From: Phycisphaerae bacterium
GTDB lineage: Bacteria > Planctomycetota > Phycisphaerae > Phycisphaerales > SM1A02
DNA length: 64,000 nt
Assembly: GCA_002702575.1 (NCBI GenBank)
Contig: PAAJ01000006.1
Location: 1-64,000, forward strand
Reading direction: 5' to 3'
The translations under genes and the position numbers were made by a program. Position 1 is the stretch's first letter. Every line of letters begins with the position of its first letter. The notes under the pieces were generated by a model, which saw only the letters and a program-made list of their open reading frames with translations, was not told the origin of the DNA and searched no databases. This document shows, piece by piece, positions 1 through 64,000 of this stretch.

Positions 1-466
1 CTGCATAGAAGTAGCCGCCAGCAGGTCCGTCGAGCTGGTAGTAACCAGTACCGCCGGTGCCGCCGGTGTTGTTGTTGTTGACATTGGCCCAGACGTACCA
101 GCCTGGAGCGTAGACACGGTCATCCAATGCAGCCAGTGGGCTTTCATTGGCAATGAACTTCAGGATGGCCTGAGTGCCGTTGACATTCTGGCCATAACCC
201 TCACCTGCGGTATCGACTGTGATGTCAACCAGCTCACCGGAAGTGTCCTGGGAGTTCAGACCATTGTTGTCCATGTAAAGGATGTCAATGGTGTTGTAGT
301 CCGTGTTGATGATGACGCAGTCTGCGTTGCCGTCAGGCATTGGGGTATTGAAATTACCCATATCACCAACGCCATAGAGCTCATTGGCTCCGAGGGCCAC
401 GGTGGCGAATCCGCCCACGAGACCACCGGCCATCACTGCGATGCCGGTTTTCTTCAATGAATTCAT
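1..466 (-). CDS. secreted protein of unknown function (3' part outside window)
   Basis: The reading frame is open from an ATG at 466 to the left edge of the window, so the C-terminus is missing (155 codons seen). The product begins MNSLKKTGIAVMAGGLVGG, a basic N-region and hydrophobic core that look like a signal peptide ending near an ALGA site. The mature part is rich in Asn, Asp and Gly, with an NNNNTGGTGGTG stretch, as in extracellular planctomycete proteins. I recognise no domain. AGGAG lies 7 nt before the ATG, which fixes the start. A near-consensus promoter lies about 190 nt upstream. The function is unknown; a surface or structural protein is only a guess. Confidence 0.8.
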   Translation of the reverse strand, partial: MNSLKKTGIAVMAGGLVGGFATVALGANELYGVGDMGNFNTPMPDGNADCVIINTDYNTIDILYMDNNGLNSQDTSGELVDITVDTAGEGYGQNVNGTQAILKFIANESPLAALDDRVYAPGWYVWANVNNNNTGGTGGTGYYQLDGPAGGYFYA

Positions 467-604
467 TTCCTAACTCCTGTTTGGCCTCGGCGTCTCATTG
501 CCTTGGCACGCCCATCTCTAGAGATTCATGAACGCTGCCGGCCCTCTCACCAACAGCAAAAAAGACAAACTGGTTCCGTACGTACCGGAGTCCCCGCTAT
601 CGGC

Positions 605-624
605 GGATGGCAGCTTCGCCATCC
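605..624 (-). promoter_or_regulatory. hairpin in the leader of the secreted-protein gene
   Basis: GGATGGC (605-611) and GCCATCC (618-624) form a perfect 7-bp stem with a 6-nt loop. It lies about 30 nt downstream of the predicted start site. In the leftward transcript the U-run precedes the stem rather than following it, so it does not look like an intrinsic terminator. A stabilising or regulatory leader element is possible. Confidence 0.4.
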
Positions 625-662
625 AAAAAGACCACATACCGGGGGCCCGGCAATTGTCGCGA

Positions 663-690
663 ATTGTAAGGATCGTGGACCTGCTGTCAA
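663..690 (-). promoter_or_regulatory. sigma70-type promoter for the secreted-protein gene
   Basis: Read leftward, TTGACA (plus 690-685) is followed by a 16-bp spacer and TACAAT (668-663). The -35 box matches the bacterial housekeeping consensus fully and the -10 box matches at 5 of 6 positions. Transcription would start near 656, giving an untranslated leader of about 190 nt before the ATG at 466. It is the best promoter match noticed in the window. Confidence 0.7.
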
Positions 691-912
691 ACTGGGCGGG
701 ATCGCCCCGACCTTGAAGTCCGAGAACCTGAGGGCCATGAACGGCCTTCAAGCACCCCATAGAAGGACAGATGACAGATCGTGTGCCGACATCATCAGGA
801 ATTGTCCTATTTGAAGGCCCTGAAGGCGATTCAGGCGGAATTGAGGCAGAAATCCGTCTAAGACCAATGAAGACAGGCACTTAGGCCCATATGGCCGACA
901 TTCGACATTTTT

Positions 913-1710
913 TTAGCCAGATTGATGGCCCTGGGAGCGATAACCCGCCACCACGACCCGCTTGCCACGCAACATCTGCTCATTTCCGGATTCCGGGGGT
1001 GCAATGGTCTCGACCCGGTCGAATCCCAAAGCCTTCAGAACCGTCTCCAGGGCGGCTGGCGATGGACACAGCGCCAGAGGCGATGCCCCCGTCTCGGGGT
1101 TGTCATCGAAGCAGGTCTCATCGATCAGGGCGAACCCGCCCTGGTAAGGCATTCTGCATTCCTGACGGCCCCATTCCGTCTCGCCGTGGATTTCATTGCA
1201 GACCTGGGTTTCCACCACGATCATCTCACCGCACCGGTCTGCGATCTGCCTCAGGCATCTGATCGGGTTCTCCAGGTGATAGATCAGCCCGACGCAGAGA
1301 CACAGTTCGTACTGATCCTGGACATGCTGATCAAGCGCCTCGCAGTTGCAGTGCGTCCAGGTCATGGAATCATGACCGGCGATCTCCGCGAGGGCCTTCG
1401 CCTTGTTCAGGCTCTCGAGCCGAAGATCCACGCCATGGATCTTGGGGACGCCGAGTTCCCGCAGCAGAAAGCTGAAGTATCCCTCGTGGCAACCGACATC
1501 CATCGCATTCACACCCTGGAGTCGATCACCGAAGTGGCTCTGCACGGCCCTGGACACCATCTCCCTTCGCGTGACATGAATGTCGTCATGCGTTGCAGCA
1601 ACCTTGGAGGTCGTTCGCAGACCGTTCCCGATTTCCATGTCATAGAACCAGGGCCCCATCTCGTCGATGCGTGCCTGGAGTTCCGCATTCTTGTCTACCG
1701 GCGTGGGCAT
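913..1710 (-). CDS. class I SAM-dependent methyltransferase
   Basis: 265 aa, starting MPTPVDKNAELQ. The SAM-binding loop is DVGCHEGYFSF (about residues 71-81), followed by an acidic strand end (GVDLRLESL) and a motif IV-like region (ELCLCVGLIYHLENP). The general layout resembles DUF1698/CmoB-like methyltransferases often found in polysaccharide loci. The substrate is unknown, and sugar O-methylation is inferred from context. I chose the ATG at 1710, which follows AGGAGG at a rather long 14-nt spacing. The frame extends to 1812, but that would overlap the preceding gene's end. It is the last gene of the leftward exporter operon that begins at 4696. Confidence 0.82.
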   Translation of the reverse strand: MPTPVDKNAELQARIDEMGPWFYDMEIGNGLRTTSKVAATHDDIHVTRREMVSRAVQSHFGDRLQGVNAMDVGCHEGYFSFLLRELGVPKIHGVDLRLESLNKAKALAEIAGHDSMTWTHCNCEALDQHVQDQYELCLCVGLIYHLENPIRCLRQIADRCGEMIVVETQVCNEIHGETEWGRQECRMPYQGGFALIDETCFDDNPETGASPLALCPSPAALETVLKALGFDRVETIAPPESGNEQMLRGKRVVVAGYRSQGHQSG

Positions 1711-1783
1711 GGTCAAAGCTCTGGCCTCCTGGCTACCAGTGTCTCCTGATCCGCCCGGAATCGCCAGCCCTTCACGACCGTAT

Positions 1784-2470
1784 TCAACGAACTGCGGACA
1801 TGGCGATGGCACATGGATAGGCCACGGCGTTCAAGCCGACCCGGCTGAACCCGGCCTGCAGGACCTCGCACCAGGCATCTGCGCCGTACTCGGTCTGGAC
1901 TCGCCAGTCGTCCTGAGACGTCGACGGCTCGCCATGCCAGGACGGTGGTAGACCATCGCGACGTCGACCGAGTCGCCCCACGACGATCGGTACGGTGAAA
2001 CAGCACGCGCCTCCGGGACGCAGAACACGGCGGCATTCCGACAACGCCTTGATCGGATCAGGAACATGCTCCAGCGTGTCACTGTGGACGACCAGATCGA
2101 AGGAGGCGTCGGGGTACGGCATGGCCTGCATGTCGACTTCCGGATAGCAGCCGAGCACATGCCCGGCATGACTCTGCAACAACGGTGACAGCGTGCCCGC
2201 TTCATTCAACTCCAGAATGTCCAGCTTCCGCCAACGTCGACGAACCAACTCGTCCTGCAGCCAGTGTTCCATTCCGAGATGTGACCGGATCGCGCCCGCG
2301 AGGGCGATCGATCGAAGGTTGGCGCCACAATCGCGACAACATTCACCCTGCTGACGATCAATGTACAGACGCTCCTCGTCCGACAAGCCCCACGCGTCCA
2401 CCAGCTCATCCCAGAGCACGGTTTCAAAGTGAAACGCCCGTCCGCCACAGACTTCGCAGATGGGTGTCAT
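1784..2470 (-). CDS. methyltransferase with N-terminal cysteine pairs
   Basis: 228 aa. It opens with CEVCGG and a second pair CRDCG near residues 47-50, a likely zinc-binding knuckle. A class I methyltransferase fold follows: LDILELNEAG, then DASFDLVVHSDTLEHVPDP and the post-motif LRPGGACCFTVP. The ATG overlaps the stop of the ABC ATPase gene by four bases (2467-2470), so translation is probably coupled. The layout resembles the rightward gene at 6901-7713, which also has Cys pairs before a methyltransferase domain. The substrate is unknown; a role in modifying the exported polysaccharide is inferred from the operon. Confidence 0.82.
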   Translation of the reverse strand: MTPICEVCGGRAFHFETVLWDELVDAWGLSDEERLYIDRQQGECCRDCGANLRSIALAGAIRSHLGMEHWLQDELVRRRWRKLDILELNEAGTLSPLLQSHAGHVLGCYPEVDMQAMPYPDASFDLVVHSDTLEHVPDPIKALSECRRVLRPGGACCFTVPIVVGRLGRRRDGLPPSWHGEPSTSQDDWRVQTEYGADAWCEVLQAGFSRVGLNAVAYPCAIAMSAVR

Positions 2471-3822
2471 GGCTGCTCCTGCCCACGGTCTTCGGAGGAC
2501 ACGGGATCCAGCGTGACGGACATCATCGGCAGACCCACGAGACCCGTGGCCACATGCGAACCGTGAATGCGGAATGTCATCGCGGATTCGATCCAGTGCT
2601 GGGGCACACTGTCCTCGACGGGGCCGCTGGCGATCGCGACACCGACGGAATACTCCCCGGCTGGCAGCCAGGGCATCTGGAAACGGAACCCTGCACGGAA
2701 ACCGCCTCCCGGGACAAGAGGTGCGCTCACCTTGGTCGTCCCGAAAGCCGTGTTGTCCGCGAAGAGCACCTGGCCGAGCCGGTCCTGGACATAGAAACCG
2801 ATGATTGGTGACGGAATCTCACCTTTGACCAGTCCGCAGATTTCCAGTTCCAGAACCTCACCACCAAACAGGACGTCGAGTTCCTGACGAGTGTGGTCGA
2901 GGAAACGGACACGTTGGATCTCGGCGCCGCCTTCACCGAAGCTTGCAGCAGCAGGATCGAAGATCGCAATCGCTTCCTGTCCGGAAGCGGCATGTTCACG
3001 GATCCTTTCGCTGCGCGGATCCGTGATCGGATCCTGCGCGCTGCGAGTCTTGACTTCGAATCCGGCGTTGCCGACGGAACGCTGCTTGAGACTGGCTTCG
3101 TACTCGAGGACGACATCCTTGGCTGGACCAGAGGACATCAGACGACCCTTGTCCAGCCAGATGGCCCGTTCGCAGAGACCCAGAACCGCCGGAGTGTCGT
3201 GGGATACGAAGAACAGGGTGCCCGTCTTCTTGAACTCGCGGATGGCTCGCATGCACTTCTGCACGAAAGCGCCATCACCGACCGCCAGGATCTCATCGAC
3301 CACGAGAATGTCGGCATCCACATGGATCGCAACCGCAAATGCAAGTCGTGCATACATGCCGCTGGAATACCGCTTCACCGGTTGATCGATGAAGCCATCC
3401 GGCAGATCGGCGAATTCGATGATGTCATCGATCCGATCCTCGAGTGCGCGTCTTGAGATGCCGAGAATCGAAGCGGCCAGTCGGACATTCTCGCGACCAG
3501 TGAACTCCGGGGCGAACCCCGCACCCAGTTCAAGCAGCGGTGCGATTCTTCCATGGGTCTCGATCCAGCCGGTACTCGGCGTACTCGTGCCACAGAGCAG
3601 CTGGAGAAAGGTCGATTTTCCGGAACCATTGCGACCGATGACGGCAACGGACTCCCCCTTCATGACATCGATGTCCAATGCCTGAAGCGCGTGATGTTCT
3701 CGATAGAACCGTCGACCCAATCCAAAGGGCAGCTGCTGCAGAATGCGATGATGCCCGCGATCGAAGAGGCGGTAGGCCTTGGAAAGCCCGCGTGCGGAGA
3801 TGGCTGGCTGTTCAGACGGCAT
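2467..3822 (-). CDS. wzt: polysaccharide ABC exporter ATP-binding protein (Wzt-like)
   Basis: 451 aa from the ATG at 3822, which overlaps the permease gene by 11 bases. A longer frame to 3891 would lie well inside the permease. Walker A is GRNGSGKS (63-70), the ABC signature SSGM (153-156) and Walker B ILVVDE (172-177). Beyond about residue 285 there is a C-terminal beta-rich domain (GGAEIQRVRFLDHTRQEL onward) typical of Wzt proteins that recognise a modified chain end. It would energise export of an undecaprenyl-linked O-polysaccharide or similar glycan across the inner membrane. The two methyltransferases immediately downstream fit a chain-capping role, although this is inference. Confidence 0.92.
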   Translation of the reverse strand: MPSEQPAISARGLSKAYRLFDRGHHRILQQLPFGLGRRFYREHHALQALDIDVMKGESVAVIGRNGSGKSTFLQLLCGTSTPSTGWIETHGRIAPLLELGAGFAPEFTGRENVRLAASILGISRRALEDRIDDIIEFADLPDGFIDQPVKRYSSGMYARLAFAVAIHVDADILVVDEILAVGDGAFVQKCMRAIREFKKTGTLFFVSHDTPAVLGLCERAIWLDKGRLMSSGPAKDVVLEYEASLKQRSVGNAGFEVKTRSAQDPITDPRSERIREHAASGQEAIAIFDPAAASFGEGGAEIQRVRFLDHTRQELDVLFGGEVLELEICGLVKGEIPSPIIGFYVQDRLGQVLFADNTAFGTTKVSAPLVPGGGFRAGFRFQMPWLPAGEYSVGVAIASGPVEDSVPQHWIESAMTFRIHGSHVATGLVGLPMMSVTLDPVSSEDRGQEQP

Positions 3823-4696
3823 CGGCGAATCCCCGACGGGTGATGCTGAACCAGATCCAGCCGATCCACGCGACCAGCAACGCAGCACCAAGGTAGATCA
3901 ACCATGCCCAGACATCCGGGAGCGTTCCGGCGAAGGTGACCTGCCGGACCATCTCGATCGCAACCGTCAACGGGTTGAGATACAACCAGTTCTGCCAGGG
4001 ATCCGGAACCATCCACAATGGATAGAAGATGGGACAGGTGAACAACGCGATCATCAGCACCAGTCCGACGACCTGCTGAGTGTCCTGCACATACAGCCCG
4101 ATCGACATCAGGATCCAGCTCAGTCCCAGGATCATGATGATGACCGGCAGAACGACGATCGGGACGAGCAGAATGGTCAACGGTGGCGTACCTTCGATGA
4201 AGGCGTAGAACACCGCGAACACCAGCGTCGCCACGATCGCATTGAAGATCGCCATGACCATGGTGGACCAGGGCAGGATCTCGAGTGGAAAGATGATCTT
4301 CTTCACGAACGTGACGTTCTCGCGAAGAATGCTCGGCGCCTTGCCGACACAGTCACTGAAGAGGTTGTAGAGAATCAGTCCAGCGAAGAGCGACATCGCG
4401 AAGCTTGCTTCATCAACCTGGGCGGCACTGTCCTCGAGACCGATCTTCGTCGCCCGCATCTTGAACACGATGCCGAAGACGAAGGTGTAGACCGCCAGCA
4501 GGACGAGTGGTTGCACGATGGCCCAGATCAGTCCCAGCACGGAACCTCTGTAGCGGGATTCGATGTCTCGTTTTCCCAGCCGCAGGACAAGATCCCGATG
4601 ACGCCATGGCGACAGAAGCGGCTGCAGCGGAGACAGATCGCTGATCGGAGCGTCAGCGGAGTTTCGGCGAGTCATCTGGCTCATCGGACTTCCCAT
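3812..4696 (-). CDS. wzm: polysaccharide ABC exporter permease (Wzm/TagG-like)
   Basis: 294 aa with about six membrane segments. The first runs from about residue 52 (LGLIWAIVQPLVLLAVYTFVFG). The cytoplasmic sequence RDIESRYRGSVLGLIWA before it is the hallmark of ABC-2 polysaccharide exporters. It would form the inner-membrane channel with the ATPase encoded next. It heads the leftward operon permease, ATPase, methyltransferase, methyltransferase. The ATG at 4696 follows GGGGA at a 5-nt spacing; a second ATG at 4684 is possible. The 140-bp gap to rfbB on the other strand must hold divergent promoters, but I see no clear consensus there. Confidence 0.92.
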   Translation of the reverse strand: MGSPMSQMTRRNSADAPISDLSPLQPLLSPWRHRDLVLRLGKRDIESRYRGSVLGLIWAIVQPLVLLAVYTFVFGIVFKMRATKIGLEDSAAQVDEASFAMSLFAGLILYNLFSDCVGKAPSILRENVTFVKKIIFPLEILPWSTMVMAIFNAIVATLVFAVFYAFIEGTPPLTILLVPIVVLPVIIMILGLSWILMSIGLYVQDTQQVVGLVLMIALFTCPIFYPLWMVPDPWQNWLYLNPLTVAIEMVRQVTFAGTLPDVWAWLIYLGAALLVAWIGWIWFSITRRGFADAV

Positions 4697-4836
4697 GGTG
4701 TCCCCAAGCGGGAGGATCCGGCTCCCGGCGGCTCGAATGCTACCCAGCAGCCCGGCAACTGACCAGAAACCGCACGAAACGACCCATTTGGCTAGAATGG
4801 CACGATTCCACTGGGCCAGTAACGGGAGCTCACATC

Positions 4837-5856
4837 GTGTCCAAGTACCGAAAGGTGATGGTGACCGGCGGCGCCGGTTTCATCGGGTCGAACTATGTAC
4901 GAATGGTCTGTGAAAAGGACCCTGATCGGAAGATCGTGGTCTATGACGCGCTGACCTATGCGGGGAACCCGGAGAATCTCACGGGTCTCGAGGATCGGAT
5001 CGAATTCGTACGAGGTGATATCGCGGATACCGAAACCGTCGAACAGGCCATGGCCGGATGCGACGCCGTGGTGAACTTCGCCGCTGAGAGTCATGTGGAT
5101 CGAAGCCTCGTCGACGGCCGACCATTCGTGAAGACCAATGTCGAAGGCACCTATGTCCTGCTGGACACGGCGAAGCGACTTGGAATTTCCCGCTTCCTGC
5201 ATGTTTCGACGGATGAGGTGTATGGAGACCTGGTCGGCACGGATCACCATTCGCTCGAGTCCGATGTCTTCAAGCCCCGGAGCCCGTATGCCGCATCGAA
5301 GAGCGCGGCAGAGCATCTCGTGTTCGCCTACGGGATCTCCTTCGGCCTGAACGTGGTCGTGACCAGAGGATCCAATACCTACGGTCCCTACCAGTTCCCG
5401 GAAAAGATCATTCCACTGTTCATCACGAATGCGGTGGACGACAAGCCACTGCCCCTCTACGGAAAGGGTGATGCCGTTCGCGACTACATGCATGCCGAGG
5501 ATCATGCCAACGGCATCGACATCGTGCTCCACAAGGGTGAAACCGGACTCGCCTACAACCTCGGTGCGCGTCTTGAAGTCACCGGTTGTGAAGTTGCCCA
5601 GGGCGTCCTGAACAATCTCGACAAGCCGGAGTCCCTGATCGAGTTCGTACCGGACAGACCGGGACACGACTACCGATACGCCGTCGATCCAGCCGCCGCC
5701 GAATCACTGGGTTGGGAGCGGAAGTGGACATTCGAGGACGGGCTGGCTGCAACCTGCCGCTGGTACCTCGAGAATGAGGATTGGTGGCGAAAGATCAAAC
5801 GTGGCGAACACTTCCAGTCGCACGAGGAATCCTGGTACGCCGAACGGCAGGCTTGA
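4837..5856 (+). CDS. rfbB: dTDP-glucose 4,6-dehydratase
   Basis: 339 aa. The Rossmann motif GGAGFIGSN is at 11-19. The catalytic set is T125-D126-E127 (STDEVYG) plus Y151 and K155 (PYAASK). Together with TRGSNTYGPYQFPEK this identifies an RfbB/RmlB enzyme that turns dTDP-glucose into dTDP-4-keto-6-deoxyglucose for rhamnose synthesis. The start is GTG at 4837, with GGGAG 8 nt upstream. The other three rhamnose genes lie 12-15 kb away on the opposite strand, so the pathway is split across the locus. It is followed closely by a GT2 glycosyltransferase. Confidence 0.95.
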   Translation: MSKYRKVMVTGGAGFIGSNYVRMVCEKDPDRKIVVYDALTYAGNPENLTGLEDRIEFVRGDIADTETVEQAMAGCDAVVNFAAESHVDRSLVDGRPFVKTNVEGTYVLLDTAKRLGISRFLHVSTDEVYGDLVGTDHHSLESDVFKPRSPYAASKSAAEHLVFAYGISFGLNVVVTRGSNTYGPYQFPEKIIPLFITNAVDDKPLPLYGKGDAVRDYMHAEDHANGIDIVLHKGETGLAYNLGARLEVTGCEVAQGVLNNLDKPESLIEFVPDRPGHDYRYAVDPAAAESLGWERKWTFEDGLAATCRWYLENEDWWRKIKRGEHFQSHEESWYAERQA

Positions 5857-5900
5857 CGCTTCCGGCACGCACGGGCCGAGAGGACGGGAGACCCCGCCCC

Positions 5901-6899
5901 ATGCAACGACCCGCCAGTGAGATCAGCTTGATCATTCCCGTCTTCCGGGACGCGGACGTTGTTCTGCAATGTCTTCAAAGCGTTCTCTCGGATCCCATGG
6001 CCGAGGGGCTCGATGTCATCGTCGTGGACGATGCAAGTGGAGACGACACGCCCGACCGCATCCAGGAAGCGCGATTGCCGGGTGTGAGGCTCATACGACG
6101 GAAGATCAATGGTGGCTTTGCACGGGCCTGCTGTGAAGGGTGGCGGAACCGCGACGAGAACCGAACCTATGTCGGCGTACTCAATGCGGACACCGTGGTC
6201 GAACCGGGTTGGCTCAAGCGATGTCGAGAGGTTCTGGACGCCGACCCGCTCCGCGGCTGTGTGGTGCCGTCAGTCATCTGCTGGGATCAACCGGATCTTC
6301 TGGATTCTGCAGGACAGTCCTATGCCTCATGTGGCTGGGGATTCAGACGAGGCCATCTCGAACCGGCCACCCGTTATTCGAAGATCGAGGACACCTTTGG
6401 TCCCACAGGCTGCGCCATGCTCGCGCGGGCCGATGTGATTGAACAGTGCGGTGGTCTCTTCAGAGAAGACCTCGAGTGCTATTACGAGGACACCGAGCTC
6501 GGCTTCCGACTGCACAAGCACGGCTACCGATGTACTCATGTTCCCGACGCCAGAGTCCGACATCGGATCTCACTCACCTACAACAAGATTCCTGCACGGC
6601 GAGCCTACTTCGTCAGTCGAAACTCCACTCTGCTCTTCTGGACCGGTGTGCCGCTGAGGCGATGGTGGTCTGCGGTCCCCCAACGCTGTGTGCTGACCGC
6701 CATGCTGGCCATCCAGGCGGTTCGTCATGGCTGTCTGTTGCCATTCGTGCGTGGTCGACTCGAGGCCTGGCCGAAGATTCTGCGAAGCCCGTCGTTGAGA
6801 AGATCCGATGCCAGCAGGAACTTCAGTCGTGGCTGGCTGAAGGAAGCACGACGACAGTCCGCGGCGAGAACAGCAGGGTCATCGGGGTCGGATCACTGA
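5901..6899 (+). CDS. GT2 family glycosyltransferase (rhamnosyltransferase-like)
   Basis: 332 aa from the ATG at 5901. A GT-A fold is seen: ISLIIPVFRDADVVLQCL, VVDDASGDDT, then GVLNADTVVEPGW as the DxD-type metal site, and ECYYEDTELGFRLHKHGY as the usual ED acceptor-side motif. The type is that of WcaA/RfbN-like transferases, and the neighbouring rfbB suggests a dTDP-rhamnose donor (inference). The frame extends upstream to 5781, but that overlaps rfbB. The gene is followed one base later by a methyltransferase. Confidence 0.85.
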   Translation: MQRPASEISLIIPVFRDADVVLQCLQSVLSDPMAEGLDVIVVDDASGDDTPDRIQEARLPGVRLIRRKINGGFARACCEGWRNRDENRTYVGVLNADTVVEPGWLKRCREVLDADPLRGCVVPSVICWDQPDLLDSAGQSYASCGWGFRRGHLEPATRYSKIEDTFGPTGCAMLARADVIEQCGGLFREDLECYYEDTELGFRLHKHGYRCTHVPDARVRHRISLTYNKIPARRAYFVSRNSTLLFWTGVPLRRWWSAVPQRCVLTAMLAIQAVRHGCLLPFVRGRLEAWPKILRSPSLRRSDASRNFSRGWLKEARRQSAARTAGSSGSDH

Positions 6900-6900
6900 C

Positions 6901-7713
6901 ATGGGACGGCAGTTCAGACGCATGAAGACCGCGATCAGGAACCCTCGAGCCGCAATGGTTCGAGCCTTCCGCGAAGTTCGTCCTGTCTACCGTGGACGCG
7001 GGACCTGTCCGATCTGCGAATCGGAGGTCACGTTCAAGGCGACCCATGCGTGGTACCGAGATGGCCTGTTCTGTTCCAGATGCAGGAGCATTCCACGTGA
7101 ACGTGCGCTGATGCAGGTCATCCAGGACTGGTATCCGGACTGGAACCGGTCGAGTGTCCATGAATCCTCCCCGGAAGATCGTGCAGCCTCGGCCCGACTG
7201 GCCAGCGAGTGCGTGGACTACTGCGCATCACAATACGATCCATCGACTCCTTGGGGTGAGATGGACCCCACCAATCAATGGAGAAGCGAGGATCTGGAGC
7301 ATCAGACCTTTGCCGACGAACGCTTCGATCTCGTCATCACGCAGGATGTCTTCGAGCACATCTTCGATATCGACTCCGCATTCAGTGAAATCGCCAGGAC
7401 CCTGAAGCCCGGTGGAGCGCACATCTTCACGACACCGCTTGTCAACGGACGTGGATTGACCGAGCAGTGCGCAAGACGACAGGAAGACGGAACCATCGAG
7501 CATCTGCGTGAACCCGAATACCATCGTAATCCGATGGATCGGAATGAAGGATCGCTGGTGACCTGGCACTATGGCTATGACATCGTCGACCGCATCCGAG
7601 ATGCCTGCGGGCTCGATACCACGATCGTTCTGCTGGACGACGTGTCCCGGGGTCTGAGTGCCGACTATCTGGAGGTCATGGTGACGCGGAAGCCCGTCCG
7701 CGGAACAGCGTGA
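6901..7713 (+). CDS. methyltransferase with N-terminal cysteine pairs
   Basis: 270 aa. CPICE and CSRCR pairs near residues 36-60 look like a zinc knuckle. They are followed by a degenerate class I methyltransferase domain with DERFDLVITQDVFEHIFDID and LKPGGAHIFTTP. No classical GxGxG loop is evident between the two parts. The start lies one base after the stop of the glycosyltransferase gene, so the two are probably co-translated. It resembles the gene at 1784-2470. It abuts the convergent gene ending at 7714 with no spacer. Confidence 0.8.
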   Translation: MGRQFRRMKTAIRNPRAAMVRAFREVRPVYRGRGTCPICESEVTFKATHAWYRDGLFCSRCRSIPRERALMQVIQDWYPDWNRSSVHESSPEDRAASARLASECVDYCASQYDPSTPWGEMDPTNQWRSEDLEHQTFADERFDLVITQDVFEHIFDIDSAFSEIARTLKPGGAHIFTTPLVNGRGLTEQCARRQEDGTIEHLREPEYHRNPMDRNEGSLVTWHYGYDIVDRIRDACGLDTTIVLLDDVSRGLSADYLEVMVTRKPVRGTA

Positions 7714-8676
7714 TCACAGATATCGTCGATAACCGCCAGTGAAGGTTTCCAGAAAGAAACGGATTCGTCGGGCCCAGCCCTGAGGCTGAATGCCCGCACC
7801 GACCGCAGCCTTCCGCAGCCGACGGCCGCCCGAGGGAATGGCATCGATGAACTCGAGAACCGGATCCGGCAACCGATCGCGGAAACGCGAGCCCAATTCC
7901 AGATCCTGTCGGAAGACGTCTGCCAACGCCCGTCGGGAAGACGCGCTGGGCAAGGCACGAAGAAATCCGGAGCGGCTGATGAATCGAGACGCGCCGACCT
8001 GGTTGTTCCCATGCTGCCGGTAGCGCACGGTCGGTTCGTCCATGAAATGGATTTCGCCAGTGGTCGCCGCCACCAGTGCCAGCCACCAGTCATGCATGAC
8101 GAGTCGCTCTGGAAACGGACGAGCCACCTCCAGCAACGCTCGGTTGCAGGTAACCGTGCAACCCGTGACCAGATTGTGACGGAGAAGAACGCACAGTGGA
8201 TTTGCGGGATGACCGTCGAGTCCTCTCATCTCCATGAACTTCTCGCCCATGTCCCGGCCATCGGCGTCGATCAGAACAAGGTCGCTGTGAACCAGCACCG
8301 GTTTCGACCCGTCTCCTTCCGCCTGCCGAACCTTCGAAACACTTCGCTCAAGACGGTCAGGCAACCAGAGGTCATCCTGATCGCAGAGCGCGATGTACTG
8401 TCCACGAGCTCTTGAAAGGGTCACTTCGAAGTTGTCGACCACCCCGAGCGCTGGCTCGTGTCGAGCGATGTGAACCGGAAAGGGTGCGCGCTTCGAGAAT
8501 GCCTGAAGAATTCCAAACGTACCGTCCTTCGAAGCATCATCTCCGACGATCAGCTCGGAAGGCTGCAGGGTCTGCGACAGAATGGAGTCCAGCTGGGCTT
8601 CCAGCCACGCCTCCCCATGGCATGTGCACAGGGCGACGGACAGCTCGACCGGTTCCCCGTCAATCATGGCACTCAT
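7714..8676 (-). CDS. GT2 family glycosyltransferase
   Basis: 320 aa from the ATG at 8676, which overlaps the stop of the upstream epimerase gene as ATGA. The domain is a compact GT-A: LSVALCTCHGEAWLEAQLDSILSQT, VGDDASKDGT and ALCDQDDLW (D-Q-D metal site), with FMDEPTVRYRQHGNN typical of RfaG/WcaA-like rhamnosyl- or galactosyltransferases. About 80 C-terminal residues of basic character follow. It probably adds one sugar of the repeat unit made by this locus. Confidence 0.85.
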   Translation of the reverse strand: MSAMIDGEPVELSVALCTCHGEAWLEAQLDSILSQTLQPSELIVGDDASKDGTFGILQAFSKRAPFPVHIARHEPALGVVDNFEVTLSRARGQYIALCDQDDLWLPDRLERSVSKVRQAEGDGSKPVLVHSDLVLIDADGRDMGEKFMEMRGLDGHPANPLCVLLRHNLVTGCTVTCNRALLEVARPFPERLVMHDWWLALVAATTGEIHFMDEPTVRYRQHGNNQVGASRFISRSGFLRALPSASSRRALADVFRQDLELGSRFRDRLPDPVLEFIDAIPSGGRRLRKAAVGAGIQPQGWARRIRFFLETFTGGYRRYL

Positions 8677-9635
8677 CTCGTCTCGGCTTCGGCAGGAACG
8701 TATTGCTTCATCCACGTCAGTGAATCTTCCAGACCTTCCTGCCATTGGACCATGGGACGCCAACCCAGTTCGCGACGTGCAAGATTGATATCGAGCACAC
8801 TGCATGGGACATCGACGTCGCGTCCCGGTCGACGATCGATCCGGACGGGCCGCCCCATCAGCGACTCGATGTCCTTGATCAACTGGGCAATCGACAGACC
8901 GCCGCCCGATCCGATGTTGAAGATGCGTTGATCACCTTCATACAGCGGCACCAGACACAAGGCACTCACGACATCGTTGATGTGAAGGAAGTCACGGATG
9001 ATGTCACCGTTGCCCCAGAGCTCGATGGGTTCATCATTCATGGCACGGTGCAGGAAGGCATTGACGGCGCCCTGTCCGCGACGCGGATCCTGCCAGGGTC
9101 CATAGGGATTCGCAACGCGGAGGTTGAACGCGCGGATTCCATGAAGCCGCTCAGCCAGTTGGAGATGCCCCTCTGCAGCGAGCTTCGAGATGCCATAGGC
9201 GCACACCGGGTCGGTCGGAGCCGATTCGGGTGTCGGCGTCGGTGCCTTGGGCCCGTAGACCGTCCCCCCGCTGGACACGTGAACCACCTGTGGCACTTCG
9301 GCCGATCGGGTCACCTCGAGAACATCCAGAGTGAGACCAACGGTCCCAGCCATGTCCTCACGGAGATGAATGTTGGAAGAAGCCGGCTCGGTCGAACCCG
9401 CCACATGGAAGACGACGGATGAACCCTCGACAGCTTGTCTGGTCAGAGACCGCTCGTGCCGGATGTCGAAGCCCTCGATGGCTTCCCGTCTCAGTGGATT
9501 GGGATCGATGGCCGTCACCGACGCCCCGGAGCGGGCCAGGTGCCTGCAGAGGTTGAGACCGATGAAACCGGCTCCCCCGACAACGCTGACTTGTCCGAGC
9601 CTCGAGAGGTCCGTTGGCTGTATCGCAAGAACCAT
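8673..9635 (-). CDS. NAD-dependent sugar epimerase/dehydratase
   Basis: 320 aa from the ATG at 9635, chosen because GAGG lies 8 nt upstream; an ATG two codons earlier (9641) has GAGG too close. It is an extended short-chain dehydrogenase with GGAGFIGLN, VHVSSGGTVYG (serine in place of the usual T/S-D-E) and CAYGISK (YxxxK), closest in look to UDP-glucose 4-epimerases. It would convert a nucleotide sugar for the local glycan. It is coupled to the GT2 gene by a 4-base overlap. It is transcribed away from the MBOAT gene at 9747. Confidence 0.85.
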   Translation of the reverse strand: MVLAIQPTDLSRLGQVSVVGGAGFIGLNLCRHLARSGASVTAIDPNPLRREAIEGFDIRHERSLTRQAVEGSSVVFHVAGSTEPASSNIHLREDMAGTVGLTLDVLEVTRSAEVPQVVHVSSGGTVYGPKAPTPTPESAPTDPVCAYGISKLAAEGHLQLAERLHGIRAFNLRVANPYGPWQDPRRGQGAVNAFLHRAMNDEPIELWGNGDIIRDFLHINDVVSALCLVPLYEGDQRIFNIGSGGGLSIAQLIKDIESLMGRPVRIDRRPGRDVDVPCSVLDINLARRELGWRPMVQWQEGLEDSLTWMKQYVPAEAETR

Positions 9636-9746
9636 CGACATGGCCTCATGGTAGCCGCTGGCGGGTTTGTGGGAACAAAATGCACATGACTCTCACCCTC
9701 CGAGTACCCTGTCGACCGCTTTCCTGGACCGATCGCAAGCAGCGCA

Positions 9747-11180
9747 ATGGTCTTCTCTTCGATCACATTCCTGTTCTTCTTTCTGCCACTGGTCGTGGTG
9801 CTCTATCACGTGGCACCCAGACCAGCCAGAAATGCGATTCTGCTGATCGCCAGCCTGCTCTTCTACCTGTGGGGTGCGGGTGTCTTCGTTCTCCTGCTGC
9901 TGGCCGCCATCGTGACCAACTACATCGTTGGCTTCGTGGTCCAGACCGCGCATGAACGTGGCAACAGACTGCTCGCCGGGATCTGCATCACCATCTCCAT
10001 CATCACGAGTCTGGTGATTCTGGGGTGGTTCAAATACGCCAACTTCTTCGTGGATGCGCTCAACCAGTTCGGCGGGTATCTGGGTACGGCGGAACTGGCC
10101 TGGTCCCACATCGTCCTGCCGATCGGGATCTCCTTCTACACGTTCCAGTCGATGAGCTACGTGATCGATGTTGCCCGTGGCAAGGCAAACGCGATGCGGA
10201 ATCCCATCGACTTCGCGCTGTATGTCTCCTTCTTCCCACAGTTGATCGCGGGACCGATCGTCCGGTTCCATGAAATCGATCGTCAGATCAGACGACGTTC
10301 GGAACGATGGGACGACTTCTGCGAAGGCACCATCCGATTCGCCTGGGGACTCGCCAAGAAAGTCGTCATCGCAGATGCCGCCGGTGCCATCCAGGTGCGG
10401 GCATTCGACATTCCGATCGAGGATCTCACCACCGAAGCCGCGTGGATCGGCCTGTTCGCTTTCACCGTACAGCTCTACTTCGACTTCTCCGGCTACAGCG
10501 ACATGGCCATCGGCCTGGGTCGCATGTTCGGCTTCAAACTCCCGGAGAACTTCCGAAGGCCCTACGCCTCGCTGTCCTTCACGGACTTCTGGAGACGGTG
10601 GCACATCACCCTCTCGACATGGTTCAGGGATTATCTGTTCTTCCCGATGGGTGGCTCCAAAGGATCCACGGCGAAGGTGGTCTTCAATCTCGCCGTCCTC
10701 TTCGTGCTCGTCGGCATCTGGCATGGTGCCGGATGGACCTTCTTGATCTGGGGTGCCTACAACGCCCTGCTCATGATCTGGGAACGACTGACGAAACGGA
10801 ACTTCACCGATCCCGAAGCCGTCAGCAGTCCCCTGAGGAGACGGATCATCACCGTCTTCATGTTGATGATGGGTTGGCCGATCTTCATGTGTCCGACGGT
10901 CGCCTCCGCACTGCAGTATTACGCCAGGCTCTTTGATTTCGAGTTCCACGGCACAGGCGCCCTGGGACCCTGGCTGGCGCCTGAAAACGTCATTCTCATG
11001 ATCTTGGGCGGCCTGACTGTCTTTCTTCCTCACGATTTCTACGGAGGCCTCTGGATCACGCGCTCGAATTCACGATCTGCTCGTCTGGCCCGAGCCGGAC
11101 TCCTTCTGATCGTCTTCCCATGGACCCTGATGCTGATCATCAGTGGTACCTTCAGTCCATTCATTTACTTCCAGTTCTGA
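9747..11180 (+). CDS. MBOAT membrane O-acyltransferase (AlgI-like), copy 1
   Basis: 477 aa with about ten membrane segments, starting MVFSSITFLFFFLPLVVVLYH. Family marks are SFFPQLIAGPIVRFHEI, FSGYSDMAIGLGRMFG, NFRRPY, DFWRRWHITLSTWFRDY and the catalytic histidine in GIWHGAGWTF. It would move an acyl group (usually acetyl) across the membrane to the polysaccharide. The downstream SGNH-like gene begins at its stop (TGATG), a typical AlgI-AlgJ/X pairing. A second copy of the same length is at 20577-22010. The ribosome binding site is weak. Confidence 0.93.
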   Translation: MVFSSITFLFFFLPLVVVLYHVAPRPARNAILLIASLLFYLWGAGVFVLLLLAAIVTNYIVGFVVQTAHERGNRLLAGICITISIITSLVILGWFKYANFFVDALNQFGGYLGTAELAWSHIVLPIGISFYTFQSMSYVIDVARGKANAMRNPIDFALYVSFFPQLIAGPIVRFHEIDRQIRRRSERWDDFCEGTIRFAWGLAKKVVIADAAGAIQVRAFDIPIEDLTTEAAWIGLFAFTVQLYFDFSGYSDMAIGLGRMFGFKLPENFRRPYASLSFTDFWRRWHITLSTWFRDYLFFPMGGSKGSTAKVVFNLAVLFVLVGIWHGAGWTFLIWGAYNALLMIWERLTKRNFTDPEAVSSPLRRRIITVFMLMMGWPIFMCPTVASALQYYARLFDFEFHGTGALGPWLAPENVILMILGGLTVFLPHDFYGGLWITRSNSRSARLARAGLLLIVFPWTLMLIISGTFSPFIYFQF

Positions 11181-12325
11181 TGATGAAGATCGAACGTTCC
11201 ATCTTTATGCTGCTCTTCTGGTTGATGATTCTCATTCCAGCGCCCCTTGTTCTGTTCGGGTGGACGGGGAACACCGCACTGGAAGCCAGATCACTGATGC
11301 CGTATCCCACACCGAGCTGGGACACGGCATGGCGACAAGAGACCTTCCAGGGAATCTCGGCAGCATTCGAGGATCGCATGCCGCTCAGAAACAGGCTGGT
11401 CGGCTTCCGGTCCAGTCTGGCACGACAAGGTCTCATCCCCAATCCGTTTCACAAGGTGGTCTTCGGCAATGACGACTGGTTGTTCGTCGCCACGTCCTTT
11501 GATCCGCACTGTCCAGAAGACGAACGGTCACAGATCGTCTCGAGACTGTCTGTCGTTGCCGACCTGCTCGAATCCCGTGGCATTCGTTTCGTGCTGTCAC
11601 TCGTGCCGAACAAGGCCTCCATTCACCACGCACACCTGCCGGACTGGATCCTTGCTGAACATGACGTCGCCCAGGAACGCACAACGTCGATGCGAGCGGA
11701 ACTGGCGTCACAAGGCGACTGGTTCATGGACATCACACCCGCCATGGAAGCAAGGCTTCTGGATCCGGAGCGGACACCCCTGTACTACCCGACGGATACG
11801 CACTGGACCTGGAATGGCGCAGAGGTCTTCGTCGAAGCACTGGTCGAGACACTCCAGCCGGGACTGTACGACCCGGATGAAGTCACGCTGCTCAAGACCG
11901 TGAAGGCCAATCTGGATCTCGACCGTCTCTCCGGATCATCGGTTGAACGTGATCTTCTCTACTACTCGGCGAAGCGACCCGGTACCACGGACATGGTTCT
12001 GGACAATCAGGCCAGATCCCTGCCGGCCGTCGTCACGCGAAAGCAGGGTGAACCGGGTCGCCTGATCGAGGGAACGACGCTCATCGTCCGGGATTCGTTC
12101 TGGGATCATGCCGGATCCGTCGGACATGAATACTTCGAACATCTGATCTCGGTCCATGCCAACGATGCGCGGCAGATCACATTGCTTGCGGAAGCCGTTG
12201 CTCGGGCCGATACCGTGATCTTCGAAACGGGTGAACGCAAGTTCTGCGAGGTCATGCTTGCCACGATTGCCAATGAACGCTTCCCTGAAGTGCTTGTCCA
12301 GGCACTGGATTCCGACAACGACTGA
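11180..12325 (+). CDS. AlgJ/AlgX-like SGNH acyltransferase component
   Basis: 381 aa with an N-terminal signal anchor (SIFMLLFWLMILIPAPLVLFGW). The AlgX/AlgJ hallmarks are the D-x-H motif in YYPTDTHWTWNG and a C-terminal serine block LIVRDSFWDHAG. It would take an acyl group delivered by the MBOAT partner and place it on the glycan in the periplasm. The ATG at 11180 shares its A with the MBOAT stop; an ATG at 11183 is equally possible. It is about 160 residues shorter than its counterpart at 22010. Confidence 0.85.
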   Translation: MMKIERSIFMLLFWLMILIPAPLVLFGWTGNTALEARSLMPYPTPSWDTAWRQETFQGISAAFEDRMPLRNRLVGFRSSLARQGLIPNPFHKVVFGNDDWLFVATSFDPHCPEDERSQIVSRLSVVADLLESRGIRFVLSLVPNKASIHHAHLPDWILAEHDVAQERTTSMRAELASQGDWFMDITPAMEARLLDPERTPLYYPTDTHWTWNGAEVFVEALVETLQPGLYDPDEVTLLKTVKANLDLDRLSGSSVERDLLYYSAKRPGTTDMVLDNQARSLPAVVTRKQGEPGRLIEGTTLIVRDSFWDHAGSVGHEYFEHLISVHANDARQITLLAEAVARADTVIFETGERKFCEVMLATIANERFPEVLVQALDSDND

Positions 12326-12360
12326 AGCACGAGTCAAGGCGACTTATACTTCCACAGGTC

Positions 12361-14685
12361 ATGCGGATTTCAGTGGTCATCCCGTCCTACAACCATGCCC
12401 GGTACATCGAGGCTGCCATCCAGTCCGTCTTCGCCCAGGCCACGAATGGGCTGGACATCGAACTGGTCATCGTCGATGACGGGTCGCCGGATGACAGTCT
12501 CAAGGTCATCCGGAACTGTCTCAAGGACAGTCCACTTCAGCGCACGATCCTGATCGAACAGGAAAACCGTGGCGCCCACGCTGCCATCATGCGCGGAATC
12601 GAACATTCACGGGGAACGTTCCTCGCCATCCTCAATTCGGATGATGCCTTTCTCCCCGGTCGATTCGAGCGGATGGCACCGGCCCTGTCTGATGATCGAG
12701 ACTGTCTTGCATTCACGCTTGTTGAGATGATCGACGAACATGATCGCCCTCTTGAAGCGGATGCTCCCGAATTCGGTTGGTATCAGGACGTGCTGGCCAG
12801 TGCCGCCGCCTGCCCCACAGTCGGATTCGCACTTCTCAGAAACAATCCGGCGGTCACGAGTGGCAACTTCGTCTTCAGCCGAAGTCTCTACGACAAACTT
12901 GGTGGCTTCAGCGAACACCAGCTCTCCCATGACTGGGATTTCCTGCTGCGATCCACCTTCCACACCGAGCCCGTCTTCGTTCCCGAGGTTCTCATGCGCT
13001 ATCGCGTACATCCCCAGAACACGACGGGACGTGTCCAGCACCTGATGGCCCAGGAGGGACGTGATGGTCTTCACCGATTTCTATCGTTGTCCTGCGCAGG
13101 AGCATCACCCAATTCCGAGGCGCCCCTGCCGTCCAACTGGCCACGCTACTGGCCCTGGTTCTGTCGTTCGATTCGACCGCACTTCAGTGATCGTCCGATC
13201 ATCGAGAACATCGACCCCTCCGTATTGCCTCCTCTGAACCCGGACCCGAACATGTCTTCTCGCATCTTCGATGGAGAAGCGCAGGTCGCCCGACCTGGTC
13301 ACCGGACTGGACTGGATGATCCGCGAATGCGAGAACTCGAACTCATGGAACGACCCACACCGACCACTGACGGCATGGATCTCTCTTCATCCGCACCATC
13401 CGGTGATGTGAACGAGCCCGTTCCAGCCTCCTCGTCGCTCAAGAAACTGATCAAACGCGTCGCGCCCTCACCTGTCCTCAACATGGCACGGAAGGTTGCC
13501 GGTCAAACGCCGCCTCCTGTCCAATCGCCCGGCCCATCGACGGATCCCGCCGACATCACGGTCGATCCCGAGCGCCCTGTTGCGATGATCGTGACGCACG
13601 CAGCATCCCGCACCGGCGGACCTCTCCTGGCATTGGACGTCGTCCGACGACTGAATCGGGATCATGATGTCCAGTGTGCCGTGGTCTATGCCAACCCCGG
13701 TCCACTGCTTGACGACTTCGCCGAGCATGCATGGATCATCAATGGAAACCGCCTGAATCCCTGGGGCGCGCCTTCGGCATACGGCCGGAAACTGATGAGT
13801 CGGCTCGAACAGGCTCCACAGCGGATGGCGATCTGCAACACGGCGCCGACCTGGTACTTCGCTCGATGGATCCGTGCGTTCGGCTGGCCGACCATCTCGC
13901 TGGTGCATGACTTCGCGACCAACTCATCGAAGAACGACTACAGGCTGGTCGCGGACAGTGCTGATCTGATCGTGTACCCGTGCGATGCCATGAAGGCGGT
14001 CGCCTGCCAATGGGCCGAACTGCCCGAGGATCATGGTGTCGTCCAGCCGCAGGGTCTGATTCGAGAGGACTTCCTCGATGGTCGCAACGACGATGCCAGA
14101 TCGAGCTTCCGTCGAAGACTCGGGTTGGATGACGACGCCATCATCGTCCTCGGCTGTGGCAGTCTCGAACTTCGCAAGGGTCCTGAACTCTTCCTGCTGA
14201 CCGCCCTTGCTGCGCTTCGCAATGGTGTGGACCCACGGGTTCACTTCGCATGGATCGGAAGTGGTGCCGAGACCTATCTCGATCCGACCTTCTGGTGCCC
14301 AAGGGATGTCGCCAGAGCCGGGATCTCGGATCGCTTTCACTTCGTTGGAGAAGTCGAAGACACCGAAGAAGCCTTCAGGGGAAGCGACCTCTATCTGCTG
14401 ACGTCACGGGAAGATCCATTCCCGTGTGTCGTTCACGAAGCCATGGCCTGCGGCATGCCGGTGGTCTGTTTCGAGGACTCTGGCGGAACACCATCCATGC
14501 TGGATGCCGGAGGTGGTGCCGTCGTTCCATTCGGCGACGTAGACGGCATGGCCACTCTGGTTCAGGAGTGGACGTCGGACCCCAAAAGCTGCAGGGATCT
14601 CGGCGAACGTGCACGGCAGATCGTCCAGGAACGCTACTCAATGGATCACTATGTGAAGTGGCTACTGGCCCGAGGACTCTCGTAG
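12361..14685 (+). CDS. GT2-GT4 bifunctional glycosyltransferase
   Basis: 774 aa. The N-terminal GT2 domain (about 1-250) has ISVVIPSYNHARYIEAAIQ, IVDDGSPDDS and LAILNSDDAFLPGR. A low-complexity linker (about 290-400) follows. The C-terminal GT4 domain (about 405-774) has a GT-B fold with LGCGSLELRKGPELF and the donor-binding SREDPFPCVVHEAMACGMPVV. Two transfers by one chain are likely. The last 24 bases overlap the end of the convergent gene at 14662, whose own C-terminus is a similar GT4 domain. The 35-bp gap after the preceding gene suggests one transcript with the MBOAT pair. Confidence 0.88.
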   Translation: MRISVVIPSYNHARYIEAAIQSVFAQATNGLDIELVIVDDGSPDDSLKVIRNCLKDSPLQRTILIEQENRGAHAAIMRGIEHSRGTFLAILNSDDAFLPGRFERMAPALSDDRDCLAFTLVEMIDEHDRPLEADAPEFGWYQDVLASAAACPTVGFALLRNNPAVTSGNFVFSRSLYDKLGGFSEHQLSHDWDFLLRSTFHTEPVFVPEVLMRYRVHPQNTTGRVQHLMAQEGRDGLHRFLSLSCAGASPNSEAPLPSNWPRYWPWFCRSIRPHFSDRPIIENIDPSVLPPLNPDPNMSSRIFDGEAQVARPGHRTGLDDPRMRELELMERPTPTTDGMDLSSSAPSGDVNEPVPASSSLKKLIKRVAPSPVLNMARKVAGQTPPPVQSPGPSTDPADITVDPERPVAMIVTHAASRTGGPLLALDVVRRLNRDHDVQCAVVYANPGPLLDDFAEHAWIINGNRLNPWGAPSAYGRKLMSRLEQAPQRMAICNTAPTWYFARWIRAFGWPTISLVHDFATNSSKNDYRLVADSADLIVYPCDAMKAVACQWAELPEDHGVVQPQGLIREDFLDGRNDDARSSFRRRLGLDDDAIIVLGCGSLELRKGPELFLLTALAALRNGVDPRVHFAWIGSGAETYLDPTFWCPRDVARAGISDRFHFVGEVEDTEEAFRGSDLYLLTSREDPFPCVVHEAMACGMPVVCFEDSGGTPSMLDAGGGAVVPFGDVDGMATLVQEWTSDPKSCRDLGERARQIVQERYSMDHYVKWLLARGLS

Positions 14686-17166
14686 CTGAACCCCGCACGT
14701 GGTCGCGACAACATCCAGAATGCCGTCGAAGTGATGGCGTGAACTGCATCCTGCCTCGGCACGCTGTCTGGCAGCCTGGCCCATCCGTGCTCTGGCGGCA
14801 TCGTCCCTGACCAGATCGAGAATGGATTGGGCCATGGCGCCCGTATCCAGAAACGGCACGACCACACCGGTTCCATCAACCAATGCTTCCGGTGCGCCAC
14901 CGACATCGTCGAAGGCGATGACAGGCAAGCCTGCAGCCATGGCCTGGACGCAGACGATTGGATAGGGATCTTCACGTGATGACAGGACATAGATGTCCGA
15001 AGCTTCGAAGTACGGCTGGATATCCGGCTTCGACGACACCAGATGAATCCGGTCCCTGCATGGCAGTGCATCGATGTCATGGACGATCCAGCGGGTGTCG
15101 TCGACGGTTCCATCACCGATCCAGACGAAATGCACGGACTCCGTTCCGGCCTGGGACAGAACCCCTGCAGCAGTCTGTACGAAGAGATCGACACCCTTGC
15201 GAGGATGGATCTGGCCACAGCCCAGGATGATCAGGGCATCCTGCGGAAGGGACAGTTCCTTTCTGATCCGGTTCCGCAGTCGATCACGATCCGTCTGCAG
15301 TTGGCCATTGCCGAGCCAGCCTGGATGGACAATTGCGCAGCGACTTTCGTCGAGTCCAAACTGGTCGATGAAGGCCTGTTGACTGAAACGTGAAACGAAG
15401 ACCATCCGACGGACGGAAGATCCGATGTCGACGACGAGTTCCTCCCAGCCGTTCGACTTGATCGTGGTCGGCAGTTCGTTGATGAGATGAACGACAGGAA
15501 TATCCAGTGAGCGGAACACCTGAGCTGCACCAGCACAGGCAACCGTGCTGCAGATGGCGACTTCAGGCCTGCTGGGGGCTGAACGGATGGCTGATTCGAT
15601 GGCATCATGCGGCTGCATGCCGGCCTCGAGCATCGGAACGATGTTGCACGTGTTCGCGAGCTTCTGGTACTTCGGTTCCAGAACCCCTTCACCGAGCAGC
15701 AGAAGACTCGGATTGATCAGGCTGGAATCCTTCGCCATCCGAAGCATCTCGAGCAGAAGCATCTGCGATCCCGCCAGATGTGAGTCATGGCCGACGAACA
15801 TGACCGGATGATGGCCGGATGAACGACTTCCGGAAACCGATCGCCAGAGGGGTTCCATCGAGGCCTTGCCTGCGGTTCGACTCGGAAGAATCTTGCGACA
15901 GCTGTTCCTGATCACGGCGGACAGATGCTTCTTGATCTTGGCGATCTTGTCGGGCCGTCGCATGAAGTTGCCCGAGCGAATCATCAACGTCTGCATTCTC
16001 TGTCGTGTCCTGGCACGTCTGCGCAACTTCAGGAGTCTGTTGACATCCTCGGTCGTGGGGTCCAACGCCGTCGCGACGACGGTCTCGGAAGAACTGATTC
16101 GATCGCCCCCGCCACCAAGTGATTCGACGGCATCGCGCGTGGCTTCAAGCCACTGGTGACCATGAGTCTGATCCGGTTCGAGATAGGTGCCCTCAGCCCA
16201 TTCGTTCCATGCGTTGATGAATACGACTTCATCCGGTCCGCCGTTCTCACGTGCATCATGGAGCATGTCCTGAAGCCAGCGTCGATAGCGCTCCGGTGTT
16301 GCACCGTGGTAGATCGTCGCAGAGTCACCTCTTCGAGCAGTGTTGTCCCAGCCAAGCATCACGCCTCGATGAAGTGGATGATGCGGGCGGGCTCGACCGG
16401 TCGCCAGATCGGCCACATCGCCATAGTCATAGATGCCGCCACGGAACTCGGGGTCGAGCCCTTCGAGCTTGTGCTGGATGTCGGACACCGTGATGCCGTG
16501 AGGCGGAAACTCGACGGCGGCATCGAAGCCCATCTGCAGTGGATTGTCGTCACCATGCTGCACCATGACGAGATGCAGATCCCCGAGTCCGGCCTTCAGG
16601 ACTTCATCCCGCCAGGTATCCGTCGCACGATGGCAATCCACGAGTCGTGTCGGACGATAGATCATCAACAATCGCTTGCCATCGACCGTGATGTAGCGAT
16701 CGTCGGCCAGGGTCGGCATGAGATCGAGAATGAAACGGCGATCGATCTCTGGCGAGTGCTGTTGTCCGATGAGGACTTCTTCCTCAAGGCCGTCCCATCG
16801 TCTCGTCCAGTTCTCGTTGGCCCAACAGACACAGAAGGGCAGCTTCGGATGACCTGTCGAGAGAACGGTATCCAGAGGCCTTTCAAGCAGTCGCGTTCCT
16901 GCAAACCAGTAGTGGTAGTAGCAGAAGCCGTGGATTCCGTGCTCCGATGCCAGATCGGCCTGGGCTTGCTGCACCTCTTGAAGACGCAGATCGTAGTAGC
17001 CAAGATCAGCTGGTCGCCGTGGTTGCTGATGACCCTTGTAGAGTGGTCGTCCTCGAGCAACGTTGCGCCATTCTGTGAAACCTGGACCCCACCACGCATC
17101 GTTCTCCGGTATCGGATGGAACTGTGGCAGATAGAACGCAATCAGCCGCGGACAGATTTCGGTCAT
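14662..17166 (-). CDS. WbsX-like (GH99-type) domain fused to GT4 glycosyltransferase
   Basis: 834 aa. Residues 1-360 form a WbsX/GH99-like domain: RLIAFYLPQFHPIPENDAWW, GFTEWRNVARGRPLYKGH, FCVCWANENWTRRWDG and FINAWNEWAEGTYLEPD. Such domains are common in O-antigen clusters; whether they hydrolyse or transfer is unsettled. Residues about 450-830 are a GT4 domain with LGCGQIHPRKGVDLF and SREDPYPIVCVQAMAAGLPVIA. The ATG at 17166 overlaps the upstream methyltransferase stop by four bases. It is the last gene of the leftward rfbA-rfbC-rfbD operon. Confidence 0.88.
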   Translation of the reverse strand: MTEICPRLIAFYLPQFHPIPENDAWWGPGFTEWRNVARGRPLYKGHQQPRRPADLGYYDLRLQEVQQAQADLASEHGIHGFCYYHYWFAGTRLLERPLDTVLSTGHPKLPFCVCWANENWTRRWDGLEEEVLIGQQHSPEIDRRFILDLMPTLADDRYITVDGKRLLMIYRPTRLVDCHRATDTWRDEVLKAGLGDLHLVMVQHGDDNPLQMGFDAAVEFPPHGITVSDIQHKLEGLDPEFRGGIYDYGDVADLATGRARPHHPLHRGVMLGWDNTARRGDSATIYHGATPERYRRWLQDMLHDARENGGPDEVVFINAWNEWAEGTYLEPDQTHGHQWLEATRDAVESLGGGGDRISSSETVVATALDPTTEDVNRLLKLRRRARTRQRMQTLMIRSGNFMRRPDKIAKIKKHLSAVIRNSCRKILPSRTAGKASMEPLWRSVSGSRSSGHHPVMFVGHDSHLAGSQMLLLEMLRMAKDSSLINPSLLLLGEGVLEPKYQKLANTCNIVPMLEAGMQPHDAIESAIRSAPSRPEVAICSTVACAGAAQVFRSLDIPVVHLINELPTTIKSNGWEELVVDIGSSVRRMVFVSRFSQQAFIDQFGLDESRCAIVHPGWLGNGQLQTDRDRLRNRIRKELSLPQDALIILGCGQIHPRKGVDLFVQTAAGVLSQAGTESVHFVWIGDGTVDDTRWIVHDIDALPCRDRIHLVSSKPDIQPYFEASDIYVLSSREDPYPIVCVQAMAAGLPVIAFDDVGGAPEALVDGTGVVVPFLDTGAMAQSILDLVRDDAARARMGQAARQRAEAGCSSRHHFDGILDVVATTCGVQLRESSGQ

Positions 17167-18128
17167 GATCCGTCCCCGGTCGGCTTCTTTACAAGACCGA
17201 TCTTCGATGCAATCCGTACAAGCAGCGAGCGACGAAGAGAATCGAGTTCTCGATACGCCGATCCAAGCGCCTCGTCGTATTCGGCCTTCATTCCATCAAC
17301 TGAATTGGCGAGCAGCGACATTTCGTGCTTGAGCTTCATGAATGTGGTGATCGAATAGTCCGGTACATCGAGCAGACTCCAATCTACTTCCGGCAGATCC
17401 TGATCGGAAGCGATGGCGACGAGATAGATGCTGAATGTGCCGAATCTGCCCTGCTCCTTGGCAGCCAGTTCGTGCGAGTCGAGTTCGAAACGAACGGGCG
17501 TCCGAAACCTCTTGGCATCATCAAGTGGCATGAGAACCGAACCCGAGATGCATTCCTGGGCACCGTAGCAGGCGTTGTTGAACGTGCCGTTCATCAGCTC
17601 GAAGAACTCGTTTCTCCGGAGTTCCTTGACATGGAAGACATTGTCCTCCTCGTCCTGGAGATAATTGTCGGGATCCGGGGTGGATATCAACATGAGGCCA
17701 CCCGGCCGCAGGACACGGCGAGCTTCCGTGATGAATGCTTCATGTTCGGCAATGTGCTCGATCGTCTCGAAGCTCACAATCACGTCCACCGAGTCGTCTT
17801 CGAGCGGAATCGCAAGGCACGATCCTGTTTCAAAGCGAAGATCGGAAGCCGTATGAACCTGGCGTGCGCGGGCGATGGTCTCTTCATCGATATCGACCCC
17901 GATGACCGATTTGGCCAAACCGGACATCAGATCACTTCCGTAACCCTCACCACATGCGATATCGAGGACATCTCGACCTTCAACGAACTGGCGAGCAAAC
18001 AGATACCGGTGGACATGCTCGGCTTCGATCTGGCCACCGATACCGGGTATGAAACGTTCACCCGTGAATTCAGTGTCGACCTGCCCCATCGATGACTGAC
18101 GATAGGAGATTGAATTCGATTCAGTCAT
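17163..18128 (-). CDS. class I SAM-dependent methyltransferase
   Basis: 321 aa. The SAM-binding motif is VLDIACGEGYGSDLM, with VIGVDIDEETI, DVIVSFETIEHIAEHE and RRVLRPGGLMLISTP after it. The C-terminal 100 residues are helical and charged and may contact a partner. The sequence EFTGERFIPG near the N-terminus is frequent in methyltransferases of O-antigen loci. It is coupled to rfbD upstream and to the WbsX-GT4 gene downstream by 4-base overlaps, which supports a role in modifying a rhamnose-containing chain (inference). Confidence 0.87.
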   Translation of the reverse strand: MTESNSISYRQSSMGQVDTEFTGERFIPGIGGQIEAEHVHRYLFARQFVEGRDVLDIACGEGYGSDLMSGLAKSVIGVDIDEETIARARQVHTASDLRFETGSCLAIPLEDDSVDVIVSFETIEHIAEHEAFITEARRVLRPGGLMLISTPDPDNYLQDEEDNVFHVKELRRNEFFELMNGTFNNACYGAQECISGSVLMPLDDAKRFRTPVRFELDSHELAAKEQGRFGTFSIYLVAIASDQDLPEVDWSLLDVPDYSITTFMKLKHEMSLLANSVDGMKAEYDEALGSAYRELDSLRRSLLVRIASKIGLVKKPTGDGS

Positions 18129-19012
18129 CCCGTCACGCCTCCGGATCTGGTCGATGCCAGCTCCTTGATCACGCAGTCCACTTCATCCCGCCAGTGCAGA
18201 GGATCCCGACCGATCCTTGCGGTGCTCTCGGAGATGTCGAGAACGCTGTAGGACGGTCGCTCGGCTGGGGTGGGCCAGTCCTTGGTGGCAATGGGTTCAA
18301 TCGACACATCCTGCTCCAGCAAACCCATCGCCCGTCCTGAATCGTGAATATGCATTGCAAATTCGTGCCAGGTGGCTTCTCCACCATCGGTCCAATGATG
18401 AACACCCGAAGCGTCTGTATCGACCAGATCCCACAAAGTCCTCGCAAGACTGCCGGCTGAAGTGGGCGTTCCACGCTGATCCGACACGACACTGAGGCTG
18501 GTCCGATCGGACATCAGATTCAGCATGGTCTTGAGGAAATTCTTTCCATGGGGGGAGTACAGCCAGGCGGTCCGCACGATGATCGCATCGCCACCGAGCA
18601 CCCGCATGACCTCTTCTTCACCCTCGAGCTTGGTCCGACCGTAGACCCCCAGAGGACCGGTCTGATCACTGACCTTGTAGGGCGTGCTTGACTGACCGTT
18701 GAAGACGAAGTCGGTTGAGACATGGACCATTCTGGAACCGCAGGCCCTGCATGCCTCAGCCAGATTGCCGGGGCCTGATCGATTGACCGCTCGGGCTTCC
18801 GATTCCATGGATTCGGCACCATCGACATCCGTCCAAGCAGCCGCGTTGAACACGACCTCGGGACGAATGGCCTCAACGTGCTTCATGACGTTCTCGGCGG
18901 AGGTGATATCGAGTGTCTCGATATCGAGCGCATGAACATCAGATGAAGCAGGTGCATGCCTTATCAGTTCCGTGGCAAGCTGCCCACCCGCACCGGTGAC
19001 GAGACACTTCAC
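18125..19012 (-). CDS. rfbD: dTDP-4-dehydrorhamnose reductase
   Basis: 295 aa. It shows LVTGAGGQLATEL, FNAAAWTDVDGAE, HVSTDFVFNG and VYGRTKLEGE, the standard RfbD/RmlD signature. It reduces dTDP-4-keto-L-rhamnose to dTDP-L-rhamnose. The start codon is GTG at 19012, overlapping the rfbC stop as GTGA. Length is normal for the family (about 290-300 aa). It lies in the order rfbA-rfbC-rfbD, with rfbB missing from the operon and found at 4837. Confidence 0.95.
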   Translation of the reverse strand: MKCLVTGAGGQLATELIRHAPASSDVHALDIETLDITSAENVMKHVEAIRPEVVFNAAAWTDVDGAESMESEARAVNRSGPGNLAEACRACGSRMVHVSTDFVFNGQSSTPYKVSDQTGPLGVYGRTKLEGEEEVMRVLGGDAIIVRTAWLYSPHGKNFLKTMLNLMSDRTSLSVVSDQRGTPTSAGSLARTLWDLVDTDASGVHHWTDGGEATWHEFAMHIHDSGRAMGLLEQDVSIEPIATKDWPTPAERPSYSVLDISESTARIGRDPLHWRDEVDCVIKELASTRSGGVTG

Positions 19013-19557
19013 GGGAAGACATCCGCCTTCAGCAGGACATCACCTTCTCGATCCTTGTCCGTGATGAGCGGTTCGAAACCCTCAGGAATCGGCCAGTTGA
19101 TGCCGAGCGCCGGATCATTCCAGAGCAACGTGCGTTCGTGCGCCTTCGCGTAGTAATCCGTGCACTTGTATTCGAATGCAGCCACGTCACTGAGCACGAG
19201 GAAGCCATGAGCAAATCCAGGCGGAACCCAGAGTGATCTCTTGTTTTCAGAGGAGAGTGTGACGCCGACCCACTGACCGAACGTGCTCGAGGATTTGCGA
19301 ATGTCCACGCAGACATCGAAGATCTCACCCTCGACGACTCGCATCAGCTTGCCCTGCGTGTTCTGAACCTGATAGTGCAGACCTCTCAGAGTCCCCTTCT
19401 TGGAGAAACTGAAGTTGTCCTGCACGAATTCGGCATCGATACCCTGCTCCGCAAAGCGCCTGGAATTCCAGGTCTCGATGAAGTATCCACGATGGTCACC
19501 AAAGACCTGCGGCTCGAGGATCCGCACGTCGGGAATGGCCGTCGGGATCACTTTCAT
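19009..19557 (-). CDS. rfbC: dTDP-4-dehydrorhamnose 3,5-epimerase
   Basis: 182 aa from the ATG at 19557, which overlaps the rfbA stop as ATGA. The frame continues upstream to 19671, but that would lie inside rfbA. Family residues include [30 protein letters not shown] (catalytic histidine at residue 61) and [15 protein letters not shown]. It makes dTDP-4-keto-L-rhamnose from the RfbB product. Confidence 0.95.
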
Positions 19558-20444
19558 GCCGTCGCCGCCGGCTCCCTCAGAAGATCGAGCAGGTATGTCC
19601 CGTACTCGTTCTTGGACAGCGGTTCCGCCAACGTCTCCAGTTGTTCGTCTGTTATCCATCCGGCTCTCCAAGCAATTTCCTCGGGGCAGGCAATCTTGAG
19701 CCCCTGCCTGGTTTCGATTGTCTCAACAAACTGCGCCGCCTGCAGAAGACTCTGATGCGTCCCGGTATCAAGCCAGGCATCGCCACGTCCGAGCATTTCC
19801 ACATGAAGGCGACCCTGTTGAAGATAGACCTCGTTGACCGAGGTGATCTCCAGTTCGCCACGATTCGAAGGCTTCACGCCCTTTGCGATCTCCACGACAT
19901 CGGAGTCGTAGAAGTAGAGTCCCGTGACCGCATAGTTGGAACGTGGGTTCGAAGGCTTTTCCTCGACACTGATCGCTTTATTGTTCTCGCCGAGCTCGAC
20001 GATTCCGAACGCCTCTGGATTGCTGACGCGGTAGGCGAACACCGTGGCGCCATCCTGTCGGGCATTCGCATTCTCCAGCCGATTGATCAGGTTGTTCCCG
20101 AAGTAGATGTTGTCACCAAGCACCAGGGAACTGGGGTCGTTGCCGATGAAGTCCTCGCCGATCAGGAAGGCCTGAGCAAGACCCTCGGGACGAGGCTGCT
20201 CGGCATAGCTGAACTCCAGCCCCCATTCCGACCCGTCGCCCAGCAGCCTCTTGAAGGCCGGCAGATCGTGAGGGGTGCTGATGATGAGGATTTCCCGGAT
20301 CCCGGACAACATGAGTACCGAGAGTGGGTAGTAGATCATCGGTTTGTCATAGATCGGCATCATTTGCTTGCTGACTGCCTTGGTCACCGGATAGAGCCGG
20401 GTTCCAGAACCGCCTGCGAGGATGATGCCCTTGCGTGATGACAT
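19554..20444 (-). CDS. rfbA: glucose-1-phosphate thymidylyltransferase
   Basis: 296 aa. It has [34 protein letters not shown] and [11 protein letters not shown], as in RfbA/RmlA. It joins dTTP and glucose-1-phosphate, the first step to dTDP-rhamnose. The ATG at 20444 follows GGGAAAG. On the leftward strand a TACAAT box (plus 20475-20480) lies about 30 bp upstream and could be its -10 element, without a clear -35. It heads the operon rfbA-rfbC-rfbD-methyltransferase-WbsX/GT4. Confidence 0.95.
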
Positions 20445-20576
20445 GTGAACTTTCCCGTTGATGGTTGATCGGCCATTGTAGGGCCTCAAGGCTCCGAAAG
20501 CGATGGTGTGGCCACGTAACCCGTGCAAGGCCCGGTATCATGCCGCCTGCCGCATGCGGCAAGCTCTCTACCCCTC

Positions 20577-22010
20577 ATGGTCTTCTCTTCACAGACTTTC
20601 CTGTTCTTCTTCCTGCCGGTCGTACTGGGCATCTACGCCCTGCTCGGAATCGGTCCTGCGTTGCGGAATCTCTGGCTGCTGGCAGCCAGCCTCATCTTCT
20701 ATACATGGGGTGGTGGCGACTTCGTTCTTGTGCTGCTGATCTCCATCGGTGGCAACTGGCTGCTTGGTCTGCTCGCAGATCGGGCGAGAGACAGTGGAAG
20801 CACGATTGTCCGCAATGGTTGCATCGCCCTGTCGGTCATTCTGAACATCGGCATCCTGGCGTGGTTCAAATACGCGAACTTCTTCATCGATCAGGTGAAT
20901 GATGTCGGCACGAGCATGGGGATGGACGAGATCGTCTGGACGGATATCGTCCTGCCCATCGGCATCTCCTTCTTCACCTTCCAGGCGACTTCCTATGTGA
21001 TCGATGTCGCCCGTGGTCAGGCGAAGGTGATGATCAATCCGATCGACTTCGCGTTGTACGTTTCACTCTTCCCTCAGTTGATCGCTGGCCCCATCGTTCG
21101 ATACCACGAAATCAGCACACAGCTGAAATCCAGACCATTCGACTGGGACAACGTGTCCTCCGGAACAATCCGGTTCGCACATGGACTCGTCAAGAAGGTC
21201 GTTATCGCGGACAGCGTGGGCGTCATCGCCGATGCAGCCTTCGCACCGGGCGCGCACATCAATGCAGGCGATGCCTGGATCGGGCTCCTTGCCTACACGC
21301 TTCAGATCTACTTCGATTTCTCCGGCTACAGCGACATGGCGATCGGCATGGGGCGCATGTTCGGATTCCGACTGCCTGAGAACTTCAGGCGTCCTTACTC
21401 GGCCGTCTGCATGACCGATTTCTGGCGGCGTTGGCACATCACGCTCTCCAACTGGTTCCGTGACTACGTCTACATTCCTCTGGGTGGCTCCCGCTGCTCG
21501 AAGGCTCGCACCTATGGCAATCTCGTGATCGTCTTCCTGCTCACCGGGTTCTGGCACGGTGCCAACTGGACGTTCATCGCATGGGGCATCTACAACGGTT
21601 TCTGGCTCATTTGCGATCGGCTCACCGGCCAGACACGGCCTGAAGTGCTGGGCTGGATCCCATTCCGTCGTCTCGCCACCTTCTTCGTGGTCATGATGGG
21701 CTGGGTGGTCTTCCGGGCCGTGGATATCACCCATGCCGGGGAGTACTACGCAACCCTGTTCGACTTCCCCCTGACTTCCACCTCCGGAACCCTGAATGCC
21801 GCGCTGACGAATCAGAGCATCTTCTTCCTCATCCTCGGCAGCATCATTGCACTGCTTCCGGGGAAGATCAGCGCCGGTCGCTGGCTGGATGAGTCGACTC
21901 ATCCAAGTGCCACGGTCTTCCGGATCCTGCTTTCGTGCATCTTCCTTCCGATTGCCCTGATCATCGTGATCAGTGGAACGTTCTCCCCCTTCCTCTACTT
22001 CCAATTCTGA
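20577..22010 (+). CDS. MBOAT membrane O-acyltransferase (AlgI-like), copy 2
   Basis: 477 aa from the ATG at 20577, the same length as copy 1 at 9747 and similar end to end. It starts MVFSSQTFLFFFLPVVLGIY and ends SGTFSPFLYFQF. The family marks FSGYSDMAIGMGRMFGFR, DFWRRWHITLSNWFRDY and GFWHGANWTF (catalytic histidine) are intact. It is divergent from rfbA. It overlaps its SGNH-like partner at TGATG, the same arrangement as copy 1, so the gene pair was probably duplicated together. Confidence 0.93.
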   Translation: MVFSSQTFLFFFLPVVLGIYALLGIGPALRNLWLLAASLIFYTWGGGDFVLVLLISIGGNWLLGLLADRARDSGSTIVRNGCIALSVILNIGILAWFKYANFFIDQVNDVGTSMGMDEIVWTDIVLPIGISFFTFQATSYVIDVARGQAKVMINPIDFALYVSLFPQLIAGPIVRYHEISTQLKSRPFDWDNVSSGTIRFAHGLVKKVVIADSVGVIADAAFAPGAHINAGDAWIGLLAYTLQIYFDFSGYSDMAIGMGRMFGFRLPENFRRPYSAVCMTDFWRRWHITLSNWFRDYVYIPLGGSRCSKARTYGNLVIVFLLTGFWHGANWTFIAWGIYNGFWLICDRLTGQTRPEVLGWIPFRRLATFFVVMMGWVVFRAVDITHAGEYYATLFDFPLTSTSGTLNAALTNQSIFFLILGSIIALLPGKISAGRWLDESTHPSATVFRILLSCIFLPIALIIVISGTFSPFLYFQF

Positions 22011-23638
22011 TGTTGAAACCTGGGAACACCTTTGCCGGAATCGTCATTCTCGTACTGCTCTGCAGTCCGATGGTGCTGTCGCCGTTCACGTTCCAGAGGA
22101 ATGCGGATTTCATCCGGGACATCGAGAACCGGGAACCCGCTGCGTTTCCGCAGATCCAGAATGTCGGCGACACGCTGGACACCGACAAATGGACCGGGCT
22201 TTCCAACTGGCTCAGAGAACGAGTGCCATTTCGGGGTGATCTGATTTCAGGAAAGACCTGGGTGGAAATCGAACTGCTGGGACAGCGGCGACTCGGCGCT
22301 GTGGACCGGGGTGACGATGGCTGGCTGTTCATCCTGCAGAGCTATGGTGGCCACTGGCACCAGCCTGGCCGATCCGTGGGAGAAGCCATCGAAGGACTGG
22401 ATGACTTCCTCGCAAGGAACAACGAAACGGATACGGCCTTCCGTGTACTGCTCACCCCCGACAAGCACACGATCTATCCGGAACATCTGACCAGTGATGG
22501 TCGGCGGGACATCGCCCATACCGCCATCGATCGTGCTCGGTTCGAGAAGTGGTTCACTCAGGACGATGATCGCATCATCGATCTGCATGGCGCCATGCTG
22601 CACGCGAAGGACACCTCGGGCAAGGAGCTGTACTTCAGAGACGACACCCACCAGAACTGGCACGGTGGCGCGGTGATGGCAAAGGCAATCGTCGAATCGA
22701 TTCAGCCGGGCATCTGGAATGATGATGCGGTCATCACGACCCAGATGATCAAGTACCCCGGCGATCTTCGTTCTCTCAGTGGCATGACTTCGGTTCCCAT
22801 GCGGGAGAAGGAAGTCCTGGCCACCATGAGATCGGGAGTGGAACCTTCGAAGGTGACTTACGAGGGACGGGAATACGATGATTTCGAGATCGTCGATCAG
22901 GACCCGCACAGCTGGCAGTGCCCCGTTCGATCCGAATTCATATCGACCGAAGGCTTGGATCTGATTCCGGGCCGAACACTGATCATGCATGATTCATGCA
23001 TTGGATCGATCGCACGACCTCTGATCCGACCCTATTTCGAAGACGTCACGTTCATGCATTACTCGGATGCGACACCGGAGTCGATCGAACAGGCGATGAA
23101 CGACTATGACACGGTCGTGCTTGAAGTCGTGGAACGGATCGCGCCCGAAACCTTCGTCCGACTCATGGCCATTCCGGATCCTGATGCACCTTCACTGGTC
23201 TGGCATCGTGATCAAGCGGTTCCCGCCTGGTCGTTGAACGATGCCGACGAAGCGACCATGTTCCCCGCTGATGGAGTCGAGGCATCTCTGGAAGATGGGC
23301 GCATCAGAACACGATCCGATCGCATTTCCTCCGCTGTCGTCTTCAACGATCTGAATCTGCCACCGGGTCACAGACACATCGCACGCATCATGCTCGATTC
23401 TCCGGGACTCGGTCAGTCCACGCTCTTCTGGGCAGCGGAATCCGAGGAGATGTCAACCGAACGAAGTGATTCGAAACCGATTCGTGGCGGTCTCAGCGAG
23501 CTGTTCCTTGAGATGCAGTCCGATGCACCGATCAGGAGCATCATGTTCGAGCCCGGAGGCGGTCTCGGGGAACATGTCATTGAATCACTTGAGATTCGAA
23601 GCGTTCCGTCCAGCCCGGAATCACCGGTTCGTCCCTGA
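22010..23638 (+). CDS. AlgJ/AlgX-like SGNH protein with C-terminal beta domain
   Basis: 542 aa. An N-terminal anchor (AGIVILVLLCSPMVLSPF) precedes an AlgJ/AlgX-like domain with the D-x-H motif in YFRDDTHQNWHGGAVM and a serine block LIMHDSCIGS. Beyond about residue 400 there is an extra domain of about 140 residues (PPGHRHIARIMLDSPGLGQSTLFWAA and LRIRS-type strands near the end). It looks like a jelly-roll carbohydrate-binding module. It would acylate the glycan in the periplasm with its MBOAT partner. Its 3' end overlaps the convergent lipoprotein gene by 18 bases. Confidence 0.82.
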   Translation: MLKPGNTFAGIVILVLLCSPMVLSPFTFQRNADFIRDIENREPAAFPQIQNVGDTLDTDKWTGLSNWLRERVPFRGDLISGKTWVEIELLGQRRLGAVDRGDDGWLFILQSYGGHWHQPGRSVGEAIEGLDDFLARNNETDTAFRVLLTPDKHTIYPEHLTSDGRRDIAHTAIDRARFEKWFTQDDDRIIDLHGAMLHAKDTSGKELYFRDDTHQNWHGGAVMAKAIVESIQPGIWNDDAVITTQMIKYPGDLRSLSGMTSVPMREKEVLATMRSGVEPSKVTYEGREYDDFEIVDQDPHSWQCPVRSEFISTEGLDLIPGRTLIMHDSCIGSIARPLIRPYFEDVTFMHYSDATPESIEQAMNDYDTVVLEVVERIAPETFVRLMAIPDPDAPSLVWHRDQAVPAWSLNDADEATMFPADGVEASLEDGRIRTRSDRISSAVVFNDLNLPPGHRHIARIMLDSPGLGQSTLFWAAESEEMSTERSDSKPIRGGLSELFLEMQSDAPIRSIMFEPGGGLGEHVIESLEIRSVPSSPESPVRP

Positions 23639-24484
23639 CGCACCGTTCGCCGAGAGAATCGACTTCAGATCCGCGCAGGCCTCAACAAGATGAGGTCCTG
23701 GAAAGTTGATCCTTGGATGGATGAGCCACTGGCACTGCTCGGATGAAATGGACGCAAGTGGCTCCTGAAGGATGGCGGGCTCATCATCGGTCACCTGATC
23801 GGACACCACGATGATCAGGTCAGGACGCAGCCGCACGACATCCTCCATTGAAAGCGTCTTCCATCCACCCTCTCCGGCCACGTTCTCAGCATCCGTCGCC
23901 TCGAGCATTTCCCCGAGATAGGTCGTCGTACCCCAGGCCAATGGAGGAACCCCATCGTTCACGATCAGAACACGCTGCCCGGACGCAATCGGTGTCGGTG
24001 AGATCGATTGAATGAGAGAAGCACCCAGCTGGTCACATCGCAACAACAGATTCTGGTTCTTCTCTTGATTCTCGAACTGGATCGTCGAAGGCAGGTCATC
24101 GAGCATCTTCTTGATGTCGCCGATCGTCCGAAGCGGCCATGCCTGCAACGCCCAGTTCTGCTGAGCCGCAAGCTCGACCATCGCCTGGTCGCTGGAAACG
24201 TCCTCGGATTGGAAGAAGACGTGTGTCGGTGAGATTCGAATCAACGCTTCCCAATCCCGTTCATGGAGGTCCCCCACAGCCGGAATCTCATCGAGGCTGC
24301 GTGTCATCGGGCGGCACCAGTTGGATCGTCCGACCAGATAGGGACCGAGTCCCGCATCCTCGAGCGCGCTTGTCATGGCTGGACTCAGACTGACGATCCG
24401 CGGACCCTCATGAGGTACGGAGCTCTCCTGGGGTTTGCTGCAACAGGTCAGGCAGATCAGGATGAGCAGGCACCAGCGAATCAT
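23621..24484 (-). CDS. BtuF-like periplasmic substrate-binding lipoprotein
   Basis: 287 aa. The N-terminus is a lipoprotein signal with lipobox LTCC. The body matches class III binding proteins of the BtuF/FhuD type: RIVSLSPAMTSALEDAGLG, EIPAVGDLHERDWEALIRISPTHVF, and later VVRLRPDLIIVVSD. It would capture a metal chelate such as cobalamin or a siderophore. No permease or ATPase gene lies next to it, so its partners are elsewhere. The upstream gap shows no cobalamin riboswitch that I can recognise. Confidence 0.82.
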   Translation of the reverse strand: MIRWCLLILICLTCCSKPQESSVPHEGPRIVSLSPAMTSALEDAGLGPYLVGRSNWCRPMTRSLDEIPAVGDLHERDWEALIRISPTHVFFQSEDVSSDQAMVELAAQQNWALQAWPLRTIGDIKKMLDDLPSTIQFENQEKNQNLLLRCDQLGASLIQSISPTPIASGQRVLIVNDGVPPLAWGTTTYLGEMLEATDAENVAGEGGWKTLSMEDVVRLRPDLIIVVSDQVTDDEPAILQEPLASISSEQCQWLIHPRINFPGPHLVEACADLKSILSANGASGTNR

Positions 24485-24554
24485 GTCACCAGTATCGAGA
24501 CTTCGATCCAGTTGTGCTACATCGGGATGCCGGACAGGCTGATCAAATCAACAT

Positions 24555-25214
24555 TCAGGCTGGCGAGCGTCGCCTTGAATTGATCAGGCACGGCATGAGC
24601 AGGAGCAGTCCTGCAGCTGGTGAGGGTACCGGTATCCCGTAGATTCCAAAGCTGCTCATGCCTGTCAGAGGCTGAGACGCATCCCAGTCAAAGGCAATGT
24701 CTCCCTTCAGTCGCCAGACCGTCTCGAATTCCGGACCTGTCAGCATCATGTCGATGCGATCAGCAGTGGCATCGGCCAGGATCTCGGTATCCAACGGAAC
24801 TCCGTTCAGAACCCAGTTGTCCACCAATACGGATGCACCATCTACCTGAGCGGAGAACAGAAGGCTGTCGATGTTCATGAGCGTCATGCTCCAGGACACC
24901 AGTTCGATGTCCGAGGCACTTTCCCGAATCTCATAACTGAGTTCCTGAAGCGTGGGATTCCAGCTCAATTGCCAGCCATAGGTTTCTCCTGGAAACCATT
25001 CCTGGAACGCAGATGCCGCTGGCGGTCCACCGGAAGGACCGATGGAAATGAAGGAATCGGATGTAATCAGATTGGATTCGGCTTCGAAAAGCGATCTTGA
25101 TATGGAACTGTCCGCTTCCGCCGCAGACACCGACTCCAGTGGCAGAGAGTCACCGCCAGGCCCCCACGCAGCCAGCGACAAACAGCAGATGGTCAACTCA
25201 ATTGAGGCAATCAT
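24555..25214 (-). CDS. secreted protein with PEP-CTERM-like sorting tail
   Basis: 219 aa. A signal peptide-like start (MIASIELTICCLSLAAWGPG) is followed by a predicted beta-rich region without recognised domain. The C-terminus reads VPSPAAGLLLLMPCLINSRRR: a short Pro motif, a hydrophobic segment and a basic tail, the layout of PEP-CTERM proteins handled by exosortase. The motif is VPSP rather than VPEP. The ATG at 25214 has GGAG 11 nt upstream. The function is unknown; surface attachment or exopolysaccharide association is inferred from the tail. Confidence 0.75.
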   Translation of the reverse strand: MIASIELTICCLSLAAWGPGGDSLPLESVSAAEADSSISRSLFEAESNLITSDSFISIGPSGGPPAASAFQEWFPGETYGWQLSWNPTLQELSYEIRESASDIELVSWSMTLMNIDSLLFSAQVDGASVLVDNWVLNGVPLDTEILADATADRIDMMLTGPEFETVWRLKGDIAFDWDASQPLTGMSSFGIYGIPVPSPAAGLLLLMPCLINSRRRSPA

Positions 25215-25548
25215 GAGGGTTCACACTCCTCGCTTCGGGCATGACGGCCACCATTCCACAGGTCGCTGCAGAGTGGTTTCGAAGCGAATCTTCCATGCCT
25301 AATCCGTGGCAACCGGGGATATCTGTCACGTCCTTTTGCAGATACGCGTGAAAGCCTCTACAAGTGCGCACCAGATCGGGCAAAAGTCTCACGGAAGCCC
25401 AGCTTTTTGAGCAGATTGCTGCCTGAAGGTCATTGAATCCTCTTCCACGCCGATTTGGATGGCCGATTTCGACCACGACACCGCGCGGGAAGAACACCCG
25501 TGAACACAAACAATTCAAATTTGATTGAAACCAGAACCCTGAAGGAAC
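25215..25548. other. 334-bp intergenic region upstream of the PEP-CTERM-like gene
   Basis: I see no convincing gene here. An open minus frame (25198-25518) has no ribosome binding site, no recognised similarity, and overlaps the neighbouring gene's start. On the leftward strand there is a hairpin at 25320-25344 (TATCTG ... CAGATA, 13-nt loop) and a possible GGGC ... GCCC pairing near 25395-25415. It could be a structured leader for the gene at 25214. I found no match to a known riboswitch by eye. Confidence 0.45.
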
Positions 25549-25971
25549 TCAGGAATCAGACAGATCCTTGCGGAGCTGTTCAGGCAATCCCAGTCCCAGC
25601 ATCTTGTCTGCAGTCTTGTTGGCCGGGCCGGGCTCCGGACCGTCAAAGAGCATGTAAGCCATGGTGTCAAGCATTTCACTGTCCTCTTCGGAGAGTGCGG
25701 AACGCCCGATCTCATCCACTTCCAGCTTCCAGGTCCGTCCACCATCGGCGCTGCTGACGGTGATGGGAAGATCTTCCTTGAGCGTCCCGAGCCAACTGCA
25801 GAATGCCTGAATGGAATCCTGGTCTCCCCGGTTCATGTCGCCCATCAGACGTTGTGATTCAGGATCCAGCTCGGAATCCGACTTGACCCAGTTGGCAGCC
25901 TGTTCACGAACAGACAGCATCTCCATCAGAACATGTTCAAGCGCTTTGTTTCGTGGAAGAGATTCGCTCAT
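25549..25971 (-). CDS. hypothetical acidic cytoplasmic protein
   Basis: 140 aa, not recognised. It is acidic, lacks a signal peptide and membrane segments, and looks mainly helical at both ends (LEHVLMEMLSVREQAANWVK and SEEDSEMLDTMAYMLFDG). I chose the ATG at 25971 because GGAG lies 8 nt upstream; a GTG at 25980 sits too close to that site. It is preceded by the phospholipid methyltransferase gene on the same strand with a 27-bp gap, so the two may share a transcript. No function can be offered. Confidence 0.6.
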   Translation of the reverse strand: MSESLPRNKALEHVLMEMLSVREQAANWVKSDSELDPESQRLMGDMNRGDQDSIQAFCSWLGTLKEDLPITVSSADGGRTWKLEVDEIGRSALSEEDSEMLDTMAYMLFDGPEPGPANKTADKMLGLGLPEQLRKDLSDS

Positions 25972-25998
25972 GCTGCTCACTCCAAATCAAGTGGACCA

Positions 25999-26607
25999 TC
26001 AAAGCTGCTTTCCGGGCAGCCTGTGGGTCTCGAAGAAGTCTTCATAGATATGACTGCAGTGGTACACACCGCCTGGTGGCGGATTCATCATCACGAGTTC
26101 GAACTTGACCTCCCTGAAAACCCTGCGATACAGAGTCTGATACCACCATGGCACCTGGGTGATCTGAGTGAAGGTCCCTGTCGTATTCATCCTCTTCCAT
26201 GTCTCGAAAACAACCTTGTTCACTTTCTGTGGGAGGCTGGGGATCGGAAGACAGCTCAGACAGACATCGATGTGCTCGATGTCACGCTCAGCGAGCAGGT
26301 CGGGAAGATTTTCAACACTGGCATTCGCAATATCCGCCTTGGGACAACGAGCGCTGGCGATCGCATGAAGATCCGGATCCACCTCGATCGACAGAAAGGT
26401 GCTCTCCGGGTGCATTCGTTCCAGAACCATCTGGGTCAATGGCCCGGTGCCGGTGCCGAGTTCGACGATTGCCTGGGGTCTTGTGGGATCCACATCACGA
26501 CACATCGCACCGCACAGCCATCGGCTGGAAGGTGTCAGGCTGGCGATCTTGGTTCCATGCCTGAGGAATTTTCGTACCCAGACGGTACGTTCGGCGATAC
26601 GTGTCAC
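25999..26607 (-). CDS. phospholipid N-methyltransferase-like protein (PmtA type)
   Basis: 202 aa from a GTG at 26607, which has AGGGAG 6 nt upstream. The frame stays open to 26844, but that extension carries no conserved sequence. The protein begins VTRIAERTVWVRKFLRHGTK and carries the SAM loop VELGTGTGPLTQMVLERM (about 48-65), FLSIEVDPDL, and a later Pro-rich PWWYQTLY region. Length and motifs fit PmtA-like enzymes that methylate phosphatidylethanolamine at the membrane face. rRNA dimethyltransferase (KsgA-like) is a less likely alternative because the protein is short and lacks that family's C-terminal domain. Confidence 0.72.
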   Translation of the reverse strand: MTRIAERTVWVRKFLRHGTKIASLTPSSRWLCGAMCRDVDPTRPQAIVELGTGTGPLTQMVLERMHPESTFLSIEVDPDLHAIASARCPKADIANASVENLPDLLAERDIEHIDVCLSCLPIPSLPQKVNKVVFETWKRMNTTGTFTQITQVPWWYQTLYRRVFREVKFELVMMNPPPGGVYHCSHIYEDFFETHRLPGKQL

Positions 26608-26623
26608 GAGTGACTCCCTGCGT

Positions 26624-26653
26624 GTTATATATGGAAGAGACAATTCAGAATTG
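26624..26653 (-). promoter_or_regulatory. candidate promoter with overlapping palindrome
   Basis: Read leftward, TATAAC (plus 26629-26624) lies 16 bp before the GTG start of the PmtA-like gene and would serve as a -10 box. A perfect 6-bp inverted repeat, CAATTC-A-GAATTG (26641-26653), covers the expected -35 region, and no good -35 hexamer is visible. This is the arrangement expected for a repressor or activator site, but there is no experimental or comparative support here. Confidence 0.4.
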
Positions 26654-26718
26654 AAGCAAGTTTGAAGTCTCACCAGAGTGCCCAATTTCCAGCCTAATGA
26701 AACATTCCTGGTTCGGAT

Positions 26719-26737
26719 GATAGCCTTACCGGCTATC
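26719..26737. repeat. 7-bp perfect inverted repeat
   Basis: GATAGCC (26719-26725) and GGCTATC (26731-26737) are separated by TTACC. The repeat lies in the 268-bp divergent gap between the PmtA-like gene and the chitinase gene. It could be a protein-binding site or a hairpin in a leader of either gene. No U-run follows on either strand. Confidence 0.4.
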
Positions 26738-26875
26738 TCAAGTGCGATTCTCGATGAACTCCGCTTCACGGGGAACCCATGAGCCGCCAAGTCGTATTGG
26801 ATGATCAACTCGAAAAGGCCGTACTGGTGCAGACGTCTGCCCACGGCATTTTCCAGCCTGAGAGGGCATATTGAA

Positions 26876-28732
26876 ATGACTCAATTGACGAAAACAGGGA
26901 TTGCCTGCGGTTTCCTGATGACAACAGCTTCCTTGGCTCAAGCAGGTGTGACCAGCCTGACGGTCGAATCAACCAACAGCTGGAGCTCGGGGCACAGTGG
27001 CCAGATTTCGTTCGTGAATTCCGGAGTGGATCCGATCGAAGGCTGGAGTTTCTGGATCGAAGATGGCCCAGCCATCACATCTGCGTGGAATTGCGAGTGG
27101 TCAGCTGATGGCAACCGTGACTCGTTCCTCGATGCGGGTTGGAATGGCATCATCGATCCAGGTGAAACCGTCACCATTGGATACGAAGCCACCGGTTTGC
27201 TGGAGCAGACCATCACGGGCGCCGAATTCAACGGCATGCCGGTCGAGATCAACTATGCCGGCGCTGATGAGGGCGACGGTGATGATGACGGCAGCGATGG
27301 TGGAAATGATGGCGACGATGGCGGAAACGACGGAGGCGGCGGTGATGACACCGGCGATGGTTCGGGAACCACACCGGGATGCGATGGTGATACCGACGGC
27401 AACGGAGCCGTCGATGTCAGCGACATCCTGGCTGTTCTTGATGGCTGGGGCCCCTGCCCGGGCTGTGGCGCAGATGTCGATGGAAACGATGTCGTCGATG
27501 TGGATGACATGCTCGCCGTACTGGGCGCCTGGGGCGATTGCCCTTCAACGGGACCGACCAACAAGAGAATCGTCGGGTACTACATCGAATGGGGCATCTA
27601 TGGACGAGATTACCAGCCCGCAGACATGCCACTCGACAAGATCACTCACGTCAATTACGCATTCGCCAACATCGGTGATGATGGTCGAATCGCGATCGGC
27701 GATCCCTATGCTGCCATCGAACGTTCCTATCCGGGTGATACATGGGATCAGCCCTATCGAGGAACCTACAACCAGCTGAACAACGTTCTCAAGCCTCAGT
27801 ACCCCCACCTCAAGACTCTGATTTCAGTCGGTGGGTGGACCTGGTCCGGCAAGTTCTCGGATGTCGCGCAGACTGCGCAATCACGACAGATCTTCGCGGA
27901 ATCATGTGTCGAGTTCATCCGGACGTACAACTTCGACGGTGTCGATATCGACTGGGAGTACCCCGTGTGCTGTGGTCTCTCGAGCAACACGTATCGTCCT
28001 GAAGATCGTGAGAACTACACCTTGCTCGCGGAGGAGTTGCGCAATCAACTTGACGCTGCCGGCCAGGAAGATGGTCGGGAGTATCTCCTGACGATCGCCG
28101 CCGCAGGTGGTATCGACAAGCTGGAGAACTACGAACTGGCGGAGCTGGCTTCGCATCTCGATTGGGTCAACACCATGTCCTATGACTTCATGGGATCCTG
28201 GGACCTCTCGATCACGGGCCACCACAGCGGCTTGTATGCGAATCCAGACAATCCTTCACCAAATCAGAATGTCCGAAACTTCTACAACGCTCATCACTCG
28301 GTTCTTCCCTGGCTGGAAGCCGGAGTGGAACCGGACAAGATCGTCATGGGGGTCCCCTTCTACGGTCGTGCCTGGGGTGGCGTGAATCCAACCAACAACG
28401 GGCTGTTCCAGGCAGGCACGCTGGTGCCACCGGGGACCTGGGACGACTGGTCCAGCGGTGCCACGGGGATGAACGACTATACGGAAATCGCTTCATTCAT
28501 TGCATCAGGCAACTACGTCCGCCTGTGGGACGACACGGCCAAGGTGCCTTGGGCCTGGAGCCCCGACAATCACGGCGGCCACTTCATCTCCTATGACGAT
28601 GCCGAGTCGATCGAACTCAAGATGGACTACATCAAGGACAACAGCCTCGGTGGCGTCATGTTCTGGGAGGTGACCGCCGACCGGGAAGCCGAGCTTCTGG
28701 ACGTGATGTACCAGTCCCTCGAGGTTGAATAG
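26876..28732 (+). CDS. secreted GH18 chitinase with CBM-like and dockerin-like modules
   Basis: 618 aa. Signal peptide about 1-23 (ASLAQA). A CBM2-like module follows (about 24-130, with conserved Trp residues), then an Asp/Gly-rich linker (about 130-168). Next is a dockerin-like pair with two calcium-loop repeats and WG ends (GDTDGNGAVDVSDIL and VDGNDVVDVDDML, about 169-223). The GH18 domain runs about 231-615, with SVGG at 317-320 and the catalytic D-G-V-D-I-D-W-E at 354-361 (E361 the acid). It would degrade chitin outside the cell. The start has GAGAGGG 9 nt upstream. A strong terminator follows. Confidence 0.93.
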   Translation: MTQLTKTGIACGFLMTTASLAQAGVTSLTVESTNSWSSGHSGQISFVNSGVDPIEGWSFWIEDGPAITSAWNCEWSADGNRDSFLDAGWNGIIDPGETVTIGYEATGLLEQTITGAEFNGMPVEINYAGADEGDGDDDGSDGGNDGDDGGNDGGGGDDTGDGSGTTPGCDGDTDGNGAVDVSDILAVLDGWGPCPGCGADVDGNDVVDVDDMLAVLGAWGDCPSTGPTNKRIVGYYIEWGIYGRDYQPADMPLDKITHVNYAFANIGDDGRIAIGDPYAAIERSYPGDTWDQPYRGTYNQLNNVLKPQYPHLKTLISVGGWTWSGKFSDVAQTAQSRQIFAESCVEFIRTYNFDGVDIDWEYPVCCGLSSNTYRPEDRENYTLLAEELRNQLDAAGQEDGREYLLTIAAAGGIDKLENYELAELASHLDWVNTMSYDFMGSWDLSITGHHSGLYANPDNPSPNQNVRNFYNAHHSVLPWLEAGVEPDKIVMGVPFYGRAWGGVNPTNNGLFQAGTLVPPGTWDDWSSGATGMNDYTEIASFIASGNYVRLWDDTAKVPWAWSPDNHGGHFISYDDAESIELKMDYIKDNSLGGVMFWEVTADREAELLDVMYQSLEVE

Positions 28733-28762
28733 CTCGTCTGATTTCAGCCATGACACGACCTG

Positions 28763-28806
28763 CGTGAACCGGGCCCGCTGCAAAACGGGTCCGGTTCGCG
28801 TTTTCT
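28763..28806 (+). terminator. intrinsic terminator after the chitinase gene
   Basis: A 15-bp stem with two G-U pairs runs 28763-28777 and 28786-28800, with an 8-nt loop (CTGCAAAA) and TTTTCT directly after it. It lies 30 bp past the chitinase stop and isolates that gene from the glycosyltransferase gene downstream. Confidence 0.9.
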
Positions 28807-28924
28807 GTTGGAAATGACATGCCCAGAATGGCCTCAATACCCGATATCATCCCACGGTCATGCACATGGATCCTGCAGTCAGCTCAATGTCAGCGCTTTC
28901 CGGCCAGTGGCCCGGAGGGTCGTC

Positions 28925-30652
28925 GTGAGCAAGATCCCCGTGACGGTCATTCTTCCCGTCAAGAATGATGCCCAGACGGTGGCCAACAGCCTGGCACGTC
29001 TCCAGCGATTCCAGAAGATCGTCGTGGTCGATTCTGACAGCAAGGACGGCACCGATGAGGTCGCCGCGGCCCATGGAGCCGAATACGTCGTCTTCAACTG
29101 GAATGGCAAGCCACCGAAGAAACGGACGTGGTATCTCAACAACCATGAGATCGAGACGGATTGGGTTCTGTTTCTGGATGCCGATGAGCTTGTCAACGAT
29201 GCGTTCTGCGATGAGGTGGAACGGGCCACGGCATCCGGCAAGTACGTCGGATTCTGGATGTCATTCCACAACTGGTTCATGGAGAAGTGGCTCCAGCATG
29301 GAGATCCCTTCTCAAAGCTCGCCTTGTTTCGACCAGATGCGGGTCGCTATGAACAGGTAGCGGATTCGAGATGGACCAACATCGATGTGGAAGTCCATGA
29401 ACATCCGATTCTGGACGGCGCTGTTGGTCGCATTCAAGCACCGGCTGCACACGATGAACGTCGAGGCTTGGATTCCTACATCGGCAAGCACAACAACTAC
29501 TCGACGTGGGAAGCCCATCGATTTGTTGCGATTAAAACGGAAGGCGACGGCATCTGGGATTCACTCACACGTCGTCAGAAGTTCAAGTACAAACATGTCA
29601 ACAAGTGGTGGTTTGCCACGACCTACTTCGTCCATGCCTTCATTCTCAAGAAGGGTTTTCTCGATGGACGAGCAGGATTCGTGTTCGCTTCATTGAAGCG
29701 CGAATACTACAGCCACATACGACTCAAGATTCTCGAGCTCCAGAACAGGACTTCGGAAACAGCGGCCGCGACGACGGTTGTTTCATCCGGCTCCGAACAG
29801 GCTTCGAAGCAGGACGTCCCGGTCACGGTCGTCGTGACAGCCGATGACGGTGACGGACTGGACGCATGCCTCGAGCGATTGAAGCGTTTCCAGGAAGTCG
29901 TCGTGCTCGATTCCGGCAGGGATGCCCGGATCACGGATGTTGCTCGGGAACATGGCGCAACCTGCGTGACATTCGAATCCAATCCGGAAGCTTCGAATCC
30001 GGGCAATTGGTTCCTTGAGAATCACGATATCCGCAATGATTGGGTTCTTTTTCTTGGATCCGACGACCTTGCGACTGATGCCTTCTGTGATGATGTCAGA
30101 CGGGCCGCAACTTCCGGAAAGCATGTCGGATACTGGATCCGATTCCATGAATGGTTCCAGGGTTCTTTGCTTCGGCATGGTGAGCCGACCACCAGACTCT
30201 CGCTCTTCCGTCATGATGCAGGTCGATTCGAGGAGATGGCCGATGGCGCCTCCGGAGCGGCCTGCCATGAACGCCCCGTGCTCAAGGGGACCATCGGCCA
30301 GGTCAGCTCACCCATGCAGCACATGAATTGCGGCGGCCTCGAACAACTGATCAAGAAGCACAACGAGTCATCGACTTGGGAGGCCCGTCGATATCTGGCT
30401 GCCGGGACCGAGCATGATTCATCCCGGATGTCGCTTTCTCCACACCAGCAATACAAGGGTGGTCATGTCGACACGTGGTGGTTCAAGTGGATTCATTTCC
30501 TGACCGCCTTTGTGCTGAAACTCGGCTTTCTCGATGGACGTGCAGGATTCATCTTCGCCTCCTTGAGAAGGCAGTATCACGGTCATATTCGCCTGAAAAT
30601 GAACGAAAGCCGTGATTCAAAGAAGAAGGCGTCGGACACGCTTCTTCCCTGA
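28925..30652 (+). CDS. tandem GT2 glycosyltransferase, second domain degenerate
   Basis: 575 aa from the GTG at 28925 (GGAGGG 5 nt upstream). Two copies of the same domain lie head to tail, about 1-275 and 298-565. Copy 1 has VTVILPVKND, VVDSDSKDGTDE, KKRTWYLNN and the metal site LDADE (84-88), like WaaE/KdtX-type lipid-A core glucosyltransferases. Copy 2 keeps the frame (VVVLDS, NWFLENHDIRNDWVLFL, FLDGRAGFIFASLRR) but has LGSDD (377-381) and lacks the KKR residues, so it has probably lost activity. Membrane association near WWFATTYFVHAF is possible. The substrate is unknown. Confidence 0.82.
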   Translation: MSKIPVTVILPVKNDAQTVANSLARLQRFQKIVVVDSDSKDGTDEVAAAHGAEYVVFNWNGKPPKKRTWYLNNHEIETDWVLFLDADELVNDAFCDEVERATASGKYVGFWMSFHNWFMEKWLQHGDPFSKLALFRPDAGRYEQVADSRWTNIDVEVHEHPILDGAVGRIQAPAAHDERRGLDSYIGKHNNYSTWEAHRFVAIKTEGDGIWDSLTRRQKFKYKHVNKWWFATTYFVHAFILKKGFLDGRAGFVFASLKREYYSHIRLKILELQNRTSETAAATTVVSSGSEQASKQDVPVTVVVTADDGDGLDACLERLKRFQEVVVLDSGRDARITDVAREHGATCVTFESNPEASNPGNWFLENHDIRNDWVLFLGSDDLATDAFCDDVRRAATSGKHVGYWIRFHEWFQGSLLRHGEPTTRLSLFRHDAGRFEEMADGASGAACHERPVLKGTIGQVSSPMQHMNCGGLEQLIKKHNESSTWEARRYLAAGTEHDSSRMSLSPHQQYKGGHVDTWWFKWIHFLTAFVLKLGFLDGRAGFIFASLRRQYHGHIRLKMNESRDSKKKASDTLLP

Positions 30653-30669
30653 CAATCGGAACGGCACCC

Positions 30670-31809
30670 ATGACACATTACGAGGTCATTGTGATCGGAG
30701 TTGGCTGCATGGGGTCTGCAGCCTGCGCTTCTCTTGCCAGGCGGGGTGTCCGCGTTCTGGGACTTGAGCAGCACACGATTCCCACGGATCTCGGATCCAG
30801 TGGACACCAGTCGCGGATCTTCAGGTTGGCGTACTACGAGCATCCTGACTACGTACCGCTTCTGAAGCAGGCCTACTCGGGCTGGCAGCAACTTCAGATC
30901 GAAGCAGACATGCCGGTCTTTGCGGAAACGGGTGGCTTGTACATCGGACAAGCTGGTGGAGAATTCGTGGAGCACTCACAGGCTTCAGCGATTCGCCATG
31001 GTCTTCAATACGAACGACTCGACAAGCATGAGATCGAATCGCGTTATCCCGTCCTTGAATTGCCAGATGACTTTGTCGGGCTCTATGAGCAACCGGCGGG
31101 CATGATCTTCCCGGAGCGTGCCATCCAGGCGCAGGCCGATCTCGCAAGGCGTCATGGCGCACACCTTCTGGAGGGAGTTCGAGTTCACTCCTGGGAACAG
31201 ACGCCGTCACAATGCCATGTCGAGACCGATTCGGGCAGGTTCACGAGTGATCGACTGGTGATCTGTTCCGGAGGATGGACGCCCGAGCTCTGCCCCGGCA
31301 TTCCACTGAGTGTCTCGAGGCAGATCCTGGGCTGGATGCAGACACCCGAACCCGATCTCGTCTCCATGGAGCATTTCACGACATGGGCCATTGAACTCGA
31401 AGATCAATCCCTGCTGTATGGCTTTCCTCTGTGTGATGGGCTCGATGGACCAGCGGGTTTCAAGATGGCACGCCATCTTCCAGGCGCATCATGCGATCCG
31501 AGAACCCTTGTTCGCGAAGCCCAACCGGGTGATGAGGATGAATTTCTCTCATACGCCAGACGTTTTCTTCCAAGGGCTGTGGGACCCGTCACAGACATGA
31601 AGGTCTGTCTCTATACCAATACACCGGACAAACACTTCATCATCGACCGCCATCCTCGACATGACCGGGTGTTCCTGGCAACCGGATTCAGTGGCCACGG
31701 ATTCAAGTTCCAGCCGATCATCGGGGAGATTCTGGCTGATCTTGCCGTGCATGGTTCCACGGATCAGCCCATCGGCTTTCTTGGCCTTGATCGTTTCGAA
31801 CGTTCGTGA
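30670..31809 (+). CDS. sarcosine oxidase / N-methyltryptophan oxidase-like flavoenzyme
   Basis: 379 aa. The dinucleotide-binding loop is VIGVGCMGSAACASL and the early LGSSGHQSRIFRLAYYEHPDY matches monomeric sarcosine oxidase. C313 in KVCLYTNTPD is the residue that binds FAD covalently, and K265 (GFKMARH) sits where the oxygen-activating lysine is found in the family. It would oxidise an N-methyl amino acid, releasing formaldehyde and hydrogen peroxide. It lies 17 bp after the tandem GT2 gene and abuts the end of arnD on the other strand. The substrate cannot be read from sequence. Confidence 0.85.
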   Translation: MTHYEVIVIGVGCMGSAACASLARRGVRVLGLEQHTIPTDLGSSGHQSRIFRLAYYEHPDYVPLLKQAYSGWQQLQIEADMPVFAETGGLYIGQAGGEFVEHSQASAIRHGLQYERLDKHEIESRYPVLELPDDFVGLYEQPAGMIFPERAIQAQADLARRHGAHLLEGVRVHSWEQTPSQCHVETDSGRFTSDRLVICSGGWTPELCPGIPLSVSRQILGWMQTPEPDLVSMEHFTTWAIELEDQSLLYGFPLCDGLDGPAGFKMARHLPGASCDPRTLVREAQPGDEDEFLSYARRFLPRAVGPVTDMKVCLYTNTPDKHFIIDRHPRHDRVFLATGFSGHGFKFQPIIGEILADLAVHGSTDQPIGFLGLDRFERS

Positions 31810-32712
31810 TCAAGCCGGCGTGTCGACGACGGCAACCCACCCTTCGCGACCATCGATGGAATCGGCCTTCAGCCCGTACTCCGGAAGCATCGATGACGTA
31901 TCGACAAGATCACCCAGCGGGACGATGTCCCGCCCTGTGTCCATGACCTGATCGAGAAAGTCCTCGAACATGGATGCCTTGGACATGCCTTCGGCCTCCG
32001 CGTGGATGGTGAGAACCTCATCGTGATCCGGCCTCATCGACTTGAGCATGAAAGCGTTGTAGTCGCCGTCATCGATCTCGCCAGCCACTTCATCCCATGT
32101 CGGCAGGGAGACCGGAACCTGCGGCTGTGAGAGCAGAATGCCATCCACGACAGGTCGGAAGACACCGCAGGAACCGCGACAGTCACTGTTGTAGCGAAAG
32201 CCGAAGGTCGACTTGACTCGAAGAACTTCATCCGTACAGCGCCAGCCTGCCGATGCGGAACAGGTCGGTTCGCAACCAATGATCTCGGCGAGCAGTTCGT
32301 AGGCGGACTGGGTCTCACCAGCCAATGCCCGGTAGCCCATGCGATCGACAGCGACTTGCCATCGATGGTGGTCCCAGGCATGTACGCCGATCTCGTGTCC
32401 AGCTTCCGAAGCCGCTCGAATGATCGGCGCCAGCCCTTTGCCGATCTGCGGTCCGGGCCAGAGCGTGCCTTTCAGGAGAATGTCCCACCCGTAGAGGCTG
32501 CCTGCACGGGTTCGAAGCATCTTTCGGAGAAACGTCGGCCTCAGGAGGCGAAAGAGATGACGGCCCATGTTGTCCGGACCCATCGTGAAGAAGAACGTCG
32601 CCTTCAGACCACGCGCCGCAAGGATGTCACACAGCTTCGGGACACCATGCTTTGTGCCTCGATAGGTATCGACATCGATGCGAAGTCCCAATCGCATGGG
32701 CGAACCACTCAC
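31810..32712 (-). CDS. arnD: undecaprenyl-phosphate 4-deoxy-4-formamido-L-arabinose deformylase
   Basis: 300 aa. A close match to ArnD along its length: [76 protein letters not shown] and LPTWDEV. It is a polysaccharide-deacetylase-fold enzyme that removes the formyl group from the undecaprenyl-linked sugar. The listed start is GTG at 32712, overlapping the arnA stop as GTGA; an ATG at 32697 ([11 protein letters not shown]) matches known ArnD starts equally well. It is the last gene of the arnBCAD operon. Confidence 0.93.
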
Positions 32713-34718
32713 CGGCTCGCAGCCGTCTCCGCTTCACGCGATTCGATGCCGTGCTGCGCTGCCCAATCCCTGAGGAACCAGTCAAGCGTCCTTGCAACGG
32801 AATCACGTGTCTTCACCTGAGGACGCCATCCGACATATCGAAGCGCATTTCGGATACTTGGACGACGATGCTGGACGTCCTCGTAACCCTTGCCGTAATA
32901 GGAACGACTTTCGATCTCACGGAAGCCCGCGAATGGCGGGAAGTGTGATCGCAATGGATGGGCTTCGAATTCCTCGACAAGCATCTCCGCAAGTTCACGG
33001 ATGCTGGCTTCATTGTCTGGATTGCCGATGTTCACGATCTTGCCGTCACATCGGTTTTCCTCGTTCTCGATGATCCTGAAGAGACAGTCGACGCCTTCAT
33101 CCACCTCGGTGAAGCAGCGCTTCTGCTCTCCGCCGTCCACCAGCAGAATCGGTGTGCCTTCGACGAGATTGAGGATCAGCTGGGTGATGGCTCGAGACGA
33201 ACCGATTCGTGCCGAATCGAGGGTGTCCAGTCTCGGGCCGATCCAGTTGAACGGCCTGAACAGTGTGAACTTCAGATTCTCGTGCTGTCCGTACGCCCAG
33301 ATCACACGGTCCAGCAACTGCTTCGAGCAGGAGTAGATCCACCGCTGACGATTGATCGGGCCGGTCACCAGAGTCGATGTGTCCTCATCGAAGTAGTCAT
33401 CCTTGCACATGCCGTACACCTCGGACGTGGACGGGAAGATGATGCGACGACCGTAGCGGACACAATCACGGACGATCTGAAGGTTCTCCTCGAAGTCCAG
33501 CTGGAAGACTCTCAGTGGATTCCGGGTGTATTCGATCGGCGTGGCGATCGCGACCAGTGGAAGGATGACATCGCATTTTCGAATGTGATACTCGATCCAT
33601 TCCCGGTTGATGGAAATATCGCCTTCGACGAAATGAAAATCAGGATGCTCGACGATGCCGCCGAGATTGTCGGATCGCAGATCCATTCCATGGACTTCGT
33701 AGCGACCGGTGGACAGAAGCCGTTCGCAGAGATGGCTTCCGATGAAACCGTTCACGCCAAGAACAAGAACGGATGTCCGGCGCCCGGGCTTGCGGCGTTC
33801 GAGTTCGGAGAACCGCATGCCTGGAACGACGTTGAGGTCCTTGGCGACCTGATCACCAGCTGCATAGACGCCGTCATCGGTCTGAGCGAAATCGATTCGG
33901 ATTGATTCGGCGCCACAGGAAACGATCAGTGGGTCCGTGCTGATAACGGTACCTGGAATGTCGTGGGATTCGGTCGATGGCGTGGTCTTCCAGATTCGAA
34001 CACGACGATCACCGACCTGACCGATCGCCCCGGGGTAGGGGCGGGTCACTGCTCGAACAAGATTGTGCACACCCTCGGCGGACATCGACCAGTCGATCCG
34101 GCCGTCCTCGGGTGTTCGCCGTGGATAGACCGTGGCTTCGGATTCGTCCTGCGGGTGGCGTTCAGCCTTGCCGTCACGAATCAGGGGCAGCGTCTCATCC
34201 AGCAGACCGCCTGCGGCTTCCCGAACCTTGCCCATGAGTGTCATGGCCGTGTCCTCAGGATCGATGGCGATTCTTTGCTGGCTGACGATGTCGCCGGCAT
34301 CCGGCTTGGTCGTCATGTGATGCAGCGTGACCCCTGTCTCGCTTTCGCCATTCACCAGAACCCAGTTGACCGGCGCACGGCCGCGGTAGGCGGGCAGAAG
34401 CGAACCATGCAGGTTGTAGCAACCTGATGGGAAGAGGTCGATGACTTCCTGCTTCACAAGTTTTCTGTAATAGAAGGAGAACAGGACGTCTGCACCCATC
34501 GAACGGATTCGCTCGATCCAGATGGGATGATTCAGATCATCCGGTGCATGAACCGGAACACCGGCTTCTGCGGCCCACTCGGCAACGGATCCGAACCAGA
34601 TTGCTTCAGCTGGATCATCCCTGTGGGTGAAGACAGCAACAATCTCGATACCGGCGCGACGCAGGGCTTCCAGCCCGGCGATTCCTACATCGTGGTAAGC
34701 AAGTACGACTGCCTTCAT
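32709..34718 (-). CDS. arnA: bifunctional UDP-4-amino-L-arabinose formyltransferase / UDP-glucuronate decarboxylase
   Basis: 669 aa, close to the 660 of E. coli ArnA. Residues 1-305 are the 10-formyl-THF-dependent transferase with N102, H104 and D140 in place ([18 protein letters not shown]). Residues about 315-669 are the NAD-dependent decarboxylase with [11 protein letters not shown]432-E433 (FPSTSEVYG) and [16 protein letters not shown] near the end. Both activities should be intact. The ATG overlaps the arnC stop as ATGA. Confidence 0.95.
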
Positions 34719-35716
34719 GAATGAACGAGCCTCCGCTCCGTGTTTTCCAAAATGGAAATTTCCGTGGTGCCTGCCAGAACCGTATGGTCATGGACTGAAT
34801 CAACAAAATACCGTGGCCGACCGCGAACGTCATTGTGAACCCTGGAGAGATACTCCCCAAGCAGCCCCATCGCGACGAACTGCACACCCATCAGGAAGAA
34901 CAGGACGGCAAAGAGTGTGAAGACTCCGGAGACCGCCCATTCGGGACCCATGACCAGTCTCAGGATGAGCAACACGCCGCCGAAGGCCACGCTGAGACAG
35001 GAAATGATAACACCGACCCACGTCAACAGTCTGAGTGGGAAAGTGGTCATGCAGGTCAGCAGATCAAACTGCAGATTGATCAGTCGCATGAAGCTGTATT
35101 TGGAATGGCCGGCGGATCGCTCCGCATGGGACACCTCGATTTCGGCCGTTCGCTTGGCGAACGAGTTCGCCAGAACCGGAATGAACGTGCTTCTCTCACG
35201 ACACTGCAGCATGGCGTTGACGATCGGCCTTCGGTAGGCGCGGAGCATGCAGCCGTAATCGTGCATCATCACACCCGTGGTCTTCTTCACCATGAAATTG
35301 ATCATGCCTGAAGCAAGCCGGCGAAAGAGGCTGTCCTGGCGATCCATGCGAATGGTGCCGACAACATCATTGCCACGGTCGATTTCCTCGAGCAGCTTCG
35401 GAATCTCTTCGGGAGGATTCTGCAGATCGGCATCAAGCGTCACGATGATGTCGCCCTTGGCATGCGAGAAACCACAGATGATCGCGTTGTGCTGACCGTA
35501 GTTTCGATTCAGAATGATCGCCTTGACATGGTCGGGATTCGAAGCAGCCGCCTCGACCAGTCGATCGGAAGATCCGTCACGACTACCGTCATCCACGAGG
35601 ACCAGCTCCCACTCGCGATCAAGGCGGTCCCCCACCTCTCGACAGCGGTTCACCAGCTCATCGAGATTGTCCAGCTCGTTGTAGACGGGAATGACGATTG
35701 AAACACTGCTGTTCAT
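34715..35716 (-). CDS. arnC: undecaprenyl-phosphate 4-deoxy-4-formamido-L-arabinose transferase
   Basis: 333 aa. The GT2 domain has [30 protein letters not shown] and [32 protein letters not shown] and two C-terminal membrane segments (about 235-258 and 268-292) match ArnC. It moves the formylated aminoarabinose from UDP to undecaprenyl phosphate at the inner membrane. It is flanked by ATGA overlaps with arnB and arnA. A DpmA/GtrB-type polyprenyl transferase would look alike, but the neighbours settle it. Confidence 0.93.
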
Positions 35717-36909
35717 GCCGGCGCTCCCTGCTCCTGGGCAACATTGCAGACCGAACGAATGCCGGTCAGTACACGTTCGATATCGTCATCAGTCATGTCC
35801 GGGAACAGCGGGATCGAACAGATGCGCTCGCTGTTCCATTCCGTTTCCGGAAGGCCGCCCGAGTCCATGCCCTGATCTCGATACCAACGATGCGTATGAG
35901 CCGCTCTGAAGTGAAGGCCCGTTCCGATTCCGATGTCCTTCAAGGCTGCCATGAACTGGTCACGGTCCAGGCCGGCCAGTTCAGGGAGAACACGCACGAT
36001 GAACAGATGCCAGGCATGCCGATGATTCCAGGAGGGCAGGCCGAGCGGTTCGATGCCATCGACCTCCCGCAGACCTTCGGTGTATCGATTCGCGATCTCG
36101 GCGCGTCGCTCGATGAACGTATCCAGTCTCTTCAACTGGGAAACACCCAGAACCGCATTCATGTCGGGCATGTTGTACTTGAATCCAGGTGACTGCACTT
36201 CGACCTGTGGCGAACGGCCCTGCTGATTGCGATCCCACGCTTCCGCGGCCAGGCCGTGAAAACGCATTCGTCGAATTTCGGCGGCCAGTTCGACATCGTC
36301 GGTGACGAAGACACCCCCCTCACCGGTCGTCACGTTCTTGATCGGATGCAGGGAGAAGATGGCATGACCACTGCTGCCGATCTCTTGATTCGAATACCGG
36401 GTACCGATGGCATGCGCCGCATCTTCGATCACTGGAATACCGGCCGCATCGGCGACCGATCGAATCCCATCCAGATCACATGGAACACCGGCATAGTGCA
36501 CGGGAATGATCGCCTTGGTTCGCTTCGTGATGGCGGCGGCGATCGATTCCGCGGAGACCAGCAACGTCTCTCGATCCACATCCACGAAGACCGGCTTCGC
36601 GCCCAGCAGGCTGATGATGTTCGGTGTCGAGACCCAGGTCATGGAGGGCGTGATCACCTCGTCTCCCGGCCCGATACCCATCGCCAGAAGAACCAGATGC
36701 ATCGCCGCCGTCCCGGAGGTCACCGCCACCGCGGCCTGGCCACCTGTTCGATCGCAGACGGCTTGTTCAAGCTCGGCACAGGCTGGACCGGTGGTGATCC
36801 ATCCGCTTGTGAGCGTTCGGGTCACCGCCTCGACGTCCGCCTCGTTGATGGAGGGGCGACAGAAGGGCAGGAATTCGCCTGCCGTGGGCTGGTTCTTCGA
36901 TCGTGTCAT
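35713..36909 (-). CDS. arnB: UDP-4-amino-4-deoxy-L-arabinose aminotransferase
   Basis: 398 aa. A DegT/DnrJ/EryC1/StrS-type PLP enzyme with [55 protein letters not shown] and the PLP lysine K191 in [14 protein letters not shown]. Late matches such as [14 protein letters not shown] and [18 protein letters not shown] are specific to ArnB. It converts UDP-4-keto-pentose to UDP-L-Ara4N. The ATG overlaps the stop of the upstream membrane protein gene as ATGA. Confidence 0.95.
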
Positions 36910-38123
36910 GACTGACGCATCGTACCCGAATCGGCCTGCAAATCCCCTTCTGAACCCGGTTTGACGGCTTCTGTGGCCCCCTGATGGCGCTCTGGGTGCA
37001 GGTGAATGTCACCTCGGAGGAGCATCAAGGACCCGATGAGGCTCCAGGACAGTTCGTATCCCCGGTAGATCAGCAGCATCCCGATCACCTGATTTGGAGT
37101 GGCGAAATCGGGCATGGCCAACAGCAGGATGCCCAGGCCCTCCATCACACCAATCCCCTGCCATGACATCGGAACCGCTGCCGCCAGGAAAAGGATCGGC
37201 ATCACGGTCAGGATGACGGCGGGATCATGAGTGATCCCAAGTGAAACACCCGCGAGCGTGGCTGCCGACGCCAGGAGAATCTGAACGACGACTGAAATCA
37301 GCGTGGCCAAGGTGACGGATCGCTTGTGAACCCCATAGGCATGTGCCGCATCCTCGATCCGTGCGATCAGCCCGCCACCGAACAGCCTCTGCAGACGTTC
37401 CAAACCAAGCCATGTTCGCAGACCCGCGTTGAAGTACATCCAGGCGAAGATCGCAATGACCGCGATCACGCCCCAGGCCCACAGTCCGATCGTGAATGCG
37501 ACGGATCCACTGGTCGCCATGACACCGGCCACTGCCGCAAGCACGATGAGCCCAAGCAGGCCCGTGATGCGGTCGAAGACGACGCTCATGACCGCAATGA
37601 CGCGATCATCGCTTTGTTTGGCGACATACCAGGCCTTGACGACGTCACCGCCTTCCGTTCCCGGAAGGCAGAAGTTGAAGAAGGCACCGACAAAAACGAG
37701 TCGCAGGGTTCGCCACCAGCTGACGGCCAGGCCACGGCATCTCATCAGAATCCACCACCGAGTGGCCTGCAGCGGATAGACCCCGGCAAGCGGGAGCAGT
37801 CCGAGCAGCAGCAGCCCGAGACTGGCCTGACCAAGGAGTGTGAAGATACCCGGCCGGTACCAGGCCACCGGAACGTCGGCAACCGAGACCGGGGCGCCGA
37901 ACAGAAGACAACTGATCACGTCAGGATCTTCTTGGGTCGGCAAGACGCCAGTGACCTCATAGACTCTCGGTTGTTCCAGGACGACGCCATCCAGTCCGGG
38001 CTCACCGGCCGGGATTTGGATGGAATCACTCCAGTCGATCGCCCAGAGAACGATTGCCACACCGGCAATGATCAGAAACAGACGGAGTACTCGAAGGATA
38101 TTCCTCGACATCAGCAGAGGCAT
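36906..38123 (-). CDS. LPG-synthase-TM-type integral membrane protein (candidate lipid-carrier translocase)
   Basis: 405 aa with about eight membrane segments. Its first cytoplasmic-facing helix is preceded by a short extracytoplasmic stretch (about 35-90). The core FVGAFFNFCLPGTEGGDVVKAWY and SVVFDRITGLLGL identifies the lysylphosphatidylglycerol synthase TM / AglD C-terminal family. It heads the arn operon and is joined to arnB by a 4-base overlap. Since arnE, arnF and arnT are absent here, it may flip the undecaprenyl-linked sugar (inference). Members of this family also occur in other glycolipid loci, so a different role is possible. Confidence 0.8.
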   Translation of the reverse strand: MPLLMSRNILRVLRLFLIIAGVAIVLWAIDWSDSIQIPAGEPGLDGVVLEQPRVYEVTGVLPTQEDPDVISCLLFGAPVSVADVPVAWYRPGIFTLLGQASLGLLLLGLLPLAGVYPLQATRWWILMRCRGLAVSWWRTLRLVFVGAFFNFCLPGTEGGDVVKAWYVAKQSDDRVIAVMSVVFDRITGLLGLIVLAAVAGVMATSGSVAFTIGLWAWGVIAVIAIFAWMYFNAGLRTWLGLERLQRLFGGGLIARIEDAAHAYGVHKRSVTLATLISVVVQILLASAATLAGVSLGITHDPAVILTVMPILFLAAAVPMSWQGIGVMEGLGILLLAMPDFATPNQVIGMLLIYRGYELSWSLIGSLMLLRGDIHLHPERHQGATEAVKPGSEGDLQADSGTMRQS

Positions 38124-38195
38124 GGTAGGTCCATGTCACAGGGATCTGCATCAGATCGGCCCTGGCCATGTCATGAGACCATGATTTGATCCGAA

Positions 38196-40502
38196 TCAGG
38201 GTGCTGGATCGACATCCGCCTTGCGGGTTTCCGCATCCATCATCCGTTCGATCTCCTGATACAGATAGTCGAAGGCTGCCAGATCTTCGGCAGGAACCGT
38301 GGCACGCCTGCGGTCGAGATCCATGAGAAGCATCGGAAGCTGATCCGGCGGGAACTGCTTCAGCTGATCCAATGCCATCTGAACCTTGGCCACCTCTTCG
38401 GGTGTGAGGCTGGACAGTTCGACGGGCTCACGCTCCGGACGGACCTCCTCGGAACCATCCGATTCCCAGACCTCGATACCTTCCAGTGCCAGGTTGCCCT
38501 TGGAACGAATCTGGGCATTGGACATGGCGACGGTCTCACCGATGGCCTCCGCACGCCCACCCAGATGTTTCGCAAGGAACTCCTCGGTAATCGCATTGAA
38601 TGCCATCATGTTTTCAGGACGATTCATTCCATGGCCTTCATCCGGGAACACGATGTAGGTCACCGGCAGATCTCGAGACTGCATGGCCTCGACAATCTGA
38701 TCGCTTTCGGAAATCTTCACACGAGGATCGTTGGCACCCTGCGCGATGATGAGTGGTCGCTGGATACGGTCGACATGCATCAGCGGGGAGATGCTGTCCA
38801 GATACTCCGGATCATCCAGGCTTCCCACCCTGGTTTCAAACATGCTGATGATCGGCTCCCAGTAAGGAGGAATCGTCTTCATGAGCGTGCCGACGTGTGA
38901 GGGGCCGACGATATCGACGCCGGCAGCGAACAGCTCAGGATCTCGTGTCAGACCGGCAAGCGTTGCGTAGCCGCCATATGAGCCGCCCATGATGGCGATC
39001 TGATCCTTCTGGGCGATGTCGTTGTCGATTGCCCATTGGGTCGCATCGACGAGATCGTCCTGCATCTTTCCATACCATTCGCGGTTGCCGGCATTCGTGA
39101 ATGCCTTGCCGAAGCCCGTGGAACCACGGAAGTTCGGACTCAGTACGGCATATCCACGATTGGCCAGCCACTGATGCATCGGGTTGTAGCCCCACCGATC
39201 ACGTGCCCATGGACCGCCATGCACCAGCAGCACCATCGGCGTGGCCTCATCCGCCCCGAGAGGTCTCGTGAGATAGGAAGGCATGATCAAACCGTCTCGG
39301 GTCTTGATTTCCACCGGCTGCATGCTGGCAAGTTCATAGTCCTCAAGCTCAGGGCGATGTGAAAAGAGATACGTGCCCTTCTGATCATCACGATTCCAGA
39401 TCCAGAAGCGAACCGGGCCGTCATCCTGCATGAACCTGAGGGTCCATGTTCGATCATCCAGAGTGCGACTCGCAATGGACATGTCCCCGTCATCGATCTT
39501 GCGAATCGTCTCCAGCTCAGCGGCCATCGCCGGATCAAGCGGAATCCATTCCGATCGAAGGTATTCGACCATCGCGACTTCAGGTTCATGGGTGGTCGGG
39601 TTCATGACCACACCGCTCACGTTTGCCGTTTCCGACTCATGAATCACCCGTGGGGCATCTGCGCCACCGGGGACCGCGGAGATCTCGACCAGAGCAGCCT
39701 TGTCACGGCCACGGGAATCCAACGCATAGATCTTGTCACCTGCAGCATTGAAACCCATGGGCTGGGTAGTCAGGGCGTCTTCCATGTCGACCTTCAAGAA
39801 GTCGTTCCATTCCCCGTCATGTTTCATTTGGTAGAGCGCACCACCATCGGAGGTCATCTCGACTCGTGCTCGTGGGTTCCAGTCATGGTCGAACATGTAG
39901 GCCGCGTATTCACCTTCATTTTCCTGAAGCAGAGTACGCTCGCCGGTTCTCGTGTTGATGATGTAGTAGTCGTGAACTCTGGGATCTCGGTCGTTGATGG
40001 CGACCAGAATCTCGTCTGGACGTTCGTGGGAACGCTCTGCGACACGGGCATTGACATTGTCGAATGGCGTGAGGTCCTTGACGGCGAGGTCATGGATGCC
40101 GACGGCGTAGACATGCGTGTTTTCATCGCCTTTGTCATCGCGACCGAAGAGGATCTGGTCGTTGTTCCATGACCAGGAGAAGCCGCCCAATGGACGGTCG
40201 GAAAACTCGGTGATCGGCCTTGGCGCATCCTCGCCAACGGGCGTGACCCAGATGTTGAGAACACCCTCATGCGGTGCCAGGTAGGCAATGTGCTTTCCAT
40301 CCGGACTCATCTGCACACTGGCACGTTCAGGATTTCCGAACAGCACTTCCCGTGGAATCAGCGGCTGATCATGGGCCTCAACAGTGGTTTCCTTCGCTGC
40401 AGCAGGCTTTGAATCCGCGTGATGATCGAATCCATGGACGGTTGCCGAGAGTGTCAGCAATGCTGCAACAGGAAGACGGGTGAATGCTGGTTTGTGAAAC
40501 AC
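38196..40502 (-). CDS. secreted S9 prolyl oligopeptidase family peptidase
   Basis: 768 aa from the GTG at 40502, with GAGGAG 6 nt upstream; the frame extends to 40574 without such a site. A signal peptide (FTRLPVAALLTLSATVHG) is followed by a beta-propeller (about 45-405) and an alpha/beta hydrolase domain with S508 (GGSYGGYA), D592 (GANDPRV) and H624 (DEGHG). It would cleave peptides outside the cytoplasm, with acylaminoacyl-peptidase or dipeptidyl-peptidase-like specificity. About 90 extra C-terminal residues are rich in Glu and Pro. Confidence 0.92.
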   Translation of the reverse strand: MFHKPAFTRLPVAALLTLSATVHGFDHHADSKPAAAKETTVEAHDQPLIPREVLFGNPERASVQMSPDGKHIAYLAPHEGVLNIWVTPVGEDAPRPITEFSDRPLGGFSWSWNNDQILFGRDDKGDENTHVYAVGIHDLAVKDLTPFDNVNARVAERSHERPDEILVAINDRDPRVHDYYIINTRTGERTLLQENEGEYAAYMFDHDWNPRARVEMTSDGGALYQMKHDGEWNDFLKVDMEDALTTQPMGFNAAGDKIYALDSRGRDKAALVEISAVPGGADAPRVIHESETANVSGVVMNPTTHEPEVAMVEYLRSEWIPLDPAMAAELETIRKIDDGDMSIASRTLDDRTWTLRFMQDDGPVRFWIWNRDDQKGTYLFSHRPELEDYELASMQPVEIKTRDGLIMPSYLTRPLGADEATPMVLLVHGGPWARDRWGYNPMHQWLANRGYAVLSPNFRGSTGFGKAFTNAGNREWYGKMQDDLVDATQWAIDNDIAQKDQIAIMGGSYGGYATLAGLTRDPELFAAGVDIVGPSHVGTLMKTIPPYWEPIISMFETRVGSLDDPEYLDSISPLMHVDRIQRPLIIAQGANDPRVKISESDQIVEAMQSRDLPVTYIVFPDEGHGMNRPENMMAFNAITEEFLAKHLGGRAEAIGETVAMSNAQIRSKGNLALEGIEVWESDGSEEVRPEREPVELSSLTPEEVAKVQMALDQLKQFPPDQLPMLLMDLDRRRATVPAEDLAAFDYLYQEIERMMDAETRKADVDPAP

Positions 40503-40634
40503 GATGAACTCCTCTTGATTCGAGCTGAACAGTATGACAGATTCAAGACGAAACGACAGCCTCGAACGGTCCATGACGGATCTTCCAGGAAGCCACGTTG
40601 CAATGCATGCGTGGAATCGCTCAGGGCACGCTGA

Positions 40635-41723
40635 TCAGTCGAATATGAGCAGGAGCCATGCGGCAAAGACCAGAAGGTGAATGAACCCCTGCATCATGTT
40701 GGTCCGGCCACCCTGGAAATTGATCACGCACAAGGCCAACGTCAGGCAAAGCAGAATCGTGTCAACCAGATCCAGTCCCAGTTGAACGGGTTCGCCCGTA
40801 ATGAGTCCAATGGCCAGGACGGCAGGAATCGTCAGACCGATCGTGGCCAGTCCGGAGCCAAGACTGATGTTCATCACACGCTGAATCTTGTTTGCTCGAG
40901 CTGCGGCCAGGGCGGCCAGTCCCTCCGGAGACAGGACCAGAATGGCAACCACGATGCCGCCCAACGCCTGGGGCAGACCCGATTCATCAAGTCCGTACTG
41001 AAGAACGACTGCGATTTTCTTGGCCAGCAGAACAATTGGAATCATGGTGAGGAGCAGCATGATTCCGTGATACGCGGCACTGCCTTGAAGGCCCCCATGA
41101 GACTCTTCCTCTGGCTCTTCATGAACGAAGTATTCACGATGTGATGAGGCCTGCAATCCGAGAAACACTCCATATACGCCGAATGCGGCAACCGTCAGAA
41201 AGACGGCCAGCAGGGTCGAGTGGGAGGCGTCCCGTGTCGATGTGGTCCAGGTTGGAAGAATGAGACCGAGTACGGAGAGGACCAGAAGCAAGGAGATGTA
41301 TGACCCTGCGCTGCGCAGATTGAAATACTGCTCTCGATGAAAGATGCCTCCGATGAGCAGGCACGCGCCGATCAGACCGTTCAGGACCAGCATCAGCACG
41401 GCGAACATCGTGTCTCTTGCCAGGGTCGGGTTGTCCGACCCGACGATCATGACCGAAGCGATCATCGCCACCTCGATGCAGATGACTGACAGGGTCAGGA
41501 TCAATGTTCCGTAGGGCTCGCCGAACTTGTGAGCCAGCCACTCGGCATGATGGACCACTGAGAATGACGACATGAGGATGATGATGAACAACCAGCCGAA
41601 AACAACGCCCCCTCGGGAGGGATTGAAGGGTTCGGCAAGCAGGGTGTCGCCCATCACCATGAAGATGGCAAGTGTGATGACCGAGAGGATCAGGGCATAT
41701 TCATGTTTCAGGAAATTGACCAT
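40635..41723 (-). CDS. chaA: sodium-calcium/proton antiporter, ChaA type
   Basis: 362 aa with about eleven membrane segments. HHAEWLAHKFGEPYGTLILTLSVICIEVAMI and LNGLIGACLLIGGIFHREQYFNL are ChaA hallmarks, and a second repeat has VAILVLSPEGLAAL. It would export calcium or sodium in exchange for protons. An acidic, His-containing loop lies in the middle (VHEEPEEESHGG). AAGGA lies 7 nt before the ATG. It follows the beta-propeller gene with a 27-bp gap. Confidence 0.92.
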   Translation of the reverse strand: MVNFLKHEYALILSVITLAIFMVMGDTLLAEPFNPSRGGVVFGWLFIIILMSSFSVVHHAEWLAHKFGEPYGTLILTLSVICIEVAMIASVMIVGSDNPTLARDTMFAVLMLVLNGLIGACLLIGGIFHREQYFNLRSAGSYISLLLVLSVLGLILPTWTTSTRDASHSTLLAVFLTVAAFGVYGVFLGLQASSHREYFVHEEPEEESHGGLQGSAAYHGIMLLLTMIPIVLLAKKIAVVLQYGLDESGLPQALGGIVVAILVLSPEGLAALAAARANKIQRVMNISLGSGLATIGLTIPAVLAIGLITGEPVQLGLDLVDTILLCLTLALCVINFQGGRTNMMQGFIHLLVFAAWLLLIFD

Positions 41724-41750
41724 GTGTCAATCCTTATGTCGAGGCTGAAA

Positions 41751-42893
41751 TCAGTGAGGTTCCGCTGATGGCGGTGCTTCCTTTGGAGTGAAGAAGAAAA
41801 TCTCCGGGTCATCAGGAAACTCGGTGATGAACAACTGGCTGGTTCCATCGGCACGCTGGCTCGTCCAGATCATCATCTTCGAGTCCGCATCAAATGCGGG
41901 AAAGCCGTCGAAGCCAGACGCATTGGTCACTCGAGCGGTACGAGTTCCATACCGTGCAGGACGATCCGTCGGTGGTGATCCGGCATCCGCATCGGCGATG
42001 TAGATCTCATGGCTGTCATCCGCTGCCTCGCTCGACGAGTACACGAGGTACCGTCCACTCGAATGCCAGAACGGCGCCCAATTGACACGACCGTTGTCGG
42101 TGATCTGGAACTCGCGTTCAATGCCGGTGATGGTTCCCGCTTCGTTGAATGCAAGATCCGATACGAAGATCTGAAGAGCGTCGTCTCCGTTTCGATCGGA
42201 TCGGTAGCAGATCCTCTTCCCATCCGGTGAGAAGAAGGAGTCGCCGTCATAACCTGGTGATGACAACACTCTGTGACGTTCGCCGGTTTCGAGATCCTTC
42301 ACGAAGATGTCCCCGTCACCCGATTCCATCGACATGTAGAGCAGATGTCGACCATCGGGGCTGATGGAACACTCCGCCTGATAGGCCTCCTCATCACCTT
42401 CGAGGTATCTCAGGGCGGCGGGCAGATCGCCATCCGTTCTGGTCTCGACAATTCGCATTTCCGAAGGAACGTCCCTACGGTCGTATCGCTTGTCACGCTG
42501 ATACCCCGAAGTGTCGCTGCCACCGGGAGGTTCGATCGTCGTTGCGAAGATCACCCGATCTTCGAACAGTGGATGAAACGAACCACAGGTGTTTGCGGAT
42601 GCCTCCGGACTCAGTCGTCGGATGTTGTCCAGCGACCATCGAGGCGCCTCTTCGCGCTGCACCAGATCAGCCAGATACATGCTGTAATGAGATTCGGGCG
42701 ACTCCCCCTCCGGAGGCGTCGGAACCGCCTGAAAGACGACCTGCCTGCCGGTCGGTGATATGGAGGACTCCCCTGTCTTCACGAACTGATCCGGTCGCGT
42801 CAGCATCACCACATCCTCAAATGGAAAGGATGCGTTTGACTGTTCAGGTGAAGTCAGGCTGATCGTGATTATGAATGGAACGATCCCGATCAT
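41751..42893 (-). CDS. secreted TolB-like beta-propeller protein
   Basis: 380 aa. A short hydrophobic N-terminus (IGIVPFIITISLTS) suggests export. The rest contains repeated WD40-like/PD40 blades, such as ECSISPDGRHLLYMSMESGDGDIFV, FFSPDGKRICYRSDRNGDDALQIFV and RYLVYSSSEAADDSHEIYI. It has no catalytic domain, so binding or scaffolding is the likely role. It resembles the propeller half of S9 peptidases such as the one at 38196. It sits between PhoD-like phosphatase and chaA on the same strand. Confidence 0.75.
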   Translation of the reverse strand: MIGIVPFIITISLTSPEQSNASFPFEDVVMLTRPDQFVKTGESSISPTGRQVVFQAVPTPPEGESPESHYSMYLADLVQREEAPRWSLDNIRRLSPEASANTCGSFHPLFEDRVIFATTIEPPGGSDTSGYQRDKRYDRRDVPSEMRIVETRTDGDLPAALRYLEGDEEAYQAECSISPDGRHLLYMSMESGDGDIFVKDLETGERHRVLSSPGYDGDSFFSPDGKRICYRSDRNGDDALQIFVSDLAFNEAGTITGIEREFQITDNGRVNWAPFWHSSGRYLVYSSSEAADDSHEIYIADADAGSPPTDRPARYGTRTARVTNASGFDGFPAFDADSKMMIWTSQRADGTSQLFITEFPDDPEIFFFTPKEAPPSAEPH

Positions 42894-42952
42894 GGTCCTC
42901 GTGTCTCCTGATGCGAACCGAACAGGCGGACTGGAGGATCATGCTAACGAGA

Positions 42953-45655
42953 TCATCGGGAAACTGGCGCGTAGTGGAATTCGGGTATCCGAACCATGCC
43001 ATCAACGGGCCCGATACCTGAGGAAAGAACCGTCCAGTTCGAACCATCCTGTGAAATTTCCAGCGTGCAGGGATGATCAATCGCATCACCTGCGACAGGA
43101 CCGCCTCCCAAAGGCAGCCTTTGAACGAGTATCACGTCACCCGTCTCCCCATGACGAAGCCGTACAAGCGGCTCCATGGATGGATCACAGGCAACGTTCG
43201 CCAAGGGCCCCCCATTGACTCCGTAGTTGTCGGCGAGGTCGAAGGCAATCGGCCAACCTGGATATTGAGCCTGGTCCGGAGCACCGGGTGCCGTCCATCT
43301 TGGCCAGCATTCCATGACGATCCGTCTGTCCGGCTTCTGAAATCGAATCAGTCCCCAACCGGGCATGCGCTCATGAAGATTTCTGGGTTCATGACCATTC
43401 TGGACCGGATTGGCGACCGCGTGAACGGTCATCTTGTTGCCGAAGCCGTCTTCGTACTGACCGGTGTAGGGCGGTTGTCCCGACTGATGATTGCCACCGG
43501 GTGATGGTGGGAACCAGCGACGTGGCCAGGTGTTGGAAATCGCGGGGACACAGAACGCCCAGCCTGCATCATCATGGGCATCGATTCCATACTGGATCGT
43601 GGACCCCAGATGCTGATCACCACAGACATGGATGGCACCCCCTGTTCTCATCGCACGCAACGCACGATCTCGTCCGGATTGCGGCCATCCATTGGAATCT
43701 CCATCGGCGATGATGCGATAGCCCTTCGGGTAGTCGCCCGGTTTCGGTACAGGCAAACCGGGAATGACGCCTCCGGAGTTCGCGCCTTCTGGCAAGGTCG
43801 CTACGTTGCAGAACAGCGTCTGCGACAGCACCGCCTTGGCCCAGTCGTCCTCATCCCAGTCCACAGCCCATGCCTCGAGGAAGGCTTCCTGTCTCGGACC
43901 GAGCAACTCGGCATGATCGACGTCAGCCTGTGTGACGGGATCAAAGCCCTCGGCCTGAGACCATCCATTCCTGAAACGACCCTCGGGAACGGCAACGGAT
44001 GGTGAGGACTTGAACATGCGATCAGCGATGATCGCAAAGGAGACTCCGCCCCAATCGAGTTCCGTGAAGTAGACACTGATCCCCTGTTGGATCGGCGCAG
44101 GATCCACCGGGTCGGGGAGATGACCGACCTGGGTACGGTGAACAGCGTTGACGACCCGTGGCGGCATCTTGTAGCCGCCACTGTCCTGAGCACTCAGTGA
44201 TTCGGTCTTCTCCGCTCTCTTGCCACCGGCACCCCAGATGTTTCCGTGATAGACATCATGGTCATCCGGGATGGTGATGACGGGCCGCACGCGACCCAGA
44301 TCTCGAAAAGACCAGCTGAAGCGGTACCACTTGTAGAGATAGTCCAGAAGGGTCTTTTCGACGGAGCGGGCGTCGACCGGAGTGAGGTCACCCTCGTAGA
44401 TCTGGTCGCCCGCGAAGAAGACAAGATCAGGATCGCGTGCTTCGACCCCGGCGACTGTTTCACCGTGCGGCATCCAGATGCCATCATGATTCCATTTCAA
44501 ACCACCTGTATAGACCTTCTGGCAATTCATGGCCGCCAGACGAGTCTCATCACCAACCGGGTAGGAACGAATCAGGCCTTCATACTGGTCTGACCATGGC
44601 GCGGCATCGCCCATTCGTGTTTCGTCATACGTGATTCGATACGGAGCACGACGACTTGAATCCCAATCGTCCACACGAAAGAGAATCGTCGCACTGTCCT
44701 GGTCGAGTCGACCCGTAGCAACACGCTGCCACTCCGTGCCCGTGTTGATCTCCAAAGCAGCCGTCTGCTGATCCTCTGTTCCCAACGGCGGCATCTGTAC
44801 GGTCATCTTGAGGGCACCGTCATGAACCGTATACATCGAGCTCATGATCGGACCGAAGCGACGCGAAGAGTCCGCCTGGATGCCCGCACCTTCCGCCGAG
44901 AGTTGCTCGAAGGCGAATCCACGTCCCTTGGTTGTCGGCCCTCGGTGTGAAACCAGCGCGATTCCGCCATCCAGGTAGCGCGGCGGGAGATCTCCCGCGA
45001 GCGCCTTCGAAAGCACCTCGCCGTTCTCCGGGTCCTTGGCCTCGACCATGAGGCTGCCATCCTTGAACACTGCACGAAGCAGTACCTGACGATCCGCCCG
45101 ACTTCCGAGACCCTTCCCGGTACGGGACTGTGGCTCCAGCAGAGGAAGTTGATCGAGGTCAACGGACTTGTTGATCGACCATCCACCGGGAACCTGATCA
45201 TTCGTATCGAATCGCCTGATGGATACGACGCCATCACCGTCAACGACCGCCAACAGACCGCCATCCTCGGCAGGCTGGTGATGGACTTGCGCCGTGAGTC
45301 GATGATCGATCGAATCATTTCCTGAAGCCAGGAGAAAACCAGCAAAGGCGTCCGGCCCCGCACGCTTTCCGGAATCAGCAGGTTCGATCTCCACTTCCAG
45401 TGAAAGATCGCCACGCTCCAGGTCGAGTGATCGAGTGATCCAATGCGCTGTTCGGACAGGTCTTCGATGCCTTGCCTCGATACAGATGAGTCGGCCGTCC
45501 TCGATCGCCCAGTCCTGAAGTCTGTTGGCCCACCAGTCTCGACCGATCCAAGTTCGATCAGGAGATGCCCGAAACGTGTCGGTCATGACGACGTCTGCGT
45601 TCAATGATGACGCCGATGCCAGGATCAGCAGTGAAATCAATCGATGAATCGGCAT
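42953..45655 (-). CDS. secreted PhoD-like metallophosphatase
   Basis: 900 aa from the ATG at 45655, with GGAG 7 nt upstream. A signal peptide (LISLLILASASSLNA) precedes an N-terminal beta-sandwich region (about 20-270). The catalytic part resembles PhoD alkaline phosphatase/phosphodiesterases: DLVFFAGDQIYEG, TIPDDHDVYHGN and HVCGDQHLGS are metal-binding motifs. A further C-terminal beta domain follows. It would release phosphate from esters outside the cell. It is much longer than the usual PhoD length of about 500-600 aa because of the added domains. Confidence 0.85.
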   Translation of the reverse strand: MPIHRLISLLILASASSLNADVVMTDTFRASPDRTWIGRDWWANRLQDWAIEDGRLICIEARHRRPVRTAHWITRSLDLERGDLSLEVEIEPADSGKRAGPDAFAGFLLASGNDSIDHRLTAQVHHQPAEDGGLLAVVDGDGVVSIRRFDTNDQVPGGWSINKSVDLDQLPLLEPQSRTGKGLGSRADRQVLLRAVFKDGSLMVEAKDPENGEVLSKALAGDLPPRYLDGGIALVSHRGPTTKGRGFAFEQLSAEGAGIQADSSRRFGPIMSSMYTVHDGALKMTVQMPPLGTEDQQTAALEINTGTEWQRVATGRLDQDSATILFRVDDWDSSRRAPYRITYDETRMGDAAPWSDQYEGLIRSYPVGDETRLAAMNCQKVYTGGLKWNHDGIWMPHGETVAGVEARDPDLVFFAGDQIYEGDLTPVDARSVEKTLLDYLYKWYRFSWSFRDLGRVRPVITIPDDHDVYHGNIWGAGGKRAEKTESLSAQDSGGYKMPPRVVNAVHRTQVGHLPDPVDPAPIQQGISVYFTELDWGGVSFAIIADRMFKSSPSVAVPEGRFRNGWSQAEGFDPVTQADVDHAELLGPRQEAFLEAWAVDWDEDDWAKAVLSQTLFCNVATLPEGANSGGVIPGLPVPKPGDYPKGYRIIADGDSNGWPQSGRDRALRAMRTGGAIHVCGDQHLGSTIQYGIDAHDDAGWAFCVPAISNTWPRRWFPPSPGGNHQSGQPPYTGQYEDGFGNKMTVHAVANPVQNGHEPRNLHERMPGWGLIRFQKPDRRIVMECWPRWTAPGAPDQAQYPGWPIAFDLADNYGVNGGPLANVACDPSMEPLVRLRHGETGDVILVQRLPLGGGPVAGDAIDHPCTLEISQDGSNWTVLSSGIGPVDGMVRIPEFHYAPVSR

Positions 45656-45723
45656 GTGAAATCTCCAGGCCGGAATGAATTCGCAAGGGCCCGACGGCGA
45701 CATGGACGGGTCGCAGACTGAAC

Positions 45724-45741
45724 GAACTGTACCGTCAGTTC
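45724..45741 (-). repeat. 6-bp hairpin between PhoD-like and HD hydrolase genes
   Basis: GAACTG (45724-45729) and CAGTTC (45736-45741) form a perfect short stem with a 6-nt loop. It lies 60 bp past the stop of the leftward HD hydrolase gene and upstream of the PhoD-like gene. Without a clear U-run it is at best a weak terminator or an operator. Confidence 0.3.
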
Positions 45742-45803
45742 ATGGTCAGGCGGAGGGATTCATGGCCGGATCGTCGTGGAGACTCCGAGCAAAGTGTCCG
45801 GGA

Positions 45804-46328
45804 TCAGCATTTGGAAGTTGCCGAATCCACGATGTCCACGAGCTGTGATCTCAACGTCCTGATCACGTCATGATCATCGTCTGCGGCGATTTCAATCGCC
45901 CACCTGGCGGCCAGGAGTCTTCGCTTTCCAGCCTTGTTCTGATTCACCATGGAAGCAGTGAAATTGTCGATCTGGTCAGCGAGCTTGATCGCACGACCCT
46001 GCCAGGGCCCTTTGACAAGTTGCTTCTTGTAGGCAGGTTCCCGTGTTGGCTCCGGCATCCGATGGTCCTTGCTCATCACCGCAACCCAGTCCGCGACATC
46101 GGTTCCAAGCAGGTCCGAAACATCGTCGTAGTCTGCAGGCGTATCTTCGATGACATCATGAAGAAAACCGGCAGCGACCAGTTCATCGTCTGCTCCGGCC
46201 CTGGCAAGAATCGTCGCTACGCGAGCGGGATGCTGAAAATACGGAGTGCCATCCTTGCGAACCTGGCCGTCATGCAGCTTGGCTGCGAGAGAGGCTGCAC
46301 GAACGACGATATTCCAGCTCGTTGTCAT
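45804..46328 (-). CDS. MESH1-like HD-domain hydrolase (small ppGpp hydrolase type)
   Basis: 174 aa. An HD fold is seen with H-x-HPARVATIL (metal histidine), GFLHDVIEDT and a downstream AIKLADQIDN (Asp ligand), the pattern of SpoT-hydrolase/MESH1 proteins without a synthetase domain. It probably hydrolyses (p)ppGpp or NADPH-like nucleotides. The gene is divergent from the DUF4396-like gene with a 51-bp gap. Only a few bases separate GATACT from its ATG, so a leaderless transcript is possible. Confidence 0.82.
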   Translation of the reverse strand: MTTSWNIVVRAASLAAKLHDGQVRKDGTPYFQHPARVATILARAGADDELVAAGFLHDVIEDTPADYDDVSDLLGTDVADWVAVMSKDHRMPEPTREPAYKKQLVKGPWQGRAIKLADQIDNFTASMVNQNKAGKRRLLAARWAIEIAADDDHDVIRTLRSQLVDIVDSATSKC

Positions 46329-46379
46329 GCCAAGTATCCTACAGGCTGAACATGTGTCCGGTCGACAGGAGAGATCACC

Positions 46380-47273
46380 ATGCTCGATGGCATCATGATT
46401 GTCTGGTTCATACTCACAGCACTGTCACTGCTCTTTGCAATCTACGATCTCTCGACCAACACGCCTGTCAGCTGGGTGCAGAAGCTGGCATGGATTCTGG
46501 TCATCGCGTACACCGGGCCATTCGGCCTCTTCGTATTCCTGCTGGCATGCCGGAATCCCGGCAAGGGTCTTCATGCCACCTTCACAAGGGCCAACTGGAA
46601 ACAGGGTGTCAACAGTGAGATGCACTGTCTTGCAGGAGATGCCACAGGCATCATTCTGTGCGCCATCATTCTCTCGTTCTTCAGCCTGACGCCTGGAGTC
46701 GATCTCATACTCGAGTATGTATCCGCCTGGATCATCGGCCTGTTCATCTTCCAGGCACTGATGATGCTCGACATGTTCGGCAACAACTACCTGAGGGCCG
46801 TCCGCAAGACCATCTTCGTAGAAACGGTCTCGATGAACATGGTGATGGTCGGGATGATTCCCGTGATGGTCGTTCTTCTGCATCAGTTTCCCGAAAGCGA
46901 TGATCCTGGACACCCCTCTTTCTGGTTCAGGATGAGCATGGGCGCCGTCGTCGGCGGTCTGACTGGTTTCCCGATCAACTGGTGGCTTGTGGCACGAGGA
47001 TTGAAGCATGGCTGCATGACTGTTCCAGAAAAGGACGCAACACCCGTCGAATCCAGTGAGCATTCGGAGCATGCTTCACATCAGGTTCATGAGCATCATG
47101 ATTCCGGCATGGATCATGAACACATGGACATGTCCGGTGACATGCATGGATGTCATGGAATGCAGATGGCAACCCTTCCAATCTGGCAGCAGATCGCATG
47201 GATTCTGGGAACATTCATCCTGCTTGGTGTCGCCGTGTGGATCACGACTCTGTTCGCACCCATCCGTTTCTGA
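46380..47273 (+). CDS. DUF4396-like membrane protein with His/Met-rich loop
   Basis: 297 aa with about seven membrane segments. Residues about 222-262 form a His/Met/Cys-rich loop (clusters such as HEHHDSGMDHEHMDM and MHGCHGMQM) likely to bind a soft metal, copper being the usual candidate. The domain FPINWWLVARGLKHGCM is typical of DUF4396. AGGAG lies 8 nt before the ATG. It stands alone between leftward genes. Metal handling is inferred from composition only. Confidence 0.75.
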   Translation: MLDGIMIVWFILTALSLLFAIYDLSTNTPVSWVQKLAWILVIAYTGPFGLFVFLLACRNPGKGLHATFTRANWKQGVNSEMHCLAGDATGIILCAIILSFFSLTPGVDLILEYVSAWIIGLFIFQALMMLDMFGNNYLRAVRKTIFVETVSMNMVMVGMIPVMVVLLHQFPESDDPGHPSFWFRMSMGAVVGGLTGFPINWWLVARGLKHGCMTVPEKDATPVESSEHSEHASHQVHEHHDSGMDHEHMDMSGDMHGCHGMQMATLPIWQQIAWILGTFILLGVAVWITTLFAPIRF

Positions 47274-47285
47274 ACAGGATGATTC

Positions 47286-49049
47286 TCAGGAACCGCTCCA
47301 TTTGTGGCGGATGACCCTGATTGCTTCGATTCGATCGATGAAAATCTCGATCAATTCGGGATCGAAATGGGTTCCGGCTTCGTCTTGCAGGAGCGAAAGA
47401 ATTCGATCATCCGACCAGGCTTCCTTGTAGGAACGGTTCGACCCGAGCGCATCAAAGACATCGGCAATCGCCACGATGCGTGCGAAAAGTGGAATGTCTT
47501 CGCCAGAGCGACCCTGGCGGATCGGGGAACTGGGGAACACAAGATATCCATGGTCATCCCGCTCGAGTGCCTGGTTCCCCGGGTAGCCGCCACCGTCCCA
47601 GCGTTCATGGTGGCCTCGAACAACATCGGCTGCAGCCTCGTCGTATCCCGAGAGAAGCTCATCGAACAGAGTGTCATCCACCATCGTGTGGCCCTGCATG
47701 GTCGCGAACTCCTCGTCTGTCAACTTGCCTGGCTTCTTGAGGATCGTGTCAGGAATCGCGACCTTGCCGACATCATGAAGCATGGCGGCGATTCGAAGGC
47801 GATCACGTTCTCGTTCTCGCACTTCGTCGGGCACTCCATGCTTGTCCGCCCATCCTGCGTAGATGACCAGTGCGTATTCCGCGACACGATTCGCATGGGC
47901 ACCCGTCTCGGAAGGATCACGAAGCTCGGCCATGCGGATCATTCTCAGAATCATGGATCGTGTGAGCTGCGCATTCTGCATTGACACAGAAGCCATCGAG
48001 GCAAAGTGCCTCACGGCATTCTCATCGTCGGTGTTGAACGATGTTCGAGGTGTTCCGTCAGGATGCATGGGGTTGATCAGTTGCAGGACGCCGATGACCT
48101 GCCCAGCGCTTCCCGTCAATGGTGCCGCGAGAACCGAACGTGTCCGGTACCCGTACGATTCGTCGAAGCTCGAATTGAATGTGAACGGCACGTCATCATC
48201 GATTGAATAGACGTCCTCAATGTTGACAAGCTCATTCTCCATCGTGACCCAGCCCACGATGCTTGACGTATCGACGGGAATATTGACAGCGGACTGTCTC
48301 AGCTGCTCAAGCATGACCGGATCTGATTGCGATTGATTCTGAGCGTGTGTCAATCTCAGCGCATCGCCATCCACGAGGAAACTACCGCCAGCATCCGCCC
48401 CGAGAATCCTTCGTGCTTCCGTGAGGAGCCGCTCCATCAGAATGTCGATGTCCTGGATCCGTGCCAGCTCATTGCCCAGCATCGCGATGGCACGAAGTCG
48501 GTCTCTCTGTTCACTCACGTCGGACTCGAGCGATACATTCAAGGCCTGCAGATTGCGATTCGCTTCATCAAGGGCCACGGCCTGTCGTTGCAGTCGATCA
48601 GCCATCTTTTTCAACGCCTGTTCAGCAACCGCCTTCGCCGCAAGCGCGCGGATTCGAGCGATCAACTCAAGGCGATCCGGCATCTTCACGAGAAAGTCGC
48701 TGGCGCCGACCTCGAAAGCGTCCACTTTTCTGTGCACATCCGATTCACTGCTCAGGATGATCACAGGAATATCACTCGTCACATCGTCCTCTCTGACAAG
48801 GCGAGTCAGTTCCACGCCATCGATGGAAGGCATCACGAGATCGATGATCAGAACGGTCGGTTGAGACTCCCTGATGCGATCCATGGCCGTGACGGAATCC
48901 AGAATCGGTTCAACGGAGATGTCTGGATCATCAGACAGCATGCGACGAACGGCTTCGCCCACGATCGGCTGGTCGTCGACGAGGACGACCTCGATCCGCC
49001 CGTGAGCCTCATCCTTGAATTCATCGGGCATAGATGGTCCGGTCGTCAT
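47286..49049 (-). CDS. response regulator with GAF and HD-GYP domains
   Basis: 587 aa from the ATG at 49049, overlapping the glucosidase stop as ATGA. The receiver domain (about 19-135) has the acidic pocket VDD, the phosphoacceptor D70 (LIIDLVMP) and FLVKMP. A coiled coil (about 140-185) leads to a GAF domain (about 190-355). The HD-GYP domain follows (about 360-585): HDVGKVAIPDTILKKPG and HHERWDGGGYPG, complete for c-di-GMP hydrolysis. It would respond to a sensor kinase not present nearby. Coupling to a metabolic enzyme gene is unusual. Confidence 0.93.
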   Translation of the reverse strand: MTTGPSMPDEFKDEAHGRIEVVLVDDQPIVGEAVRRMLSDDPDISVEPILDSVTAMDRIRESQPTVLIIDLVMPSIDGVELTRLVREDDVTSDIPVIILSSESDVHRKVDAFEVGASDFLVKMPDRLELIARIRALAAKAVAEQALKKMADRLQRQAVALDEANRNLQALNVSLESDVSEQRDRLRAIAMLGNELARIQDIDILMERLLTEARRILGADAGGSFLVDGDALRLTHAQNQSQSDPVMLEQLRQSAVNIPVDTSSIVGWVTMENELVNIEDVYSIDDDVPFTFNSSFDESYGYRTRSVLAAPLTGSAGQVIGVLQLINPMHPDGTPRTSFNTDDENAVRHFASMASVSMQNAQLTRSMILRMIRMAELRDPSETGAHANRVAEYALVIYAGWADKHGVPDEVRERERDRLRIAAMLHDVGKVAIPDTILKKPGKLTDEEFATMQGHTMVDDTLFDELLSGYDEAAADVVRGHHERWDGGGYPGNQALERDDHGYLVFPSSPIRQGRSGEDIPLFARIVAIADVFDALGSNRSYKEAWSDDRILSLLQDEAGTHFDPELIEIFIDRIEAIRVIRHKWSGS

Positions 49050-51718
49050 GTCCCGACCTTTCGAGGCAGGCACAGCTTGGCGATCAGTGATGTCCAGCCT
49101 GTCTGGTGGGATGCTCCGCAACCGCGGCCATCGTCACCATGGAAGTATTCATGGAACAGGATCTTGTCTCGGAACAGCGGATTCATCTGGAACATCTCGT
49201 TGTCACCGTTGAATGGGCGGCGGTGATCACCATCGGTGGTGAACAGTCGTATCAATCGATGGCGCAATTCATCCGCAACCTGTCCAAGCGTCATCATGTT
49301 ACCGGAGCCGGTCGGGCATTCCACCTTGAATGCATCACCGTAGTAGTACTGGTATTTCTGAAGTGATTCGATGATCAGGAAATTCACCGGCAACCAGATC
49401 GGACCACGCCAGTTCGAGTTGCCACCGAACATCGCACTTGTGGATTCTCCGGGTTCGTAACCGACCTTGAAATCGGCATTCTCACATCGAAAGGTGTAGG
49501 GATGTTCCAGGTGATATCTGGACAGTGCGCGAACTCCGAACGGAGATAGAAACTCATCCGGATCAAGCATCCTCTTGAGAATGCATCTCAGACGATGGGC
49601 TCGCAGTATCGAGAGGAGTCGACGATCCTGGTGCCCCGGTTCACGCCATCTGGAAATCAGCTCCGACATGTGGCCGTATTTCTCATGGATCCATTGGGCT
49701 CTCTTCGTGAAGTCTGGAACGGCAGCGAGTGTGGAATCATGAATGACTTCCACAGCGAACAACGGGATCAAGCCCACCATCGATCGAACACGCAGTGGAC
49801 TGGAATCGCCATCCGGAAGCCTGAGAACGTCGTAGTAGAACTCATCCTGATCATCCCAGAGTCCGATGGATGAAGATCCCACATTGTTCATCGCGTACAC
49901 GATGTGCAGGAAATGTTCGAAGAACTTCGTTGCGATGTCCTGGTATGCGGGCCGATGCTTTGCGAGTTCCAGTGCAATCCGAAGAAGGTTGAGACTGTAC
50001 ATCGCCATCCAGCTTGTGCCGTCAGCCTGATCAAGGTGGCCTCCGGTCGGCAGCGGCGCACTTCGATCAAAGACACCGATGTTGTCCAGCCCGAGAAAAC
50101 CACCCTCGAACACATTGCGATCATCATCGTCCTTGCGATTCACCCACCAGGTGAAGTTGAGCATCAACTTGTGGAAGACGGCTTCAAGAAACTCCAGATC
50201 ACCCGCATCGCCACGTTGTCGACGATCGATTGTGAAGACCCGCCAGGCAGCCCAGGCATGAACCGGGGGATTCACGTCATCAAACGCCCATTCATATGCG
50301 GGAATCTGTCCGTTTGGATGCATGTACCACTCGCGCGTGAACAACCTCAACTGTTTCTTGGCGAGTGAGGGATCCACCTCCACCATGGTCACGCAATGAA
50401 AGGCCAGATCCCAGGCGGCAAACCATGGATACTCCCATGAATCAGGCATCATCAGGATGTCGCCGCTGTTGAAATGCTTCCAATGATGGTTGCGACCTTG
50501 CAATCTCGACTTCGGTGGTTTCGGCTGCAGTGGATCGCCCGTCAGCCAGTCCATCACGTCATAGCCGTAGTACTGCTTCGTCCAGAGCATGCCCGATATG
50601 GCGAGGCGATGGATCTGCTTCCATTCCTCGTTGTCCATGCCGGCTTCCCGTTCCTCATAGAACTGCTCGGCTTCCAGTCGTCTTGATTGCACGATGGCGT
50701 CGAAGTCCTGGAATGCGACGGCTGGATCAAATCGCCCAAACCGAACCCTGAAGACTGTCGATCCGCCGGCAGCAATCTCCCGATGAGACTGTCCCGTCGC
50801 CTTGGTGCCCGAGTGATCTGGGTTCACGGCATCCCCATCGCCATCGACGATGAACCGGTGAAACCCGTCCTTGAACCAGCCTTCGGCATCCTGGCCCCAT
50901 TCCGTCTTCGGATTGGTTTCGTTTTCACAGAAGAGAACCGCATCCGGATCCTCCATCATCCACAGCCACTCGTCGAACTCGTCGTGATGGAGCTCGATGA
51001 GCCCGGGTTGGATGAGTTGAAGTCGGGGACGCTCCACACCGGACTTCCAGGACCACTTGTTTCGAAACCAGACATGAGGCAGCACATCCAGTGAAGCAGC
51101 ATCATCGGATCGATTGTGCACTTCGATTCTCATCAGGATGTCTTCCGTTCCGGCCTTGGCATATTCGACGACGACATCGAAGAACCGGTTGTCATCGAGA
51201 ACACCCGTATCCGAAAGTTCGAACTCGGCGTCCTGCGGCCCTCTTCGTGCGTTCTCCTCGATCAACTTGTGATAGGGATACTCGGATTGGGGATAGATGT
51301 AGGACATGCGTTGATACGCATGGCTGGGTACGGCATCCTCGTGGTAGTAGAGTTCCTTGACATCTTCGCCGTGGTTTCCCTGGGCATTGGTCAAGCCGAA
51401 GAGTCGCTCCTTGAGAATGGGATCCTTGCCATTCCAAAGTGCCAAAGAGAGACAGACACGACAGTGACGATCCGAAAACCCGGCCAGTCCGTCTTCGCCC
51501 CAGCGATAGGCTCTGTGAATCGCATCGTCATGCGTGAAGGAGTCCCAGGCTGAACCATCCGGGCTGTAATCCTCACGAACCGTCCCCCATTGTCGATCCG
51601 CCAGATATGGCCCCCACATCCGCCATGGACAGGTGGTCACGTCGTCCTGAAGACTGATGCTTTCCGTTGAAGGCGTGCTGTTTGTTGAACCGGACAAAGA
51701 ATGGATCCTGTTGTTCAA
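49046..51718 (-). CDS. GH63/MGH1-like glucosidase
   Basis: 890 aa. An (alpha/alpha)6 barrel glucosidase of the MGH1-like (GH63) type. It has WDLAFHCVTMVEVDP with the acid Asp, NIGVFDRS, DGTSWMAMYSLNLLRIA, FGGNSNWRGPIWLPVNFLIIESL, and FHEYFHGDDGRGCGASHQTGWTSL with the general base Glu. No signal peptide is visible, so it acts in the cytoplasm, perhaps on glucosylglycerate or mannosylglycerate-type solutes or oligosaccharides. The start is uncertain: the listed one is TTG at 51718, with TTG at 51697 and GTG at 51640 as alternatives. Confidence 0.88.
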   Translation of the reverse strand: MNNRIHSLSGSTNSTPSTESISLQDDVTTCPWRMWGPYLADRQWGTVREDYSPDGSAWDSFTHDDAIHRAYRWGEDGLAGFSDRHCRVCLSLALWNGKDPILKERLFGLTNAQGNHGEDVKELYYHEDAVPSHAYQRMSYIYPQSEYPYHKLIEENARRGPQDAEFELSDTGVLDDNRFFDVVVEYAKAGTEDILMRIEVHNRSDDAASLDVLPHVWFRNKWSWKSGVERPRLQLIQPGLIELHHDEFDEWLWMMEDPDAVLFCENETNPKTEWGQDAEGWFKDGFHRFIVDGDGDAVNPDHSGTKATGQSHREIAAGGSTVFRVRFGRFDPAVAFQDFDAIVQSRRLEAEQFYEEREAGMDNEEWKQIHRLAISGMLWTKQYYGYDVMDWLTGDPLQPKPPKSRLQGRNHHWKHFNSGDILMMPDSWEYPWFAAWDLAFHCVTMVEVDPSLAKKQLRLFTREWYMHPNGQIPAYEWAFDDVNPPVHAWAAWRVFTIDRRQRGDAGDLEFLEAVFHKLMLNFTWWVNRKDDDDRNVFEGGFLGLDNIGVFDRSAPLPTGGHLDQADGTSWMAMYSLNLLRIALELAKHRPAYQDIATKFFEHFLHIVYAMNNVGSSSIGLWDDQDEFYYDVLRLPDGDSSPLRVRSMVGLIPLFAVEVIHDSTLAAVPDFTKRAQWIHEKYGHMSELISRWREPGHQDRRLLSILRAHRLRCILKRMLDPDEFLSPFGVRALSRYHLEHPYTFRCENADFKVGYEPGESTSAMFGGNSNWRGPIWLPVNFLIIESLQKYQYYYGDAFKVECPTGSGNMMTLGQVADELRHRLIRLFTTDGDHRRPFNGDNEMFQMNPLFRDKILFHEYFHGDDGRGCGASHQTGWTSLIAKLCLPRKVGT

Positions 51719-51759
51719 TCACTCTACTGCCGAACATGCAACCTGATCGATCCGGCGAC

Positions 51760-52629
51760 TCAGGAGAACACGACGGCTCTGCCATCATGGACGACGATCC
51801 GGTCCTCAAGGTGCCATCGGACCGCCCTCGCCAGCACCGTTCGCTCGATATCACGCCCTTTGCGTTCCATCTCGCTGACCATGTCGCGGTGGCTGACCCG
51901 AATGACACCCTGTTCGATGATCGGACCCGCATCCAGTTCCGCAGTGGCATAGTGAGCGGTTGCACCTATCAGCTTCACACCCTTGGCATGCGCCTGGTGA
52001 TAGGGTCGACCGCCTGCAAATGCGGGCAGGAATGAATGGTGGATGTTGATGATTCGGTTGGGATACTGATTGACGAAATTCGGACCAAGAACTCTCATGT
52101 AGCGGGCCAGGACCACCAGATCGACATCATGGGCTTTCAGGAGCGACAGCTGAGCAGATTCGGCGGATTCGTCATGGCTTCCTTCAACCGGAACATGATG
52201 GAACGGAATTCCAAATCGAGCTGCGACATCCTCCAGATCCTGATGATTCGAGATGATCAGGGGAATTCGACAGTTCAAGGCACCGTCACGCTGAAGCAAC
52301 AGGAGATCATGAAGGCAGTGATCCTGTCGTGAAACGAAAATGGCCACCTTGCGCAGTGACTGCTCCCAACGGATCTGCCATGTCATGCGGAATTCCTGAG
52401 CAAGCTCATCCATCGCTTCCTGGATGGATTCCGGATCCGGCGAGTCCTCCGGCCATGAAACATGGATTCGCTGAAGGAACATGCCGCTGGAGGTGTCCGT
52501 GTGCTGGGAGGCATCAAGAATGTTCCCGCCGACTTCATGGATGGCACCAGCCACTCGAGCGACGATGCCTCGTTGATCTGGACAGGACACAAGGATGACG
52601 GATTGGACGGGGCCCTCGGTGTTTCCCAT
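51760..52629 (-). CDS. purU: formyltetrahydrofolate deformylase
   Basis: 289 aa from the ATG at 52629, near the family's usual 280-290. An N-terminal ACT domain (VILVSCPDQRGIVARVAGAIHEVGGNILDASQ) is followed by the hydrolase domain with NIHHSFLPAFAGGRPYHQAHAKGV, IGATAHYATAELDAGPII and the catalytic Asn, His and Asp. It frees formate from 10-formyl-THF for purine synthesis and one-carbon balance. It is the second gene of a leftward run gph-purU-glucosidase, with a 113-bp gap after gph. Confidence 0.94.
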   Translation of the reverse strand: MGNTEGPVQSVILVSCPDQRGIVARVAGAIHEVGGNILDASQHTDTSSGMFLQRIHVSWPEDSPDPESIQEAMDELAQEFRMTWQIRWEQSLRKVAIFVSRQDHCLHDLLLLQRDGALNCRIPLIISNHQDLEDVAARFGIPFHHVPVEGSHDESAESAQLSLLKAHDVDLVVLARYMRVLGPNFVNQYPNRIINIHHSFLPAFAGGRPYHQAHAKGVKLIGATAHYATAELDAGPIIEQGVIRVSHRDMVSEMERKGRDIERTVLARAVRWHLEDRIVVHDGRAVVFS

Positions 52630-52742
52630 GGCCGAATGATACGAATCCAGGTGTAACAATGCCTGACAGGACATCGCATGAAGCCGAAACACGGCCGTCA
52701 CGTCCACTCGATGGCAGACCACATTCGCACTCGAATTGAAGA

Positions 52743-53417
52743 TCAGCTGACTGTTCGAATCCAGTCAAGGAACGAACCGAGATCATCAAACACCTGATCC
52801 GGACAGGGTGTGATCGCACCGATGTCCCGTCCATGGTTGTAACCCAGACGGACACCGATGAATGCCGCACCGGCTGCTCGAGCAGCCAGGGAATCCACCT
52901 CCGAATCGCCGACCATCCACGCCGTGGACGCCTGGCATTCCCCCATGGCCTTGAGCAACATCGCCGGATCCGGTTTCCTTGGATGGCCTGATCGCTCACC
53001 AAGCACGAGGTCCATGGGGAGAACCTCGGACCAGGCCTCCATCAGTCTGACGGCATGTCGCTCCGGCTTGTTGGTGACCACGGCTGTCTTGACACCGCGG
53101 CTTCGCAGATATCGGATGAGATCCGACCCGTTCTCGAAGATGCGAGTCTGTTCCATGCAGCACGCCGCGTAGTGCGCCTGGAAGCGCTCGTGCGAAGATT
53201 CGGCCGTTTCTGGATCGACTCGACCATCAATGGATCCAGACAACGCACGGTGCACCAGAATGAGGCTGCCATCTCCTACCCAGTTGCGGACATGTTCGGC
53301 TTCGACTGGAGGCCGATCCAGTTCATGAAGCATCCTGTTCAATGCCGTCGACAGATCCGGGACGGAATCAATCAGAGTCCCATCAAGATCGAAGATCACG
53401 AGGTCCGGCAGCGTCAT
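52743..53417 (-). CDS. gph: HAD-type phosphoglycolate phosphatase
   Basis: 224 aa. HAD motif I is FDLDGTLIDSVPDL, a helical cap follows, then motif II AVVTNKPE, motif III with KPDPAML and motif IV MVGDSEVDSLAARAAG. It hydrolyses 2-phosphoglycolate or a related phosphate ester. The ATG overlaps the MFS gene stop as ATGA. Closely related HADs such as PpaX-type pyrophosphatases cannot be excluded. Confidence 0.85.
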   Translation of the reverse strand: MTLPDLVIFDLDGTLIDSVPDLSTALNRMLHELDRPPVEAEHVRNWVGDGSLILVHRALSGSIDGRVDPETAESSHERFQAHYAACCMEQTRIFENGSDLIRYLRSRGVKTAVVTNKPERHAVRLMEAWSEVLPMDLVLGERSGHPRKPDPAMLLKAMGECQASTAWMVGDSEVDSLAARAAGAAFIGVRLGYNHGRDIGAITPCPDQVFDDLGSFLDWIRTVS

Positions 53418-54712
53418 CCAGAAACCTCATCCTCGACCGTACTGAAGGACTCCTTCCGAGCCGCGTGCTTGAGGCTTGGCAGCAACAGCAGGAGCCAGAT
53501 GGTGACCACCACCATGAAACAGCCTGAAATCAGGAACCAGGTCGGAGGCAACGCTCCAATCCATTTGGTCAGGGTCCAGTAGATGACTGCGGAGATGCTC
53601 ATGGACAGATAGGTCATGAAATTGGCTGTGCCCACGCAACGTGCTCGAAAACCCGGAACAGGCAGGTGCTGCAGAAGTGCCAGGACCGGAACGACGAAGA
53701 CGCCTGCTGCTGAACCGGTGATGAACAGAAGAACCATGACACTGATGTATCCAAGGTTGCACAGACCCAGGATGAAGAAACAGGCACCCATGATGGCCGC
53801 GCCCAGTGGAATGAAGGTCGATCGGATGCGGTGTCCTGAACCGATGCCCACCACAGCGCCTCCCACGGCGATCCCCAGTGTGGCCGCACCAAGAAGGTTG
53901 CTGCCCTCGGCATCCGTCAAACCGAGCGATTCCTTCGCTGTGTAGTTGGGAATGATGTTGATGATCAGCGAGCCCACGGCGAAGAAGAGGCACCACGCAA
54001 TGGTTGCCGCGATGAGGTCCGTTCCTTTCATCGCCTTGAATGTTCGCCAGTAGGTTCTGAAACCGTTGAACGAAATGGGGAGATCCGGTCTGGCTGCCGA
54101 TCTGCGTGGCATCATGATGCTTGAAACGAGTCCGATGACGGCGACACCGACCATGATCAGACCGACGAAGACCGGACCAGCCACGCCGATGGATTCACCG
54201 GCGGCCATCAAGTGTCCCGCCACGGCGACACCGGCCACAATGCTGACATTCGTGAGCAGGCTCATGACGCCATTGGCTCGGCTCAACATGGGCGCATCGA
54301 CGACTTCCGGAACGGATCCATACTTGGCCGGTGAGAAGAAGGCGCTTTGAGATGCCAGAAGCAACAAGAGCAGCAGAGCCAGTGGCATGTTCTGGATCGC
54401 CATGGCGCCCACGACACTGATCGCAAGCAGCAGCTCGGCAACTCGACTCAGAACGATGATGCGGCGCTTCGAGTAGCGATCCGCCAGCAGACCTGTGAAT
54501 CCAAGAAGAAGGATGAATGGCGCGTAGAGCATGAAGGTGATGATTCCAGTGCCACCTTCACCAAGCCTTCCGCTCCAGAGCCCATCGCCGACCACCATGA
54601 ACAGAAGCATGCCTCGATAAACGTTGTCATTGAACGCCCCGCATGACATCGTGGTCATCAGAGCGACGAAGCCTCGATTGGCGATTCCGGAACGTTTCTC
54701 AACATGAATCAT
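53414..54712 (-). CDS. MFS transporter, LplT-like
   Basis: 432 aa from the ATG at 54712, with about twelve membrane segments. It starts MIHVEKRSGIANRGFVALMTTMSCGAFNDNVYRGML and has LADRYSKRRIIVLSR as the loop 2-3 motif and SQSAFFSPAKYGSVPEVV. This resembles the lysophospholipid transporter LplT and the N-terminal half of Aas-type fusions. An acyltransferase partner is absent. The frame to the right of 54712 has no extra support. It is divergent from malic enzyme. Confidence 0.83.
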   Translation of the reverse strand: MIHVEKRSGIANRGFVALMTTMSCGAFNDNVYRGMLLFMVVGDGLWSGRLGEGGTGIITFMLYAPFILLLGFTGLLADRYSKRRIIVLSRVAELLLAISVVGAMAIQNMPLALLLLLLLASQSAFFSPAKYGSVPEVVDAPMLSRANGVMSLLTNVSIVAGVAVAGHLMAAGESIGVAGPVFVGLIMVGVAVIGLVSSIMMPRRSAARPDLPISFNGFRTYWRTFKAMKGTDLIAATIAWCLFFAVGSLIINIIPNYTAKESLGLTDAEGSNLLGAATLGIAVGGAVVGIGSGHRIRSTFIPLGAAIMGACFFILGLCNLGYISVMVLLFITGSAAGVFVVPVLALLQHLPVPGFRARCVGTANFMTYLSMSISAVIYWTLTKWIGALPPTWFLISGCFMVVVTIWLLLLLPSLKHAARKESFSTVEDEVSG

Positions 54713-54844
54713 GTCGCAGAATCGTATCTGAACCAGCGCCTTGACGCAGGGAAAGCTACCAACGATGCTGTCCGAACAGCTGCCGCGGGGCGATGCTCGT
54801 CCTGGCTGATCCAAACTGTCTCACGATCAAGAAATGAATCAGAA

Positions 54845-56476
54845 ATGAACAACGAAAAGGCCTTCCATCTTCTTCGCAATTCGCTGACGAACAAGAGCAC
54901 TGGATTCACTCCGGAAGAGCGGAAACAGAACAAGCTGGAAGGTCTTCTGCCGGCAGCAGTCGAAACACTGGAGCACCGGGTTGCGCGTGCTGCGGAACAG
55001 TGTGATCAGTGTCCCGATGATCTCGCGAGATACGTTTTTCTCGCACATCTTCAGGATGTTGACGAGACGTTGTATTTCGCATTGCTCATCTCCAAGCCTG
55101 ACAAATACATGCCTCTGGTCTACACCCCGACCGTCGGTGATGCCTGCCTCAAGTTTGATCGGATCTTTCGATCGAGCCGCGGGCTCTATCTGCCAATCAC
55201 GGAAAAGGGACGCCTGGAGGAACTGATCCGCAACTGGACCGAGCCGGATGTTCGGTTCATCGTCGTGACTGATGGGTCGAGAATCCTCGGGCTCGGTGAC
55301 CTCGGTTCCAATGGCATGGGCATTCCGATCGGAAAACTGGCGCTCTATTCAGCAGCTGCAGGTGTGCCGCCACAATTCACGCTTCCAATCATGCTCGATG
55401 TCGGAACGGACAATGACGACTATCTCAATGATCCGTTCTACATGGGCCTCAAGCAGAAGCGGCCGGACAATGACACCTATTACGAGTTCGTTGATGAGTT
55501 CACCTCGGCGATTCAGAAGATCTATCCCGGTTGCTGCATCCAGTTCGAGGACTTCAACATCCATCATGCGGAGCCGCTGCTCGAGAAGTATCAGGACGAG
55601 TTCTGCATGTTCAATGATGACATCCAGGGCACGGCTGCTGTCGCAACTGCCGGGCTCTATACGGCTTGTCGTGCCAAGAACGAGACGATGAAGGATCAGC
55701 GCATCCTGTTCCTGGGAGCCGGTTCCGCCGGCTGTGGAATCGGCGACCTGATCGCTCAGGCCATGCAGGCCGATGGCTTGGACAAGGAGACAGCCTATTC
55801 CCAGGTCAGGCTCTTCGATATCGACGGACTTCTGACCAAGTCACGAGCCGACTCTCTTGAACCATTCCAGCGAGCATTTGCCGCAGACCATGAGCCGACC
55901 AAGGACTTCGTGGGCATGATCAAGGCCTTCAAGCCGACAGCGATCATTGGCGTCTCAACGGTGCACGGTGCATTCAATGCAGATGTCCTCAAGGCCATGA
56001 GTGAAATCAACGAGCGACCGATCATCTTCCCGTACTCGAATCCGACCAGTCACAGTGAGTGCACTGCCGAGGAAGCCTATGCCGGCACGGACGGAAAGGT
56101 GCTCTTCGCCAGCGGCAGCCCGTTCCCGCCACTCTCCGTCAACGGATCGGAGATCGAACCATCCCAGGGCAACAATGTGTACATCTTCCCTGCGTTGGGG
56201 CTCGCGGTCTATGCGACGAAAGCAAAGCGTGTCACTGAGAAGATGTTCCTCACAGCCGCACAGGCACTGGCTGAGACACTGACCGAGGCAGAGCTGAAGA
56301 GCGGTCTCCTGTATCCACCTCGAGATCGAATCCGGGAAGTCTCCGGTCATGTCGCAGCAAAGGTGGCTGAAGTGATCTTCGATGATGGCCATGCCAGCGT
56401 CGACCGACCCTCGGACATGGCAGGCTTCATCAAGGAACACACCTACCAGCCAAGCTACGCCCCGCATCAACTCTGA
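54845..56476 (+). CDS. NAD-type malic enzyme (oxaloacetate-decarboxylating)
   Basis: 543 aa from the ATG at 54845. Standard malic enzyme motifs: VYTPTVGDAC with the catalytic Tyr, GLGDLGSNGMGIPIGKL, FEDFNIHHAEPLLEKY, NDDIQGTAAVATAG, the dinucleotide loop FLGAGSAGCGI and PYSNPTSHSECTAEEAY. Length and order fit the large-subunit eukaryotic/SfcA-like class. It oxidises malate to pyruvate and carbon dioxide; NAD is the likely cofactor but this is not settled by sequence. The ribosome binding site is weak. It is 49 bp before the FHA protein gene. Confidence 0.93.
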   Translation: MNNEKAFHLLRNSLTNKSTGFTPEERKQNKLEGLLPAAVETLEHRVARAAEQCDQCPDDLARYVFLAHLQDVDETLYFALLISKPDKYMPLVYTPTVGDACLKFDRIFRSSRGLYLPITEKGRLEELIRNWTEPDVRFIVVTDGSRILGLGDLGSNGMGIPIGKLALYSAAAGVPPQFTLPIMLDVGTDNDDYLNDPFYMGLKQKRPDNDTYYEFVDEFTSAIQKIYPGCCIQFEDFNIHHAEPLLEKYQDEFCMFNDDIQGTAAVATAGLYTACRAKNETMKDQRILFLGAGSAGCGIGDLIAQAMQADGLDKETAYSQVRLFDIDGLLTKSRADSLEPFQRAFAADHEPTKDFVGMIKAFKPTAIIGVSTVHGAFNADVLKAMSEINERPIIFPYSNPTSHSECTAEEAYAGTDGKVLFASGSPFPPLSVNGSEIEPSQGNNVYIFPALGLAVYATKAKRVTEKMFLTAAQALAETLTEAELKSGLLYPPRDRIREVSGHVAAKVAEVIFDDGHASVDRPSDMAGFIKEHTYQPSYAPHQL

Positions 56477-56524
56477 CGTCGACGACTGGCCACCTGGTCT
56501 GCCTCGGGCGATACTGTGCGCATC

Positions 56525-58042
56525 ATGGATGGCACGCTTCAACTCATCACGATTCAGGGCTCCGAGGCCATCAATCACAAGTTGATCCCGCCCGGCCAGA
56601 TCCTGTTGGGTCGAAGCCGGGACTGCGACATCATCATCCAATCGCCTCAGATCTCACGACAGCATGCCCAGTTGTTCTGGGAATCCAATGAAAAAAGCTG
56701 GTCGTTGGTCGATCTTGGATCGAGGTCGGGTACCAGACTGAATGGTGAACGGATTCCCTCCGGCAGACCATGCGTCATTCGCAAGGGAGATCGAATCGGG
56801 TTGCCGGATCTGATGCTTCAGGTGCGGGATGCCAAGGATGATTCCACCATCATGGAATCGATTCGGAGACTGCGTGTCACCGAGGATGTGCAACCTGCTT
56901 CGTCCATTGATTACCGACCGGTCGAACTCGCAGAAGATCTGGACAGCAATCGACTGGCCACACTCCTGGCCTTCAGCCGGGACATCCACGATGCACCTGA
57001 TGAACGACATCTCTTCGATGCCATTCTTCAGGGCGTGACCAGTGGCACATGTCTTGAAAATGCCGCCGTCGTCTCCTGCATCGGAGAAGAAGGCGATGTC
57101 GACATGCATGCCGCTGTCGGCGAACTGTCCAGCGCAGACTCCGATCGATTCAGTCGAACACTGCTGAGGTCCGCCACCAGTGGAACACCGGGTCGATATC
57201 TCGCTTCCAGCGGTCTTGCCGCCGAGAGTCTCGTCCGCATGCCGGTCCAGGCTGCGTGCTGTGCACCACTGGCAGCAAGCGATACCACTCTGGCATGCCT
57301 GTATGTGGATGGCACGGATCCTCAAATTCCCGATGAGCAGCTCAAACGTGATCTGGACTTCGTGATCGCATTGGCCCAGCTCGCATCAGTTGCCATGTCC
57401 AATCTGGCAAGAGCTGATCTTGAACGTCGGTTTGCCGAATCACGCAGCAAGCTCTTCGAAGGAACGGTTCGAGCAATGGCAGCCGCCATTGATGCCAAGG
57501 ATCCGTATACACGTGGTCACTCGGATCGAGTGTCCTGGCTGTGCGGGGAGCTGGCGCGTGCGATGGGTCGTGATCCGCAGGCTGTGGAAGCTGCTCGAGT
57601 CTGTGGGCAGGTTCATGATGTCGGCAAGATCGGTGTCCCTGAAGCTGTTCTCGTGAAACCCGGAAGGCTGACCGATGAGGAATTCGAGCTCATCAAGCAA
57701 CATCCAGCCATCGGGTATCGAATCCTTCACGACATTCCCGGCATGCGGGATCTTCTCGGGGGTGTACGGCACCATCATGAGAAATGGGATGGCACGGGCT
57801 ATCCGGATGGTCTTCAAGGAGACTCGATTCCCGATCTGGGCCGCCTGGTCGCCGTAGCGGATTCCTTCGATGCGATGAGATCCGCTCGAGCGTACCGTGA
57901 CGGTCGACCTGGTGATGAGGTCCTTGAAGAGATTCAACGATGTTCCGGCAGCCAGTTCGATCCCGAGATGGCCGAGGCCTTTCTGAAGATCAACTTTGCG
58001 CCCTATGAGGCAATGCTCGCTGCCGAACAGGATCAGCCTTGA
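56525..58042 (+). CDS. FHA-GAF-HD-GYP signalling protein
   Basis: 505 aa. The FHA domain (about 20-100) has LLGRSRDCDIIIQSPQISRQHAQL and DLGSRSGTRLNG. A GAF-like region (about 130-300) includes CCAPLAASDTTLACLYVDG. The HD-GYP domain (about 315-490) has GHSDRV, HDVGKIGVPEAVLVKPG and HHHEKWDGTGYPDGL, complete for c-di-GMP hydrolysis. It would combine phosphothreonine recognition with c-di-GMP breakdown. I list the ATG at 56525; a GTG three codons earlier (56516) is possible. It faces the FHA-protease gene and overlaps it by 10 bases. Confidence 0.92.
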   Translation: MDGTLQLITIQGSEAINHKLIPPGQILLGRSRDCDIIIQSPQISRQHAQLFWESNEKSWSLVDLGSRSGTRLNGERIPSGRPCVIRKGDRIGLPDLMLQVRDAKDDSTIMESIRRLRVTEDVQPASSIDYRPVELAEDLDSNRLATLLAFSRDIHDAPDERHLFDAILQGVTSGTCLENAAVVSCIGEEGDVDMHAAVGELSSADSDRFSRTLLRSATSGTPGRYLASSGLAAESLVRMPVQAACCAPLAASDTTLACLYVDGTDPQIPDEQLKRDLDFVIALAQLASVAMSNLARADLERRFAESRSKLFEGTVRAMAAAIDAKDPYTRGHSDRVSWLCGELARAMGRDPQAVEAARVCGQVHDVGKIGVPEAVLVKPGRLTDEEFELIKQHPAIGYRILHDIPGMRDLLGGVRHHHEKWDGTGYPDGLQGDSIPDLGRLVAVADSFDAMRSARAYRDGRPGDEVLEEIQRCSGSQFDPEMAEAFLKINFAPYEAMLAAEQDQP

Positions 58043-60321
58043 CCAAGCCCCTCAACGGCCTTGTACAGGAAGAGCCGGTATGGCGTATCGCCACGAGGTG
58101 AAGAGAGCTTGACCTTCATGGTCTCGGACTCACTGGTCTCGATCGATACGAATGGATACCAGTCAGGCTGCATGTCCTGGGCAACCAGATCATCGTTGGC
58201 ATTCATGATCGAAAGATTGGTATCGACATGATCCATGCTGACGGCAACGATGAACCATTTTGCCGAGCCCTCAAGAGAGATGGACTCCATGGCCACGCCT
58301 CCGTCATCAGACGGCTGCATGGAACCACTCCACTGTCTGACCAGATTGCCGGTCAGTTTGCGGCCATCCTGCCGTGCAAGGTCGCGGATCCAGCGACGCA
58401 TGGCCGCCTTCGCCACGGATTCCGGAGTCGATTTTGAAATGGTCGCGGCGCGAAGCTCGTATCCGACTGTTCCACTCGGATCGGTCGCACCAACTTGAGC
58501 ACTGATCGTTCCAGCCTTTTCAACTCTGAACGCGATGGCCTTGAGATTCGGCTTGATGTTCATCACGTCGACAATCTGAAGCGAACTCGTGCCTGCATCG
58601 ACATGAACACCAACTGTTCCATCGCCTTCGACGGCAAGAAGGTAGTCCGTTCCCGCCTTCACTTCCATTTCAATCTGTTTGCCATAGATCGATGCGCCCA
58701 GCGCATCGCCTGCACCCATCGCCAGTGGATTGATGTTCAGTGAATCGAGTGGAAAGATGTCGGCAGATACGGATTCGGAGCCTGTGACGATTTCCTCATC
58801 CGAATTAGTCGCCACCATGGCTTCCCAGCAGGCGATGAGGTCGTCCATTTCAGGCGCACGTTGCTCAAGTCGACCGGATGCGTAGAGCGTCTGGATTCGA
58901 TCTTCCCACTGATTGGTCCGTTCTTCCTGAATGGCGTTCACATCAGGAGATTCCATTTCCTCCAGCAACGTCGATCGCTGAGCGAAGTTGACACTTGCCG
59001 CACTGGGAATACGTTTGCCTCCCACCACGATGAAATTGACTGCGCTGAGGAGGCCGACGACCTCGCCCTGGGCATTGATCAGTGGACTGCCGCTGGCACC
59101 GCCCGTGGCGGGAAGCGAGTGCTGGATCAGAAGGTCATTGCCTTCATGCGCCGGCGCATTGAAGTAATCCGTGATCGCCGTGACGCGACCGACCTGTGTC
59201 TGCGGAACGGGATTCGTCATGTTGACGCCGCCCAACGCCATGTTTTCGACAGGGAAGCCGACATAACCGACGGGATCGCCTGGCTGGAGCGACTTGTGTT
59301 CTTCGATATCCGCGATCACGAGTGGCTTGCCGATGTCCTCGGTCTCGTCAACGTAGATGAAACCGACATCCGCTGCGATGCCTGCGGATCGAACCGGATC
59401 CGAATCCTTGGTCGCACTGATCTGGATTGGGACATAGTCCTCCCAGAGCCCGGCAAAGGAGTCGTAGCCCGGATGGATCGAAGCGCCCATCGCCACGAAT
59501 TCACGATCTCCATTGGGTCCACGAAGAATGATCAACTCGTCTTCAGTCAGTTCATTGAAGCGTTCTGCGACATGGGCATTGGTTGCCAGTTTTCCAGGTG
59601 CCATGACCCAGGCGGTGCCGAACGGATGCTCATCGCCATCTTCGTCACGAAGAATGACCAGGTAGGTCGACTGTCTGGCTTCATCCAGAACCGAGGGAAG
59701 ATCGACGCCCATCGAGGTGACATCCGCGGAGAGTCCCGCGACTTCACCCTCGATCATCTGCATCGATTCATTCGTCATGGCCTGGTTCTTTTCGATGTTC
59801 TTGACTTCATCCTGAGTGATGAAAAACACTGCAACTCCAAGCCCCAGGACAATCAAGGACAAGACGACAGCGATGGCTGAGATCTTGCTGCTTTCCTTGG
59901 TCTCCACTGCAAGGGCCTGAACATCGACCGCATCAGCCGCCCCGGATGATCGCCTGTGCAGACTTTGCGCATCGATTTCCTGAGGCAGTGTCGCGGCAAG
60001 CTCATCGGCACGAACGGTTGTCATCTGAAGGCAGGGCCCTTCGGGGCCGATCTGGACAACGCATTGCTTTGGAAGCATCTGGACCGTCTCCATCAGCTGT
60101 CCGTTCATCGAAACACGACGATCCGCTGCCATCTCCATGTAGTAGTTGCCACGTACCCGTGTGATGGTGCAGTGTTCTCGTCCGACGGTCCGCTCATCCG
60201 GTGGAATGACCACCTGACAACGATCAGGGTCACGTCCCACGGCAATGGTTTCGACGTCATCCCCGAACTCCAGGACCCGACCTGCCAGATCCCCATCAAC
60301 AAACTCGATCTTGAGCGGCAT
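58033..60321 (-). CDS. membrane-anchored FHA and trypsin-like protease
   Basis: 762 aa from the ATG at 60321, with AGGA 7 nt upstream. The N-terminal FHA domain (about 1-105: VGRDPDRCQVVI, TVGREHCTI) is cytoplasmic. One membrane helix follows (about 148-169, IAVVLSLIVLGLGVAVFFI). The outer part has a trypsin-like domain with H250 (LATNAHVAE), D318 (AADVGFIYV) and S410 (GGASGSP), then about 300 residues of beta-rich sequence. A cytoplasmic phosphoprotein signal could thus control an outer protease (inference). The open frame continues to 60618 but has no start support. Confidence 0.88.
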   Translation of the reverse strand: MPLKIEFVDGDLAGRVLEFGDDVETIAVGRDPDRCQVVIPPDERTVGREHCTITRVRGNYYMEMAADRRVSMNGQLMETVQMLPKQCVVQIGPEGPCLQMTTVRADELAATLPQEIDAQSLHRRSSGAADAVDVQALAVETKESSKISAIAVVLSLIVLGLGVAVFFITQDEVKNIEKNQAMTNESMQMIEGEVAGLSADVTSMGVDLPSVLDEARQSTYLVILRDEDGDEHPFGTAWVMAPGKLATNAHVAERFNELTEDELIILRGPNGDREFVAMGASIHPGYDSFAGLWEDYVPIQISATKDSDPVRSAGIAADVGFIYVDETEDIGKPLVIADIEEHKSLQPGDPVGYVGFPVENMALGGVNMTNPVPQTQVGRVTAITDYFNAPAHEGNDLLIQHSLPATGGASGSPLINAQGEVVGLLSAVNFIVVGGKRIPSAASVNFAQRSTLLEEMESPDVNAIQEERTNQWEDRIQTLYASGRLEQRAPEMDDLIACWEAMVATNSDEEIVTGSESVSADIFPLDSLNINPLAMGAGDALGASIYGKQIEMEVKAGTDYLLAVEGDGTVGVHVDAGTSSLQIVDVMNIKPNLKAIAFRVEKAGTISAQVGATDPSGTVGYELRAATISKSTPESVAKAAMRRWIRDLARQDGRKLTGNLVRQWSGSMQPSDDGGVAMESISLEGSAKWFIVAVSMDHVDTNLSIMNANDDLVAQDMQPDWYPFVSIETSESETMKVKLSSPRGDTPYRLFLYKAVEGLGQG

Positions 60322-60602
60322 GCTTGCTTCCTTTCCCCGAGCAGGCGCCATCGGGCCCCCCTCGGGCTCACCCTGCATGGTAACGGCGACAGGGCATCCA
60401 GCCAGCCTGCGAGGTGGATACCCGCCCCACGCTGGAAGTCTGCCGTGAGAATCCGCTGAAGGCGTTGGCTGCTCGGATTCTCTCACGAATCCCGGGAGTT
60501 TCAGAGGCGATTGCCGATGCGGCGTGCCCTCACAATCCTCAAGATCCTCAGGAGCCGCCTCCAGAGCGGTTTGAGCCCCCTTCCTGCGACTACGATTCGA
60601 GC
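60322..60602. other. 281-bp divergent intergenic region
   Basis: This lies between the start of the FHA-protease gene (leftward) and the YbaK gene (rightward). Open frames run through it on both strands as extensions of those two genes, but the encoded extensions are Pro/Glu/Arg-rich and lack ribosome binding sites. I see no strong consensus promoter. Confidence 0.5.
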
Positions 60603-61079
60603 ATGGATGTCCTGGCACGAATCGTGAAGACCCTGGAGGACGCCGGGGTGACTTGGAAACAGATCCGGCATGATCCGGTCAGGACATCCCAGGAAGCCGC
60701 CGACGTACGGGGTGAACCGCTGGCCATCGGTGGCAAGGCCCTCGTCGTCAAGGCCGACGAGACCTTCTCACTGGTTGTGATCAGCGCTGCCAGTCGACTC
60801 AAGTCGTCCCGGCTCAAGAAGACGTTGTCCGCAAGAAAACTCCGATTTGCAACACCGGAGGAACTGGCTGATCTGACCGGTCTTGTGCCGGGCAGTGTTC
60901 CTCCATTTGGAGAGCCCGTCCTGCCCCTTCCGGTTCGTGTCGATCAGAGCATCCTTGGACAAGATCGAATCGCTTTCAACGCAGGATCCCTGAGTGAATC
61001 GATCATCATGGATCGACAGGAGTGGTATCTCGTCGCTGGAGAACCCGAGATCATCGACGTCTCCATGTCGCAGGAGTAA
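60603..61079 (+). CDS. YbaK/EbsC-type aminoacyl-tRNA deacylase
   Basis: 158 aa from the ATG at 60603. The YbaK/ProX fold is seen in RHDPVRTSQEAADVRG, IGGKALVVKADETFSLVVISA and KLRFATPEELADLTGLVPGSVPPFG. The last matches the substrate-pocket signature of the family, and GEPVLPLPVRVD follows. It would remove a wrongly attached amino acid from a tRNA. It follows the divergent gap and is 110 bp before the small membrane protein gene. Confidence 0.85.
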   Translation: MDVLARIVKTLEDAGVTWKQIRHDPVRTSQEAADVRGEPLAIGGKALVVKADETFSLVVISAASRLKSSRLKKTLSARKLRFATPEELADLTGLVPGSVPPFGEPVLPLPVRVDQSILGQDRIAFNAGSLSESIIMDRQEWYLVAGEPEIIDVSMSQE

Positions 61080-61125
61080 GTGCGAATTTTCCATGATGCA
61101 GAGCGGTTCACAAAGCCGACGTAAT

Positions 61126-61141
61126 CAGTCTGTACAGACTG
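61126..61141. promoter_or_regulatory. perfect 16-bp palindrome
   Basis: CAGTCTGTACAGACTG reads the same on both strands. It is centred about 55 bp before the ATG of the small membrane protein gene (61189), between the YbaK gene and that gene. It is a plausible operator for a dimeric regulator; no clear -10/-35 pair flanks it. Confidence 0.45.
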
Positions 61142-61188
61142 TTCGAACCTGTTCCGGAAATCCGTACTGCTCAAAGGGGCCACAACTC

Positions 61189-61497
61189 ATGGATCAATCA
61201 TCAAAACAAGCCGCATCACATACCCAGGCACTCAGTGGATTCGCCCAGTTGCTGACGGGTATTGGTTTCGTCGTCATCATCATCGGTGCCGTCGTCCTCG
61301 GTCTGACGCTCATCGGTGAACTGTCCTCGCTTGGAAGCGAAGATGAGGAACTCCGGGTCTTCGAGTTTGCCGCAGTCGTTGGAAGTGCGACCACGATGAT
61401 CTATGGATTCATGATCACGGCACTCGGACAGGTGCTTTCCTGCATTCGATCCATGACGATCAATGTCGCCAAACTGGTGGAACAAGGCAACAACTAG
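61189..61497 (+). CDS. small two-helix membrane protein of unknown function
   Basis: 102 aa from the ATG at 61189, with AGGGG 9 nt upstream. Two membrane segments are visible: about 21-44 (FAQLLTGIGFVVIIIGAVVLGLTL) and about 59-82 (AAVVGSATTMIYGFMITALGQVL), joined by an acidic loop (GSEDEEL). I do not recognise the family. A perfect palindrome lies upstream and a strong hairpin follows, so it is probably a single-gene transcript. Confidence 0.7.
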   Translation: MDQSSKQAASHTQALSGFAQLLTGIGFVVIIIGAVVLGLTLIGELSSLGSEDEELRVFEFAAVVGSATTMIYGFMITALGQVLSCIRSMTINVAKLVEQGNN

Positions 61498-61540
61498 AAC
61501 AGCCTCGTTCTTCATTTCAAGTCCTGCCTTTCAACCCGTG

Positions 61541-61580
61541 CAGAGGGCTGCTACATTCAATGTGGCAGCCCTCTGTTCTT
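61541..61580 (+). terminator. strong hairpin, probable terminator, just before the next start codon
   Basis: A 16-bp stem with one G-U pair (61541-61556 with 61560-61575) and a 3-nt loop is followed by TTCTT. It lies 43 bp past the stop of the small membrane protein gene. It ends only 6 nt before the ATG at 61582, leaving no room for a normal ribosome binding site of that gene outside the stem. Confidence 0.75.
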
Positions 61581-61581
61581 C

Positions 61582-61971
61582 ATGAATGACGATACAGTCG
61601 AAATTCGACCCGCTTTCTCCCTCGACTATCGAAGGGCGCGTGACCTGCTTGATGGCGCATCGATGTTGTCGGGTCCTCAGGACCCCAGCGGTCCAATCGG
61701 TGGCCTTGGTCTCATGGGTTACATCATGGACGGAAGCATCAATCTCCGAACACTCCGGGTGCATGCAGAGAAGGAAGCCGAAGCCAGAGCGTTGCTGGAT
61801 GCGCATGGCATCGTTCTGGTCGGTGGTGAAGGAGATACCGTGATCGATGTCTCGGAACTCAACTGTCCATCGTGTGGTGCCGTCTTGCAGGCGCAGCGAA
61901 GTCCTGGAGTCATTGCACGGTGTGAAGGCTGCGATCTGGCCTTCACTTGGATTGATGTGACGGCGTCATGA
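61582..61971 (+). CDS. DUF2007-like protein with zinc-ribbon C-terminus
   Basis: 129 aa. The N-terminal part (about 1-80, ending LRVHAEKEAEARALLDAHG) resembles DUF2007-type small domains, with moderate confidence. The C-terminal part has CPSCG and CEGC pairs (about 95-118), a likely zinc ribbon. No ribosome binding site is visible: the strong hairpin at 61541-61580 ends 6 nt before the ATG. The mRNA may be leaderless or the true start may be internal (next ATG about 80 bp on). The function is unknown. Confidence 0.6.
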   Translation: MNDDTVEIRPAFSLDYRRARDLLDGASMLSGPQDPSGPIGGLGLMGYIMDGSINLRTLRVHAEKEAEARALLDAHGIVLVGGEGDTVIDVSELNCPSCGAVLQAQRSPGVIARCEGCDLAFTWIDVTAS

Positions 61972-61972
61972 A

Positions 61973-62057
61973 TGGGCCCGGTGGGACTCGAACCCACACT
62001 TCCTCATCGGAAAACGGATTTTAAGTCCGTCGCGTCTGCCAGTTCCGCCACAGGCCC
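61973..62057 (-). tRNA. tRNA-Leu(UAA)
   Basis: 85 nt, read leftward. The acceptor arm is GGGCCTG/CGGGCCC with one G-U pair. The D-arm contains TGGCGGAACTGGCAGACG, the anticodon stem-loop has ACGGA-CTTAAAA-TCCGT with anticodon TAA, a long variable arm follows, and GTTCGAGTC is the T-loop. The discriminator is A at 61973 and the CCA is not encoded. The long variable arm and anticodon identify leucine. Confidence 0.95.
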
Positions 62058-62187
62058 TGACACCAGTGTATCGACGCAAGACTCCCATTCGTATTCAAGT
62101 CGGTCTACCATGGATCCCATCCGGAATATCCGGCGATGGGCCTCACAGGATCGCCTGTCTCAGCTGCTTTGCGAAGAAAGTGAAACC

Positions 62188-63531
62188 ATGATTTCAAGTC
62201 TGTGCCTGACGCTCCTGATGCTTGCTTCTCCGGCTGTCGACACCACGTCACGGCCGGACATCGTCATGATTCTCGTCGATGACATGGGATGGGCTGATCC
62301 CGGCTTCATGCCTGATGGTTCTCAGGTAACACCCAACTTGGATGCGCTTGCTGAACAAGGGATGGTCTTCACACAGGCGACGAGTAATGGGCCGAACTGT
62401 GCGCCCAGCCGAGCTTGCATGATGACGGGTCAATGGTCGCCTCGTCATGGAATCTTCACGGTCGGAAATGCCAAACGTGGCAAGGCGGAGAATCGACGGA
62501 TGGAGCCGCCTCAGAATCGTACCGTGCTGGCTTTGCAAGAAGAGACCATGGCCGAGCAACTTGGCAAGGCCGGCTATCGAACCGGTCACTTCGGCAAGTG
62601 GCATCTGGGAAAGGACCCACTCGAACAGGGATTTGAATTCAATGTCGGTGGCAACAAGGCCGGTCATCCAAAGTCCTACTTCAGCCCGTATCGCAATGCG
62701 AATCTCAAGGATGGTCCCGAGGGAGAATCCCTCACTGATCGGCTGACGGATGAGGCCATCGAATTTCTTCAGGCCGAGGACGACCGACCGGTCTTTCTGC
62801 ACATGTCCTACTACACGGTCCATACGCCGCTGCAGGCGACTGATGAGGAAATCGCAGCACTGCTGAAACAGCATCCCGACTGGGACAAGAGGCAGGCAAC
62901 CTACACGGCCATGGTTCAGCGGCTCGACCGGAACATCGGAAGACTGCTGGAACACGTGGACGAGCATGATGTCGTCGTTTTCTGTTCGGACAACGGCGGC
63001 CAGCCGCGCATTGGAAACATGGCCATGCTCAGAGGATCGAAGGGCATGCTGTACGAAGGCGGTATCCGCGTTCCACTGGTCATCTCGGGACAGGGTGTCG
63101 AGTCGGGTCGCACGGACCTTCCTGTGACACTTCTGGACGTGGCCCCCACCATCTACGAATGGGCTGGTATCCCCGACGATGAGCAGTCGCTTGATGGTGA
63201 CAGTCTGGTACCGGTCCTTGAAGGGTCGGATCATTCACTGGAATCCCGATCGCTGTTCTGGCATTTCCCGGCCTATCTCGAGGCCGCAGGCAAATCCGGT
63301 CCATGGCGAACAACCCCGGCGGGTGCCATCCGCGAGGGTCGATGGAAGTTGATTGAGTTCTTTGAAGATGGACGGCTGGAGCTCTACGACCTCGAGGCGG
63401 ATCCAGGAGAAACCAGAAACCTGGCCAAACAGGAACCCGAGATCCGTGAACGCCTGCATCGACTTCTGGTCGAGTGGCGAGAATCCGTCAAGGCACCGAT
63501 GCCGGTTGCACTCACTCGAGCGGCGCCCTGA
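62188..63531 (+). CDS. secreted type I sulfatase
   Basis: 447 aa from the ATG at 62188, which gives a signal peptide (ISSLCLTLLMLASPAV). Longer in-frame starts lie inside the tRNA or lack a signal. Metal residues are in IVMILVDDMGWADPG (D31, D32). The formylglycine motif is C71-A-P-S-R in GPNCAPSRACMMTG, then HFGKWHLGK and DNGGQPRIGN. It would remove sulfate esters from polysaccharides outside the cell and needs a formylglycine-generating enzyme, not seen here. Its stop overlaps the next start by one base. Confidence 0.93.
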   Translation: MISSLCLTLLMLASPAVDTTSRPDIVMILVDDMGWADPGFMPDGSQVTPNLDALAEQGMVFTQATSNGPNCAPSRACMMTGQWSPRHGIFTVGNAKRGKAENRRMEPPQNRTVLALQEETMAEQLGKAGYRTGHFGKWHLGKDPLEQGFEFNVGGNKAGHPKSYFSPYRNANLKDGPEGESLTDRLTDEAIEFLQAEDDRPVFLHMSYYTVHTPLQATDEEIAALLKQHPDWDKRQATYTAMVQRLDRNIGRLLEHVDEHDVVVFCSDNGGQPRIGNMAMLRGSKGMLYEGGIRVPLVISGQGVESGRTDLPVTLLDVAPTIYEWAGIPDDEQSLDGDSLVPVLEGSDHSLESRSLFWHFPAYLEAAGKSGPWRTTPAGAIREGRWKLIEFFEDGRLELYDLEADPGETRNLAKQEPEIRERLHRLLVEWRESVKAPMPVALTRAAP

Positions 63532-64000
63532 TGAAGCTCATCTCTCTCCTTCTGCTCCTGCTCACGTTTGGTCTACTGGGTTGTGACGAGGAGAATCCCT
63601 ACTTCGATTCATCGAACTGGAACATGAACCAGACGGTTGATCGTCTCGCCCGCATCGTCCAGAACGAAAACTCGTTGATTCTGGAAGCTCGTGACTCCAA
63701 TGGTCTTTCGGAGACTTCGCGACGTGATCTCTGGGCGCTCTTCATGGATGAATGCGACATTGGATTTGAAGTCTGGGTCAGATTGAGAAGGAACCGACGT
63801 CTGGTCTCACCGTTCTGCGAGGCGTATTCGATCAAGGTCGCCCCACTCTTGGAGCAGCGAGCCGAACTGCAGGTACAGGGATCGGACGTGGATATCTTCT
63901 ATTTGAAAGCCGTTGCCCCGAATCCGACTGCGGGAATCGAATTCGAGAGCCGATTCAAGGCGTTTGGCGCACGAGCGCTTCAGGAGCGATGCCTGGACCG
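63531..64000 (+). CDS. lipoprotein of unknown function (truncated by window end)
   Basis: The ATG at 63531 shares a base with the sulfatase stop and the frame is open to the right edge (156 codons seen). It starts MKLISLLLLLLTFGLLGC, a lipoprotein signal with lipobox LLGC. The mature part is charged and mostly helical (TVDRLARIVQNENSLILEARDS), with no recognised domain in the part visible. Co-translation with the sulfatase suggests a shared extracytoplasmic role, but nothing more can be said. Confidence 0.75.
   Translation, partial: MKLISLLLLLLTFGLLGCDEENPYFDSSNWNMNQTVDRLARIVQNENSLILEARDSNGLSETSRRDLWALFMDECDIGFEVWVRLRRNRRLVSPFCEAYSIKVAPLLEQRAELQVQGSDVDIFYLKAVAPNPTAGIEFESRFKAFGARALQERCLD

Follow-up and report, generated by a model that had tools for sequence, protein, structure and literature searches.

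An arn operon variant headed by a putative MprF-type (UPF0104) flippase gene in a planctomycete genome

The product of the cytoplasmic Arn enzymes, undecaprenyl-phosphate-L-Ara4N, is known to be flipped by the SMR-type pair ArnE/ArnF (PMC9574504). An arn locus in the genome of a Phycisphaerae bacterium raises the question of which protein could take over this step where that pair is not found, and to which acceptor the sugar is then passed. The locus lies in a stretch of 64,000 nucleotides (contig PAAJ01000006.1, assembly GCA_002702575.1), which is called here the window. Its four arn genes are preceded by a gene for a membrane protein, flp (Table 1). We propose, with a probability somewhat better than even (about 0.55), that the arn operon exists here in a variant form where undecaprenyl-phosphate-L-Ara4N is flipped by Flp instead of ArnE/ArnF, and where ArnT transfers the sugar to lipid A.

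Table 1. Genes of the operon and its two flanks in the window
Gene	Position	Strand	Length (aa)	Product and remarks
S9 prolyl oligopeptidase-like gene	38196..40574	-		assigned by Pfam; left flank of the operon site
flp	36906..38123	-	405	UPF0104 / LPG_synthase_TM (PF03706) membrane protein; first operon gene
arnB	35713..36909	-	398	UDP-Ara4O aminotransferase; PLP lysine K191
arnC	34715..35716	-	333	undecaprenyl-phosphate Ara4FN transferase
arnA	32709..34718	-	669	fused UDP-Ara4N formyltransferase / UDP-GlcA oxidative decarboxylase
arnD	31810..32712	-	300	GTG start; Ara4FN-phosphoundecaprenol deformylase
FAD-dependent oxidoreductase (DAO) gene	30670..31809	+		Pfam PF01266; convergent with arnD; right flank of the operon site

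The operon and its enzymes

A sequence-only reading had described positions 31810-38123 as a complete arnB-arnC-arnA-arnD operon joined by 4-base overlaps in a planctomycete-like genome. The coordinates of the open reading frames agree with such an overlap at every junction (arnB/arnC, arnC/arnA, arnA/arnD), and among named records the closest are metagenome-assembled genomes of Phycisphaerales or Phycisphaerae. The range does hold the four arn genes and also covers a fifth, then unnamed, namely flp, which overlaps arnB by 4 bases. "Complete" is apt for the cytoplasmic steps only, as the sequence inspected in the vicinity of the operon contains no arnT, arnE or arnF. The S9 prolyl oligopeptidase-like gene, which is also on the minus strand, precedes flp by 72 bp, and a scan for promoters and terminators gave no more sites than shuffled sequences did.

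Identity to the E. coli K-12 proteins is 60.7% for ArnA (659 aligned residues), 56.1% for ArnB (385), 59.3% for ArnC (317) and 46.9% for ArnD (292). Alignment confirms the catalytic residues named in advance: ArnA keeps N102, H104 and D140 under the same numbers as in E. coli, the S433-E434 pair is found here as S432-E433, and K191 of ArnB is aligned to E. coli K188. R619 and Y463 of E. coli ArnA correspond to R618 and Y462. Altogether 14 of the 15 ArnA positions inspected are identical in both proteins; position 526 is L here and K in E. coli. ArnA exceeds the cut-off of NCBIfam NF005998 (1085.5 vs 777 bits, residues 1-648 aligned to profile positions 1-649). ArnB, ArnC and ArnD fall below their curated cut-offs (589.5 vs 631 bits for NF008658, 477.8 vs 529 for NF007986 and 374.8 vs 382 for NF011923) and are therefore called Arn-type orthologues and not NCBIfam equivalogs; the top family of each is its own Arn family, with a margin above 200 bits, and each aligns with a solved Arn enzyme along most of the sequence and holds its place in the B-C-A-D order. 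The closest solved relatives are ArnA 1z7e (E 7.5e-284 over residues 1-651), ArnB 1mdo (9.1e-149), ArnC 9bhc (1.6e-126) and ArnD 8t0j (5.8e-84). The assignment of arnB, arnC, arnA and arnD as the L-Ara4N pathway set of a planctomycete genome is supported by these sequence comparisons.

By orthology to the characterised enzymes, the C-terminal domain of ArnA would oxidise and decarboxylate UDP-glucuronic acid, ArnB would aminate the resulting 4-keto sugar and the N-terminal domain of ArnA would formylate it. ArnC would then transfer the formylated sugar onto undecaprenyl phosphate, and ArnD would take off the formyl group, yielding undecaprenyl-phosphate-L-Ara4N in the cytoplasm. With the E. 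coli K-12 arnBCADTEF operon the locus shares the order B, C, A, D on one strand, the fused ArnA and the catalytic residues; it differs in that no arnE or arnF was found, arnT is unlinked and a UPF0104/MprF-type gene stands first. The same chemistry is expected of the split-ArnA loci of other Planctomycetota and of Pseudomonadota, ordered B-C-A1-A2-D, where formyltransferase and decarboxylase are two neighbouring genes instead of one fused gene; in two of them (L077, L078) A2 and D are separated by an ArnT-like gene.

A candidate carrier at the head of the operon

UPF0104 proteins are predicted lipid and glycan flippases, homologous to the flippase domain of MprF (PMC5898192). Flp passes the gathering score of their Pfam family PF03706 (COG0392) with 94 vs 33.4 bits and matches TIGR00374 with 58.6 vs 43.2 bits. 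When Foldseek's own list for the Flp model (mean pLDDT 60.4) was re-examined, six MprF entries took ranks 1-6 with Z 10.0-11.9, the next row having Z 5.6, where Z under about 13 may mean only a common arrangement in helical models. The superpositions on MprF span 198-221 residues with rmsd 3.6-5.7. Foldseek itself gave nothing below E 0.001 (best 0.05), and a PDB sequence search using the Flp alignment gave nothing meaningful (best E 0.29). Nine Flp orthologues have charged residues of the membrane domain in common, for example E157, D160, K163, D184, R185, E328 and R354. Unlike MprF, Flp has no synthase domain, carries additional sequence between its first helix and the portion covered by PF03706, and stands in a pathway for a sugar linked to undecaprenyl phosphate. 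Near the N-terminus of Flp, at about residues 31-105, the fold matches are SH3-like barrels and other small folds of that sort, with Z not above 5.6. A stand-alone UPF0104 protein is also found in Pseudomonas aeruginosa, where the flippase candidate GpgF is encoded beside a glycosyltransferase and a deacetylase in gpgSDF, a cationic glycolipid pathway (PMC12713373). On the grounds of family, fold, gene position and co-occurrence, Flp may take the part of ArnE/ArnF and bring undecaprenyl-phosphate-L-Ara4N to the outer leaflet. The transport step would be the same in both cases; ArnE and ArnF are small SMR proteins of about 110-130 residues, as against 405 in Flp.

ArnE and ArnF profiles match 11 of the 12 proteobacterial loci with fused ArnA (the profiles were made from the majority of them) and one of 49 planctomycete stretches; at the window's own locus they match nothing. 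A joint profile run against the whole draft genome gave two weak SMR-like matches, the best at 5.4e-4, and similar weak matches occur in relatives. The same profile reached 5e-38, 1.2e-35 and 7.8e-36 in three of the proteobacterial genomes from which it was built, and 9.6e-27 in a genome outside it (G129). Since the window's genome is available as a draft, with 32 contigs, 96.08% completeness and 8.2% contamination, the absence of ArnE/ArnF is not absolute.

The position of flp directly upstream of arnB recurs in 9 of 26 family loci, including five of the six in the genus. In the rest of the family, 16 of 20 loci show no flp before arnB (among the 16, L143, L149 and L150 have less than 0.5 kb of upstream sequence), nor does any of the 10 other fused planctomycete loci. 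When 23 genomes were searched with the window's protein, all strong Flp matches fell in ArnA-positive genomes, with one match per genome in all six members of the genus and in G746, and none in six ArnA-negative relatives. Nine of the 17 ArnA-positive genomes searched have no Flp match anywhere, and a tenth (G085) has a weak one only. Two genomes of one genus illustrate the co-occurrence: G746 is ArnA-positive and has Flp and ArnT, G348 has neither Flp nor ArnT. Eleven Flp-less loci were inspected for a conserved membrane neighbour that could be the carrier; none resembled a glycolipid flippase and no flippase-like neighbour recurred, the hydrophobic frames tested being an amino acid permease (L148) and signal peptidase II (L146, L147). 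In most Flp-less relatives no known carrier was found either.

ArnT and the acceptor of the sugar

A search of the genome for arnT, ugd and lipid A genes, which had been suggested beforehand, was successful in all three respects. An arnT homologue (557 aa) lies on another contig (C23), unlinked to the operon and adjoining a GT4 glycosyltransferase gene. Its sole NCBIfam match is ArnT NF009784 (418.1 bits, below the curated cut-off of 567), its sole PDB match is ArnT 5ezm, and it is 31.9% identical to E. coli ArnT. ArnT activity requires four residues, a Tyr, a Lys, an Arg and a Glu (PMC5377068); mapped via the E. coli motifs, all are kept here as Y33, K59, R243 and E483, and 16 of 17 planctomycete ArnT proteins checked retain the full set. 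Among the 23 chosen genomes, an ArnT match below 1e-80, a line set only after inspection of the list, occurs in 16 of 17 ArnA-positive ones, the seventeenth (G122) having a match at 1.6e-35. None of the six ArnA-negative family members reaches that line (best 5e-30, in G368; no match in the other five). The window's genome also has UDP-sugar dehydrogenase family candidates and lpxA, lpxC, lpxD and kdtA, so that, together with arnT, a route to L-Ara4N-modified lipid A is encoded. LpxC is present in all 34 chosen planctomycete genomes. At the end of this route ArnT would put L-Ara4N on lipid A, which would make the cell surface less negative.

Two readings accept the enzymes and dispute the later steps. 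The sugar may reach lipid A in the normal way without help from Flp, which would be a passenger or a carrier of another lipid (for instance a phospholipid with an amino acid or sugar attached), the flipping being done by some other transporter, perhaps a distant SMR/EamA protein. The many family loci that have arnBCAD without Flp favour this, and so do the weak SMR-like matches in this genome and its relatives; most fused-ArnA planctomycete loci have neither ArnE/ArnF nor Flp, so these must rely on a different carrier, which could also do the work here. Against it stand the place of flp at the head of the operon with its 4-base overlap, the confinement of strong Flp matches to ArnA-positive genomes and the failure of the eleven Flp-less loci inspected to yield a recurring flippase-like neighbour, and we consider it a possible but clearly minor reading. 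It is rather unlikely that ArnT delivers the sugar to an acceptor other than lipid A, be it a core sugar, a surface polysaccharide or a glycoprotein. Burkholderia does carry L-Ara4N on a core sugar as well (PMC5377068), and the homologue here is distant, below its family cut-off, and placed outside the operon next to a glycosyltransferase gene; yet its four required residues are kept, its only curated family and only solved match are ArnT, and LpxC is found in every planctomycete genome chosen. Flipping by Flp followed by transfer to lipid A remains the reading that we prefer.

Distribution and descent of the operon

Fused ArnA was found in 6 of 6 genus genomes and in 50 of 151 family genomes searched. 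The order B-C-A-D holds in all 33 fused-ArnA planctomycete loci with the four genes visible (36 in total), as well as in split-ArnA loci of planctomycetes (6 of 6 visible, 7 in total) and of proteobacteria (5 of 5 visible, 8 in total). The equality with the enterobacterial gene order, from which transfer had been suggested as one explanation, is thus real but no pointer to transfer, being common to fused and split loci alike, and was dropped as evidence. At least 15 of the 16 Flp-less family loci outside the genus have arnBCAD followed by arnT. In the genus, arnT follows arnD in none of six loci; since sister genera hold flp-arnBCAD-arnT at the matching chromosomal site, arnT probably left the operon in the window's genus. 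The flanks of this site are shared as well. The S9 prolyl oligopeptidase-like gene is directly upstream of flp in the window, L035, L038, L155 and L156; in L151, L037 and L139 it lies on that side too, at a distance of 1.4 to 3.7 kb. The DAO gene is convergent in the window, L035, L037 and L139, was not seen in L036, L038 and L156, and follows arnT in reversed direction in L151 and L152.

In the joined tree, the 12 proteobacterial fused operons form one clade (100/100) that contains none of the 29 planctomycete rows. Neither this nor the single-domain tree, where the proteobacterial group has a support of only 38/94, nests the planctomycete sequences in the proteobacterial ones. The window's operon groups with its own genus and family. 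Split-ArnA loci make a separate clade (100/100), their decarboxylase being about 51-65% identical to that of the window. Purely vertical inheritance within the phylum lacks support too, since G355, of another family, is sister of the window's family (98/99 in the joined tree) and G278, of the same order as the window, branches elsewhere. The planctomycete fused operons are not one clade in the best tree; a single clade is not rejected (AU p 0.424), and the direction of transfer is therefore left unclaimed. The trees sampled two phyla only. From the joined tree L078, L165 and L169 (no ArnB match) and L155 (partial ArnB) were dropped, it is without L036, L068, L143, L144, L145, L148, L170 and L171, and 17 of its rows were flagged for odd letter make-up. 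The single-domain tree dropped four duplicate genus rows (L122-L125) and is without the family loci L129, L130, L132, L135, L137 and L138 and the phylum loci L031-L034.

Recent acquisition of the operon from Gammaproteobacteria could account for the identical gene order, the fused ArnA and its high identity to the E. coli protein. Trees, distribution and synteny do not support it, and we consider it highly improbable: the proteobacterial clade excludes all planctomycete rows, the window falls among its own genus and family, fused ArnA is present in all six genomes of the genus and in a third of those searched in the family, and the flanking genes are common to sister genera. Moreover, G+C in the window ranges over 0.545-0.608, and the operon shows no step other than the maximum at 36-38 kb. 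The contamination rated for the bin might still suggest a foreign stretch mis-binned with a planctomycete, but this is ruled out by independent assemblies, as fused ArnA occurs in five further members of the genus and, of the four named Phycisphaerales or Phycisphaerae metagenome-assembled genomes L035-L038, three repeat the whole flp-arnBCAD run with shared flanks (L036 begins inside arnC). A wider scenario can be offered only tentatively, and we doubt that both its parts hold: a stand-alone MprF-type (UPF0104) flippase would have replaced the SMR pair ArnE/ArnF in this marine planctomycete lineage, and the fused-ArnA operon, familiar from polymyxin resistance in enterobacteria, would have diversified among Planctomycetota earlier than it spread in Gammaproteobacteria, or apart from that spread.

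If the preferred reading is true, outer-membrane aminoarabinose would be well established in one planctomycete family and not peculiar to Proteobacteria, and its presence on planctomycete lipid A would be a direct prediction, checkable by mass spectrometry. Flipping of glycolipids by UPF0104 proteins has so far been mainly a prediction (PMC5898192, PMC12713373), and the locus would offer a naturally paired test of whether they flip undecaprenyl-phosphate sugars. No paper on L-Ara4N in planctomycetes was found among the literature matches listed, whose coverage mostly leaves out subscription journals. In groundwater, Planctomycetota correlate with arnA reads (PMC11356026); the preferred reading suggests that "arnA" counts in environmental resistomes can stem from planctomycete housekeeping genes.

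The operon and its chromosomal site

The sequence-only reading had described a complete arnBCAD operon of four genes. Its gene order and its 4-base overlaps stand, while its gene set has to be enlarged: the same span contains five genes, flp, arnB, arnC, arnA and arnD, with a 4-base overlap at every junction, flp having gone unmentioned. ArnA is a two-domain fused enzyme (formyltransferase and decarboxylase in one protein), scoring 1085.5 bits against an NCBIfam cut-off of 777. It is 60.7% identical to E. coli ArnA, and alignment to that protein confirms the catalytic residues reported earlier. ArnB, ArnC and ArnD share 56.1%, 59.3% and 46.9% identity with their E. coli counterparts; their scores fall under the curated NCBIfam cut-offs, and their best PDB sequence matches are solved Arn enzymes. 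This is an L-Ara4N operon, representing known chemistry in an unexpected lineage and in a variant architecture: the gene of an MprF-type flippase comes first, arnT is located elsewhere and control-grade ArnE/ArnF are missing.

Our main explanation is that the operon makes undecaprenyl-phosphate-L-Ara4N, that Flp replaces ArnE/ArnF and that ArnT transfers the sugar to lipid A. We assign it a probability of roughly 0.55, tempered because some of the loci detected in the profile controls had also gone into the profiles. Of its parts, the L-Ara4N chemistry is likely and lipid A is a plausible acceptor; for polymyxin resistance the results give no support in either direction.

All four arn genes are visible in 33 of 36 planctomycete fused-ArnA loci, always in the order B-C-A-D (33/33); arnB lies 2.5 kb from the remaining arn genes in locus L066, and arnD 3.2 kb from them in L071. 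Outside the window's genus, 19 of the 20 loci of its family have arnT after arnD, the twentieth stretch (L153) ending past arnA; in the genus itself 0/6 loci do. All six genomes of the genus carry arnT elsewhere, the other five copies being 62-87% identical to that of the window's genome. Sister genera possess a flp-arnBCAD-arnT run, apparently at the chromosomal position that the operon has in the window. Locus L151 has an S9 peptidase gene to the left of the arn site and oxidoreductase, GT2 and GH18 genes to the right; only the right-hand flank is visible in L152 and only the left-hand one in L155. L156 retains the left flank; on its right side GT2 is matched weakly and the oxidoreductase is missing. 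Both L151 and L152 carry the oxidoreductase in the reverse orientation compared with the window. The most economical interpretation is that arnT moved out of the operon in the window's genus. In L076 (genome G374) the arnD match is split into two pieces.

Coordinates of features in the window and in other contigs of its genome (G000)
Feature	Position	Strand	Observation
Operon	38123-31810	minus	flp, arnB, arnC, arnA, arnD
flp	36906-38123	minus	UPF0104/PF03706 membrane protein
flp, N-terminal part	about 38033-37810	minus	poorly conserved segment between first helix and PF03706 domain; length varies among relatives; strands predicted
Glycosyltransferase	28808-30652	plus	resembles two tandem copies of a GT2-type unit in a single frame; second unit has altered DxD-like stretch; match near arn site only ~300 residues long in L037, L139, L151, L152
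GH18 glycosidase	26801-28732	plus	CBM_2 cellulose-binding domain and acidic linker; counterpart adjoins arn site in relatives
SMR-like match	G000:C10:3477-3794		score and ORF length equal to those of the C27 match
SMR-like match	G000:C27:17559-17876		score and ORF length equal to those of the C10 match
LpxC-FabZ fusion	L083 8323-9711 (G000:C13)		near lpxD, lpxA, bamA

The proposed membrane carrier

ArnE and ArnF are described as moving undecaprenyl-phosphate-L-Ara4N across the membrane (PMC9574504). Of 12 fused proteobacterial loci, the majority of them sources of the ArnE and ArnF profiles, 11 are matched by these profiles (the twelfth stretch ends just past arnT). Of 49 planctomycete stretches one is matched, namely the split-ArnA locus L078. 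With a joint ArnE/ArnF profile, the best match is 5.4e-4 in the window's draft genome and 1.2e-7 among 19 fused-ArnA planctomycete genomes; three proteobacterial controls inside the profile give 5e-38, 1.2e-35 and 7.8e-36, and one outside it (G129) gives 9.6e-27.

Flp is a putative undecaprenyl-phosphate-L-Ara4N flippase, a role open to direct testing. UPF0104 proteins have been predicted to be lipid and glycan flippases (PMC5898192), and in gpgSDF such a gene stands beside glycosyltransferase and deacetylase genes, its mutant still making the lipid at a lower level (putative flippase; PMC12713373). Confidence of the Flp model is modest (mean pLDDT 60.4), and Foldseek returned no match under E 0.001. 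In a fold comparison, MprF structures occupy ranks 1-6 with Z 10.0-11.9, values that according to the tool can occur by chance in helical models; the next row scores 5.6.

Among 23 chosen genomes, the window's Flp finds one match each in all six genomes of the genus and in G746. G085 gives a weak match (5e-15), and the remaining 15, made up of all 6 ArnA-negative and 9 ArnA-positive genomes, give no match. The gene directly precedes arnB in 5/6 genus loci, the sixth contig beginning within arnC, and precedes it in 4/20 other family loci. Family members that lack Flp must thus use another carrier, as must the 10 fused loci of other planctomycetes; these Flp-less loci are the chief weakness of the flippase proposal.

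Distribution and history

ArnA exceeds the cut-off in 15/392 genomes drawn across the phylum, including G345, which really carries two adjacent genes (formyltransferase and decarboxylase ORFs, L075). It does so in 50/151 genomes of the window's family, 6/6 of its genus and 16/299 of G392's phylum, taken as Pseudomonadota. The closest named records by ArnA are Phycisphaerales/Phycisphaerae bacterium MAGs (81-92% identical).

In a decarboxylase-domain tree of 71 rows, fused and split ArnA fall on opposite sides of a 100/100 branch; deep branches within the fused part are weak. The sequence-only reading had offered transfer as one origin. In a joined ArnB, ArnC, ArnA and ArnD tree (52 rows, two phyla), the 12 proteobacterial fused operons form one clade (100/100) with no planctomycete row within, so the trees give no support to a recent proteobacterial donor; with sampling limited to two phyla, they do not show which way any old transfer went. 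The window's family, represented by 20 rows, is also a single clade (100/99). The 29 planctomycete fused rows are not one clade in the best tree, although a single clade is compatible with the data (AU p 0.424), and their branching matches taxonomy only in part: G355 falls beside the window's family, whereas G278 branches elsewhere despite belonging to the same order.

Other pathway genes in the genome

The draft genome spans 3.17 Mb over 32 contigs (completeness 96.08%, contamination rating 8.2%). The paired SMR-like matches suggest a duplicated stretch in the assembly, which may bear on that rating.

Contig C23 encodes an ArnT homologue, 31.9% identical to E. coli ArnT. ArnT is its sole NCBIfam match (418.1 bits, below the cut-off of 567) and its sole PDB match, and all four residues reported as required for activity in PMC5377068 are kept. 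Among the 23 chosen genomes, an ArnT match below 1e-80 occurs in 16/17 ArnA-positive ones (1.6e-35 in the seventeenth) and in 0/6 ArnA-negative family members (best 5e-30); ArnA and ArnT thus co-occur, and the set is apparently acquired or lost as a unit. UDP-sugar dehydrogenase family genes are present and could supply UDP-glucuronic acid.

The lipid A genes lpxC, lpxD, lpxA and kdtA are likewise present, one cluster holding lpxC fused to fabZ, lpxD, lpxA and bamA. LpxC was found in 34/34 and kdtA in 19/19 chosen planctomycete genomes.
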